A stretch of 64,000 nucleotides of DNA from Panopea generosa (taxonomy: Eukaryota; Mollusca; Bivalvia; Adapedonta; Hiatellidae), in assembly GCA_029582155.1 (NCBI GenBank), contig CM055900.1, positions 42,143,236 to 42,207,235 of the forward strand. Direction: 5' to 3'. Shown piece by piece: positions 1-64,000 of the stretch. Position 1 is the stretch's first letter. Each line of letters starts with the position of its first letter. A program made the position numbers and the translations under genes. Below the pieces are notes generated by a model, which had not been told where the DNA came from, ran no database searches, and worked only from the letters and a program-made list of their open reading frames with translations.

Positions 1-1075
1 TAGGCCTCCTCTCTACAGAATAATGGAGGTTTGCGATAAACAGATATGTTAGCTAGGCCTCCTGTCTACAGAATATGGAGGTTTGAGAAATGCAGATATG
101 TTAGATAGGCCTTATCTCTGCGGAAAAATGGAGGTTTGAGATAAGCAGACATATTAGCTAGGCCTCCTGTCTACAGAATAATGGAGGTTTGAGATAAGCA
201 GATATGTTAGCTAGGCCTTGTCTCTGCAAAATAATGAAGGTTTGAGATAAGCAGACAATTTAGCTAGGCCTCCTCTACAGAATAATGGAGGTTTGAGATA
301 AGCAGACATGTTAGCTAGGCCTCCTCTCTACAGAATAATGGAGGTTCGAGATAAGCAGACATGTATGCTTGGCTTCCTCTCTGCAGAATAATGGAGGTTT
401 GAGATAAGCAGACATGTTAAATAGGCTTGTCTCTACAAAATAATAGAGGTTTGAGATAAGCAGACATGTTAGCTAGGCCTCCTCTATACAGAATAATGGA
501 GGTTTGAGATAAGCAGACATGATAGCTAGACCTCCTCTCTACAGAATAATGGAGGTTTGAGATAAACAGACATGATAGCTAGGCCTCCTCTCTACAGAAT
601 AATGGAGGTTTGAGATAAACAGACATATTAGCTAGGCCTCCTCTCTGCAAAATAATGGAGGTTTGAGATAAACAGACATGTTAGCTAGGCCTCTTTTCTG
701 CAGAATAATAAAGGTTTGAGATAAGCAGACATGTATGCTTGGCCTCCTCTCTGCAGAATAATTGAGGTTTGAGATAAGCAGACATGTTAGCTAGGCCTGT
801 CTACAGAATAATGGAGGTTTGAGATAAGAAGACATGTTATATAGACCTTCTCTGTGCAGAATACTGGAGGTTTGAGATAAGCAGACATGTTAGCTAGGCC
901 TCCTCTCTGCAGAATAATGGCGGTTTGAGATGAGAAGATATGGTAGCTAGGCCTCTTCTCTGCAGAATAAAGTATATTTGATATAAGCAGACATGTTAGG
1001 TAGGCCGCCTGTCTGCAGAATAATGGAGGTTTGAGATAAGCAGACATGTTAACTAGGCCTCCGCTCTGTAGAAAA
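1..1075. repeat. 53-bp minisatellite array, about 20 copies, open at the left edge
   Basis: Each unit runs from taggcctcctctctacag through aataatggaggtttgagata to agcagacatgttagc and repeats every 52-53 bases. Copies differ by scattered substitutions and one- to three-base gaps. A short inverted pair (cctcc / ggagg) sits in every unit. The array is cut by the window start, so its true length is unknown. ORFs inside it arise from the repetition and are not genes. Confidence 0.95.
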
Positions 1076-1495
1076 AAAATCAAGGTTTAAATTGCCTCCA
1101 TTTGTGCATGGTTTTGTTTTGTTCCTAAAATAAGTTAAAATTACCACACTGTTATTCAAAATACTTTGTCATATATGTTATTCTTATTGGTCCCCCCCTA
1201 CCAGTTTCTTTGGAGGGGACAAAAAGATGGGTTTACTTACTAAACAAGTATTCAATCTAGGTTTATGGAACTTTGCATGTGGATAAAATGCAATAAGATA
1301 ATGCATGTAATTTCATTTTTTTAAATCGGACACAAAAATACTCCAGTGTCTTATTCAATCGGTGCCATGTCTGTTATATGTGTTTAATATTTCTTTAATG
1401 TAGGTGCCGCTGTTCTATGATATGTTCTCATACTTCAGTTATATGAGTCATGTCCTTATAAATCATTATATTCGTAATATATATATGTTTCATTC
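1076..1495. other. AT-rich non-coding DNA
   Basis: I see no exon, transposon end or RNA gene here. The right part fades into the 22-bp array that follows. Confidence 0.6.
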
Positions 1496-1870
1496 CTATT
1501 ATATATGTGACATGTTCTCATAGTATTTGTGACATGTTCCTATAGTATGTGTGCCAATCCTATATATTTTGACATGTTTTTATAATATCTGTGACATGTT
1601 CCTATGATATTTCTGACATGTTCATATATTTGTGACATGTACCTATAATATGTGTGACATGTTCTTATGCTTTTTCTGATATGTTCCTATTATATGTGTG
1701 ACATGTTCTTATATTTGTGACAAGTTCCTGTACTATGTGTGACATGTTCCTATGATATTTGTGACATGTTCCTATGATGTTTTTGACATTTTCCTATGAT
1801 ATTTGTGACAAGTTTCTATATGTGCATCATATTCCTATGCAATATGTGAAATGTTGCTAGGATACATTTG
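1496..1870. repeat. 22-bp degenerate minisatellite
   Basis: The core gtgacatgttcctatgatat recurs about every 22 bases, roughly 16 times, with many substitutions and length changes. It is older or less homogenised than the large arrays nearby. Weak outlying copies extend to about 1390. Confidence 0.85.
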
Positions 1871-2474
1871 TTATGTTCCCACAATGCTTTGTTAAACATG
1901 TTTCATCAAAGCAAATTCTCTTCCATATCTATTTTCAAGTAATTATTTATAATTTACAAAGGAGTAAAAGATTGTATCTGCTTTAATTTGATGCCAGAAT
2001 TTTGACAATTTAAATAATTGAAAGTATTATTAAATACTGATATAACCATATGATATATTAAGCTGAGATAACATCCAAACAGTCGCTATACAGTAGTCTA
2101 TGTGTATATCTGTAAATTGTGTGTATTTCATTGAAAGTGTACATGCCTTATTTGCCCCCACCCCACCACAGCCCCAGTATCTAATACCAGTGTTTTATCC
2201 ACATAATACATGGACTAATTATGGGTATTATACGATGATACAATGTTTATTAAACAGGTGTTACGCCTTAGTCATGTTTCAACTAAGCAGGTGCTCTCAG
2301 AACTCTGGCTATCATCTGGTTTTGTTAATTTTAAGATAGCTTAGTGGCACTGAAAGTTGGGGTCTTAATAGTATACAGGTTATTTTAATGAGTTGGAAAA
2401 AACAATCTGTGCAGCCAGAATGAATAAAGTAATGCAGATTTAAGTATTATACTTGTCTTTAATGTACCAACTTA
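1871..2474. other. AT-rich non-coding DNA
   Basis: I see no supported gene. A 79-codon ORF at 2100-2339 has no recognisable motif and is treated as chance. Confidence 0.6.
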
Positions 2475-4805
2475 TCTTGATGGGTTATTGATTGTCAGTT
2501 TATAAGTTGGGTTTGATGGAGAATAAAAATGTTCATGTATAAGTTGGGCTTGATGAAGTATAAATTGTAAATGTATAAACTGGGCTTGATGGAGTATAAA
2601 TTGCCAGTGTATTAGTTGGGCTTGATGAAGTATAAATTGTAAATGTATAAACTGGGCTTGATGGAGTATAAATTGCCAGTGTATAAGTTGGGCTTGATGA
2701 AGTATAAATTGTAAATGTATAAACTGGTCTTGATGGAGTATAAATTGTCATTGTATAAACTTGGCTTGATGGAGTATAAATTGTCAGTGTATAAACTTGG
2801 CTTGATGGAGTATAAATTGTCAGTGTATAAACTTGGCTTGATGGAGTATAAATTGCCAGTGTATAAGTTGGGTTTGATTGAATATAAATTGTCAGTGTAT
2901 AAGTTGGTCTTGATGGAGTATAAATTATAAGTGTATAGGCTGGTCTTGATGGAGTATAAATTGTCAGTGTATTAACTTGGCTTGATGGAGTATAAATTGT
3001 CAGTGTATAAACTTGGCTTGATGGAGTATAAATTGTCATTGTATAAGTTGGGTTTGATTGAATATAAATTATAAGTGTATAGGCTGGTCTTGATGGAGTA
3101 TAAATTGCCAGTGTATAAGTTGGGCTTGATGAAGTATAAATTATAAGTGTATAGGCTGGTCTTGATGGAGTATAAATTGCCAGTGTATAAGTTGGGCTTG
3201 ATGAAGTATAAATTATAAGTGTATAGGCTGGTCTTGATGGAGTATAAATTGCCAGTGTATAAGTTGGGCTTGATGAAGTATAAATTGTAAATGTATAAAC
3301 TAGGCTTGATAAAGTATAAATTGTCAGTATATAAGTTTGGTTTGATTGAATATAGATTGTCAGTGTATAAGTTAGTCTTGATGGAGTATAAATTATAAGT
3401 GTATAGGCTGGTCTTGATGGATTATAAATTGCCAGTGTATAAGTTGGTTTTGATGGAGTATAAATTATAAGTGTATAGGCTGGTCTTGATGGAGTGTAAA
3501 TTGTAAGTGTATAGGCTGATCTTGATGGAGTATAAATTACCAGTGTATAAGTTGGACTTGATGGAGTATAAATTGTCAGTGTATAGGCCGGTCTTGATGA
3601 AGTATAGATTGTCAGTTTACAAGTTGGTGTAGATGGAGAATAAATTGTCAGTGTATAGGCTGGTCTTGATGGAGTATAGATTGTCAGTTTACAAGTTGGT
3701 CTTGATGGAGTATAAATTGTCAGTGTATAGGCTGGTTTTGATGGTGTATAAATTGTCAGTGTATAAGTTGGTCATGATGGAGTATAAATTGTCAGTATAA
3801 AAGTTGGTCTTGATGGAGTACAAAATTTTATTGTCAGTGTAGAAGTTGGTCTTGATGGAGTATAAATTGTCAGTGTACAAGTTGGTCTTGATGGAGTACA
3901 AAATTTTATTGTCAGTGTAGAAGTTGGTCTTGATGGAGTATAAATTGTCAGTGTATAAGTTAGTCTTGATGGAGGATAAATTGCCAGTGTATAAGGTGGT
4001 CTTGATGGAGTATAAATTGTCAGTGTATAAGGTGGTCTGAATGGAGTATAAATTGTCAGTAAAACAGTTGGTCTTGATGGAGGATAAATTGTCAGTGTAT
4101 AAGGTGGTCTGAATGGAGTATAAATTGTCAGTAAAACAGTTGGTCTTGATGGATTATAAAGTGTCAGTGTATAAATTGGTCTTGATGGAGTTCAAATTTT
4201 CAGTGTATAAGTTGGTCTTGATGGAGTTCAAATTTTCAGTGTATAAGTTAGTGTTGATGGAGTATAAGTTGTCAGTGTACAAGGTGGTCTTGATGGAGTA
4301 CAAAATTTTATTGTCAGTGTAGAAGTTGGTCTTGATGGAGTATAAATTGTCAGTGTATAAGTTAGTCTTGATGGAGGATAAATTGTCAGTGTATAAGGTG
4401 GTCTGAATGGAGTATAAATTGTCAGTAAAACAGTTGGTCTTGATGGAGGATAAATTGTCAATGTATAAGTTGGTCTTGATGGAGTATAAATTGTCAGTGT
4501 ATAAGTTGGTCTTGATGGAGTATAAGATGTCAGTGTATAAGGTGGTCTTGATGGAGTATAAATTGTCAGTGTATAAGGTGGTCTTGATGGAGTATAAATT
4601 GTCAGTGTATAAGGTGGTCTTGATGGAGTTCAAATTGTCAGTGTATAAGTTGGTCTTGATGGAGTATAAGATGTCACTGTATAAGTTAGGCTTGATGGAG
4701 TACAAATTGTCAGTGTATAAATTGGTTTTGATGATAAATGGTCAGTTTATATGTTGGTCTTGATGGTGTGGTGTATACATTGTTAGTTTATAAGTTGGTC
4801 TTGAC
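2475..4805. repeat. 36-bp minisatellite array, about 65 copies
   Basis: The unit reads cttgatggagtataaattg then tcagtgtataagttggt. The period of 36 is a multiple of three, so several frames stay open on both strands and give false repeat proteins (for example MEYKLSVYKLVL on plus). Two unit types alternate as a 72-bp dimer at about 2560-2720 and 3065-3290, while 3820-4760 is dominated by other variants, including one with a longer acaaaattttattg spacer. This shows local homogenisation. Confidence 0.97.
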
Positions 4806-4929
4806 GGAGTTTAAAACTTACATTTTCTTTTTGTTATTGTTGAAAACTTAAAAATTTGTTTGCACATTCTATGACCATTACTGCTTAGGAAACTTCTGGA
4901 ACTGAGAGCTGTAAGACATTGATGTGCCT

Positions 4930-5180
4930 TGCCAATTGAAGAATTGTCAATGGGCATAAGTGTAACCCCCTGTTTGTCTGTTCATGCGTCTGTCAAAATT
5001 GATTTCCATTGAATAACCTCTGAAAGGGTTTTTGTATTTAATGACTATTTTGTGTGTAGCTGTATTATTATTAAACAAAAGCCAAGTTGATATTTGGCAA
5101 TGTCAGTAAATTTTTCAGGAGTTATTGCCCTTTTTCGACTGAATTTTTTTGTACAATTTACTGTAATATAGAGAATGTCA
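4930..5180 (+). mobile_element. Interspersed repeat, copy A (Helentron-like fragment)
   Basis: The stretch from about 4995 (ttgaataacctctgaaagg), through gtgtgtagctgt, to ggagttattgccctttttcgac matches, with gaps, 15140-15475 and the reverse strand of 36400-36560. Three diverged copies in one window show a dispersed repeat. I recall such motifs from non-autonomous rolling-circle-type elements of bivalves; that link is inference. Confidence 0.6.
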
Positions 5181-5528
5181 CCTGAGTCCAATGAATACTT
5201 TTATTTTATTTTAATGTGTTATTTTTCCTCAAACATGCATAGATGTAGCAAAAAGGTCAAATTAATGACAGTTGCTCCAATCTATGGACCAATTTGAGTA
5301 AGACTTGGACCTGAGGTAGTTTTTCAAATGTTCTGTTTTACATTTTATTTGAAGAGATATATCGTTGTATAAGATTGGATTATTGGCACTTACTGACAAT
5401 TTGCGAAGGGGAAAAATAAAGAAGTTATATTAAAGTAATGAGTATTTACTTATTAATGAAAGTCACAGTGATTCTATCCCAGGAGCCACACACAACAGTC
5501 ACAAATACTCCTCGTATGATGTTACGTG

Positions 5529-5783
5529 GGGTCCTCGGTGGCCGAGTGGTCTAAGGCGCTGTCTCAAAATCACTTGTCTCTCACTGCTAAGGTTGCTGGT
5601 TTGAGTCCCGCTCGCTTCAAAAACTTTATGTGAGAAAATGTGCCAGTTACTTGCGAAAGAACGTTGGTTCTACTCAGTCTGACTCAAGCTGAGGTCTTCC
5701 TCCACTAGTAAAACTGGATATTCCATACATAACCTGAAATGTGTTGAAAATGGCATTAAACCCGTTTAAAAAAAACAACAAAA
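5529..5783 (+). mobile_element. tRNA(Leu/Ser)-headed SINE
   Basis: The head at 5529-5618 is a class II tRNA-like sequence. It has an A box (ggtggccgagtggtctaagg), a long variable region and a B box (ctggtttgagtcccgc), and no convincing anticodon stem. It is followed by a body (gtgagaaaatgtgccagtta) and a tail ending cattaaacccgtttaaa and A-rich sequence. Body fragments recur near 7138, 21090 and 44490. The tRNA part supplies the internal Pol III promoter; it is not a working tRNA. Confidence 0.8.
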
Positions 5784-6029
5784 CTATTATGCGGAGGTTT
5801 GCCGGGTAAAGACATACACTGGAACACCATGTCATTACTTTAATGGAAAGGTAGTTAGATCACTAAGATAACAAACTTGACTTTTCACGTGTGTACGCAG
5901 GTATCTGGAACAGGATTGACCAGTCCATCCATGTAGATACACGCTTGTTGAAAATTACTCATAGAGAAAGTAAATTGTATTGTCCATGCTGACCGAGCCA
6001 AAGCTATAATGGGTAATTGTGTTCGTGCT

Positions 6030-6400
6030 TACATCTTTCTATTGAAAAAAAAACCCAAAGCCATCAATGAACCTTTTGTTGTGGGCACTAGCACCTGCAT
6101 TTTTCATTGGTTCTTCACAAAACTTACATAGTAGTTATATAACCATAATATCGCAGACAAGTTCTTAAACTGGCCAAATTGGATAATAAATGTCTGAATT
6201 ATGGCCCTTGAAAAAAAAAATTTGCATTATTTGACCATGATTGCATTCTAGTACCCGTATTTTTTATTTGATTCTCTCCAAACTTACACAGTAATTAAAT
6301 AACCATGATATCACCGAAAAAAAATTTGAGTTGGCCAAATCAGTTAATTTATGACAAGGTTGTGTATTATGCTCATCTTTGAAAAAAGATTTCCCGCTGA
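6030..6400. repeat. Dimer of a 160-bp core repeat
   Basis: Two diverged copies sit 160 bases apart (aacttacatagtag at 6121 and aacttacacagtaa at 6281). Both share the order caaacttacac / ataaccat / tggccaaat / attatg. The period equals that of the array at 54205-54970, and the layout resembles core repeats of pearl-type elements of bivalves (inference). Confidence 0.65.
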
Positions 6401-6799
6401 TATCTCCATCAAACAACCAATTTAAATTATTTCATTCCTTTAAGAGGTACATTTATGACTAGGAAGACATATTTTTCATTATGGGGTAATTCTAAACCTT
6501 GGTCTAATCATTCCTTAATTAGCAATTTGGAATTTAAATGAAAGTCTACAAAGGTTGAATCTTCAACAAGTATGATACCTTGTTAGTGTGTTTTTACCGG
6601 TTATTAAAAAGATCTTTATATAGTTTTGTTTTGCTTTAGTTGAATATCATCAATACTCATATTTTAAAAATCAGCTTTAATTATTGAATTTTGTGTGAGA
6701 ATATATATTTATTCTATTAATCACTACTTAACAATGAATTAATTGTAATTCAAGATTAATAACGAGACATATTCACCAGACTGATGTTTTACATTGTAG

Positions 6800-6900
6800 G
6801 TTTGAATGAAGGCGATGACCAGATGGGCAAATTGGAGACATACCTACAGACGAGGTCGCCACACCACTACGCATGTCTAGTCAACGCAGATGTATACTGA
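6800..6900 (+). CDS. Candidate terminal coding exon of an unrecognised gene
   Basis: A 3' splice site (gatgttttacattgtag) is followed by 101 bases. After two bases that complete a split codon, they read L-N-E-G-D-D-Q-M-G-K-L-E-T-Y-L-Q and then T-R-S-P-H-H-Y-A-C-L-V-N-A-D-V-Y and a TGA at 6898-6900. The phase-1 start, charged composition and higher GC than the flanks look like a real C-terminus. I do not recognise the protein. No partner exon is obvious between the left arrays and 6780, so upstream exons may lie left of the window. The downstream DNA would be 3' UTR; an aataaa lies near 7194. A chance short ORF remains possible. Confidence 0.5.
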
Positions 6901-6977
6901 TCCATGATTCTCCTCGTATCAACATACCTACAGTCCAGGTTACTGCATAGTCAATGCCAATGCATATTGACCCCGGA
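6838..6977 (+). repeat. 84-bp diverged duplication across the stop codon
   Basis: The end of the candidate exon (acatacctacag at 6838, then agtcaacgcagatgtatactga) recurs after the stop, spaced by 84 bases (acatacctacag at 6922, then agtcaatgccaatgcatattga). Several internal bases are deleted in the second copy. It looks like an old tandem duplication that starts in coding sequence and ends in the 3' UTR. Confidence 0.55.
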
Positions 6978-7137
6978 GTCCACTTTGCCTAGATGACCAC
7001 CACCATCATATTTCTATTCTCGCACTTTTTTGTCCCGCTGTTCATCACCATCCTATTGTCAGTGTCATTCTGTCCACTCACTACCAAATCAAAATTTTGA
7101 CCAATTGTGTTGCCTTTCACCATTGGCCAAAATTCAT

Positions 7138-7225
7138 GTGAGAGTATTTTCCAGTTACATTACGTCTTTTAATTCTTAGATCGTTTCTCCGCCAATAAAA
7201 GGGCATTAAATTAGATTTAAAAACA
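7138..7225 (+). mobile_element. SINE body and tail fragment
   Basis: The motifs gtgagagtattttccagtta and cgccaataaaagggcattaaa, then an A-rich tail, match the body and tail order of the SINE at 5529-5783. The tRNA head is missing. Confidence 0.5.
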
Positions 7226-10200
7226 AAAAGAACATGAGAATAAAAAATACATCATCAATATATTGGACATTGAATGTAATGTATAACCATATTATATGAT
7301 AGACCCTTTATAAGACATGCCATGTTTCTATTCTCTTTCCCTTTTTACAAACGTTCCTACGTTAACGAGGTTACATGTTTTGTTCCATCATGAATGATTA
7401 TGATTGAGACGATCCTCATATTTAATCATCATCTGTTCAAGTCATTATCTTCATAACCAGTGGTAATTGTTACAATTTTCATTAATTTAGTTTTTATGGG
7501 TAAATGCATTTTGAATATTTGTGTCTGTATGGTGTAACATGTCTGATTCATGTACTAGTGCTTTTGATGTTTTTCTGTAATGTGCACTGTTGATGTAGTA
7601 AAAATGTCTCCGAGGATGCGCTGTCTTTAGTATGGTCTGTATGGAGGTAGGGTATTACTCTTAATACATGCCAGAATCATATTTAGTTATCTCACACATT
7701 TTTTTAAACACTGGTTAAAACTTCTGACATCTTCAGTGCCTGACCCAATCTGCTTACAAACAGTTTCAAATGGCATAAAAAGGAGATGTGCCGTACAAGT
7801 TTGATCAATCCCATGTTTCTGTTTTACATGAGGTGTAAACTGCAAGTTTCAGTTAGTAACACATCTTTTTTTTTTACATTGGACGATTGCTTAAATTTTT
7901 TATCAGGAACGCGTGAGTTGTTTGCTAGGATTTTTGACTAGTAAAACTTGTATATATTACTTTAAAGCATTGATAATTAAGTGTATTCATCCATATAATG
8001 CTGCCTATGGTACAATGATATTTGCCGCCATTGTATATATATATATATATATACCTTACTCATTGTGAGAGTTCCTACTGTTTGCTAATCAGTCAGTCAA
8101 GTATATGTGACATTAAATCCCTGTGAAACATGAATGGAACAATCCTCAATTTGAACTGGAACAGTCCATTATATAAACACAGCATGGTAGGGGTTGTTGA
8201 CATTATAGGAGTGACAAGTTAAGCCATCTTGGATTACAGCTAATGTATTTGGGAATGGTGCTAATATTTTAAGTGTTTGGAAATTCTATATTTCCACAAT
8301 GTCATTGTAGGCCGTTGGTGAAATGTGTGTATTCATTCTTCCTGACAAAGATGTTTCAGAATTCATTGTTTTCATCTCTCTGTTCTGAAAATACAAACAC
8401 TTTTAACACCTGGACAATGGGGTCCTGCTCTAACCATATGGATTAAATATAGGTTGGATATGGGTGTTTTAGTGGGTGAATACCTTTCTTACATGGTAAT
8501 AAATCCATGCATGTTCCATTTGGTCATCATGATTTCTGGGCTTACAAAAGTTTTGCATTTACTTTATATATTTATTACATTGGTGCAAATAAATTTAAAT
8601 ATGTATAATTAAGACAAAAATGACTGTAAATAATTGGTGTGAAGGAGCTACCACTTAAGTTTGAGGTCTTGATATTACAATGATATTAAATGAACAATAT
8701 TTGTGAGATGAAGACCTTTATTCTACTCACGGATGCATGCATAATGCATATATATATATATATATATATTTCCTTCAACAAAAACAATATTACCTACTTT
8801 TGTTTAAAAAATATTGTAAACCCAATTTAAAAAAAAAAAAAAAAATGAAGTATTTTCACAAGTCTGTTATTGAAATTCATTAACAACCCTCCCAGCTATT
8901 GCCCCCATTATTCTGTTATAATTTGTGATAGATTGCGCCGCTTCCACATACTTATATATGATATTGATTGTGGATTGTCTGGGATAGAATGCATTTCATT
9001 TTCTACACAACTATATATCTCCGTGTCAATTTTGTAATTGTTTTTCTCGACTGAGTACTTACATGCATAATAAATGAGAAAATAGTGTGAATTGTAGATT
9101 ATATTTTGGTAATATGTTTTGTGTTTCTCACTCCGTAAGTGCAGGAGTAATATATTTAGAATTACGACCGTTGTCTATCGAAAATATTTCTGTCGCTTGG
9201 TATGCATATACAATATATAGGAATTATAATTTACTGTTATGTGCCTGTTTATTCATATGAAATATTGACCGTACTCTCAGCATTCTCTGCTCATATATAA
9301 ATATATGTATATAAAATTTAAAACTGTTCTGCGGCTTAAAGTAGTGTGAACATGTGTTTGTCTCGTCTGAAATTGAAATTGCTATGTCTTGTTGAAAATG
9401 GTTTTAAACTGTATATTTAAATTGTATCGTAAGTTGGTGTCGGTGATGCTGGAACAAACAGTAATTGTGTGAATATCTCGGGCCTTTTTTAAAATTCAAC
9501 AAAGTTTTGAGTATGCAAATTTTAAATTGATGACAAGAAATCTGCTTATGACTGCTTCGTGGCTCATGTTGGCTGATTTCAAAGTGGCGAGGTAGTAAAC
9601 AACTAATTTTGGGGCCCAAAAACTATGATTTCATGACTGCATCAACCAGCCTTTATCAACCAGTTTTGTCTTCAAAATCAGCCTGCAGGGTAGGCTTCTG
9701 GTTAATAGTTTTTGATGTTTACGAAAAGATCATATTTTTTACATGTGGAAGTAACAAAATACACAATAATACTAAAAATGGTTTATAAACTGTGTTTATT
9801 GAATAGAAATCATAAAATATAAAGTAAAAATGACATGTTTAAAAATTCCTGTGCATAATGCACTACGTTCGCGGTGAAATTCGCCAGATTGCAGCTTATA
9901 ATCAGAAAAATACGGTAATTATAGAGAACATCGAACTGAAAGTTACAAGCCTTTGTAACAACAATCTAACATCAATTAGGGTTTTTAATGTTGGAATTTG
10001 CAGGCTTTAAATTTTTGTATGACTACAGTCAAAACATGATTACATTTTAACTCAACTTTAATTTGAGGCAAAGTGGACATTTTTGCAAAAGAAATAACTT
10101 GTTTGTGTAAAAATAGAATTTTCATACATTTCCTATTAAATAAACAATTTGTATGAATTCAGTGTTACAGAAAATTCCAGAAATAGTTAATGTTAAAACT

Positions 10201-10713
10201 GTTCATTTATTTTGAATTAATAAAGATTTTGTGTCCATGTCAAGAATGAAAAACTGAAACTTTGATGAATTTTGGCCCTGATATGTTTAGTGACCATTAC
10301 ATGCTTTTTTAATTTGTTTCTAGCTGGTTATTGTAATATTGTATAAATGTACGGTGATGATGTATGTGGGACCGGGTACCAGTAATCAGTAACAATATGT
10401 GTATTCAGGAAAACTGAGCTGCTATCACTTGCCATATTTATTCTATTCATAAGATTTCAGTTTACAGTAAGAGAACCATTGATTATTAAAAAAAAAAAAA
10501 AAAAAAAACATTGAATCAAAAACAATTAAAATAAAACAATATGACATGATATTTTTTTTAATGAGCGCAAATGATTCTGTAACAAATAAAATCTCAGCAT
10601 TGTTTGAAAGAAATGTACATGTTGTGTCTTAAAATTAAAATAAATCAAGCACAAACAGTGAGCATCAGGTGCCTGGTGACAGAATGCATTGAAACGAGGC
10701 TTATTATTTTTTA
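7226..10713. other. AT-rich non-coding DNA with microsatellites
   Basis: I find no supported exon. The stretch holds (TA)n at 8034-8053 and 8749-8769, an A-run near 8829-8845 and an A-run near 10489-10508. The ORFs at 9404-9619 and 10604-10864 show no motif, and the second runs into the transposon that starts at 10714. Confidence 0.6.
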
Positions 10714-11353
10714 TACAGTCGAAACTCGTTATCTCGATATTGGAGGGACTGCCAAAAAAAACTGGAGATATCCGAATATCGACATAGATTTTGTCTCAAG
10801 ATCAATATTTATATTTTCATCACCTGATAATTGTCGTATGTTAGTTGTACTTTCGCTTTCATAATACGGTCCATGCAGTAGAATTACACTGCTGTGATAA
10901 ATGCTGATATTCAGATCCTTTGAATTTTTTGGCAGTGTGAGATATAAGTTGATTTATTGAATCAGGTGATATTTAAACAAATTATATGCAATCACCCGAT
11001 TCGATCATACAATGTTTGTAACATTCTGTCAGTCATTAAAACTGACACCTTTGTCCTTTACCGGTAATTAATTTGGTGTCTTAAACAAACTTTGAAAAAA
11101 TGGTACCTGTAAATTTTCACATGACATGGACACACAGACAATATTATGTCAAGAATAATTATATCGAGACAAACATTCAATTAAAGGTGTGAAATGATCA
11201 ATTGGGAACTAAAACTGGGATAGACAATATCGAGTAAAAAGGAATATATTTACATACACAAAGAAGGGGAACTTTTGGGGATGGCAAAAAAAAACAAAAC
11301 AACACTGCCGAAATATCGACTCCAGCAAATCTAGATAACGAGTTTTAGTTGTA
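10714..11353. mobile_element. 640-bp non-autonomous DNA transposon with TA-flanked TIRs
   Basis: The left end tacagtcgaaactcgttatc and the right end (reverse complement tacaactaaaactcgttatc) are terminal inverted repeats of about 25 bases, each flanked by TA. The interior has no transposase and no long ORF. TA target sites and the cagt...aaactcgttatctcga ends suit a pogo/Tc1-mariner-type element; the superfamily is inferred from the ends only. Confidence 0.75.
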
Positions 11354-11452
11354 TGTTTGTTATTTTAATGAATTGCTTACAAGTTTTAAAAGATATCATT
11401 TTTAGTCTGAATATAGAATATTTAAAATGTCTAATGATAATAATTTTATACA

Positions 11453-11599
11453 TACAGTCGAACCTGTCTTAAGTAGCCAGTCAGTGGAAGAGGCAAAAGT
11501 GGCCTTTTAAGACAGGTTGATTTGCTCACAAGGCATATAAATGGGAAGTATTAAATATGGGTGCTTAATAAAGTTGACTTCTAACACAGGTTTGACTGA
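11453..11599. mobile_element. MITE family 1, copy 1 (shortened)
   Basis: The left end is tacagtcgaacctgtcttaa and the right end, read inverted, is ttcagtcaaacctgtgtta. The element is about 147 bases, shorter than the copies at 52970-53157 and 58844-59025. Internal motifs such as aagtggccttttaagacagg are shared by the family. Confidence 0.75.
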
Positions 11600-12522
11600 A
11601 ATTGAATGTTATAATGTTTGCCAAATTGCTTCCAATTAACATTATGTCCAACCAAATTAATTATTTTCTCACTGATGTATGGACATTTATTCTCGGCACT
11701 AATGGGGCATGGAAGATGTTGTAAGGTCTGTTGTTGTGTATCTTAGAAATGAAATGAATAGAGTGTGTAATTGTACGATTGTGTCTCATGGCTCCTTGAA
11801 ACGATGATTCATTACATCCATACCATTACTTCTTAGCATCACATAAGACAAGTTTTATCATCGTCTAGATTTGTCTTGATTAATTGGACGGTACACATTC
11901 TTATAATTGCTGTATTGAAGTTTTCCACTTAATAAATCCCATTTCAAAGTTTGTCTCCATTTTGGCCCTGGGGAACCATTTCTGTATATTTTGCAACATT
12001 CTTAATTTGTGTATATATTGATCGGGAAGTCAATTATTTTTTGTTACAAAATTAAAATGATGTGTTCCCTCTGTCTTGTGGTGGAGTTTCACTAATGTTA
12101 ATGTTATTTTTATGCATTTATGACATTTCTTGTTTTTAAGATAGATATTTTAAAGGGTCCATGTCATTGAGAACTGTGTAGATAAATGTTTGTGATGATG
12201 ATGCTGTACATGTGACAGGCTGTTCCATATACAGGAGCACTGCTGTGTTGTAACAGAAGAAGCATTTCTTGGTAAAAGCTACTATTTGCGTTCATGTTTT
12301 TAATGTACTGATCAGGTTTTAGCATCAATTTTTAACTATTTTTCAGTCATTGATCACGATGGTGCCTGCTTTCAATGAGATCTAAGCACTGGCACACTGG
12401 TGTATCATGCTGAAAATACATGTAATGATATCCTGCCTAGTCGCATACTGACACCAAGTCAGCCAGACCCAGAACTTTCCTCTAAATGCTAAGCGTGAAG
12501 TAAGGAAGTTTGTAGTGTCATT
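11600..12522. other. AT-rich non-coding DNA
   Basis: I see no gene, RNA or transposon end in this stretch. Confidence 0.55.
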
Positions 12523-12727
12523 TTAACCCTTTACTCCATAGATATGCGTTTTCCTGCACCAATCACAGAAGACCTTTGAAACAGTGCAGGCAGAGTTCAT
12601 ATTGCTCGTAACGAGCAATCTGAACACTTCCTGCACTGTTTTCCACTCTGTCAGTTAATATAAACATAATTCAAAAGCCTTCTATATAAGAGGTGTCCAA
12701 AGGTGTGTATATAAAGTAAAGGGTTAA
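12523..12727. mobile_element. piggyBac-like MITE with TTAA target site
   Basis: The element starts ttaaccctttact and ends agtaaagggttaa, so it has a perfect 13-base inverted end that includes a TTAA duplication. TTAA targets with ends that begin CCCTTT are typical of piggyBac-type elements (family knowledge). The 205-base interior carries no ORF but a large palindrome (12581-12639). Confidence 0.85.
12581..12639. repeat. Long hairpin inside the MITE
   Basis: The arm acagtgcaggcagagttcat, continuing to attgctcgt, pairs with aacgagcaat, continuing to cctgcactgt. Arms are about 29 bases with a few mismatches and almost no loop. Transcribed, it would fold into a near-perfect stem. Confidence 0.85.
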
Positions 12728-12753
12728 GTATTTGGTATGACCCGGGGAAGGGT

Positions 12754-12775
12754 GGGGGGGGGGGGGGGGGGGGGG
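12754..12775 (+). repeat. G22 homopolymer
   Basis: Twenty-two G in a row, preceded by ggggaagggt. The tract could form a G-quadruplex. Its exact length may be limited by sequencing. A tRNA-like B box on the minus strand (gtgggtttgatccc) directly adjoins it, so it may belong to a decayed SINE. Confidence 0.9.
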
Positions 12776-13648
12776 ATCAAACCCACAACTTTCTGTATGC
12801 AAGGCAAACTCTCTTTCATTAGAATACAACTGCAGTTGTTTGTGTTCTAACAGGTACTTAAACAGTTTGGCAGTTTGGTTAAGGGCAGAAAAGAAAAGGG
12901 GATGGAGAGAGGAAATTAGATGAGAGATATAACAGGAATTATAATGTCAACATGTTAAGCCACTCCTTAAAAATCAACATCTCTTGTCGTGTTTTGGGTA
13001 AGCTGAGGAGGGGTGGCGGGGGGGAATCAGTTAACTTTATAATGCATGATGTTTTAGGATTTAAATTTTTATGTATAATATAAAAAAAAATTAATAACTT
13101 TACAAATTAACAATAACCATGTTTAGGTTACTGTATCTGTAACTACAAATCTGTAATTTCAAAACGGATTTTTATTTTTAAAAGTTTTATTTACAAAAAG
13201 ATTGCGTTATATTGAACAATATTTACTTACAAAACAAAGTGATGTACTGGTATACAGTAAAGATTTCACCATTTATATTTTCAGAAAAATAACGAAATAA
13301 AAGCGTCGTATTTTATTGAATTCTTATCTCTTCAGCAGAGCCAGTTTTAATGTGTCCCTTAGTCGGTATTCAGTCTTCATTGTTTTTTGAACGACTCCCA
13401 GTGTTGTAATGAAAAGAAGAAAATGATGATGCTAGATATAATCACAACTGACGCTTCTGTGCTGCGATTGCTTTTTGTAATTTTTTCCCCCAATTTAAAG
13501 CCCCAGTTTTATGTCTCTTAATACGATACTGTCTAATGCTGTTTCTGCATTTCCACGCAGATGAAAAAAAAGGTTGAAAGTTAATATTGTTGTTTACTTC
13601 ACTGAAACTGGTATAACTGGTGTAATAAACCTGTATATAACACACCAT
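12776..13648. other. Non-coding DNA with a possible SINE remnant
   Basis: Minus-strand sequence at about 12775-12835 resembles the 3' half of a tRNA head (gtgggtttgatccc). The rest holds nothing I can name. The 68-codon minus ORF at 13442-13648 has no motif. Confidence 0.4.
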
Positions 13649-14290
13649 CTATAGACCGAGAACTATGAGGTGTGCAGTCCCATGGTTAATCTATAGACGG
13701 AGAACTATGAGGTGTGCCTGTCCCATGGTTAATCTATAGATGGAGAACTATGAGGTGTGCTGTCCCATGGTTAATCTTTAGACGGAGAACTATGAGGTGT
13801 GCCTGTCCCATGGTTAATCTAAAGACGGAGAACTATGAGGTGTGCTGTCCCATGGTTAATCTATAGACGGAGAATTATGAGGTGTGCTGTCCCATGGTTA
13901 ATCTATAGACGGAGAACTATGAGGTGTGCTGTCCCATGGTTAATCTATAGACGGAGAACTATGAGATGTGCCTGTCCCATGTTTAATCTATAGATGGAGA
14001 ACTATGAGGTGTGCCTGTCCCATGGTTAATCTATAGACAGAAAACTATGAGGTGTGCTTGTCTCATGGTTAATCAATAGATGGAGAACTATGAGGTGTGC
14101 CAGTCTCATGGTTAATCTATAGACGGAGAACTATGAGGTGTGCTTGTCTTATGGTTAATCTATAGATGGAGAACTATGAGGTGTGCTGTCCCATGGTTAA
14201 TCTATAGACGTGAACTATGAATTGTGCCTGTCCAATGGTTAATCTATACACGGAAAACTATGAATTGTGCCTGTCTCATGGTTAATCTAT
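13649..14290. repeat. 42/43-bp minisatellite array, about 15 copies
   Basis: The unit is ctatagacggagaactatga, ggtgtgctgtcccatggtta, at. Copies carry either gctgtccc (42) or gcctgtccc (43), so the array is a mixture of two lengths. It is directly followed by the unrelated 32-bp array. Confidence 0.95.
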
Positions 14291-14296
14291 TATTGT

Positions 14297-15125
14297 AAAG
14301 GGTCATCAAATGTTACTCCTTTCTATGTAAGGGGGTCATTAAATGTTACCCCTGTCTATGTAAGAGGTCATTAAATGTTTCCCCTGTCTATGTAGGGGGT
14401 CATTAAATGTTACCCCTGTCTTTGTAAGGGGTCATTAAATGTTACCCCTGTCTATGTAAGAGGTCATTAAATGTTTCCCCTGTCTATGTAAGGGGTCATT
14501 AAATGTTACCCCTGTCTATGTAAGGGGTCATTAAATGTAACCTCTGTCTATTAAGATGTCCTTAAATGTTACCCTGTCTGTGTAAAGGGTCATTAAATGT
14601 TACCCGTCTATGTAAGGGGTTATTAAATGTTACCCCTGTCTATTAAAGGGGTCATTAAATGTTATCCCTGTCTGTGTAAAGGGTCATTAAATGTTGCCCT
14701 TATCTATGTTAAAGATCATTAAATGTTACCTCTGTCTATGTAAGGGGTCATTAAATGTAACCCCTGTCTATTAAAGGGGTCATTCAATGTTACCCCTGTC
14801 TATGTAAAGGATCATTGAATGTTACCACTGTCTATGTAAGGGGTCATTAAATGTTACCCCTGTCTATGTGAGAGGTCATTAAATGTAACCCCTTCTATGT
14901 AAGGGGTCATTAAATGTTACCCCTGTCTATGTAAAAAGTCATTTAATATTACCCCTATCTATGTAAGGGGTCATTAAATGTTACCCCTGTCTATGTAAGG
15001 GGTCATTAAATGTTACCCCTGTCTATGTAAAGAATCATTAAATGTTACCCCTGTCTATGTAAGGGGTCATTAAATGTTACCCCTGTCTATGTGAGAGGTC
15101 ATTAAATGTAACCCCTGTCTTTGTG
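14297..15125. repeat. 32-bp near-palindromic minisatellite, about 26 copies
   Basis: The unit is ggggtcattaaatgttaccc, ctgtctatgtaa. The part aggggtcattaaatg then ttacccct is close to a perfect palindrome: arms aggggtcatt and aatg-acccct with a two-base tt bulge. Nearly every copy keeps both arms, so the array is a row of potential hairpins. Confidence 0.95.
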
Positions 15126-15139
15126 TACATCCGCCTAAT

Positions 15140-15475
15140 AGGTTACCAATAAATAACTTCTGAAATGGTTTATGTAATGATTTCAAATTTGGTTGTAGCT
15201 GTGTAAATATAAAATGCAAGTAAAGTTTGATCATTGTCAACATTGGTCAAATTTTACAAGTTTGATCATTGTCAACATCGGTCAAGTTTTATAAGTTTGG
15301 TCATTGTCAACATCGGTCAAATTTTACAAGTTTGATCATTGTCAACATCGGTCAAGTTTTATAAGTTTGGTCATTGTCAACATCGGTCAAATTTTACAAG
15401 TTTGTTATTATCAACATTGGTCAAATTTTACAAGAGTTATGGTTTCTTTTCGACTTTTTTAGGTAATTGCAATGT
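15140..15475 (+). mobile_element. Interspersed repeat, copy B, with internal tandem expansion
   Basis: It starts at aataacttctgaaatgg and ends near gagttatggtttcttttcga, in the same order as copies at 4930-5180 and 36400-36560 (reverse). Unlike them it contains an expanded segment, the 35-bp array at 15226-15434. The other copies hold a single ttgtcaacatcggtcaag-type segment. Confidence 0.65.
15226..15434. repeat. 35-bp tandem repeat, 6 copies in alternating types
   Basis: The unit is tttgatcattgtcaacatcg, gtcaaattttacaag. Copies alternate between caaattttacaag and caagttttataag endings, giving a 70-bp dimer. Starts are near 15226, 15261, 15296, 15331, 15366 and 15401. Confidence 0.95.
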
Positions 15476-16339
15476 CACTGAACTAGGTCAAAATTCCAGA
15501 TATTTGAAAGTGTGAAATTATTTGAAGAAAGTCTGAAATTATTTGAAAGTGAAAGTGACAATGTTGTATTAGCCGTTATATCTCTTTCTTTCTTTTTTTG
15601 ACCAACAAATTGTTTTCAATATTTTGTCTTCAATTTCAATTTATATAAATTTAATATAACCTAATCAGACAGATATCTATTCTGACAATGACTGAGGTTG
15701 AAATATAACATTAGTATTGATCAAAGTTGAATTTATTTTAGTTTTTGCTATACATCAGCATTTGCTGTATATCTTTCTGTCCGACTTAAATATGAAATAT
15801 ATCTTGAAGCCATTTATGTATACTTTATAAAATTGTCTATTATCAATTTTTCATATTGAAATATTATCAAACTCTCAGACAGCATTTTTCAACTTTAAAT
15901 TGCAGATCATGACACTTTAATATAATGAGTATTTAATCTTTGTCAATGTTGAACAAGAAGGACTGTGCAATCAAAACTTGCCAAATGCTACAGAGATATT
16001 CCCTATTTGTAAAATTTTAAAAATTCTCTGTAATCAAATTACAAATTGTACGAGTCAAACATTCTGTGATTCTGTTATATCTATGCCAAGATATTTAAGC
16101 CACAAGTTAATGTATACAGCAAGTAATGTAAAATTCCATATGTGTGGTTGATGTAAATATGTTTCATGTTTGAAAATAATTTATAGTTCCTTAAGTCTAT
16201 GGTGTACATATAATTATGCTAAAAGTCCACATGTATATATTAACAAACTACATGTCTGTGTTAACAAAGTATTAATGTAAGTCCATTCATCAATTAATAT
16301 TTATGCTGTAAGCCTATATGTAATCATAATAAAGTAAAA
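15476..16339. other. AT-rich non-coding DNA
   Basis: I see no gene. From about 16200 on, motifs such as aagtccatgt appear irregularly and look like decayed outer copies of the next array. Confidence 0.55.
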
Positions 16340-17445
16340 GTCAATGTGATCTGATAATTAAGCTACAAGTCAATGTTATCTGATAATTAAGCTACAAGTC
16401 CATGTGAACTGATAATTAAGCTACAAGTTGATGTACCAATGATTGAATTATAAATCGATGTGTACTAATGACTGAATTATAAGTCCAATGTACTAATGAT
16501 TGCATTATAAGTCTCTGTACTGATGATTGAATTATAAATCCATGTGTACTAATGATTGAATTATAAGTCTCTGTACTGATGATTGAATTATAAATCCATG
16601 TGTACTAATGATTGAATTATAAGTCCAAGAGTACTAATGATTGAATTATAAGTCTCTGTACTGATGATATAATTATAAATCCATGTGTACTGATGACTGA
16701 ACTATAAGTCCCTGTGTACTGATGATTGAATTATAAGGCCCTGTGTACAGATAACTGAATTATAAGTCCATGTATACTGATAATTGAATTATAAGTCCCT
16801 GTGTACTAATGATTGAATTATTAGTCCAAATGTACTAATGATTGAATTTTAGTTAATGTATACTAAATTATCAGTCCCTGTGTACTGATGACTGAATTAT
16901 AAGTCTATGTGTACTGATGATTGAATTATAAGTCCCTGTGTACTGATGACTGAATTATAAGTTCCTGTGTACTAATGATTGAATTATAAGTCCAAATGTA
17001 CTAATGATTGAATTACAGTTCATGTGTACTGAATTATCAGTCCCTGTGTACTGATGACTGAATTATAAGTCTATGTGTACTGATGATTGAATTATAAGTC
17101 CCTGTGTACTGATGACTGAATTATAAGTTCATGTGTACTAATGATTGAATTATAAGTCCAAGTGTACTAATGATTGAATTTTAAGTTCATTGGTACTCAA
17201 TTATCAGTCCCTGTGTACTGATGACTGAATTATAAGTCCATGTATACTGATGATTGAATTATAAGTCCTTGTGTACTAATGATTGAATGATAAGTCCAAG
17301 TGTACTAATTATTGAATTATAAGTTCATGTGTACTGAATTATCAGTCCCTGTGTACTTATGACTAAATTATAAGTCCATGTGTACTGATGATTGAATTAT
17401 AAGTCCATGTGTACTAATGATTGAATTGTAAGTTCATTTTTATAC
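16340..17445. repeat. 29-bp minisatellite array with 166/138-bp higher order
   Basis: The unit is tgatgattgaattataagtc, catgtgtac. A short 22-base variant (tgaattatcagtccctgtgt, ac) occurs at 16861, 17027, 17194 and 17332. These spacings of 166, 167 and 138 equal five or four full units plus one short unit, so larger blocks were duplicated. The flanking 17446-17650 holds decayed copies that lead into the 21-bp array. Confidence 0.93.
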
Positions 17446-17659
17446 CAGCTTAGTTTATAAGTCCATTTATACTGGTGATAAGCTTTTAATCTATAACTTC
17501 AAGTTCCTGTGTAAAGATCAGTAAGGCATTAGAAAATGTTTATATAATTATGTTCAAAGTTTATGTGTACTAATGACTAAATTATTATTCCTTGTGTACT
17601 GGTGATTAAACTACAAATTCCTGTGTAAATTTCGGTCGATGTTTATATATAATTGTGTT

Positions 17660-19918
17660 AAAATTCACATGTATTGATGATAATGTTACATGTCTTGGTG
17701 TATTGATGATACGTCCATGTGTGCTGATGAGAAGTCCATGTGTACTGATGATAAGTCCATGTTTACTGATGATAAATCCATGTGTACTGATGATAAGTCC
17801 ATGTGTGCTGATGATAAGTACATGTTTGCTTATGATAAGTTTATGTGTACTGATGATAAATACATGTGTACTGATGATAAGTCCATGTGTGCTGATGATA
17901 AGTCCATGTGTATTTGTGATAAATACATGTGTACTAATGCTAAGTCCATTTGTGCTGATGACAAGTCCATGTGTACTGATGGTAAATCCATGTGTTCTGA
18001 TGTTGAGATAAAGGTGTGCTGATGACAATTCCATGTGTGCTGATAACAAGTCCATGTGTGTTGATGATAAGTCCATGTGTGGTAATGGTACATCCATGTG
18101 TACTAATGCTAAGTCAATGTGTGCTGATGACAAGTCCATGTGTGCTGATAACAAGTCCATGTGTGCTGATGATAAGTCCATGTGTACTAATGGTAAATCC
18201 ATGTGTACTGATGCTAAGTCAATGTGTGCTGATAATAAGTCCATGTGTGCTTATGATAAGTCCATGTGTGCTGATGATAAGTCATTATGTACTGATGATA
18301 AATCTGTGAACTGATGATAAGTCCATGTGTGCTGATGGTAAATCCATGTGTACTGATGCTAAATCAATGTGTGCTGATGATAAGTCCATATGTGCTGATA
18401 AGTCCATTTGTACTGATGATAAGTCATTGTGTACTGATGATAAATCCATGTATACTGATGATAAGTCCATGTGTGCTGATGATAAGTTCATGTGTGCTTA
18501 TGACAAGTCCATGTGTGCTGATGATAAGTCCATGTGTACTGATGATAGGTCATTGTGTACTGATGATAAGTCCATTTGTGCTGATGATAAGTCCATGTGT
18601 ACTGATGATAAGTCATTGTGTACTGATGATAAGTCCATGTGTGCTGATGATAAGTCATTGTGTACTGATAATAAATCCGTGAACTGATGATAAGTTGATG
18701 TGTGCTGATAATAAGTCCATGTGTGCTAATGACAAGTCCATGTGTGCTGATGATAAGTCCATGTGTACTGATGATAAATCGGTGAACTGATGATAAGTCC
18801 ATGTGTGCTGATGATAAGTCATTGTGTACTGATAATAAATCCGTGAACTGATGATAAGTTGATGTGTGCTGATAATAAGTCCATGTGTGCTAATGACAAG
18901 TCCATGTGTGCTGATGATAAGTCCATGTGTACTGATGATAAATCGGTGAACTGATGATAAGTCCATGTGTACTGATGATAGGTCATTGTGTACTGATGAT
19001 AAGTCCATTTGTGCTGATGATAAGTCCATGTGTACTGATGATAAGTCATTGTGTACTGATGATAAGTCCATGTGTGCTGATGATAAGTCATTGTGTACTG
19101 ATAATAAATCCGTGAACTGATGATAAGTTGATGTGTGCTGATAATAAGTCCATGTGTGCTAATGACAAGTCCATGTGTGCTGATGATAAGTCCATGTGTA
19201 CTGATGATAAATCCGTGAACTGATGATAAGTCCATGTGTGCTTATGATAAGTCCATTTGTGCTGATGATAAGTCATTGTGTGCTGATGATAAGTCATTTT
19301 GTACTGATGATAAATCCATGTTTACTGATGATAAGTCTGTGTGCTAATGATGAGTCTATTTGTGCTGATAACAAGTCCATGTGTGCTGATGATAAGTCCA
19401 TGTGTACTGATGATAAGTCATTGTGTACTGATGATAAATCCATGAGTAATGATGATAAGTCCATGTGTGCTGATGATAAGTTCATGTGCACTGATGAAAA
19501 GTCCATATGTACTGATGATAAGTCCATGTGTACTAATGATAAATCCATGTGTGCTGATGATAAGTCGATGTGTACTTATGATAAGTCAATGTGATGATAA
19601 GTCCAAGTGTACTGATAATAAGTCCATGTGATGATAAGTCCATGTGTGCTGATGATAAGTCCACGTGATGATAAGTCCAAGTGTACTTATAATAAGTCCA
19701 TGTGATGGTAAGTCCATATGTGCTGATGATAAGTCCATGTGTACTGATAATGTCGATGTGATGATAAGTCCATCTGTACTGATGATAAGTCCATGTGTGC
19801 TGGTGATAAGTCCAAGTGCACTGATGATAAGTCCAAGTGTACAGGTGATAAGTCCATGTATACTGATAGTAAGTCCATGTGTACTAAAAATAAGTCCATG
19901 TGTACTGATGACTAGAGC
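17660..19918. repeat. 21-bp minisatellite array, about 107 copies
   Basis: The unit is tgatgataagtccatgtgta + c, or the gtgtgct variant. The period 21 keeps frames open on both strands (plus-strand repeats like S-M-C-A-D-D-K, minus-strand M-D-L-S-S-V-H), giving ORFs of up to 212 codons that are not genes. Block duplications are visible: the junction aaatccgtgaactgatgata recurs near 18677, 18841 and 19110. The unit equals the 29-bp unit of the preceding array minus eight bases. Confidence 0.95.
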
Positions 19919-20284
19919 AAAATTTCATGTATATTGATTATTAAACTACACACGTGTACATATTTGGCTATTATGTGCCCAGGTATTGTGATAATGCTTA
20001 TGTGCTTTGATAATTATATTGTGATATTATAACGTCTCCCACCTGTTGATCTATATTTTTCAACATTAATTCTTAGTGTGAACCCTTGTATTTATTCTCT
20101 TATTATGTTCAAAGTTCAAAAAATATTTACTTTTCAGATCTGATTTTTCCAACATAATATTATTTGATTTGATAAGATACATTCTATGTTTAAGTTGATA
20201 TTAACAAAATGTTTTAATTTTGAATTTATTTCAAATAAATATGCTATTGCTTTTTAAAAGTGTCTTTATTTATTCTCAAATTTC
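19919..20284. other. AT-rich non-coding DNA
   Basis: I see no feature here. Confidence 0.55.
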
Positions 20285-20540
20285 CATCTAGTTCAACCAA
20301 GGTACGAATAGAATCACTGTCAATGGTATGATTCCTCCAAATGGGTGTCGTTTTGATTTTATCATTTTTTGTCATGTTCACTATTGTGATCAATTTACTG
20401 TGTGGTTCCAGGGAGCCATATGTATGATGGCAACAATAGGATCACTGGGGCTCGTGCATGTTGTAAGAAACTTCGACAATAGAGTTATACAATAGAATTT
20501 GCTGAAACTCTGCAGATCTACAGGTATCGAGGTTCTAGGT
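20285..20540 (+). mobile_element. Unnamed interspersed repeat X, copy 1
   Basis: The stretch from tacgaatagaatcactgtc, through tttatcattttttgtcatgt and ggttccagggagccatatg, to atagaatttgctgaaactctg matches the reverse strand of 52690-52940 over some 240 bases. I see no protein or terminal repeats in it. Confidence 0.75.
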
Positions 20541-21034
20541 TTATTCTTTATATTCATTTTTTGATATGATTTTTTTATATGTTTATTTGTCGTTATTGTA
20601 CATGCAGAGTGAACCTGGAATCTTTCTTCCTGTTTGTGTTGAAAAACTAGAATTTGTTGGTACTCTGCAAAATCCCATTAATTTGTTCGTTCATTCCATC
20701 TTTTTTACCATGCACAACTTTCATACTGATAATTTCGTCTCATATTAGCTTTTATCTTCCCAGAACTTATCCCAGAGAAACATTAAACTGTCACAATTTC
20801 TGTATATCTATTCTTTTTTAATAACATGACAATAAAAATGCATTTACCATCTATATCTGTCTCTGCAGGTATTATTTCTCCTGTGTATAGTTACTGAGGT
20901 GATGCAGCACCAGTGTAGTGACATGTAAAACTTGAGTAGCTGTCGTATTTGAGGAAGACCCAAGTACATGAACTTAGCAATAGTTTAATAATTTATAAAG
21001 ATTCTTTTTGTGCTCAAGTGGTTTAATGTTGTGT
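20541..21034. other. AT-rich non-coding DNA
   Basis: A good-looking 3' splice site (ctatatctgtctctgcag) lies near 20876, but the following frame stops within ten codons, so I do not call an exon. Confidence 0.5.
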
Positions 21035-21150
21035 CTAAATATCAGTACCTCGAATTGCTCAGGTCATGGGGTCGAGCCAAGCAATGTGCTAGTATTTTTT
21101 ATATGAGAAAATTTGCCAGTAACTTGCAGATGGACAATGACTCTACTCAT
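21035..21150 (+). mobile_element. SINE fragment
   Basis: The motifs tatgagaaaatttgccagta and acttgcagatggacaatgac, then tctact, match the body of the SINE at 5529-5783. The upstream ggtcatggggtcgagcc may be what is left of a tRNA-like B box. Confidence 0.5.
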
Positions 21151-21412
21151 GCATTTTTTGTCTCCAATACAAAACTTGCGTATGTTGCAATGTTATACTC
21201 CCAAGTTTTAAAAAAATGTCTTGTCCCCAATTAAAGCAATCAGTGACAGTCTATTATATTCCCACACTGTAGAAAAAGGGATAGGCTGGTAATGTGCACT
21301 TTAAGTAGTGAGTTAAATCGGAAAGGTATTTATTGAGAAAAAAAAATGATGTAAATAAAATTTCTTATTCAAGGTCACAAAAGTATAGAAGCTAGATAAT
21401 CTATTATCAGTG

Positions 21413-21439
<27 letters not shown>
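21413..21439. repeat. (TA)n microsatellite
   Basis: Uninterrupted TA repeats of about 27 bases. Confidence 0.95.
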
Positions 21440-21444
<5 letters not shown>

Positions 21445-22984
21445 TAAATATCCGAGTCTATACTGGATCCAAAAAGAGGTCAAGGTTACTCAAATGTAGC
21501 ATCTTGTAGCCTATCACCAATCAATACAAATTTAGATTCAGAGCCAAAGGTCAATTTATGTAGTAACTGACAACATAACCTTCATTTATACATTCAGACA
21601 TAAATTTAAGCTTAGAGTCTGAAGTCAATGTCACTCGGTTGCAGTTACAGAATACATATACCTGCTCAATCCAGATGTGTACGGTAAAGTTTCTATGCAA
21701 AGGTCAAGAGTCACCCAGGAGTGGGTAACTGAATACACGTCGATGATAAATGCAGATATCTAGAACTTTGTATTTTACTCCATTTTGCTAATCAAAGGGA
21801 AATAACTAGTATATAGACTTCAAACATTTATGTAAAATAATAAAACTTGGCAGAATCACATTTGTTAGACTGACCCTGAACTACACCAAATGTTCTCATC
21901 TGCATGTTTTCAAGGATTTCTAATTTGGTGAAAGTTTACTGCAATCCTTTACTATACTGTTGGGTCCCTCTTTAATGGTACGGACTCAGATATAATGTCC
22001 CCTTACCGTGGCCCTCACTCGGAAATGATACAGAGTAATTAACCCCGAAAACATGTTGGAAGTTAAATACCAGGAAGGAAAAAGAGTAATAGACATAAAT
22101 GATAACAGGAACAGAATATGGCATCGGAATAGATGACAACTTAAATTCATTGTCTTTTCTTACAGTAATAATTTTGTATTTGGTAAATTGCCATTTGTTT
22201 ATTGACTTTATATATATAAATTTACTTGATTCTTTCTATATTGCATTGGTGAAATCATATATCATTTGGAATTGAAAATAAAACAAAATAGTTTTTTTAT
22301 TATCAGGTGCATGTAAAGTATGTGAAGTCGTTCATCAATAACTTAGGAACATTTTAGGAACGAACTCAACACCAACACAAAATTCACTGGATCTTTTCAA
22401 GTATAACACAATTAAGTTAATACTTAATGAATTTCCAAAAAACAACATTCAGTCCTTAATTCGACTAGCAACGCACATGCTATTGTCAATATTCATATTC
22501 ATATTTATTGCCGAGATTTATTGCGCTTGCATTTCGTAAAACCTCCCCTGACAAAATTACTCATCCGCATTATTGTGCGTTAGTATTCATATCTCCAATA
22601 AAACCCGACTTAACTCGGACCTGTGCAGCAGTTATTTGCTCATTTTGCAGTTCGGCATGTAGGATTGATTTTCATAGCCGGGGTTTATCAGAATGTCATG
22701 GCTTGTTCTGTTTTCATTACTGTTTAACAAGTCGCCAATTTAATGTCTGAATCTTTGCGTTCGTCTACATCACACACAACAGTTGTAGGGAGACTTTAAT
22801 AAATTACAGTTTAATTTATGAAGTTTTGTCTCATCACATACATTACAGTTAGGAAGTTAGTGTTTAGTGTATAAAATGACCTTGCGTCAACTGGAATGCT
22901 TTTTTCTAGAGGTGTTAGTCCACCATTCATTGCCCCTACATTAATAGTGTATGAAACAATTTAAATGGCTTGTCATTCACAAAA
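21440..22984. other. Non-coding DNA, nothing recognised
   Basis: Phrases such as ggtcaaggttactc, agtcaatgtcactc and ggtcaagagtcaccc (21476-21720) suggest an old repeat of irregular spacing. The 80-codon plus ORF at 22508-22750 has no motif I recognise. Confidence 0.4.
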
Positions 22985-23300
22985 AGACTCAAATTAAAGA
23001 TGGGAAACTTACATTTTATTGTTTATTGACATCTGCACTGCCAAATTATCACTAGAAAAGTCGGGGTTATATTTCGTGTAATATATTTTTTTATATTTAC
23101 CGGTAAATGTGTGCACTGTTGACAAAGTGAAAGTAGACAAAAAATAATGTATTCATACCCCAACATTCGAGCATCAAATTCACATTCAAATATGACAATT
23201 CTTTTAAAATGTTCCAAAACCATCAATAGTGTCATTCAAATCTCAATACGAGCATTTAAATTTTTAAATCAAAACAAAATGAGCATTATCCCCAGCACTA
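22985..23300 (-). mobile_element. Unnamed interspersed repeat Y, copy 1
   Basis: Read on the minus strand, it shares with 45340-45620 the ordered motifs attgtcatatttgaatgtga, gggtatgaatacat, and tctactttcactttgtcaac followed by agt.cacac. A 70-codon minus ORF (23023-23235) lies in it, but the equivalent frame of the other copy is broken, so it is not called a gene. Confidence 0.7.
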
Positions 23301-23544
23301 TGCCACTACCCCACAGAAGCATTTCCTGTTTCCAATGGGTGTGTCATATGCTGTGAACATGCCATTGTTAGTCAAAGTATTACTGGGTATTATAACTAGC
23401 AGAAGTCAATAACATGTAACTGATGATGTACAGCTTAATTATGATAGATTAGACAGAGGCTGTTTTGAATTCAATTCATTATCTATATTATATACTGATT
23501 GAACTATTTACAATTACATATTTATTAAAATGCATTATTGATAA

Positions 23545-26500
23545 AAAAAATACACTAGACCATTATATAAGATGCATTATCAATAGATTACCACACTAGA
23601 CCATTATGTAAGATGCATTATCAATACATCACCACACTAGACCATTATGTAAGATGCATTATCAATACTTCACCGCTCTAGACCATTATGTAAGATGCAT
23701 TATCAATACATTACTAAACTAGACCATTATATAAGATGCATTGTCAATACATTACTACACTAGACCATTATGTAAGATGCATTTTCAATACATTACTACA
23801 CAAGACCATTATGTAAGATGCATTATCAATACATCACCACACTAGACCATTATATAAGATGCATTATCAATACATTACCACACTAGACCATTATATAAGA
23901 TGCATTATCTATAGATCACCACACTAGACCATTATGTAAGATGCATTATCAATACATCACCACACTAGACCATTATGTAAGATGCATTATCGATAAATCA
24001 CCACACTAGACCATTATGTAAGATGCATAATCGATACATTACTACACTAGACCAGTAGTAAGATGCATTATTGATACATTACTACACTAGACCATTACGT
24101 AAGATGCATTATCAATACGTTACTACACTAGACCATTAGGTAAGATGCATTATCTATACATTACTACACTAGACTATTATGTAAGATGCATTTTCAATAC
24201 ATTACTATACTAGACCATTATGTAGGATGCATTATCAATACATTACTACACTAGACTATTATGTAAGATGCATTATCAATACAACACCACACTAGACCAT
24301 AATGTAGGATGCATTATCAATACATTACCACACTAGACCATTGTGTAAGATGCATTATCAATACATCACTACACTAGACCATTATATCAGATGCATTATC
24401 AATACATCACCACACTAGACCATTATATAAGATGCATTATCAATACATTACCACACTTGACTATTACATTAAATGCATTATTAATACCTCACCACACTAG
24501 ACCATTATATAAGATGCATTATCAATACATCACCACACTACACCATTATTTAAGATGCATTATCAATACATCACCACACTAAACCATTATATAAGATGCA
24601 TTATCAAAACATTACTACACTAGATTATTATGTCAGATGCATTATCAATACAACACCACACTAGACCATTATATAAGATGCATTATCAATAAATCACCAC
24701 AATAGACCATTATATAAGATGCATTATCAATACATTACCATACAACACCAATATATAAGATACATTATCAATACATCACCACACTAGATCATAATGTAAG
24801 ATGCATTATCAATACATTACTACACTAGACCATTATATAAGATGCATTATCAAAATATTTCCACACTAAACCATTATATCAGATGCATTATCAATACATC
24901 ACCACACTAGACCATTATATAAGATTCATTATCAATACATCACCACACTAGACCATTATATAAGATGCATTATCAATACATTACCACAATAGACCATCAT
25001 GTAGGATGCATTATCAGTACATCACCACACTAGACCATTATGTAGGATGCATTATCAAAACATCACCACACTAGACCATTATGATTGATGCATTATCAAT
25101 ACATCGATGCACTTAACCATTATGTGAGATGCATTATCAATTCATCACTACACTAGATCATTGTGTAAGATGCATTATCAATACATTACTATGTTAGACC
25201 ACTATGTCAGATGCATTATCAATACATCACCACACTAGACCATTATGTAGGATGCATTATCAATACATCGCTACACTAGACCATTATATAATATGCATTA
25301 TCAATACATTACCACACTAGACCATTATATAAGATGCATTATCAATACATCACTACACTAGACCATTGTGTAAGATGTATTATCAATACATTACTATACT
25401 AGATTATTATGTAAGATGCATTATCAGTACATCTCTACAATAGACCATTATGTAGGATGCATTATCAATACATCACCGCACTTGACCATTATATAAGATG
25501 CATTATCAATACATTACTACACTAGACCATTATGTAAGATGCATTATCAATACATTACCGCACTAGACCATTATATAAGATGCATTATCAATACATCACC
25601 ACACTAAACCATTATATAAGATGCATTATCAATACATTACCACACTAGACCATTGCATAAGATGCATTATCAATACATTTCCACACTAGACCATTGTGTA
25701 AGATGCATTATCAATACATTACTATACTAGACCATTATATAAGATGCATTATCAATACATCACCACACTAGACCATTATTTAGGATGCATTATCATTATA
25801 TCACCACACTAGACCATTATGTATGATACATTATCAATACATTACCATACTAGACCATTATATAAGATACATTATCAATACATCACCACACTTTACCGTT
25901 ATGTAGGATGCATTATAATTACTTTACAACATTGCACCATTATATAAGATGCATTATCAATACATCACTACACTAGACCATTGTGTATGATGCATTATCA
26001 ATACGTTACTATACTAAACCAGTATGTAAGATGCATTATCAATACATCACCACACTTGACCATTACGTAGGATGCATTATCATTACATTACCACACTAGG
26101 CCATTATATAAGATGCATTATCAATACATATCTACACTTTACCATTGTGTAAGATGCATTATCAATACATATCTATATTAGACCATTATGTAAGATGCAT
26201 TATCAGAACATCTATACACTAGACCATTATGTAAGATGCATTATCAATACATCACCACACTAGACCATTATGTAGGATGCATTATCATTACATTACCACA
26301 CTAGACCATTATGTAGGATGCATAATCAATACATCATTACACTTGACCATTATGTAGGATGCATTATCATTACATTACCACACTAGACCATTATGTAAGA
26401 TGCATTATCAAAACATTACTTTACTAGACCATTATATAAGACATATTATCAATACATCACAACACTAAACCATTATGTAGGATGCATTATCAATGCATCA

Positions 26501-28866
26501 CCACACTAGACCATTATGTAGGATGCATTATCAATACATTACCACACTAGACCAATATATAAGATGCATTATCAATACATCACCACACTAGACCATTATG
26601 TAAGATGGATTACCAATACATTGCCACACTTGACCATTATGTAGGATGCATTCGCAATGCATTGTTACACTAGACCATTATATAAGATGTATTATCAATA
26701 CAATCACCACACAAGACCATTATGTAAGATTCATTATCAATACATCACCACACTAGACCATTATATAAGATGCATTATCAATACATTGCTACATTTGACC
26801 ATTGTGTAAGATGCATAATCAATACATTACTATACTAAACCATTTTGTAAGATGCATTATTAATACATCACCACACTAGACCATTATGTAAGATGCATTA
26901 TCAATACATTACCATACTAGATCATTATATAAGATACATTATCAATACATCACTACACTAGACCATTGTGTATGATGCATTATCAATACGTTACTATACT
27001 AAACCATTATGTAAGATGCATTATCAATACATCACCACACTTGACCATGATGTAGGATGCATTATAATTACATTACCACACTAGACCTTTATATAAGATG
27101 CATTATCAATACATCTCTACACTAGACCATTGTGTAAGATGCACTATCAATACATTACTATACTAGACCATTATGTAAGATGCATTATGAATACATCACC
27201 ACACTAGACCATGATGTAGGATGCATTATCATTACATTGCCAAACTAGACCATTATGTAGGATGCATTATCAATACATCACCACACTTGACCATTATGTA
27301 GGATGCATTATCATTACATTACCACACTAGACCATTATATAAGATGCATTATCAATACATCACCACACTAGACCATTATGTAGGATGCATTATCATTGCA
27401 TTACCACACTAGACCATTATATAAGATGCATTATCAATACATATCTACACTTTACCATTGTGTAAGATGCATTATCAATACATATCTATACTAGACCATT
27501 ATGTAAGATGTATTATCAGTTCATCTATACACTAGACCATTATGTAAGATGCATTATCAATACATCACCACACTAGACCATTATGTAGGATGCATTATCA
27601 TTACATTCCCACACTAGACCATTATGTAGGATGCATAATCAATACATCACCACACTTGACCATTATTTAGGATGCATTATCATTACATTACCACACTAAA
27701 CCATTATGTAAGATGCATTATCAAAACATTACTATACTAGACCATTATATAAGACATATTATCAATACATCATAATACTAGACCATTATGTAGGATGCAT
27801 TATCATTACATTACCACACTAAACCATTATATAAGATGCATTATCAATACATTACTGCACTCGACCATTATATAAGATGCATTATCAAAACATCAGCACA
27901 CTAGACCATTATGTAAGATACATTATCAATACATCACCACACTTGATCATTGTGAATGATGCATTATCATTACATTACCACACTAGACCATTATATAAGA
28001 TGCATTATCAATACATCACCACACTAGACCATTGTGTAAGATGCATTATCAATACATTACTATACTAGACCATTATGTAAGATGCATTATCAATACATTA
28101 CCATTCTTGACCATTATGTAGGATGCATTATCATAATATAAAAACACTAGACCATTATATAAGATGCATTATCAATACATCTCTACACTTGACCATAGTG
28201 TAAGATGCATTATCAATACATTACTATACTAAACCATTATATTAGATGCATTATCAATACATTACCACACTAGACCATTTTGTAAGATGCATTATCAATA
28301 CATCACCACACTAGACTATTATGTAGGATGCATTATCAATGCATCACCACACTAGACCATTATGTAGGATGCATTATCAATACATTACCACACTAGACCA
28401 ATATATAAGATGCATTATCAATACATCACCACACTAGACCATTATGTAAGATGGATTACGTATACATGGCCACACTAGACCATTATGTAGGATGCATTAG
28501 CAATGCATTGTTACACTAGACCATTATATAAGATGCATTATCGATACATCACCACACTAGACCATTATGTAAGATTCATTATCAATACATCACCACACTA
28601 GACCATTATATAAGATGCATTATCAATACATTGCTACATTTGACCATTGTGTAAGATGCATTATCAATACATTACTATATTTAACCATTTTGTAAGATGC
28701 ATTATTAATACATCACCACACTAGACCATTATGTAAGATGCAGTATCAATACATCACCACACTAGACCATTATATAAGCTGCATTATCAATACATTAACA
28801 CACTAGACTATTATGTAAGATGCATTTTCAATACATTACTATACTAGACCATTATGTAAGATTCAA
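23545..28866. repeat. 41-bp satellite-like array, about 130 copies, 5.3 kb
   Basis: The unit is accattatgtaagatgcatta, tcaatacatcaccacactag. Variants at fixed positions (tgtaagat / tataagat / tgtaggat; catcaccac / cattactac) mark subfamilies. Rare private variants recur at exact multiples of 41: tctacacttt at 26131 and 27444 (32 units), acatttgacc at 26791 and 28636 (45 units), gtgtatgatgcat at 25983 and 26968 (24 units). Blocks of many units were therefore duplicated. Both array ends are abrupt. Confidence 0.97.
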
Positions 28867-28984
28867 ACAAACGATTCAAAGAACAGTTCAACACATTTGA
28901 AAAGCAGTAAAACACTAATTATCACCAATTATAGGATATGATCACCAAATGTATTTCTATCAGATTTGCACTTATTGTTTTGTT

Positions 28985-29215
28985 TAAAAATTAAGCATCA
29001 TTTTTATACCATCATGCGCTAATTGACGATCGTTAATCCAACAACTCGTTTCCGAGATCCTGTTAGCCAGTACTTGAGCATGACCCCTTCTGGAATTAAC
29101 TTATAACTATCTCACTTGAATTAAGGATCAATGATTTGAACTCATTAACGCTGGATTGATAGTTAGACACACTACTGAGTGAGCCATCCAGGCCCACTTT
29201 GAATAATTCACATGA
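28985..29215 (-). mobile_element. tRNA-derived SINE Z, copy 1
   Basis: On the minus strand, the tRNA-like head at the right (ctggatggctcactcagtag, then gagttcaaatc) is followed by a body that ends agcatcatttttataccat (plus-strand reading, near 28994). The same body occurs at 59815-60062 and 60085-60385, all in the same orientation. Confidence 0.75.
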
Positions 29216-30364
29216 GCTAGAAAAAAAAAAACAGATACAGGGCTATATAATCAATTTTAACATGCTGAAGGGATTTTGATTTTGACATACCAGTAGAAAT
29301 ACTATGGAATCATAATTTGACATACCTTATCGCTAGAAATACTATGAGAAAACAGGTAATTCTCATTTTATCATATTTATTAGCAATAACTTGTAATCAG
29401 CATATTTTTTCATAGCAGCTAAGATTTAGTCCTTTAAAGGGAGTGTTTCAGGATAAAACGATATAAATGTCTTAAAAAATTAAATTAGTTATCAAAATGA
29501 TATATAAACATCTCATTATCATTAATAAATATAATTGGAATAGTTTAGTCAAATCAACCAAAAAACGTGATAAATCAATATGTATATTTAGAATAGTAAA
29601 CTTGAAACGAAATCCCCATTCTAAAACAGACAGCACTTAAATTTATACTGTTTGATTCTGACTCTTTCGAAGATGAAACAATATTTACTACATGTAAACC
29701 TGTTAAACAGATAAAGTTAAAATCAAAATGAAATCACGCGACTTATTTTATATGTAACAATATATGTTGGTATTTTCAGCGGGAAATCTGTTATAGTCTA
29801 ATCTAGGCGCATAGTCCTGGTTAGGAAATCCCTTTTCAATATTTATTATTTTGGCATGTGTAAATAGATATCGTTTTGACACTATAGGGTCAGTAAGTAT
29901 ATATAGGCATGGTATATTGGAAAACATATGTATTATGTATTATGTCTCTGGTCTAGCCAAATTAAATTTTTTGAAAAATCCCGATTTAGTCCCTTTATAG
30001 GTCTGAAATGGACCCTAAAGGGTCATGAAGTGGAAACAGTCGTGATATTTTTCAACAACAAAATGAGTAAAAACCGTCTTGTCATATTCGCCTAAATGAT
30101 AAGGGTATTATACATGTTTGATCATTCAAATATTTCATGTATTGAGACCATGGATCGAATATTCCGTGCAAGTATTTTTTGCCATGGGAAATAAAAAATA
30201 AATTAACACTTGCTGGTAAGTTTTAATCTATTTATTTTACTACGATTGTGAAACAAGTTATTAGACACATTACGCTAGCAATCTCACTGTGTAGAACAAG
30301 ACCTTAAACTATTGGGGAAAAAGAAACCACACATATGTAACGAACTACAAATAAATTACATTTC
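29216..30364. other. AT-rich non-coding DNA
   Basis: I see no supported gene or repeat. Confidence 0.55.
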
Positions 30365-30445
30365 CGTGACTGAGGATCAAATCCACAACCCTCCGCTCCA
30401 GAATATGATGGTCTACCACCAGACCATGAAGTCCAAATGATAGCT
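30365..30445 (-). mobile_element. tRNA-like head of a decayed SINE
   Basis: The minus strand reads an A box (catggtctggtggtagacc) and a B box (gtggatttgatcctc) at tRNA spacing. The acceptor stem does not close and no body is recognised. Confidence 0.5.
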
Positions 30446-31149
30446 GAAGCTCATCTTGAGGATTATCTTATTTCCACGCATCTGTCAGAAAAAATTGGTC
30501 TACGCCCATTTAATTGAGCTACGTCCATTTATTTCCGTAAATTTCCGTTAACATTTTCATATATGGGCAGCGCAAAATCGTTTATAAATGTTATCTCTAT
30601 AAAACTTACACGTGTAAACTTTACACTGTCAAACATCGTATACTGTAAATGGACGTTTCTGTCACGTTCTTGTTGTTTCATCTTCGAAGAGGCGAATAAT
30701 CCTTGATGTTATTTTTTATCATTGTTTGAGAAACAGACTTTCTTTTGTGAAATATTAATACATGAACTTAAGAATTACAAATCTATATACTATTATTACA
30801 CTTTCTTTAATTTAAAGATACATGAGTAAAAATAATTTGTAGACTAAGAGGGAGATACGAATCAACAGAAGTAAATTCTATTAAACTAAACGACTGGACA
30901 AAATAAAAAAATAATCTAAAGAAATATGATAAAGAACAATTTTTCCATAATCTAGAACTTTCTTAAACGATCTATAAACGAAGCTTTTTGAAAGTAACTC
31001 GTCACTTTATGAAAGGGCATATTTCAACAGTAATTACCGCGTAAACTGATATAAGCAACAACAGCACATTTCACATAACAAACCAAAATAAAGCAATATG
31101 GCTAAATGACTATTTTGTTCTAATTTCTACAGTAGATGATAAGGTTACC
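30446..31149. other. AT-rich non-coding DNA
   Basis: I see no feature; the 5' part of the following LINE may be hidden here beyond recognition. Confidence 0.5.
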
Positions 31150-32690
31150 AACTTACGTCATTATGTTTTCAAAACCCATATAAATTTACTAATTTTGAAA
31201 TATTAGAAAATGAAAGTGATGAATGGATCAAGTTACTTCCTGTTAACAATACTTGTGGTCACAGAATGCTTAAACTTGTTTCTAAAACGGTTTCGAACCC
31301 TCTTTCAATTTTATATTAAAGATCACTAAATGAAGGATATCTGCAAGATAGCAAATGTGACATCTATTTTCAAAAAAGGTGACAAATCCTTACAGTCTTA
31401 CTAAACACTACTAAGCTAATGTAGTAAACTTTTTGAAAGGTTAGTTTTCAACAACATGTACATTTTCTTTCTTTTACTATAGGTATCAGTCTGGATTTTT
31501 ACATTATCATTCTACTCTACATATCAGCTCGAAGTAAAGATCATCATATTTGTCAAACATTTGATAACAATCAGTATTTATGTATGGTCTTTTGTGATAT
31601 TTCGAAAGCTTTCGACAGCGTTTAGCACCGTGGATTGTTATTTAAACTTAAAAAAAAATGGTATAGATGGCACCTTTTTAAACTGGTTAACCAATAATTT
31701 AAATAATATATCACATTCAGTTGTTTTTCAAGCCACTGAATCAAGTTAGTACTGGAGTTGCCGAAGGTTCGGTCCTTGGTCCTCTATTGTTTTTAATCTA
31801 TGTAAATGACATAGAAGACTCATTGCTTAGTTTAATCTGTCTATATGCTGACAACAGTTCTGTATATTTTTTCTGCTGCATCAGTTCAAGATATTGAAGG
31901 TATCACTCATCACGATTTAACAATAATTTGTGGACTGAAAATGGTTGGTCAATTTTAACCCAAATAAAACAGAAGCTATGCCTTTTTCATTTAGAGGTTA
32001 TGACTCTTTACCAAGTCTTTATTTTAACAATGTACCAATATATTTTGCTGATTCTCTCAAACATCTAGGACTAACTTTTAGGAATGATGGCAAATGGACA
32101 GAGAATATAGAACATAGTTTGTGTTCAGAATCTAAAATAATAGGTTTTATGCGAAAACTTATATATTCCATAGGGATAAAAGCTCTTAATGTATTTTCGT
32201 ATATTTGAATTTTAGAATTATCATTCCTGGCTTGGAGAGGTTGCACTGCAAGGATTGTAACAGGTCTTACACGATCAGCATCATTGGAAAAACTATATAA
32301 AGAATGTGGATGGGATGGGAAAGACATAACAACACTATTATTTAATGTACGAAGTAGATATATAAGGTACCATCCTATATAATTATAGCTTAAGAAATAG
32401 GAATGATTAATCTGTACCATACTCAAGAACTGAAATAATGAGAAAGTCACATATTCCCTCTTCAATATCATTATGGAACCAGTTGGATTCCAATTTTAAA
32501 TCCACACCTTCTCTTTTAGCCTTTAAACAAAGCATTAATAATAGTATGTGTATTTGTCCTAATTGTGGCTCTATTGAAGATGTTGAACATTATTGAAGCA
32601 GAAATTATTTTAATAAAAGATTGGAAACCCTTCTTGATTTCTCCCAAAGTATCCTTATATGGGACAACTGTTTGACGTATATATGGAAAA
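31150..32690 (+). pseudogene. LINE reverse transcriptase relic
   Basis: Broken frames preserve the order of a non-LTR reverse transcriptase: I-A-N-V-T-S-I-F-K-K-G-D-K-S (about 31350), C-D-I-S-K-A-F-D-S-V (31590-31620), G-V-x-x-G-S-V-L-G-P-L-L-F-L-I-Y-V-N-D (31755-31810) and Y-A-D-N-S-S-V-Y in place of the usual F/Y-A-D-D catalytic box (31846-31870). Then comes a thumb-like stretch with H-L-G-L-T (32065-32080). The 3' part has A-R-I-V-T-G-L-T-R-S and a cysteine-histidine motif C-P-N-C-G-S-I-E-D-V-E-H (32555-32593), as in several LINE ORF2 ends. Stops and frameshifts are frequent, and the second catalytic Asp is Asn, so it is inactive. Confidence 0.9.
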
Positions 32691-32926
32691 TTAAATTAAA
32701 TTAATACCTACATATTTTTGCCAGCTTAAACAAATCAATTAATACTATTTTCTTGTTTAATAGAATATTCTGTACACTTATCATCAGAAAACAATGTGCT
32801 GCTCGCATTCTGGGTGGACCCTGAGCTGAATTCCAGATTGCTGTTAGATATAGTATTTTACTACTGTAAGACTGTTTGATATGATATTTGAATAAAATTA
32901 AATGGTTATATGTACTCTCTCCCCCC

Positions 32927-32930
<4 letters not shown>
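32691..32930. other. Non-coding DNA, LINE 3' flank
   Basis: It may include more of the LINE 3' end (gcagctcgcattctgggtgg-like words on plus near 32800). No gene is supported. Confidence 0.4.

Positions 32931-32986
<56 letters not shown>
32931..32986. repeat. (TC)28 microsatellite
   Basis: A perfect TC run of 56 bases. The ORFs that encode S-L-S-L or R-E-R-E runs across it are artefacts. Confidence 0.98.
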
Positions 32987-32991
<5 letters not shown>

Positions 32992-34295
32992 TAAAAATAT
33001 TGAAATTTAACATTGTATTTACTTGTCAACAATTGCACATATTGTATAAATTTGTAGGGCAGAGGCCAAATCTAATGTTGTCGGAACACGTGGCCTGAAC
33101 CCATATCACCCATTTCACATGTATATATGAAGTAAAATATATGTATGTTTAAACTTAACATGATTAAGACCTACGCCAGACATAAAGCAAGTATAATTAT
33201 GTTAAATTTAAAAATGTAAACTTGAGAATTACATACCTTTATTTTTGGCAACGAATAGCCCCCATATACTACATTAGACCTATTCCGGAATGAATGTTGT
33301 ATGTGTTTTCCCCATAATTATTTTTGGGTACTCATTATTTACATTTTCATAAGATCAACTTGTATTTAGTTTCTGTTGGAAATGTGACTTACCATGGGGT
33401 GTCGGTATAGAAAAACCGTGTCAGACGAGTTCCGGATATTATTTTATTACTGCGGTGTCATTGGCTACTATCCGGATCGCTGTATTATACACTTTACAAC
33501 ATCTTTAGTTACATAAGTATACAAATATATAAAGGTTAACAAATACCAGAGAAGGCGTATATACCACCCAAGCCAAGTTGACCAGACTAGTATACACCCT
33601 TAAATAACGGTAACACAGGCCAAGTTGACTGGCATGTTTCGCCTCTCGAGTTATTGGCTCTCTATGTACAGCTTCGGTGTACATGTAATACTATGTGTTT
33701 GGTACCTAGCAAAGTTGGTAAATAAATTTGTTTTAAAACCAGCAGAGACGACACGAGGCCGCTTTTGTACTGAACTGGTCACATCCCTTTCCAATCTCTA
33801 TCGCCATTTGATATATTTTCTTCCATTATGAAAGTCAACCAATGGATCAGTTTTATGATAATGTTGGGATGTTTCGTCCTGCATAAAGACTTCAGATCAT
33901 ACCACTAAACAGTGTAGGCGCTTACAGTCCGGGCAAACGATAGTAACAAACAAAGAGCACGAACAGATGGTTTAATCATATTTTATTGCATTTATAATTG
34001 CAGCGATGGGGTTGGACCACAAGTTCTCACAACATTAGTTAAGACCATTCCCCTTCCGCGAACAGATGTAGATCTAGATGCTTCCGATCCTTGTCAAGTG
34101 CGAGTCACTTTCTGTGCCAATCTATTTGCGCAATATCAGAAAATATTTTGTTTAATTCTGTAAGTGAAAGAAAGGATTTATTGGGAGCTTCCGAACACAT
34201 TTTCTATGGTTTTTCATCTTAGTTATGTTTCCTGTGGCGATGACGTGAATTATTGAACATACCTAATTTGTCGTGTTAAAAGCTGATAATTATAT
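32987..34295. other. Non-coding DNA, nothing recognised
   Basis: I see no exon pair, RNA gene or repeat boundary here. ORFs of 62-68 codons have no motif. Confidence 0.5.
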
Positions 34296-34302
34296 TAAAA
34301 TA

Positions 34303-34378
34303 TATACTGAACGGAACAGCTAACCCTCCACTATTGAAGCTAACCCGCCTCTACTGAACGGAACAGTGAAAATTGTAT
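34303..34378. mobile_element. Solo end of MITE family 2
   Basis: The sequence tatactgaacggaacagcta, ac is identical to the terminal repeat of the element at 42783-43006. A second, shorter copy (tactgaacggaacag) follows 47 bases later. No opposing end is seen nearby. Confidence 0.65.
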
Positions 34379-34387
34379 TTTCAATTT

Positions 34388-34690
34388 AACGATTATACTC
34401 ACCAGACGGCGATTAAAAATGTCCAATTGGGGATTCGCCGCGAATCGCCAACTACATGTACCAAGCAGTTGCCAGTTGGGGATTCGGATTTTTTTTAAGT
34501 CACTGTTTTACTTTTTAAACATATCAAATCGTTTAAAATAATAAAAAAAGATACCACAACCGTGTTATTTCTTCAATATACCGAATTTACTCACCCGGCG
34601 GAGATTAAAAATGTCCAACTGAGGATTCGCCGCGAATCGCCAACAACCAACCAGCTGCCAGTTGGCAATTCAGATTTTATATTTATATAC
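34388..34690. repeat. Direct duplication with a GATTCGCCGCGAATC palindrome
   Basis: Two copies, 192 bases apart, share cggcg-gattaaaaatgtcca and then gattcgccgcgaatcgccaa and gttgccagttggggattcgg-like sequence. The palindrome gattcg-ccg-cgaatc lies at 34432-34446 and 34624-34638. Related ccaactaccaactgcc words continue to 34840. I do not know the family. Confidence 0.7.
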
Positions 34691-34840
34691 ATCCATTATC
34701 TATTAATTACATATGAACACGAATACAATATGTTAACTAAATAGTGATTATAATAACGAATCCCAAACTTGCAACTGGTCGGTAGTTGTTTATTCGAATC
34801 CCCAACTACCAACTACCAACTGCCAACTACCTACTAACTT

Positions 34841-36119
34841 TACACTCATATTTATTTTACTTAGCCGAAAAGTTCCAATTTCAAGGAAAATATTTTGATG
34901 CTTTTGAGGAAACACATAAAAAGTCACAAAAAGGTCAGCTACATACAAGTCGAGAGGCGACTTAGACATTTCGTTCAGTGTATATTCAATTATTTGTTTG
35001 GTATGGAAGAAAAATACACGTAAGCTTACATTGCTTTTACGATTCAGATAGAACAGTTTGTTCATGATTATGACTGTTTTCGCAGGAACAAGGGATCCCA
35101 TCCCCAGACCCATGTGTAGACAAGATACTTATATGTTTACACTTCCCAATGGGCATTTCGTTTCAGTTAAACTTTCATTATATTTTAGCTAAAAATATTC
35201 TACTTCCATCACATTAAGAACCGCTGAAGCACATTCCAACATTACATGGCCGTTATACGACAAGTGATGTGCTGCAATTATATGATCTTTGTTTATTAAT
35301 AATTAGCCTGATATTGGAAGCAAACGTTTTACGTAATTGTTCCAGTTTGAATTGACAGTGGAAATTAATCACTCATGCAGAGTCGAAGAACAAGCAAATA
35401 ATTGTTGCACAAGTCCAAGTTGAATCGAGTTTTATTGGCGGTATGGCTACAAAACCTGCATTAATTGCGATGAGTAATTTTGTCATGGGAGATTTTCACA
35501 AATGCGAGGCAATAAATCTCTTCAGTTATGAATAACTAGAAATAGCACTCATCTTAAAATGTTACAATCACGAAAATGTGCATTTGCAAAAGCAGTCATC
35601 AATTGAAAATGTTGGCCTAGAGAGTAAATGTGGGAAGACGGTATTTAAGAAAAACTTTGTAGGAAGGATTTTTAACCAAATGTTGTACAATTTTCTTTTC
35701 TTTTTGTTTATAAGACTAAAATGATTAAAACAAACAACTAAACATAGCTAACTACGGGCATCATTATGTGTGCATGTTTGAGATATCAAAACTGTTTTTT
35801 TTTAAATCAATGGCCACAATTACGAAAAACAGTTAAGAAGATTGAACTTACATCTAAATAACTATAAATATCCTTAGATCTACCAAAGAGATTTCTTGAC
35901 CAAAACAAACCATGTTCTCTTACTATCACAGTTTGCAAAATTTATTTCGTTTTGTTTTTTTACTCATTATATATGCTATAATTAAGAAAAATTGTATACT
36001 TAGTGAAAAGGACACATCCTCTCCAAAACAGCACACACGATAATAAAAATAAAGACATATACTTAAGAACTGACACCATGACTTTCGAACTGATGAACTC
36101 AAATACTCCCTTCAACCTT
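34841..36119. other. AT-rich non-coding DNA
   Basis: I see no supported feature; the 107-codon minus ORF at 34790-35113 has no recognisable motif. Confidence 0.5.
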
Positions 36120-36141
36120 CCCCCCCCCCCCCCCCCCCCCC
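36120..36141 (+). repeat. C22 homopolymer
   Basis: Twenty-two C in a row, followed by acccc. The G-rich minus strand could form a quadruplex. The exact length may be limited by sequencing. Confidence 0.9.
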
Positions 36142-36399
36142 ACCCCTTGAACCCCATCACCCATATCACATCATATAACAATAACAAGGTGTTGTAAAAC
36201 AACCACACCATTCATGCCTCCATGCAGAGGCACATGCGTAGGTGACCAGGTATCTATATTTTCTTACTTAAATAGATTTGAATGAAACTTTTTTTTAATT
36301 TGACCTGTGTTTTATAATTATACAGCTACACATTAATATCATTTAAATTCAAAGACCTTTATTGACCATTACTTAACGAAAAATAAAGTTGAAAAGAAT

Positions 36400-36560
36400 C
36401 ACTTTCATATTCGTCCTCACCCCATTAGCACTGAAAAGAAGCCATAACTCGGGTAAAACTTGACCGATGTTGACAAACACAGACATTAATCTGCAATTTA
36501 CAATTATGGAGCTATACAGAAAATATCAAATAAATACATATAGCCTTTCAGACGTTATTA
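36400..36560 (-). mobile_element. Interspersed repeat, copy C (Helentron-like fragment)
   Basis: The minus strand reads ttaataacgtctgaaaggct, gtatagctccataattg, gtcaacatcggtcaagtttt and gagttatggcttcttttc. This is the same order as 15140-15475, but with only one copy of the ttgtcaacatcggtcaa segment. Confidence 0.65.
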
Positions 36561-38439
36561 ACCGGAAACTTATTGTCCTGGGACGATTGGAACGGACGGA
36601 ATGACGGACATGAGAAATACTTGATACATCTAACGAGGTCATTGAGTCATCTTCTCTGACAAACATGCATATATAGTTTATATTCTGCATGTAATATGCG
36701 CTATTGACCCAGTACGAAATAGGCATTAAACTTCACCAATGATGACCTAAAGCTTCAGACTTTGTGATTCCTTTTTAAATGAAATATATATTGTACGCGC
36801 GCGCATAGTCCTATTTTGAATCTAGAACGATATAAATACGTTTAAATTGTTTACTAGAAGAATGTAAAACATATGGTGTTATGTTTCAGTCTAGCACATT
36901 TAAATTAAATAGTATTTTGGACAAAGCGTAAAAGGTCATCAGTGTCTAGGCTAAAGTCATTAAAACGTTTCTACTCCACAAACGATCCACTCCTGTGTTT
37001 GTCCTCCGCAATCAACCATTGCAATTGGTTAAAAAATAGTTGACTTCAAAAAATGGTATCGATGAACTAAAACTGATTATTTCGATGTCATAAATGATGT
37101 AAAACTTGGGTAATTCATAATGTTAAGGAGACATTTGATGCCAAACATTCTAACAAGGTTCTGGGATATTGTTGAATTAAGACACGAAAGACAGTGATTT
37201 ATTTGAAGGATTAAAGATAGTCGAAAACCTCGTGGCTTGGTTTTATCGGAATTAACCGAATGACTTATGGGGTAAAATCGTTTTCTCCAAATGAATGGCG
37301 ACATGTGCTTTTAACCAGTAATTAACTTTGTTACAAATCGTCTAAAATAAGTTGCAAAATATGTTTTTAACAAATAAAGAAATTCGAAATGAGGAAATGG
37401 AAAAAAATAGATGACGATAAGTGCGTTTTACATTTTACAAAACAAGAATGTTTAGTATTGCTCAATTAAAATAAAATACATTTGTCACTGGCACAGGGTT
37501 AATTTGTCTACAAAATGCATTAACGATGCACTTGTATTTTTCTTACAGAATCGATGGAATGAATATATTGTTAGAGGAAGTTTCCCAAAGGTCTACATTG
37601 GAGATAAAGATGCGTGATGAAAATCTGGGACTTTTGATTGGGGACAATTACATTTCTTAGCATAAATAAGGTTTTAGGGTATAGTAACTGTTGTTTTTGC
37701 AGGTTCTGAAACTGCCTTTGCATTATGTTTAACAGACATTTCAAATAAAATTAAATATGTTCCATGCTCTTTCAATATCAGTATTTCTAACCTATCCTCT
37801 AACTTCTATAAGGGGACTGAAATATATTTTATAGGAATGCCAATTACACATAAGAGAAATTGCAGACAGAACTAGTTAAAAGTTTGCAGAGCAATTTAAT
37901 TGCAAGAATTTTGACGAAAAGAGCAGACATTTCTTTTTGGCAATGACATGCGTGGTAACAGGTGGAACGGTGTGAAAATGCTGTTTTTGTAATAATACTT
38001 ATGGAGATGGGTGTGCTCGAATACTGCTTAACCTTCCAGCATAATAGGGTAGATTGTAAGGTTAACTGATCGTTTGTTAGCCCTCGATGGCATAAAACTG
38101 ACGCTAAAGTATTGCCTAATTAATTTGGGAAACAACATATTAAATTGACAGATTTTTCTTTATTGAGAAATCGTCTTTTAATATTTGTTTCTAAAATAGT
38201 GACTATAAACAACAGGAATACATGGATATTTATAATCACCTGTGTATTTCTCCAGATTTCCCATTCTTCACAGAAGTTTACTGCCCAGCAATGCTACTTT
38301 GGTGTGGTACGGGAATTTAGGTCTTCTTTATGTTTTGACTTTCTTCGTCGGTAACAGTGTGAACTATTTTATATCTATCATTCTCATATACCACATGAAT
38401 AGAAGGTATGAAGGGATGGAACGAAATAATACAGATCCA
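36561..38439. other. AT-rich non-coding DNA
   Basis: I see no supported exon or repeat. Confidence 0.5.
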
Positions 38440-38990
38440 TGACAAAGCTTTTTCATTTTTAGTACCACATCACGATAGCACCTTCCAGTCACACTCGTAC
38501 CCTTGTTTACCGTACCTGTATTACTAAACCTTCAACAGAGAAAAAAGTGCATGAAGAATCATCTTTATACTCAAGGTCTGCTGGCAATGACTGGCCTTCT
38601 TCCATGTTTGGTAGCCTATATTTTGCTCCCATCCTTTCATACTGGTTCAAAATAGTGTACCCAGGTTTCGTCACCAGTGACACAATTTGCAATTGCCCTT
38701 GGTTATATTCAGGGAACATTTTAAGCATTTTTTTCGCAGTTTCAACACATGCCTTCTTTTGGTCGTCAATTAATAGGTGGGGCACCCACCTAGCAGAAAT
38801 GTTCATGATTTATTTTTTTCAAAACGAAATGAACTGAAGATAGTGACACGCCTGTAACACGTGCTTTATCACGAATATTATATCACGCATCATTTCGAAC
38901 AATTCCTCTAATTTTAGACACGATTTTCTTACATGTTGCTGTCTTTGGCCGACCAGATTTTGCTGCATTTTGAACAGACTCTACACGTGT
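38440..38990 (-). pseudogene. mariner transposase relic
   Basis: On the minus strand the order is mariner-like: S-G-R-P-K-T-A (about 38950), an HTH-like I-R-D-K-A-R-V-T-G-V-S-L-S-S-V-H (38840-38890), N-I-S-A-R-W-V-P-H-L-L-I-D-D-Q-K-K-A (38750-38806), then G-D-E-T-W-V-H-Y-F-E-P in a shifted frame near 38650-38680, and S-V-T-G-R-C-Y-R-D-V-V-L near 38460-38490. The first catalytic Asp (GDE) survives only out of frame. At least two frameshifts and stops make it non-functional, and the C-terminal catalytic part is missing. Confidence 0.9.
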
Positions 38991-39009
38991 TCTGTCCGAT
39001 TAATCTCAT

Positions 39010-39597
39010 TTCTATTCAAGTGCAAAGGCAACAAGCAAAATTGCAGATACTTGGGAAGCGAAAAACCAAACATGTATTTAGAGAAGCCTTTACACAGCAA
39101 ACAAGTGACGGTTTGGGCAGCACTTAGCTCACAGGGAATCATTGGACCATTTTTCTATGAAGATGAAATGGAGAAACTGCCACTGTAAATAGTGACCGTT
39201 ATTTAAAACTGTTAAAAAACTAAGTTTTTACCAGCGCTACGAAGACGAAACATTGACATAAATAATATGTGGCATCAACATGATAGTGCGGCCCCTCACA
39301 CAGCCCTGAAAGTGCTCGCCTGGTTAGAACAGAAATTTGGGGATAACCTTATTTCACCGAAAAGCATGGCCGCCGCATTCGCCTGACCTTAGCCCGCTTG
39401 ACTTCTTCCTGTGTGGGTACCTAAAGGACAGGGTCTACAAACTAATCCCAAACGACGCAGAAGAACTGAAGAATGCAATCAAAAGGGAAATAAGATTAAC
39501 TGGACAGAACACATGCGCATCAGTTGTAAGGAACTTCAGGGACCGTTTTGACGTCGTGATACAGCAAAAAGGACGTCACTTGGAGCATATTTTGTAA
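39010..39597 (+). pseudogene. Second Tc1/mariner-type transposase relic, opposite strand
   Basis: The plus strand begins abruptly with N-K-Q-N-C-R-Y-L-G-S-E-K-P (39020-39065), then V-T-V-W-A-A-L-S-S-Q-G-I-I-G-P-F-F (39107-39157). A broken stretch follows, then W-H-Q-H-D-S-A-A-P-H-T-A (39270-39305, second catalytic Asp in a Q-x-D context). After a frameshift comes W-P-P-H-S-P-D-L-S-P-L-D-F-F-L-C-G-Y-L (39360-39415, third catalytic acid) and a natural-looking end at a TAA (39595-39597). The N-terminal half is absent. It belongs to the IS630/Tc1/mariner DDE group but to a different family from its neighbour, which starts about 20 bases away. Confidence 0.9.
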
Positions 39598-39947
39598 AAC
39601 GGGTTACAGATTTCAGCGTCTGTCATATGTATACAAAGAGAATTAGTCCCACTTATTGCATATAAAAATAACCTGTAACTATCGATTTATGTATACTCAG
39701 AAAAAAAGAAAGAAACTTTACTCTCCAAAACTTTGGTTATTTCCAAAATTCTATTCAAAACACTGCAATGACATTGATATGGCTGTGACAACTGATAATC
39801 TTTAACAAATATGTATTTTCTTTGAACATTTTAAGTGTAGTTTTGTACCTGTAAATTAACGATAAAGTGGACAAGAGGCATAGTAAAAAATAATCTTTTG
39901 TACCTGAAACTGAAATTGCATTATTATTGATGCTGCTTAGTTTTTTT

Positions 39948-40530
39948 AAGCTCAGGTGAGCTATTTTGTTCACTCATCTTACGTCGTATGTATGTCCGTA
40001 CATGCCCACACTATTTGAATGGGTGCCATTGTGCGAGGGTAAAACACTAACAACTCAATGCCATTTCTGTACAAAATGCCTTTATTGGCTGGTTAATTTC
40101 TCTCTTTATGTTTTTAATTCATTTGTTTTACTTGTTATAGCTTGCATGTCTCATTGTGTACTTGTGTACTCTACATCATTCGTTCGTCCGTCTGTGCATC
40201 CGTTATCAAACAATTGTTCCAAACTACATCTTCTCTTGATCCGCTTATAAAGTTTAAAGCAAACATCACAGAAATGGTCTTTAGATATGTCTTTATCAAA
40301 ATAGCTAAAACGAACTCGATCCATACGAAACTCTGGTTGACATTGCAACCGAAATTTCATTTTTTCCCCTTTAAACCCGGTGGTCAGATTTCAAAATAAT
40401 TTTGTACAAATTATCAGTTATGTAATCCTCTACCAAAATTGCGAAAATGAACTTGACTCGTTAAAAACATGGTCGCTAGAGTACATAGCACTAGGTGAGC
40501 GATAAAAGAATCATTGTGACCTCTTGTTTG
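39948..40530 (+). mobile_element. Possible non-autonomous element with gctcaggtgagc ends
   Basis: It begins aagctcaggtgagctattt and ends taggtgagcgataaaagaat, then gtgacctcttgttt. The paired aggtgagc words 540 bases apart, and the cgtccg/gtctgtgcatccg-type interior, match a repeat style I recall from bivalve sequence. No protein is present. Boundaries are approximate. Confidence 0.45.
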
Positions 40531-42782
40531 ATACTTAAAACAGGTAGTCTTCGTTTTGAAACACAATTATAATGTGAATTCAATTGTTTGGTAATTACGT
40601 GTCTGTTTAGGAAATGGAAATTTGAGTATCTACCTGGTGGTCTCTTGGCACGTGCAATACATGCAACAGGTTTTTTTTTATAGCCGGATGATTATCAGTT
40701 GTGTTTAAATAAATAAGTGTTCACTAGTCAAACATACTGACGTAATGTCAACATTTATATACATACAACTAAATTATACATGCAGAAGTAAAAATGTTAC
40801 ATAACTTTAAAGTTAGTAAAGTTTCTTTTTTGGCTGAACATATATTTGGGATGATCGAAAAAATGGTATTAGTGAAACATTATTTAACCTTTTCTCCAAA
40901 AGAGTATTACACAGTTTAATTGACAACTGGAATGTATATCTTATTTCAAATAGAGTTCTCAACGTTAAATATAGAATATATAGTATCGTTTGATTAAATA
41001 AATAGTCTTTGAGATTCAGATTAAAAAATAGAGAACAAAACATAATTGTTGATTGCATTGCATGTTTAAGCCAAACATTTTTGTTTTTGTGGCATACATA
41101 TAACTCGGGTAGCTGAGGAGGTTTATTTCAGTGGTAAATGAAGAAAGTTTTACTTTTGAAAATCTGTGAAATAAAACAAATATTACAACAAACACTGATT
41201 TTGAATTTAAGTTTAGTGTTGCAAACTGTAATATTTTGCCAAAACAACAACATTTATTATAATTTGCAATAACTTCTATTGCGATAAAACGTGAAAGGAA
41301 TTCTTAATATAGACAATTGACCCATATTGAATAAAATTATAAATGTCTGAAAAACTATATTTTCGAAACATTCATCAATTAAAATTTGCCAAATAATATT
41401 ATCTTGTTTGGGATATTTCAAAATGTCTTAGATTGAATATAAGTTATTATTAACCACTAAACAGACTGTTCTGCTGATACAAAATGATAAAAATGCTACA
41501 GCTGGCCAAAAATAACAACATGCATACAGATACATACGCCAACAACAAAGAACATTCCCCACCCCCGTGTTTTTGAAATTTAAAAAATGAAGCAAATGTA
41601 TTTAAGCAAACAATGACTGATCAAATCGTCATGACAATCAAAACCGTAAAGCCAGAATTCCATGTTGCATTCTGCCGCTGTCTGCAGCCGTCCTTCACAA
41701 TCTGCTCGAATCAATCTCGTTAAGCATAAACGTAAATTCACTAAGTAAAGCGATATTTTTATCGAACATAATCAGTAATTTCGCCATTGTCTCTATAACA
41801 CTTATAGCAGAAGAAAGCCTTGTTATAAATCCGTAATCCTGAATAATATGATGCTTGTCTGATTTAGTCTATGTTTTAATTTCTCCCCTAATTATATGTC
41901 ATATTTGGCTAGACTTGTTGGCGCTTCCTTCTCTTTTTATGGCAGAATATAACAAATTCGAAGGCTTATTAATAACCTCCCCGGTGCGTTGCAGTTATTT
42001 GCATAAATCTTGGACTTTATGATTCCTTCATTAACAACGTATCTACCGAGAAGTTATGTTATAACAGGCTAATCGATCCTAGGCGTATTTATACCACCAT
42101 GGGTCCATGTAGGCGTACTGTTTTATGCGTAATTTGCATACGCGGACAAGTATGTTATATAATAAGTTCAATGTAAAGGCTTTTAGGAATTCGCATTGCA
42201 CGTGTACGTTACTGGTAACACGACTGTTAACATGATCCGAGTTAATCCGAATGCATATTATATATAGGTCTTATTTAAAATACACGAGGAAAAAGACGAA
42301 GTAAAACTAAGACGTAAATAACCATTGTGTGTATGGGATGGTACCATTTTACTATTATAGCCAATTGTTACTCCGTTTTGTACGATGATTTATTTAAGAT
42401 TACATCTTGCTGGTTATTTCTTAAATTTGTGAATATCGGCATTTTCAGTGGTAAATAAAATTCTTTTATTTCTGGATAAAAAATGATTTTCTCTGATGTA
42501 CCAATTTGATATTGAAAGTTCTATCAATAAAAGGTTTGGTGTAGGAAGTGATTATTATGGTATTATCTTAATTAAGAAGCTTGAATGCCATTTCATTATT
42601 ATTTTAGTTAAATTCATTGTATACTTTTTACAATTTATTTGGAAATAAATTATTTGAAATGATCTATAAACCTCACCAGCAATCATTTCTGGCAACGGCA
42701 AATAATTTTACTCCATAAAAATCTTGTCCGCAAAGAATAATTTACTCACCAATGAACTGGTATTCCAAAGGTTATATATATC
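40531..42782. other. AT-rich non-coding DNA
   Basis: I see no supported gene, RNA or repeat. Confidence 0.5.
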
Positions 42783-43006
42783 TATATTGAACGGAACAGC
42801 TAACCAACTGACATGTTATGTATTTTCAAAAAAACTAATATCAAAGAAACTTCATTGGCATTTGGACTTGAATAAGAAAGAATATTTAGACTTTGTAAAT
42901 TCAAATCATATTGTCTATTAATGTCGCAATGCCCTTGTAAATAACGTTACACAATGTTTGGACGAATATATTATAACTACACAAGTTAGCTGTTCCGTTC
43001 AGTATA
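42783..43006. mobile_element. MITE family 2, complete 224-bp copy
   Basis: The left end is tatattgaacggaacagcta, ac and the right end, inverted, is tatactgaacggaacagcta, ac: a 22-base terminal inverted repeat with one mismatch. The interior encodes nothing. A solo end lies at 34303. The superfamily is unclear. Confidence 0.85.
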
Positions 43007-44450
43007 TTGAGAATTGTTTTCGCATTGTATAGTCATGATAAAATTAAACTATAATGGTAAAACTCATAACACTTTTGAGTCTAAAAACTCAGAATCAAAC
43101 TCAAAATTGCCCGATCTTTAAATTCAATTTTAATAGCAAAAATTACGTTCTTGCAAAAAATGTTGTTATTTATTTTGTAAAATTGGTTTTAAATCAAATT
43201 ACAAAAGCTTAGACTGAAAAGTCGAATCTAAGTCCAGATCTTACAAAAGACGAGTGGGCGAAACATACACCGAGTGTTCCAAATGCTCAACCCCTGAATG
43301 AGCAATAACATACGTTACCAACGTTAGTCTTGACCTTCTTTATATACGTATTTCATGTCAACAACACGCTTTTAAATGGCGATATACAGACGCTATGTAA
43401 TCATTCTTCCTAGACAGAACATTAGATATAGCACACATTTTGTCTCCAAAATTAAACTGTTTCATTGTCTATTCAATATTTGCCGGTCCCTCGAGGTTAA
43501 TCTAGCCCATGTAATTACTGGTGTCTTGTATGCACGTCAAAAACGCAATTACCGCTTCTCTAAAACGGAAGATGGGACAGAATACTTTCACGTTAATTAG
43601 CCGCGGCGTTTTAGTAATTGGTGTTTTCTCCGCAATGTAATATAGCGGACATGCAAGATCTGTCAAACGGTAAATATCTGTAGACTTCTAGCCCCTAATT
43701 AGTGATGATGTGTTTTAAAAAGTTGGAATGGAAAACTGTTCATAAAACGCTATTGAGATCCTCGCAGACGACAGTTATTTGACCGCTATTATTTATGGTA
43801 ACGCTTTGGTGACGAAAGTACGACATGTTTTCGTAAGAACTTTTAATCATTACTTTTTTTCCAAGAATCAGGTCTGCGAATACGGAACCAGTTTTACAGT
43901 TTTACATCCAGGCATTTTTTAGTTTATACTTATACACTATTTATGCAATATGCGTAGGTCATGATCACAAAACAATTTATTTATTTTATTTACCGATCTA
44001 TAAATAAAACTGGTTCAAGATAAATTAATATTATAAAAAAATAATATTTCTCAAATAAACAGTAAAATCTAAACAGAAACAACTTAAAAAAAGAGAGTTT
44101 TGTTTTTAAATTTCAGAAAAAAGCTTAGCAAATCATTTAAAAGCTGAGTAGCAGTTGAAAGGCCATTACGCAAATGTGTTACAGGGACTGCCAATACATC
44201 AATTAAGCCATCGTTGATCAATGTTGACAACCTGCAGAGCAATTAATTCCGACACTGCTGCGCCCACAATAACTGTCTGTCTCCAACAGGCGCATGACTC
44301 ATTCTCACAATTGTTTTTTCACCCTCGCAATGTCCATGCATTAACTATGTGCAGCTCTACTGGTCGCATTCCAACATTCAAGAGTCATTGCAATGTCTTT
44401 AAATTACCACGTCCTCTTTAAATTTCGTTAACCCGAGATGGGTCTTGATT
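43007..44450. other. AT-rich non-coding DNA
   Basis: I see no supported feature. The ORFs at 43376-43600 and 44221-44421 have no motif. Confidence 0.5.
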
Positions 44451-44454
44451 TTAT

Positions 44455-44640
44455 TTTGTTTAAAATCGCGTTTCTCCCACCTCTGAGTATGTGGGAAAGT
44501 AGTCAGTGACTTGCAAAGATATGTTAGATGTGTACTGCTGGTTACCCGCTTAACGGATCCCATGAGCGATGGTAAGATGCACTGGCTGCCGTTGAATAAC
44601 TAGAATATTGTATAAACAGTAACAACAACATAGATACAAG
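44455..44640 (+). mobile_element. SINE body fragment
   Basis: The words atgtgggaaagtagtcagtg and acttgcaaagatatg, followed by ggttacccgct, resemble the body of the SINE at 5529-5783. They end in an A/C-rich tail (cagtaacaacaacatag). No tRNA head is recognisable. Confidence 0.45.
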
Positions 44641-45339
44641 ATGTTTTATTGGTTAAATAAAGGCCTCCGGCCAAAATACAACACAAAATGTTAATCATTC
44701 ATGTTTTACAGAACTGTGTTACAGTATACTAAATTAACATTTGAAGTGTATGCAAATGTTACAGTATAATGTGAAACTATGTTTTATCTACAATTTCAAA
44801 CAGTTTTGTTATAAAAAGAGCAATTTTTAATAGTATATGGATTCTCGCTTTGAAGTAATCGGTAAAAGTCTATATGTTCTGAATGTCCACTATACCAATT
44901 GCATACAGATATGTTTCTCTAACATGAATATACTTCGAACATTTGACCAATACATGGCATTCGTTTTTTATCACTCATATAATGGAATTAACAAAATAAA
45001 CAAGATAAACACGTATAGCACTGTTTTAAATATTAAAAATAAATACATTTTTCAACAAATGTGCTGCATCATAACTACTAACATATAATATTACAAATGT
45101 CTTGAGACACCGATATTTTGAACCTCAAACTGTAATTCTTTTGGGACCTCTCCGTCCTCTTATCGGAATTAGAGTATCTTTAAATGTCGAATATCAACGA
45201 CGGCGACTAGACTATGCTGTAGATCTCAAGCTGAATGGAGGACATGATAACATTCCGTTGTAGGCATAGTACCACCATTGAAATAAGGAAGTGCTTCCGT
45301 TGGGTTAATGGCGGTTATAAATAATCCTTGTTTGTTTTT

Positions 45340-45620
45340 CTTTAAAAATGTATTTCTCTTATTTTAAAGCTCATTTTTTTTTATTTGAATGGCATTATTG
45401 ATATTTTTTTAACCTTTTGAAAGCATTGTCATGTTTGAATTGTGAATTTAAAAAACACGATGCTTGTAAATTTGGGTATGAATACATGATTTCGGAAGTC
45501 TACTTTCGCTTTGTCAACAGTTTACACACTGAGCAGAAAAAATCTCGACTATGATACATGACCCATACGTTTCTCATCATATTTTGGTAGTGCAGAGTTT
45601 GACCAACAGTAAAGTGTAAG
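45340..45620 (+). mobile_element. Unnamed interspersed repeat Y, copy 2
   Basis: It matches the reverse strand of 22985-23300: tttgaatggcattattgata, attgtcatgtttgaattgtg, gggtatgaatacatga, tctactttcgctttgtcaac and ttggtagtgcagag occur in the same order. No terminal repeats were identified. Confidence 0.7.
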
Positions 45621-47204
45621 TTTCATTTTTTTTTATTTGGGTCTCTCTATGGATGACACGCTTTCAAACTTCTATTATTTACTATAGAATAAAGAACAAA
45701 AACCAATGGTGGAATTACAGGTACAATTTTCTTTTTCATTTCACATGAGATATATAGAACTGGGTATGGCAAGATACTATACATATATGATAGGTTTCAG
45801 AGCACTTTGCCAATTTAAATATGAATCGATACATTCGAAAGTTTCATCTTCAACATCAGAATACCTTCATTTTTATAACGATTTAATTGGCGACTCAACA
45901 ACCGGAAATAAATGCATTGACCCAGTTTCTGTTCATATTGGTCTTGTTGTTTTCGTGTTGGTCGAGTTCCGTTCGTACTGACCGAGTACGAATCATATGG
46001 TGCCATAATTTTCCTCGATAACAAGGCCAAAACAATCGAGTTAACATTGGTTGGCCAGATACTCGATGGCCAGATAAGTCAGGCTGGTCAATGAATTTTA
46101 AGAAAATGAGTTTTGATATTTGTCCTTGGTCTGGTGTTCGGTGACACTTGGGTCAAATACGGTAAAGCTTATTTCTAAGGGTACATTGGAGATGTCATAT
46201 ACCTGTGAATATGTCCCCATGTTTAAATGTAAACAAACTGTTCCACACGGGGTAGGCTGAAATTGCCACTAAGATCACAATTACAAACCGTTATTAGACA
46301 GTGCAGCAAATGCTACTACAGACTTACAGACCACGTGGCCGGTTATGATTGCGCTTTTAAAGGCAGTTTGTCAGAAACATCGGTCAAAATGTCTAAAATA
46401 ATATATGAATTATTTTTAAAATAAATACAAGCATTTTATTATCATTCATCAATTAAATACGCATTATTATTTTAAATCATTAAAACGTGGCATTAAACAA
46501 TATTTTAATTGGAAAATAACTTAATTTCAATGAGAGGTATATCTTTGCTATTGTGTTATTCATGTGAGAGAAAAGTATTCAGAAATAATAACAACAAACA
46601 ACACAAACATACCATTATTGACTGTACATGTAGGCGATTCCTATAGCTATATGACCTCACAAGACAAAGCATAGCTTGTAAACATGTTCTCAATGCGGCC
46701 TATTCATACAACACAGTGCCCGATCGGACATTTACTACAGAGGGCATTAAGACAACAACAGAGATCAATGGCATGTCCTTATAGATCGCTCTGACGGTCA
46801 AAGGGAGACAAAAACTACAAAATAACATGATGGCAAACCTCACATTATTCAACCATCAATGGAGTAATTATATGAAGATAGTTACGGAAAATTAAATTCA
46901 CACAGTGACTTTGTTTTATACTGATTCAGTTTCCAGTCCTAGCAGGGAGGGCGTATAAAACATATATCGTCATACCCCATGGTGCTTCTGGGTAATATTG
47001 TCCTTTTGGGATAGCAGTTAAGACATACGTATATAGGCCTACTTTTTACAAACATAAGTAAATTACTGATTTATAACATGTTATAATACTTGAGGCTTTC
47101 TATATTCAGCAGCACGAACTAGTTTCAAGATATACTTATTTGCGGAGATATCCGAAAGATTCTTTGCCTATGAAAACAAATGTCAAGTAATGCCCGGGGA
47201 TGTT
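45621..47204. other. AT-rich non-coding DNA
   Basis: I see no supported gene. The 91-codon plus ORF at 45706-45981 has no recognisable motif. Confidence 0.5.
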
Positions 47205-47865
47205 CAACTGGCGAAACAAAGGACCGGTAGTACCTTTTAATATCAACAGGTAAAACAAATGTCCGGTAGTACCTTTCGATACGATATTAACAGGTAAAAC
47301 AAATGTCCGGTAGTACCTTTCGATATCAACAGGTAATTCAAATGCCAGGTAGTACCTTTGGATATCGGTAGTACCTTTCGATACCAACAGGTAAAACAAA
47401 TGTCCGGTAGTACCTTTCTAAATCAACAGGTAAAACAAATGTCCGGTAGTACTTTTCGATATCAACAGGTAAAACAAATGTCCGGTAATACATTTCGTTA
47501 TCAACAGGTAAAACCAATGACCGGTAGTACCTTTGATATCAACAGGTAAAACCAATGACCGGTAATACCTTTCTATTTCAAGAGGTAAAACAAATTACCG
47601 GTAGTACCTTCGATATCAACAGGTAAAACAAATTACCGATAGTACTTTCGATATCAACAGGTAAAACAAATTACCGGTAGTACCTTTCTATATCAACAGG
47701 TAAAACAAATGACCGGTAGTACATTTATATATCAACTGGTAAAATAAATGACCGGTAGTACCTTTCGATATCAGCAGGAAAAGCAAATGTCCGGTAGTAC
47801 CTTTCGATATCAACAGGTAAAGCAAATGTTCGATAGTCCTTTCTATATCAACAGGTAAAACAAAT
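47205..47865. repeat. 39-bp minisatellite array, about 17 copies
   Basis: The unit is aacaggtaaaacaaatgtcc, ggtagtacctttcgatatc. Most copies are 38-39 bases. Scattered partial units (gtaaagcaaatgtccg) continue to about 48000. ORFs across it on both strands are by-products of the period being a multiple of three. Confidence 0.95.
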
Positions 47866-48949
47866 GTCCAAACTTGCTTCAGGATACTTTACAGTAAAGG
47901 AAATGTCCGCCCGTACCGGTAAAGCAAATGTCCGCCTGTACGATAAAGCAGTACCTCAAGACGCTCTACCGGTACCAGTAAAGCAAATGTCCGGCAGTAA
48001 CAGAGGACGTAGTAACAGTAAAAATATGTCCAGTAGTGCTAAGGACATTACAAGTATATACTGGTGTTCTTGAAGACAAACACTGTCCAATTCATGGTTA
48101 CCAGATATAAAGTTCAACACACTTGTTCGTCTTGCAGATTCTCGGAGCTTTACACCGTTCAATACCACGGATTGGGCTCAATTTCGTGACACTGGACGGG
48201 GCCAAATATGACAAACACAAGAACAAAATTGGTAATGCGTCGTGGGTCAATGCTTTTAGAAACATTTTACATGTAACTGGGAAGATAGTTTTCTGACGTT
48301 TTAATTTTATATCTCTGGGATGGTTTGACCTCGGCATCCCAAACTTGATCAAAGATTCACCATTAGACTCAAACGAAACACACATGGACTTGAGACAAGT
48401 AAGTATCCAGGTTATTTAATCAGATGTTTTGAGTTTGTTTTACAGCAAGGGTAGCGATGGTGACTATCAGATACCTTAATTTCAAACACTTCCATCAATA
48501 TCATGGAAGTAACATCATTTTGAAACAATAGAATGCATGTAATATTACGACAGATTCTGCTCAAATTTGCTATAGCATATCTATTTGAGCAGGACTTACA
48601 TTTATTTATATCAATTGGCTATGATGCATTCGGATCCTGTTATGATGTCGGTGTCGCCAAATGCAACGTTAACTTTTTTTTTGCATAATTAAGCCCTGTC
48701 TGACAGGAAGTGTTTGAACTAATCAACAAGTTGCAAAATATAACATTTTATGCCCTGGCCTCTCAGGATTAACTTAATCTAAAAAATCGTTTTGCGTTCT
48801 AACTAGGTTTCTCAGTACACGATTGGCAAAGTGTCGCCAAATACTTGTCAAAAGTCACGAAGTATTTTTCACATGACCTTGACTTGAGTATTTAACTTAG
48901 TCTGCAAAATTGTCTTGCGTTCGTTTAGCTCCATCTCTCATAGAGATGT
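47866..48949. other. Non-coding DNA with decayed array copies at the left
   Basis: Apart from the fading 39-bp units up to about 48000, I see no supported feature. Confidence 0.5.
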
Positions 48950-48984
48950 CACTTTCTTGGGGGACGCCGCTTATAACGGGTGCC

Positions 48985-49650
48985 GGGTCGAATGTTGCCA
49001 TATCAACTACCACGCGTTGTGTGTGCGACCTGTCAGAAAGGCTTCAATGCAATCCAGAGTATGGTCGCTGATACCATAGTGGTGTAGCTTGGTGTGCAGA
49101 CTACTGTGAACGATAAAGTCGTGCTTTTTTCTTCTTCGGTCCAGTGATCTGACGAGCTCGTCGGTCAGTGTAAGTAGCTGAGTTTCGCAGCTCCGTCATC
49201 TTCTAAACCCGTGCTGGCAATCAATGAGAATGTTGTGTTTGTCAAGGTGTCGCATTATATTGCTGACGATGATATGTTGCAGCATCTTGCAAGGTATACA
49301 GGTGAGCAACACAGGTCTATAGTTGTTGGCCTTGAACCTCTCCCCTTTTTTGTTGATTGCGGGCACATTGGCCTTCTTACAAACATCTGTAATACTGCCA
49401 CTGGACAGGCATTTCCTGTCGATGACGCATATATATGGTGCACATTGCTCTGCCATCTCTCTGAGGATGCGTGCAAGGATTATGTCTGGTCCAGTTGCCT
49501 TCTGGGGATTAAGTTTCCTGAATAAGGTAAGTATTCATTCAGCAGTGATGTCTATATCTGGCAAAGAAGGGGATGGTTCGCCCTCCGGTGTTGGCATGCT
49601 GGATTTGTCCTCCTTGGTGAAACCTGGTTGTCATTGTCTGTCGAGGATGG
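48985..49650 (-). pseudogene. LINE reverse transcriptase relic (second family)
   Basis: The minus strand shows, in order, G-F-T-K-E-D (about 49620), K-A-T-G-P-D (49490-49510), A-N-V-P-A-I-N-K-K-G-E-R-F-K-A-N-N-Y-R-P-V-L-L-T-C (49300-49380), L-I-D-C-Q-H-G-F-R-R (49196-49230), then, after a stop, S-C-E-T-Q-L and L-D-R-R and H-D-F-I-V-H (49080-49180), and H-H-Y-G-I-S-D-H-T-L-D-C-I-E (49030-49080). These are the N-terminal half of a jockey-like reverse transcriptase domain. The catalytic Y/F-A-D-D part is absent. Stops and frameshifts make it inactive. Confidence 0.88.
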
Positions 49651-52081
49651 TTGCTTTGCCAGTTGATACAAGTTTATAAAGATAATAAAACTATGATAAA
49701 ATTTATATTATTAGACATAAGATAAAACAATGAAACATATACATCAAAATCTAGATTTCATTTATAAGTTCATATGCCCATGTAGTTGATCTTTTCACTG
49801 GCAGTAAATAGACCACGTTATACCTATTTCTGTGTCACCGACCTTTACACATGTCACTTTGAATGATATATATCTAATGAAGTAGCATGTTGGCGAGGTC
49901 AACTGGTGTGAATTAAGAGAAGTCATAGGCTCAAATGAAATAACAATTGAAAAATGACAACGACCTACCCTGTTTTGATCAATTTTGCCTCCCATTCTGG
50001 ATATAAATACACTCACATAATGGTGTTTACGTCTGCACCACGATCCAGTGTTTAGTTAACCCAGATCGACCTATCCATAGTTGTATAACTACTGGTGCTA
50101 CTCAAAGTCATGCACCACCATTTGACGACATTGCTGCCCACTATCCAATAACTTGGACTTTATGTTTATTTTGTTGATGTCTTGGATATTATTGTGCCGA
50201 AACTAATCTCTTTTGGACCAAAGTTGTGCCATGAATAACGTGTCTGCTCGAGTTATTAACTTACTTCTAAGTTCATATCTTTATCATTAACTACAATTAG
50301 AATACCTTGCATTGCATCTTTGTTTGGTGTATTTGGCCTTGCATTAAAAACCAGTCTTCATAAAAGTTTCACTTTAGACGAATCAATATAAGAAGGACAA
50401 ATGATTCCACAGAATTATCTAGTTTTGAAGTATTGCTTGGTTTTAATATTTGGTGATTTAACCATTGAAGGGTCTTAAAATGCGACTCAAAATCTTTGAA
50501 AGTGCCGGTCAAGAACATAATAGCATTTTAAATTCCTTAAACATGTGTTCCAAATTTCACATCAGGCAAATACCCCTGGGTCCCATACAGGAACTGTTAG
50601 GACTACTTTTTGGACAATTATAATTTTCTATTGTATTTCTGCAAGTATTAAAATACTGCTGTAGACACCAAACATGATAAAGTCTTTGCAATTGGGATGT
50701 TATGCTAGAAAGAGCAGGATGGGTCCAGTAAAGGTTAAAGTTCAATAAGTTTCTTCACAATATAAATTCATTTATATATAGCACAGAGCATAATTGTTAA
50801 TCATGAGGCTAAGGCTAATAGTGGCCAGGGTACAGGAATTTGATGTTTGCTGTGAATATTATTGGAAAACTGACATGTGATTTTCAATCTATTTAAAATG
50901 TTTTATTCTGTTGATGTTTGAAGTGTTGCCTAATCAATCTTAACTAAGTTTTCTTAATGGTCTAGAACATTATTTAAATGTTGTGCAACAATTTTCTCAT
51001 TAATTTCCATCTTAATTTTGTTAACATTACATGTTGGCTCGATGTGTCATCGAGTTATTGCAAATCAGACTTGATCCACTCAGGGGATGCTGTTTTGCTG
51101 TATTGACAAGATAACGTAGAAGATAATTTTAGCAATAAAGACCATATGAAAATGTGGACATTGAATTATTATTTTATCATTAAGGCCAATTACTTAATGA
51201 CAGTAATGATTTAATCCGTACCAAAATTCATTGGAGTGTCGAGTCTAAAACTCGGACACACAATCTGAAGTTATTTAATTTGCTTTAAAAACAATTTTAC
51301 ATGAAATGAACATCATTTTCCTAAAAAAAATAATAACTCATTTTCAATCATATATTATCAGAAAATATTATAAAATATATTTAACCTAATACCATTCAGA
51401 ATATTATTTTTTACATTTTTTTCTCAAATAGAAAGTATTTTGGATGGTGAATTCTGTAGATTGTAAACCAGCTACATGAAAAGAAGTCTTACATTCAGAC
51501 TCACAAGTTCCAAACACAGGAGAGTGTCTTAAACAAATTTTGTAGTCACTATGGTAACACAAATAAAACAGAAATATTCGATTAAGTTTTTTTCTCATGT
51601 ATTTATTACAAAACAAACAATAAAATATATCACATTACATGTAACATGTGCAACATGGCAGCAACTATCATGCTCAACCACACTATGTAATGTTACACTG
51701 TACCATTAAATGGTGTCATTGTTTATATACTATGTACAAGTATCTTTATTATACTACATTTTGGTAATTTATATATACCAGGTATTTGGATAAAACTAAT
51801 CCAAAATAACATAACATCACAAAGTACAATTGTCTATCAAATCTGTGTTGTGTTTCACCAATTTATGTTTATTGAAAGTCATATTTTTAAACCCTTAAAA
51901 GTATATAGTTATTCCTTAAACACTTATTAAACTTCCGAAACGACTGATTTTTGTTTATAATTTTTAGTCTATTTTACTATTCTAGTTCATACATTTCATG
52001 CTTATTTGACCTCTGAGAAATGCAAAAAAAGATATAAATAGATGTAATATTTTAGATAATTGTGAATTGGTGTCTGTTTAA
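49651..52081. other. AT-rich non-coding DNA
   Basis: I see no supported gene or RNA. Small ORFs (62-73 codons) lack motifs. Confidence 0.5.
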
Positions 52082-52390
52082 GACCGCAGCATGGTCTAGT
52101 GGTAGAGCGTCTGCCTCGCACACGGAAGGTCGTGGGTTCGATCACGGCCGGGTCATACCAAAGACTTTAAAAATGGTACAAGAAGCTTCCTCTCTTGACG
52201 CTCAGCATTTAGAGGAGAGTACTAGGTCTGGTCGGCCTAGTGTCAGTATAATGTGACTGGGTGGGGTATCATACCATGTGTCTGCAGCATGATACTGCAG
52301 TGTGACAGCGCTCAGAATACTGTCTCAAGTAGACACCGTCGCGAAGACTGAAAAATTGTTGAAAGCAACACTAAACACCATACAACAACA
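52082..52390 (+). mobile_element. tRNA(Ala-like)-headed SINE, about 310 bp
   Basis: The head at 52082-52154 has a good A box (tggtctagtgg), a good B box (gggttcgatcacg) and an anticodon stem-loop tctgc-ctcgcac-acgga, giving anticodon CGC with T33 in place. The acceptor stem pairs only in part (gacc/ggtc). A body without coding capacity follows and ends in caacactaaacaccatacaa, caacaa. The mostly intact promoter boxes suggest a young copy. Confidence 0.85.
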
Positions 52391-52689
52391 AATCAATGAT
52401 TATTTCGTTGTACACCTTTGGCATAAAATGGGTAACCACAACTCCATTTGGAACGGCAAAATTGATTATTTATGTGCATATCAATTTGTGTACATTGGTG
52501 AAGGAACAGTTGGAATGAATGAATGAATAGGGTTTTACGACGTACCAACACATTATAGGTTATTCGACACCAACTGGAAGGAAGATTCCAAGTTCACTCT
52601 ACATGTACAAAAACAACAAATTAACATACAGATTTAAAAAAATACATCAACAAATGAATATGCAGAATAAAACTACAACCTTGATACCT
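52391..52689. other. Non-coding DNA with a possible SINE tail
   Basis: The words gaatgaatgaatagggtttt and acgacgtaccaacacat look like part of another dispersed repeat, but I have no second copy in the window. Confidence 0.35.
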
Positions 52690-52940
52690 GCAGAGATTCA
52701 GCAAATTCTATTGTATTACTCAATTTGTTGCTTCTTACGACATGCATAAGCCACAGTGATCCTATTCTTGCCATCACTCATGGCTCCCTGGAACCACATA
52801 GGGGTTGATAATTTAACCACAATAGTGAAAAAAATGACAAAAAATGATAAAATGAACATGTAACCCATTCGGAGGATTCCTACCCCTCTGCAGAGATCGA
52901 CAGTGATTCTATTCGTAGCCGGAACCACACGGGCTATGTT
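52690..52940 (-). mobile_element. Unnamed interspersed repeat X, copy 2
   Basis: The minus strand matches 20285-20540: tacgaatagaatcactgtc, tttatcattttttgtcattt, ggttccagggagccatgagt, ggcaagaataggatcactg and atagaatttgctgaatctctg in order. Confidence 0.75.
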
Positions 52941-52969
52941 TGAACGAATTACATTTACTTTTTTACATA

Positions 52970-53157
52970 TACAGTCAAAGCTGTCTTAACCAACCAGCCA
53001 AGGAAATAATTACAAGCAAATATGACCTTTAAAGACAAGTTGTTACTTAAAACAGGTTAATTTGCTTTGAAAGCATAGAAATGGAAAATAGCAAATGTGG
53101 CTGCTGAAGACAAGTGGCTGCTTAATAGAGGTAACCACTTACACAGATTTGACTGTA
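52970..53157. mobile_element. MITE family 1, copy 2
   Basis: The left end tacagtcaaagctgtctta and the right end, inverted tacagtcaaatctgt, enclose 188 bases with TA at both outer ends. The interior (caagtggctgcttaatagagg) is shared, in the opposite orientation, with the copy at 58844-59025. Confidence 0.85.
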
Positions 53158-54204
53158 CGTGTAAATACCAATATATTCCCAACAAAAGGTAAATTTAATA
53201 CAAAATTTTATAGGATGGATGAACACATCACAAAACAACACATTACAGACATACAAAACAAATGATATACAGTTAAAAAATAACAAACACAACATAATAA
53301 ACTCATCTGACCTAATAACTGCCAAAGGGGTAATCTCCTGCTTATTGTAATAACTAATGTAAATTTTTTCTAGTATTGTAAAGAGCATTACACCATACCT
53401 GTAAGTGTAGAACCAATCACCTACTGCAGATGTTACTATGTGACTGTACAATATGTAGAATATAAGAGACGTTGAAATTTCCCGAAAACCATGTTTTTCA
53501 AACATTTTAGCTATTCTGTAACTATTACTCTATTTCATGCCAGAATTTTATGTACATTGAATCAGAAAATAAAAAAAGCATATAATTCAAATTTTGTTTT
53601 TTTATTTGTAAAACATTGATGCAATAGTTTTGTTAAAAAAGCATGAAATAAAGTTTTTCTCTTGTTTCTGTGCTATTCACTGGTTGTTTAGCTAAAATTT
53701 TACTTCCGTAATTCACATTATGAGAGATGTAATGTGATTATACTCGGAAACAATTATACATATTCATAAAATGATACATCAATATTTTCACATTTTGCAC
53801 TGAGGCTTATCTAGCGTTATGTTTCCAGTGTCCACCGATAGGAGGTAAGTCACACATGCTCAACTGATAGCAACAAATTCTTAAACACGATGTTTGATTC
53901 TACAAATAAATTGCAAAATGCATCAAACATTATGAGAAATTCAGCTGTGTTGTAAAAATTTTAAACAGACCTGTACATTTCTCTAATAAATCATTTGTAT
54001 TTTTTATTATATTTTTTGCCTCATAGCTATCAACTGAGCAAGGGCACCACAAACAATTTTCAAGATAAAAATGTGCATGTTAATGGAGTTTCATTTTAAT
54101 ATATATCAATACATCAATCCAAACTTTTTAAGTATCTTCATCAAATAACAAAAGAAAAAAGATTATTTTTACTTTATCGCTAGAAAAATTGTATAAGTTT
54201 GGTT
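53158..54204. other. AT-rich non-coding DNA
   Basis: I see no supported feature. A 127-codon minus ORF (53122-53505) is hydrophobic and AT-rich, overlaps the end of the MITE and has no motif, so it is not called. Confidence 0.5.
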
Positions 54205-54970
54205 GCGGAAACAATCAATTTTAACTCTGAAGATAATGGTCAGAATTGGCTGGTTATCGATCTTGGCTCAGATTTTATAGAGAATCACACTTTGCGTAAG
54301 TTGGCTACAGTTCAGATAAAGAATACTCTAGTTATTGAACAGAAACAGTAAATTTGAGCATTTTTGACTAATTAAAGGGCCATAACTCTAAAGATAATAG
54401 TCTGAATTGGCTGGTTATTGAACTTGGCCTAGATTTTATAGAGATTCACAGTTTGTGTACGTTTGCTTCAGTTCTGATAAAGAATACTCTAGTTATTGAG
54501 CGAAACAGGTAATTTTAGTATTTTTGACTAATTAAAGGGCCAGAACTCTGAAGATAATGGTCCGTATTGTCTGGTTATCGAACTTGACTTAGATTTTATA
54601 GAGATGCACATTTTGTGTTAGTTTGCTTCAGTTCTGATAATGAATTATCTAGTTAAAATGGTAAATTTTAGCATTTATGACTAATTAAAGGGCCATAACT
54701 CTAAAGATAATAGTCTGAATTGGCTGGTAATTGAACTTGGTCTAGATTTTATAGAGATTCACATTTGTGTATGTTTGCTTTAGTTCTGATAAAGAATACT
54801 CTAGTAATTGAGCAGAAATGGGCAATTTTAGCATTTTTGACTGATTAACGGGCCATTACTCTGAAGATAATGGTCCGTATTGGCTGGTTATTGAACTTGG
54901 CCTAGATTTTATAGAGGTTCACACTTTGTGTAAGTTTGGTTCAGTTCTGATGAAAAATACTCTCGTTATT
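54205..54970. repeat. 160-bp core tandem repeat, about 5 copies
   Basis: The unit includes gggccataactctaaagata, atagtctgaattggctggtt, gaacttggcctagattttat and agttctgataaagaatactc. The word gggcca recurs at 54377, 54537, 54690 and 54850 (160, 153, 160 bases apart), with a partial copy before. Together with the hairpin downstream this has the layout of Helentron/pearl-type elements of bivalves (family knowledge; assignment inferred). Confidence 0.85.
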
Positions 54971-55033
54971 GAAAGGAAACAAAAAACTTGACGCCGCCCA
55001 TACGCCTGCCCGCCGATTTCACCAATCTAATTA

Positions 55034-55060
55034 CCAGGTTTTCAACTTTGAAAAACCTGG
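55034..55060. repeat. 3'-end hairpin of the core-repeat element
   Basis: The palindrome ccaggttttcaa - ctttg - aaaaacctgg, preceded by a GC-rich stretch (gacgccgcccatacgcctgc) and followed by ttaattaatgg. Short hairpins near the 3' end are typical of rolling-circle (Helitron/Helentron) elements. Confidence 0.7.
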
Positions 55061-55924
55061 TTAATTAATGGATCCAATAAAATATTTCATATATTACAGT
55101 TCAAAATTCATGATGGCGATTAATATAAAAAAATAAATATAGAAGAAATTTCAATGATAAAACAAACAATTGACAAAATGTTTTGCATGATATTCAAGAT
55201 ATTGAAATAATTCGAATAGCTTTAACACTGTTTATTGTTTTGTGCATATTTTCAAATACATGTTTATAAAAAATTTCATTTTCCTTTACTGTTTTTACAA
55301 ATTATTTCAGATTCAGATTGAAGTATAGAATAAAGAGATTATTTGACGGGGTTTTGTACAATATGAGAATATATTGTAATGTTACTCATATATATTGTGG
55401 TGAAAATCATATTGGGCTTGATGCCTATGACTTCCGTCCAATATGGCTTTCAATATGCACTTGTAGTACAATATATCTCCAGTTGTACAAAACACTGTCA
55501 AATAACCTTGTAATATATAGCTTTCTTGGCAATAATTAGGCCAAACAGTTTATACTGAAAGACTCTGTAGTTCATTAGCACTTAAACAAAAGAAGTGATT
55601 ATCACATGACTGTCATGTGAAATATTCAAAAATGGATTCTCCTTAAACCATCACAGGCATGGCACTTCAGGATGGAGATCACTTTTCCATTTTAGATAGG
55701 CTGCAGTACAAAACAACCCCTCAATAAGCCCAGGCAATTTCATTGTTATATCCAAGAAATAATTAAATCCTAAAATTTACAGATGCATTTTATCTGTTAA
55801 CAAACTAGGAATTGCAGATAAAATAAATCAACTTAAATCTCAAATTCCTAGCAGGTAGTACACTGTTTATGGGGAAATAAGTCAGCATTCACAATTTGTA
55901 GATCACTTAGTCTCTGCTTGTAGG
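55061..55924. other. Non-coding DNA downstream of WDR59
   Basis: It lies past the WDR59 stop on the minus strand and could hold the end of its 3' UTR. A minus-strand aataaa (tttatt on plus) is at about 55231. No exon is seen. Confidence 0.45.
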
Positions 55925-56790
55925 ACATTGCCAGCATTCCCAGCTTATAAGAACATCGTGTCAACAATCCAGCCTTGCAGAACACTGTGGCAACAATCCA
56001 AACTTGCAGGATACTTAGGCAGTATTTTAAGTTTGCAGGCCACTGTAATCTTTCTCAAAATGTAGAACACTTATTCCCCTAGCTTGTAGGACAATATGTC
56101 AGTATTCTTAGCATGCAGGACATTGTTTTAACAATCCAAGCTTGCAGGACACTGTGTCAACAATCCAAGCCTGCAGGACACTGTGTCAACAATCCAAGCT
56201 TGCAGGACACTGTGTCAACAATCCAAACTTGCAGGACACTGTGTCAACAATCCAAGTTTGCAGGACCCTGTGTCAACAATCCAAACTTGCAGGACACTGT
56301 GTCAACAATCCAAGCTTACAGGACACTGTGTCAACAATCCAAGCCTGCAGGACACTGTGGCAACAATCCAATCTTGCAGGACACTTTGGCAGTATTCCAA
56401 GTCTTCGGGACACTGTAAGCTTTCTCAAAATGTAGGGCACTTATTCCCTTCCACTTGTAGGACACTGTGGCAACAACCCAAACTTGCAGAACACCTTGGC
56501 AACAATCAAAACTTGCAGAACACTGTGTCAACAATCCAAACTTGCAGGACACTGTTGCTGAATTCTAAGTTTGCGGAACATTGTAAGGTTTCTCAAAATG
56601 TAGGACACATATTCCCCCAGCTTGTAGGACACTGTGTCAGTGTTTCCAGCATGTAGGACATTGTTTTACCAATCCAAGCATGCAGGACACTGTGTCAACA
56701 ATCCAAGCTTGCAGGACACTGTCAACAAGCCAAGCTTGCAGGACAATGTGTCAACAATCCAAGCTTGCAAGACACTGTATCTATGTGAAA
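55925..56790. repeat. 29-bp minisatellite starting at the WDR59 stop
   Basis: The unit is acactgtgtcaacaatccaa, gcttgcagg. About 20 clear copies are interrupted by a longer spacer containing tttctcaaaatgtag, at 56051, 56421 and 56589. The first unit begins six bases beyond the WDR59 stop codon, so the array would lie in the 3' UTR. The 12-mer gacactgtatct occurs in the last exon (56840-56851) and in the first unit (56771-56782). Confidence 0.93.
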
Positions 56791-56795
56791 GAACT

Positions 56796-56923
56796 TCAAA
56801 ATGGATTCAACTTTAGACATTGACATCCGCAGCCAGTGGGACACTGTATCTCGTATGTAAACCATTCTTTCATATGACTGGCATGACCACCGTGACCACA
56901 GTTCAGACAGAAGTTGGAGGTTC
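56796..56923 (-). CDS. WDR59: WDR59, last coding exon
   Basis: WDR59 is a subunit of GATOR2, which acts at the lysosome in amino-acid signalling to mTORC1 by opposing GATOR1. After the 3' splice site tgattgtttcag (56935-56924), two bases complete a Gly codon. Then come T-S-N-F-C-L-N-C-G-H-G-G-H-A-S-H-M-K-E-W-F (residues 1-21 of the exon) and a tail E-I-Q-C-P-T-G-C-G-C-Q-C-L-K-L-N-P-F before TGA (56798-56796). The Cys/His spacing C-x2-C-G-H-G-G-H-x2-H and C-P-x-G-C-G-C-x-C is the C-terminal zinc-binding RING-like end shared by GATOR2 WD-repeat subunits, and fits WDR59 better than WDR24 or Mios. The phase-1 intron matches the preceding exon. Tail length matches the family. Confidence 0.9.
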
Positions 56924-58488
56924 CTGAAACAATCATTTACAGAATATACATGCAGGTAAAGGTTTTCATTACTTCAATATTTTTTTCACATTATTTCCCT
57001 TGTATGTAGTGATGTATGCCAGTGTTATATTGTTTTTTATAATATAATGGTTAAAATAACTTTTTATCTGCCTTGAGGACAGATGTCCGACAGAAGGGCC
57101 AGAAATTTACCTTCAACACTTACGACAGATGAAAAATAAAAATTCTTTTTTTTCCTAAAATGGGCATGTTTATGACGGACAACACAGTAGAAGGCTGGTA
57201 ATTGACATGCACACCTTAATGACAGATGACAGTAATTTTTACATACCTCGCACAACTTTATGACATGATACATCCAAAAGACTGTAATATATAAATATTT
57301 CTACTAAATCTCTTCGACAGATGGTACTCTGAACAACCAGTTATTTGCACATACCTCTAGAACCTTTATAATAAATGATGCACTGAAAGGTCTTTATTAC
57401 TACATACCCGGATACAATTTTTATAGATGACACTGAAATGCCTGTAATTTGTACATACATGTAACTGTTATATCTTTCTGACAGATACCACACGACAAGA
57501 CAAGTAATTTATATGTACCTTGGACACCTTTACTGTGGATAACACACTGACCGACCTTTAAGTTGTACATGGACATACCTCGGCAACATTCACTTCAGAT
57601 AACATACTGAAATACCTTTAAGTTATACCGATCTCAGCCACCTTGATGACAGATAACACACTAAAATGCCTATAAGTTGTACATACCTCCGCCACCTTCA
57701 TGATAAATAACACTGAAAGGCCTGTAATTTATACATACCTCGGACACCTTTACGACAGATAACATACTGAAATGCCTGAAAGTTGTACGTATCTCAGACA
57801 CCTTCACGACAGATAACACACTGAAATGCCTGCAAGTTGTACGTACCTTGGACACCTTTATGATGGATAACATGAAATGTGTGTAAGTTGTATGTACCTC
57901 GGACACCTTTACAACAGATAAGACACTAAAATGCCTGTAAGTTGTACGTACCTGTGACACCTTTACGACAGATATGACACTGAAATGCCTGTAAGTTGTA
58001 CATACCTACGACACCTTTTCAAAAGATAATACACCAAAATGCCTGTAAGTTGTACATACCTCGGCCACCTTTATGACAGATAACACACTGAAATGCCTGT
58101 AAGTTGTAAGTACCTCGCACACCCTTACGACAGATAAGACACTGAAATGCCTATAAGTAGTACGTACCTCAGACACCTTTACGACAGATAAGACACTGAA
58201 ATGCCTGTAAGTTGTACGTACTTGGACACCATTACAACAGATAACACACTGAAATGCTTGTAAGTTGTACTTTCCTCGGCAACCTTAACAACAGATAACA
58301 CACTGAAATGCCTGCAAGTTGTACGTACCTCAGACACTTTTACGACAGATAACACACTGAAATGCCTGTAAGTTGTACATACCTCGAACACCTTTATGAC
58401 AGATAACATGAAATGTGTGTAAGTTGTATATACCTTGGTCAACTTTACAACAGATAACAACATTGAAATGCCTGTAAGTTGTACGTAC
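56924..58488 (-). other. WDR59 last intron, mostly tandem array
   Basis: The phase-1 intron of 1,565 bases runs from the donor gtacgtac at 58488 to the acceptor tttcag ending at 56924. All but about 150 bases at the acceptor side is the 54-bp array. Confidence 0.85.
57080..58488 (-). repeat. 54-bp array made of a WDR59 exon end plus splice donor
   Basis: On the minus strand the unit is gcatttcagtgtgttatctg, tcgtaaaggtgtctgag, then gtacgtacaacttacag. The first 37 bases copy the last 37 bases of the WDR59 exon at 58489-58596 (which reads gcatttcag...gtccgag), and the last 17 copy the start of the intron with its GT donor. Around 15 clear units lie between 57660 and 58488; decayed ones reach about 57080. 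Most copies keep a GTAC/GTATGT donor word. The exon CGA codon is TGA in many copies, as expected of CpG decay. Copies get more diverged with distance from the exon. Confidence 0.93.
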
Positions 58489-58596
58489 CTCGGACACCTT
58501 TATGACATATAACACACTGAAATGCCTGCATTTTACATGTGCCACATTTCACACCACGGACCTCCGCCTTACAATGATGACACTGCACACCAAATT
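58489..58596 (-). CDS. WDR59: WDR59, penultimate coding exon
   Basis: This 108-base exon sits between the acceptor gattttccttccag and the donor cgag|gtacgtac, both in phase 1. It reads (E)-F-G-V-Q-C-H-H-C-K-A-E-V-R-G-V-K-C-G-T-C, then K-M-Q-A-F-Q-C-V-I-C-H-K-G-V-R-(G). The three cysteine pairs (C-H-H-C, C-G-T-C, C-V-I-C-H) start the zinc-binding domain that the last exon completes. Spliced, the join gives V-R-G-T-S-N-F-C, as expected for WDR59. Its 3' end and donor are the source of the 54-bp array in the following intron, so the true donor must compete with many copies of itself. Confidence 0.92.
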
Positions 58597-58750
58597 CTGG
58601 AAGGAAAATCGGAAATACAAAATTTTATTGTTACATATAATTATGTTATATTATTCACTTTAAATATCAGGAATGTTTGTATTTTTTGTTTATTTTTTAT
58701 TACAGGATTTTTAAGCATAAACATCGTTTGGTATAGTTATCATTTTTTGT

Positions 58751-58791
58751 CATTATGTGATGTGATTTATGATAAATCACATCACATAATG
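58751..58791. repeat. Perfect 19-bp-arm palindrome
   Basis: The arm cattatgtgatgtgattta, loop tga and arm taaatcacatcacataatg are perfectly complementary. It lies in the WDR59 intron between the exons at 58596 and 59098, 53 bases from a MITE. No target-site duplication is obvious. Confidence 0.9.
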
Positions 58792-58843
58792 CAAAGAAAT
58801 GACACAAATGTTCATGGACACAAATCTGTCATATTATGTAATG

Positions 58844-59025
58844 TACAGTCAAACCTGTATAAGTGGTCACCTCTATTCAGCCACCACTTGTCCTAAGCAG
58901 CCACATTTGTTATTTCCCATTGATATGCCTTCAGATCAAATTAACCTGCATTAAACAACAACCTGTCTTAAAAGGCCACTTTTGCTCCTTCCCTTGACCG
59001 GCTGCTTAAGACAGGTTTGACAGTA
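58844..59025. mobile_element. MITE family 1, copy 3, inside a WDR59 intron
   Basis: The left end tacagtcaaacctgtataag and the right end, inverted tactgtcaaacctgtcttaa, enclose 182 bases with TA at both outer ends. It fills over a third of the 501-base intron between the exons at 58596 and 59098. Confidence 0.88.
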
Positions 59026-59097
59026 CTATGTGCTTAATTGTCCAACATCTTCTGTTAGTCATATTTGTGTATGAAGAGAGGAGAATTGGGTACCAAC

Positions 59098-59240
59098 CTA
59101 TTCCAGCATGAGGTTCTGGTGGAATGGTCACATGCTTCAATATATGTGCAGACTGGTTACGCAGTCCCCATCTATACAGAATATCTGCATACACTCGTAG
59201 GTAATGGTCATACTGTGGATATTTAGATGGGTCCAACATC
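59098..59240 (-). CDS. WDR59: WDR59, third-last coding exon
   Basis: After the acceptor catgtgtatttcag the 143-base exon gives M-L-D-P-S-K-Y-P-Q-Y-D-H-Y-L-R-V-Y-A-D-I, then L-Y-R-W-G-L-R-N-Q-S-A-H-I-L-K-H-V, then T-I-P-P-E-P-H-A-G-I, and ends at the donor aatag|gttggtac in phase 1. The Y-A-D-I-L-Y-R-W-G-L helix just before the zinc-binding part is typical of WDR59. Joining to the next exon makes A-G-I-E-F-G-V-Q-C. The apparent ATG at the start is internal, not an initiation codon. The exon needs a preceding exon that ends in phase 2. Confidence 0.9.
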
Positions 59241-59259
59241 CTGAAATACACATGAACCT

Positions 59260-59814
59260 TCAACTTATTTCTATCTTACAAAACTGTAATTATGAATGTT
59301 TTACGTTTGTCTGTATGGTGTCTTTTTCAAACAATATGTCAAAAATTCATCATTCCCAAGATCTGCAGTCATGACATTTAACACCTGGGTTACATTTCAG
59401 AAAAAAAACTTACGATAAAAATCAGTGGTAAACGTTAAGTAATAAACTTTCATAATATTGTTCATGGTCGCCCAAATGAATTTTAGATTGTTTTTTCAGA
59501 AAACATACCATTTTATGAAAAATTCAACCCAAGGTTGGATTAATCTGGATTGATATTTAACATATCATGAATGATACTTACTTTACAACCTATTCTTATC
59601 TTAAGTCACTGTCTACTTGCCCACATATTCAGAGGTGGGAAACATGATTGTAGAGCAGCTAATTCAACATGACTGTGCTGACTAACATATGTGGCGTTAG
59701 GGATTGTGCGAAAATATTGCAATGATTAATTATTCAAGGTTAACCCAGACATTGTTTTGGTTATAGATACACTGTGTAAGCTTGCTTAAAATCCAGATTT
59801 GTTTGAATATTTAG
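59260..59814. other. WDR59 intron sequence
   Basis: A small exon that would bridge the phases of 60563-60444 and 59240-59098 may hide here, but I could not find one with sound splice sites and an open frame. Confidence 0.45.
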
Positions 59815-60062
59815 CATCATTTTTATGCCATTGAGGGCTAAATGATGATCAATCTAACACGACTCTTTCCTGGGATTCTGGAAAGTTGATCAGTACTCCA
59901 GTACACCAATCTCTGCCGGTTACTCCTAAAACTTTCCCACTTGAATCAGCATTGAGAGAAGAATGGCGATGAGAGGGAATGTCATATATCAATCATCAAG
60001 GAGACTGTAGCCAAGCGGGAATTGATAATCAGATGACTACCAGCTGAGCTAACCGAGCCCAG
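59815..60062 (-). mobile_element. tRNA-derived SINE Z, copy 2
   Basis: The minus-strand head (gggctcggttagctcagctg, gtagtcatctgattatcaat) has a clear A box, but the B-box half is shortened. The body (plus-strand words agcatcatttttatgccatt, ctttcctgggattctgg, actttcccacttgaatcagc) matches the copies at 28985 and 60085. Confidence 0.8.
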
Positions 60063-60084
60063 CATGCAATGATAAATTTGGGTG

Positions 60085-60385
60085 CTAGAGAGCAAACAAG
60101 GTCAAATAAAGCATATTTAAAGTGATTTGAATATTTGGAGTTGAGAGTTAACAGACTGAAGTTAAATACTTTTTCCTGGGATCCTGGGAGGTTAACCAAT
60201 ACTAGAGTACACCAGCAAGTAATTAACTTTCCCACTTGAATCAGTGGTGAAAGATGAAGACAATGAGACACAATATTGTGTTTCAATCATCACAGAGAAT
60301 GTGGCTGGGCAGGAATTTGAACTCGGGACCCCTGGATTGATTGTCAAGACATGCTACTGACTGAGCTAACTGGGTCAGCCTAAAC
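60085..60385 (-). mobile_element. tRNA-derived SINE Z, copy 3
   Basis: The minus-strand head at 60380-60303 is a nearly complete tRNA shape: ggctgac/cccagcc acceptor ends with five pairs, A box gttagctcagtcagtag, loop ttgacaa giving anticodon GAC (Val-like), and B box gagttcaaattcc. The body follows to the left in tandem with copy 2. Confidence 0.85.
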
Positions 60386-60443
60386 TGAAATCAGACACAG
60401 CATATTATTCAATGAGACATCTGTAAGACTAACCGGCAATTAC

Positions 60444-60563
60444 TCTCGTGCTGTTTTCTCTCCGTCTCTTCTGCCTTTTCCTTGGGATCTGTCTCTTCAG
60501 CAAATTTGTAATCTTCAAACGAGAAGTCGGTGAAACTGTTCGACCGTCGCACCTTTACGATAG
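60444..60563 (-). CDS. Probable upstream WDR59 exon
   Basis: A strong acceptor (cttttgtttggctctgcag) opens a 120-base frame: two bases, then I-V-K-V-R-R-S-N-S-F-T-D-F-S-F, E-D-Y-K-F-A-E-E-T-D-P-K-E-K-A, E-E-T-E-R-K-Q-H-E, one base and the donor gaga|gtaatt. The charged, low-complexity content fits a linker before the C-terminal helical part. Its strand and position suggest WDR59, but it ends in phase 1 while the next known exon needs phase 2. Either a small exon is missing or one boundary is wrong. I do not claim homology from the residues alone. Confidence 0.55.
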
Positions 60564-60609
60564 CTGCAGAGCCAAACAAAAGAATTGATACATACTAAAT
60601 AAATGATAA

Positions 60610-60692
60610 CAGTTTTACCTGTCTTGGGCAGTCTATAAAGAGAAAGAGCTGAAATGGCCTCTCAAGACAGGTGCTTGGTTAACTGCAGTTCA
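60610..60692. mobile_element. Truncated MITE family 1 fragment
   Basis: The sequence acctgtcttgggcagtctat and ggcctctcaagacaggtgct resembles the internal part of the family at 58844-59025. Its outer ends are not preserved. Confidence 0.45.
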
Positions 60693-61144
60693 TTTATATC
60701 AAAATTTCAAAAAGAAAATATAGCCATTTATGACAGTTTCCTGCTAATTCAATTTAACCATTAACATTGGTCTAAAACTTACTGTTTTCATCTTACAGAA
60801 AAAAACTTGTGTTATATCAATATCTAAGATGTGCTTATTTATATAGTTTACAAGTAATATTCTTACAAGGAACTTAAAAACATGTCATATTTTATTATGA
60901 TCTAATTATAAGCAGATTTATATGTATGAACTATATAATTAAAAATTATAAGACACTTATTATCTTCTTGCGAGCTGTACCTGTAAATATGGTTAAACAA
61001 TTCATATCATATCAACCACAGAAAATTAATTATACAGTAAGGGAAAAAAGCTAGTATATATATATATGTATTCACAACATATTTTTTATATATTGAGCTC
61101 AAAACAAAATACCAAATACAGTTTTAAAACATTATATATTTCCA
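60693..61144. other. AT-rich non-coding DNA
   Basis: I see no supported exon; a short (TA) tract lies near 61055-61068. Confidence 0.5.
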
Positions 61145-61825
61145 TAGCTCAGGAAACATTTCATTTCCATAGCTCAGGAATAGTTCCATCAGTCAAGAAA
61201 CATTTCAACAGCTCATGAATAGTTCCAAAGCTCAAGAAACATTTCAATAGTTCAGGAATAGTTTCATCAGTCAAGAAATATGTCAATACCTCATGAATAG
61301 TTCCAAAGCTCAAGAAACATTTCAATAAATCAGGAATAGTTTCATCAGTCAAGAAATATGTCAATACCTCATGAATAGTTCCATAGCTCAAGAAACATTT
61401 CAATAGTTCAGGAATAGTTCCAAAACTAAAAAAACATTTCAATAGTTCATGGATAGTTCCATAGCTCAAGAAACATTTCAATAGTTCAGGAATAGTTCCA
61501 TCAATCAAGAAACACTTCAACAGCCCAGAAATAGTTCCATAGCCCAAGAAACATTTCAATAGTTCAGGAATAATTCCATAGCTCAAGACAGATTTCAATA
61601 GTTCAGGAATAGTTCCATCACTCAAGAAACATTTCAAAAGCTCAGGAATAGTTCCATAGCTCAAGAAACATTTCAATAATTCAGGAATAGTTACATCAGT
61701 CAAGAAACACTTCAATAGCTCAAAAATAGTTCCATAGCTCAAGAAACATTTCAGTAGTTCAGAAATAGTTCCATAGCTCAAGAAACATTTCAATTGTTAA
61801 GGAATAGTTCCATCAATCAAGATTT
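61145..61825. repeat. 39-bp minisatellite array, about 17 copies
   Basis: The unit is atagttccatagctcaagaa, acatttcaatagttcagga. Variants catcagtcaag and catagctcaag alternate in places, giving a 78-bp dimer. A minus-strand frame stays open for 210 codons with 13-residue repeats (P-E-L-L-K-C-F-L-S-Y-G-T-I). The period is a multiple of three and no splice sites or domain are evident, so I treat it as non-coding. It lies upstream of the recognised WDR59 exons and may be in an intron. Confidence 0.93.
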
Positions 61826-62099
61826 TAAGTGTGTTTTGAAATATAAAAATAAAATATTTTAAACCCTTTTAAATTTCTTTATTCCAAAACTCATTAACAG
61901 CCATAATGACCCTACAGCAAAGAAACATTAATACAAATGCTTTAAATACAGAACTATGTAAACAAAGAAATGTACTGGAAGAAATATTTGATCTACATAA
62001 AGTAAAGTATAACTGAACTAAATGTTCCATGCATCTGATACCATGTATGTATGTATTAATAAACATGTACATGCCATTTATGTCAGTATAACACTGATA

Positions 62100-63350
62100 C
62101 ATGTATGTGTCTATATACATAATTGTTTGTTATCAATGTGCAGAAAGCATTGTTCCATGTATTTATTTATGTAAAGACTGTTTATGTATCTATACAGAAA
62201 ATGCATCAAACATAATTTTCTATAAATAGAATTGACTGTGATTAAATAACTAGATAACTGTCCAAATCCTATATACATGTATATAGATAAATAAATCTAC
62301 ATAGAGAAAACATTGCTCCATGTATGATTGCCTATATGAAACCATTAATGATAAATATATTTTTCGAGATCCTATTTATGTATCTATAACTATAAGAAAG
62401 TATATTTCCATGCATACATTTATATAAAGAATTGCCTGCAATCTATATATAGCCATTACTGACCTGTATGAAGAATTCTTAAAGATCCTATTTACGTATC
62501 TATAACTATAGACATTATTTTTCCATATATATATATACAATTATCTGTGATCAATAAGAAGCCATTACTGATCTGTATAAAGAATTCTCAGAGATCCTAT
62601 TTATTTATCTATATAGAGAAAGCCTTAAATTGTTCCATGAACCAAATTATCTATAAATTCAATTATCTGTGATTAAAAATTGTCTGATATAATTAGCTCC
62701 ATTTATGTATTATATCTATAATTAGATGTCCTACTTTCTCATCCAATAAAATTGCTTAGATTATTTTACATAGAATGTCACGACCATCAGTAAATGTTGA
62801 CCTACTTTCTAAACCAATGAAATTGCTCCAGGAACAAAAAAACAACAAATCAACATCTAAACTGGTTAGAAGCTCCATGGAATTTCTACCGACTTCTAAC
62901 CGATACTTATCTGTAATCTAAAGAAAGCATTGTTTCATGTTTGTATATACATCTATAACAATGTCCGTATCAACATAAAGAAAGCATTGTTCAATGTTGT
63001 TCTATGTGTAAACTATTGTCCATCTCATACTTATCTATATTGGGAAACATTGTTTCATGGATGTAGTTACATGTACCTATAAATTATAGAATTGTCTGTG
63101 ATGAAATAATTGTTCGAGATCCTATTCACGTATCTATATCAACAAAGCATTGTTTCATGTTTATATCTATATAAAGAAAGCATTGTTCCATGTTTGTATC
63201 TATATCTACACTTGAAATTCTATATGAAGAAAGCATTGCTCTGTGCACTTATCCGTGTAAATAATTGCTATAAAAGATGGTATTTTTGTATCTGTACAGG
63301 GGAATGTGTCACAGCGTGTATGTACTGTAAGGAGAGAAAAGTATGTCTGT
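62100..63350. repeat. Decayed ~110-bp tandem family
   Basis: The words gatcctatttatgtatctat (62368, 62483, 62592 and 63117) and aaagcattgttccatgt (at least eight sites between 62142 and 63228) recur at spacings of about 53-180 bases. The order is kept but copies are heavily diverged, so this is an old, no longer homogenised array. Scattered words continue to the window end. Confidence 0.7.
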
Positions 63351-63425
63351 AGTCCAGCTCGCTCAGTCTGTAGAGTATTCACCCTGTAAGTGAAGGGTCC
63401 CGGGTTCAAGTCCCAGCTGGCTGCA
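63349..63425 (+). tRNA. tRNA-like sequence, probably a SINE head or pseudogene
   Basis: It has an A-box-like gctcgctcagtctgtagagt, a perfect anticodon stem (ttcac/gtgaa) with loop cctgtaa (anticodon TGT, Thr-like, but C instead of T at position 33), and a B box gggttcaagtccc. T-stem and acceptor pairing are imperfect. No SINE body is evident downstream. The missing T33 argues against a functional tRNA. Confidence 0.55.
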
Positions 63426-64000
63426 TATCTTTCTAGTCCTCTTACAAATGCATATGTCTATAACAAAAAAGCATAACATGTGACCCATGTTTATCATATC
63501 TGTAAATACAAGCATATCCCTCAGAATGTATTTGTGTGTGCGTGTTTGTGTACAAAAATTGCATGCATGCTATCACCACCTGCAATTCTATATATGAATA
63601 ATATTATGCTGACAAAACAATGCCTGTGACCCATGTATGTATCAATATAAAATAAACATTTCAACTAATGTATGTCATAATGTTTTTTTAGTTTAGTTTA
63701 TACTAATTCATTTTAGCTCGACTACGATGAAAGCTCTTGGCTTATATGAATCACTCTCGACTCCGTTTCCTTGGTAGAACCAGAACCAAGTGTTGTTTTA
63801 TGAGAGGCATAGGGTCGAACTGGGGATCAAACCTGCAACCTCTGACATGATTTTTTTAAAGGAAATACAAAGCCTGTGAGCCATGTATGTATATGATTGT
63901 GTTACATAGAAACCATCGAATGTGATCCATGTTCAACTTGGATCAACAAAAAGTATTGTGTGTGGTCTGTTTGTATCTTTATAAAGGAAGTACTGCATGT
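63426..64000. other. Non-coding DNA with a possible minus-strand SINE piece
   Basis: The minus strand at about 63760-63850 carries gcaggtttgatccccagttc, a B-box-like word in a possible SINE. I see no exon. Confidence 0.4.

Follow-up and report, generated by a model that had tools for sequence, protein, structure and literature searches.

A 54-bp minisatellite carrying an exon end and its splice donor in the last intron of WDR59 in Panopea generosa

Tandem repeats that multiply splice sites inside genes have been described in several systems. In the human interferon-induced 6-16/IFI6 gene, a minisatellite is reported to provide multiple splice donors, two downstream units serving as donors in mRNAs (Turri, Cuin and Porter 1995). 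Tandem AG/GT arrays, in which the slash marks the splice junction, are used both ways in UBC and VCX3A, in a study that tallies 792 human introns lying within 262 tandem repeats (PMC10809524). Duplication of this type can also make introns: a tandem duplication across an intron-exon boundary is reported to have made an intron in potato RdRp (PMC4974935), and intron gain by tandem duplication is described for Drosophila (PMC2891723) and in a review (PMC3443670). Here, we analyse an array in the last intron of WDR59 within a 64,000-nucleotide stretch of the Panopea generosa genome (the window). A preliminary description of the locus knew of no described minisatellite whose unit spans a coding exon/intron junction in a GATOR2 gene; a donor-multiplying minisatellite had already been published for 6-16/IFI6 in 1995, and the novelty had been overstated. 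A literature search naming WDR59, confined to open-licence papers, listed six titles, none of them on such an array.

The last three WDR59 exons (59240-59098, 58596-58489 and 56923-56799) lie on the minus strand, with their edges read from the sequence. In the order of transcription, the relevant features are:

59098-59240, minus strand: preceding WDR59 exon, edges read from the sequence
58489-58596, minus strand: penultimate WDR59 coding exon, 108 nt; the exon part of the unit derives from its last 40 nt (58528-58489)
58483-58491, minus strand: true splice donor GAG/GTACGT, 7 of 9 consensus matches, position fixed by the conserved protein reading VRG/TSNF
57247-58488, minus strand: array core of 23 full 54-bp units, from wraparound alignment to a circular 54-bp unit
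58445-58447, minus strand: stop codon TAA of unit 1, in the exon's reading frame, which ends the products of all downstream donors
57064-57246, minus strand: partial unit (57246-57226) and decayed unit remains, found with nhmmer
56924-57063, minus strand: tail of the intron, in which no likeness to the unit is detectable; it includes the real acceptor TTTCAG
56799-56923, minus strand: last WDR59 coding exon, with the stop TGA at 56798-56796

The identity of the gene, previously named as WDR59, is borne out by the joined C-terminal exons, which align to residues 849-970 (of 974) in the WDR59 chain 7uhy_D (E 1.7e-51) and are more distant from WDR24 (7uhy_C, E 1.8e-13) and MIOS (7uhy_A, E 9.8e-6). 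The top match, 9dx0_D (E 7.7e-52), is labelled as a SEC13 homolog, yet its aligned letters are the same as those of 7uhy_D. The joined exons also match the Pfam family zf-RING_16 (E 1.5e-11, residues 74-123 of 127). Searching the 1.474-Gb, 39-contig genome, in which the window lies on contig C7, with the joined WDR59 exons returned nine places with an E of 1 or less. Three are the exons themselves, four are units of the array (E 0.2-0.85), and two weaker ones lie on contigs C1 (E 1e-7) and C16 (E 5e-7). The latter two are probably the related WDR24 and MIOS genes, with only the C1 place readable as such.

The last WDR59 intron (58488-56924, minus strand) measures 1565 bp, has the donor GAG/GTACGT and the acceptor TTTCAG/G, and consists to 91% of a tandem array that abuts the exon directly. 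Each 54-bp unit comprises 40 nt of the exon end and the opening 14 nt of the intron with its donor, and reads GTACGTACAACTTA followed by CAGGCATTTCAGTGTGTTATCTGTCGTAAAGGTGTCCGAG, the latter being the exon-derived part. The unit consensus is identical to exon positions 58528-58489 at 38 of 40 sites; at the two differing sites, an A in the exon is replaced by C in 21 of 23 units, and another by G in 14 of 23 (the remaining 9 have A). The exon-plus-donor composition given in the preliminary description thus holds, whereas its lengths of 37 exon and 17 intron bases do not, the exon part being CAG plus those 37 bases and the intron part 14. Its estimate of about 25 units agrees with the 23 full units, the partial unit and the decayed remains, which a two-unit profile in nhmmer follows to 57071 (envelope 57064) with two matches at E 6e-5 and a third at 0.012. 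TRF called the core at 57596-58528, with a period of 54, 17.4 copies and 81% matches. With head-to-tail units within the range of roughly 10-100 bp, the array is a minisatellite. The 1.47-Gb genome contains at least 15 matches to the junction sequence, and all 15 listed fall inside the last WDR59 intron. The reported likeness of exon and unit also withstands a comparison with chance: in addition to the 38/40 identity, the array (57064-58480) aligned to the exon (58489-58596) with a score of 70, while 200 shuffles of the exon averaged 18.2 (sd 2.4).

We consider it likely that this minisatellite began with a tandem duplication of a 54-bp segment straddling the 3' edge of the WDR59 exon and the start of a pre-existing intron. 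The array would then have grown within the intron through unit and block duplication, and would now be decaying without coding constraint. Under this explanation the array is close to neutral for the organism, and the spliceosome would mostly ignore its decoy donors.

Comparison of the units is consistent with growth inside the intron. Identity to the exon declines along the 23 units (Spearman -0.60, p 0.003), a gradient carried by the last units, since the first 17 alone show none (rho -0.14, p 0.58); exon-part identity is 82.5% in unit 1, and the best unit is unit 8, at 95%. The observation that preservation is best close to the exon is therefore correct for the array as a whole and fails within its first 17 units. 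A tree built from the exon and the 23 units groups units 15 and 19-23 in one clade (support 89), and the exon attaches by a short branch near the base of this distal clade's split, with unit 1 not its neighbour; the node separating the exon from the remaining units has a support of 29, and the other deep nodes are unsupported. Units 2 and 12 have a common rare haplotype (support 91), and growth was therefore at least partly internal. Among units 1-17, mean identity is highest at a lag of 10 units (0.831, against 0.778-0.828 at other lags), which, together with the haplotype of units 2 and 12, hints at block duplication. Of the earlier proposal that growth started at the exon edge, the origin across the junction is retained, whereas a start at unit 1 sits poorly with the position of the exon in the tree and with the partly internal growth.

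The exon-derived part of the units carries 27 synonymous, 94 missense and 11 stop changes, counted, like the column changes below, over the 23 full units, and these numbers fit a neutral expectation (p 0.70) in which CpG transitions were, by assumption, weighted threefold. The least-changed codon position is the third, the opposite of what coding constraint produces. The units change as if neutral and do not look coding; the possibility that the array is coding sequence was rejected on account of the neutral-fitting changes and the stops. CpG columns account for 50 of the 176 changes. In the non-CpG columns of the donor core, 8 of 137 cells are changed compared to 118 of 950 in other non-CpG columns (p 0.022); set against the adjacent intron columns (19 of 183 changed), the difference has a p of 0.16. 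We read the lower rate in the donor core as a weak hint of constraint and do not take it as selection.

Scored at the nine positions of the general splice donor consensus, the row of decoy donors noted previously is confirmed as a series of donor-like sites equal to the true one. Of the 23 unit junctions that follow the true donor, 19 retain the GT and 4 have lost it, and 15 of the 23 combine a GT with a consensus match at least as good as the 7/9 of the true donor, the best being the site at 57951 (CAGGTACGT, 8/9). Most copies bear the donor-like GAG/GTACGT or GTATGT in the original exon context. Sites of this quality number 17 in the 1433 bp of the array, true donor included, and 42 on the minus and 37 on the plus strand in 45,433 non-array bases.

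The true donor would be used nearly always, being first in line and closing a 108-nt exon with a pyrimidine-rich acceptor upstream. Because unit 1 carries the in-frame stop, any downstream donor would give the same truncated C-terminus, a protein ending in GVRGTYNLQAFQCCYLL, with 13 residues in place of the last 41 of WDR59 and the zf-RING_16 match cut through. A rare slip to a copy would accordingly make an mRNA that ends its reading at the TAA of unit 1. With splicing from the first downstream junction, this stop would lie 11 nt before the last exon-exon junction; for the remaining 22, the GT-less ones included, the distance would be 62-1198 nt, and by the usual 50-nt rule for nonsense-mediated decay (NMD) most mRNAs from decoy donors would probably be NMD targets. 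We also considered whether RNA folding hides the decoys and rejected it: the predicted unpaired probability is 0.0026 for the true donor, 0.0216 on average for the decoys and 0.0124 as the median of all 9-mers, so that the true donor and most decoys are alike buried in the prediction, which does not separate them. GUACGUAC is self-complementary, with a predicted folding energy of -9.7 kcal/mol, or -12.5 kcal/mol with its neighbours.

The surroundings are rich in repeats. In the window, 13 minisatellite arrays make up 29% of the sequence, the largest (23552-28862) having a 41-bp unit in 129.5 copies, and about 14 further arrays of at least 100 bp occur in the next 60 kb. We surveyed 50 kinase-domain loci for exon-edge arrays (30 plus 20 picked among 136 matches, which include many long single-exon frames) and found 24 arrays occupying 5.8% of 180,786 bases. 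Four of these arrays begin or end no more than 150 bp from the stretch that matched. In this small and ill-chosen sample none of the four was clearly exon-derived; compared with the exon stretch, three gave p values of 0.55, 0.885 and 0.915, and the fourth, at locus L031, a p of 0.03 that comes from one 13-mer. Taking about 200,000 exon ends and 40-bp units, a density of 5.8% would roughly lead one to expect about a thousand arrays founded on exon ends by position alone, or about 0.5% of exon ends. In all likelihood the WDR59 array arose by accident, is passive and belongs to a known kind.

Other repeats were seen in and around the gene. A 29-bp array of 24.6 copies (56081-56778, minus strand) fills the WDR59 3' UTR right after the stop, and its start has an exact 12-mer, AGATACAGTGTC, in common with the last coding exon (p 0.001-0.028 depending on the target, post hoc), making it a possible second exon-derived array in WDR59. 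Upstream of the last WDR59 exons, a 39-bp (13-codon) array at 61162-61813 (minus strand) contains an open minus-strand frame of 211 aa (61164-61796), which is probably owed only to a unit length that is a multiple of three. By eye, we noted a perfect inverted repeat (58751-58791; arms of 20 nt, spacer of 1 nt) in the intron before the 58596-58489 exon, and frames of mariner transposase-like and reverse-transcriptase-like fragments at 38510-38809 (minus), 49199-49534 (minus) and 31939-32205 (plus). Upstream of the window, an 81-aa minus-strand frame beginning ILKLLSKYHFLHDHYIQ occurs three times, almost unchanged, at a spacing of 551 bp (C7:42218335-42219679; L010:1100-2444), a tandem duplication of longer period.

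The donor copies could instead be functional, competing with the true donor and diverting part of the WDR59 pre-mRNA into truncated, mostly NMD-prone forms, with array length tuning GATOR2 and hence mTORC1 signalling. We regard this as unlikely. It can draw on the 15 of 23 downstream junctions that equal or exceed the true donor in consensus matches, on the 62-1198 nt between stop and last junction that all but one of the 23 tabulated junctions would leave (4 of them GT-less), and on the slightly less changed donor core columns (p 0.022); however, these columns are no less changed than the neighbouring intron columns (p 0.16), the GT has been lost at 4 of 23 junctions and the distal third of the array is decaying. 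Predicted accessibility is likewise no mark of the true donor (0.0026, against a decoy mean of 0.0216).

An improbable alternative reverses the order of events and derives the intron from the array. The unit would represent 18 codons of once continuous WDR59 coding sequence (QAFQCVICHKGVRGTSNF-like) across the present last exon-exon junction, whose duplication made AG/GT sites, one of which became the donor; the intron would have arisen from the copies and would still be composed mostly of these coding units. The unit length of 54 is 3 x 18 nt, in codon phase and with an open consensus, and the intron length equals 29 x 54 minus 1 bp. Also, GTACGTACAACTT in the intron part of the unit matches the start of the last exon, GAACCTCCAACTT, at 10 of 13 positions, a likeness that counts against a pure exon-plus-intron origin, which leaves it unexplained. 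Eight array units match likewise, and outside the array, where both strands give about 128,000 13-mers, only 17 others do so, in a comparison chosen post hoc. In the six most decayed units, however, column 11 is A in five and gapped in the sixth, which lowers the likeness to the last exon, and no clear likeness to the unit is seen at the intron's acceptor end (p 0.45, 0.16 and 0.088), whereas the donor end is a unit copy.

Related proteins bear on the age of the intron. The candidate WDR24 paralogue on C1 reads through the equivalent position with no intron, as an intron born within WDR59 would have it. Three proteins from the protein search (P0001-P0003) read continuously across the junction (VRGTSNFC, VKGASNFC and VRGPCNFC), as expected whether the intron is old or born from the array. 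A fourth, P0004, is a 67-aa, exon-bounded ORF of a relative, the only protein below E 0.001 among 2536 candidates with the array as query and recovered again with the exon as query (E 1e-15). It reads the same exon and then EYNYEGYIHVS and a stop, which places an intron at this very site without a unit next to the exon and speaks against an origin of the intron from unit copies. P0004, known from the ORF alone and from one relative, shows only the first codons of its intron, and these are loosely like GTACGTACAACTTA, as expected of an inherited intron start. Since P0004 has an intron at the same place with an unrelated start, the intron is probably older than the array. Absence of the intron at this position in relatives, by which intron gain is recognised, was not found, P0004, from one relative, having the intron. 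Were the intron nevertheless born from the array, the locus would document the origin of a spliceosomal intron in a well preserved state.

It is very improbable that units are spliced in as mini-exons or that their edges act as both acceptor and donor in stepwise, recursive removal, even though most unit edges read AG/GT and such sites are used in UBC (PMC10809524). Pyrimidines upstream of the scored AG sites amount to 31-62% (31-56% before the unit-edge AG) compared to 81% at the exon's real acceptor, an argument limited by the real acceptor of the last exon, which at only 56% falls inside the decoy range; in some units the AG scored lies later than the acttacag noted earlier. The donor is 17 nt from the next AG, a gap that could accommodate an intron only if units were skipped, and inclusion of 37 nt would shift the frame. 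The 37-nt mini-exons suggested previously are thus judged unlikely. An assembly artefact or chance resemblance is a negligible prospect, as tandem arrays can be mis-sized in assemblies but no specific support for this was found, the units differ from one another and have private indels, and the score of 70 far exceeds the mean of 18 for shuffled exons.

Our preferred reading remains that a segment across an old exon/intron junction was duplicated and that the copies then grew in number, near-neutrally, within the intron. The locus is a natural test of splice-site choice, with 15 equal-or-better-matching donor copies lying behind the true donor, and RNA from this species would show how far first position and exon definition outweigh donor sequence. 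The locus also shows that an array may be carried by the very gene, here a conserved one, from whose exon edge it grew.

In its anatomy the array fits that of IFI6, with a unit that contains an exon end and donor and is contiguous with the exon. IFI6 is likewise reported to have a minisatellite that multiplies donors, in another gene, animal and sequence, whereas WDR59 has 23 units of 54 bp and its donors are putative. With UBC and VCX3A (PMC10809524), the array has in common a tandem repeat with AG/GT at the unit edge; there the units are coding and the sites dual-use, while the WDR59 units are neutral intron sequence with putative sites. The cases of intron gain similarly involve tandem duplication with AG/GT, but here the intron seems older than the array. 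What is new is a 54-bp unit in 23 full copies in another gene; the kind itself is known from IFI6 and the polyubiquitin arrays.
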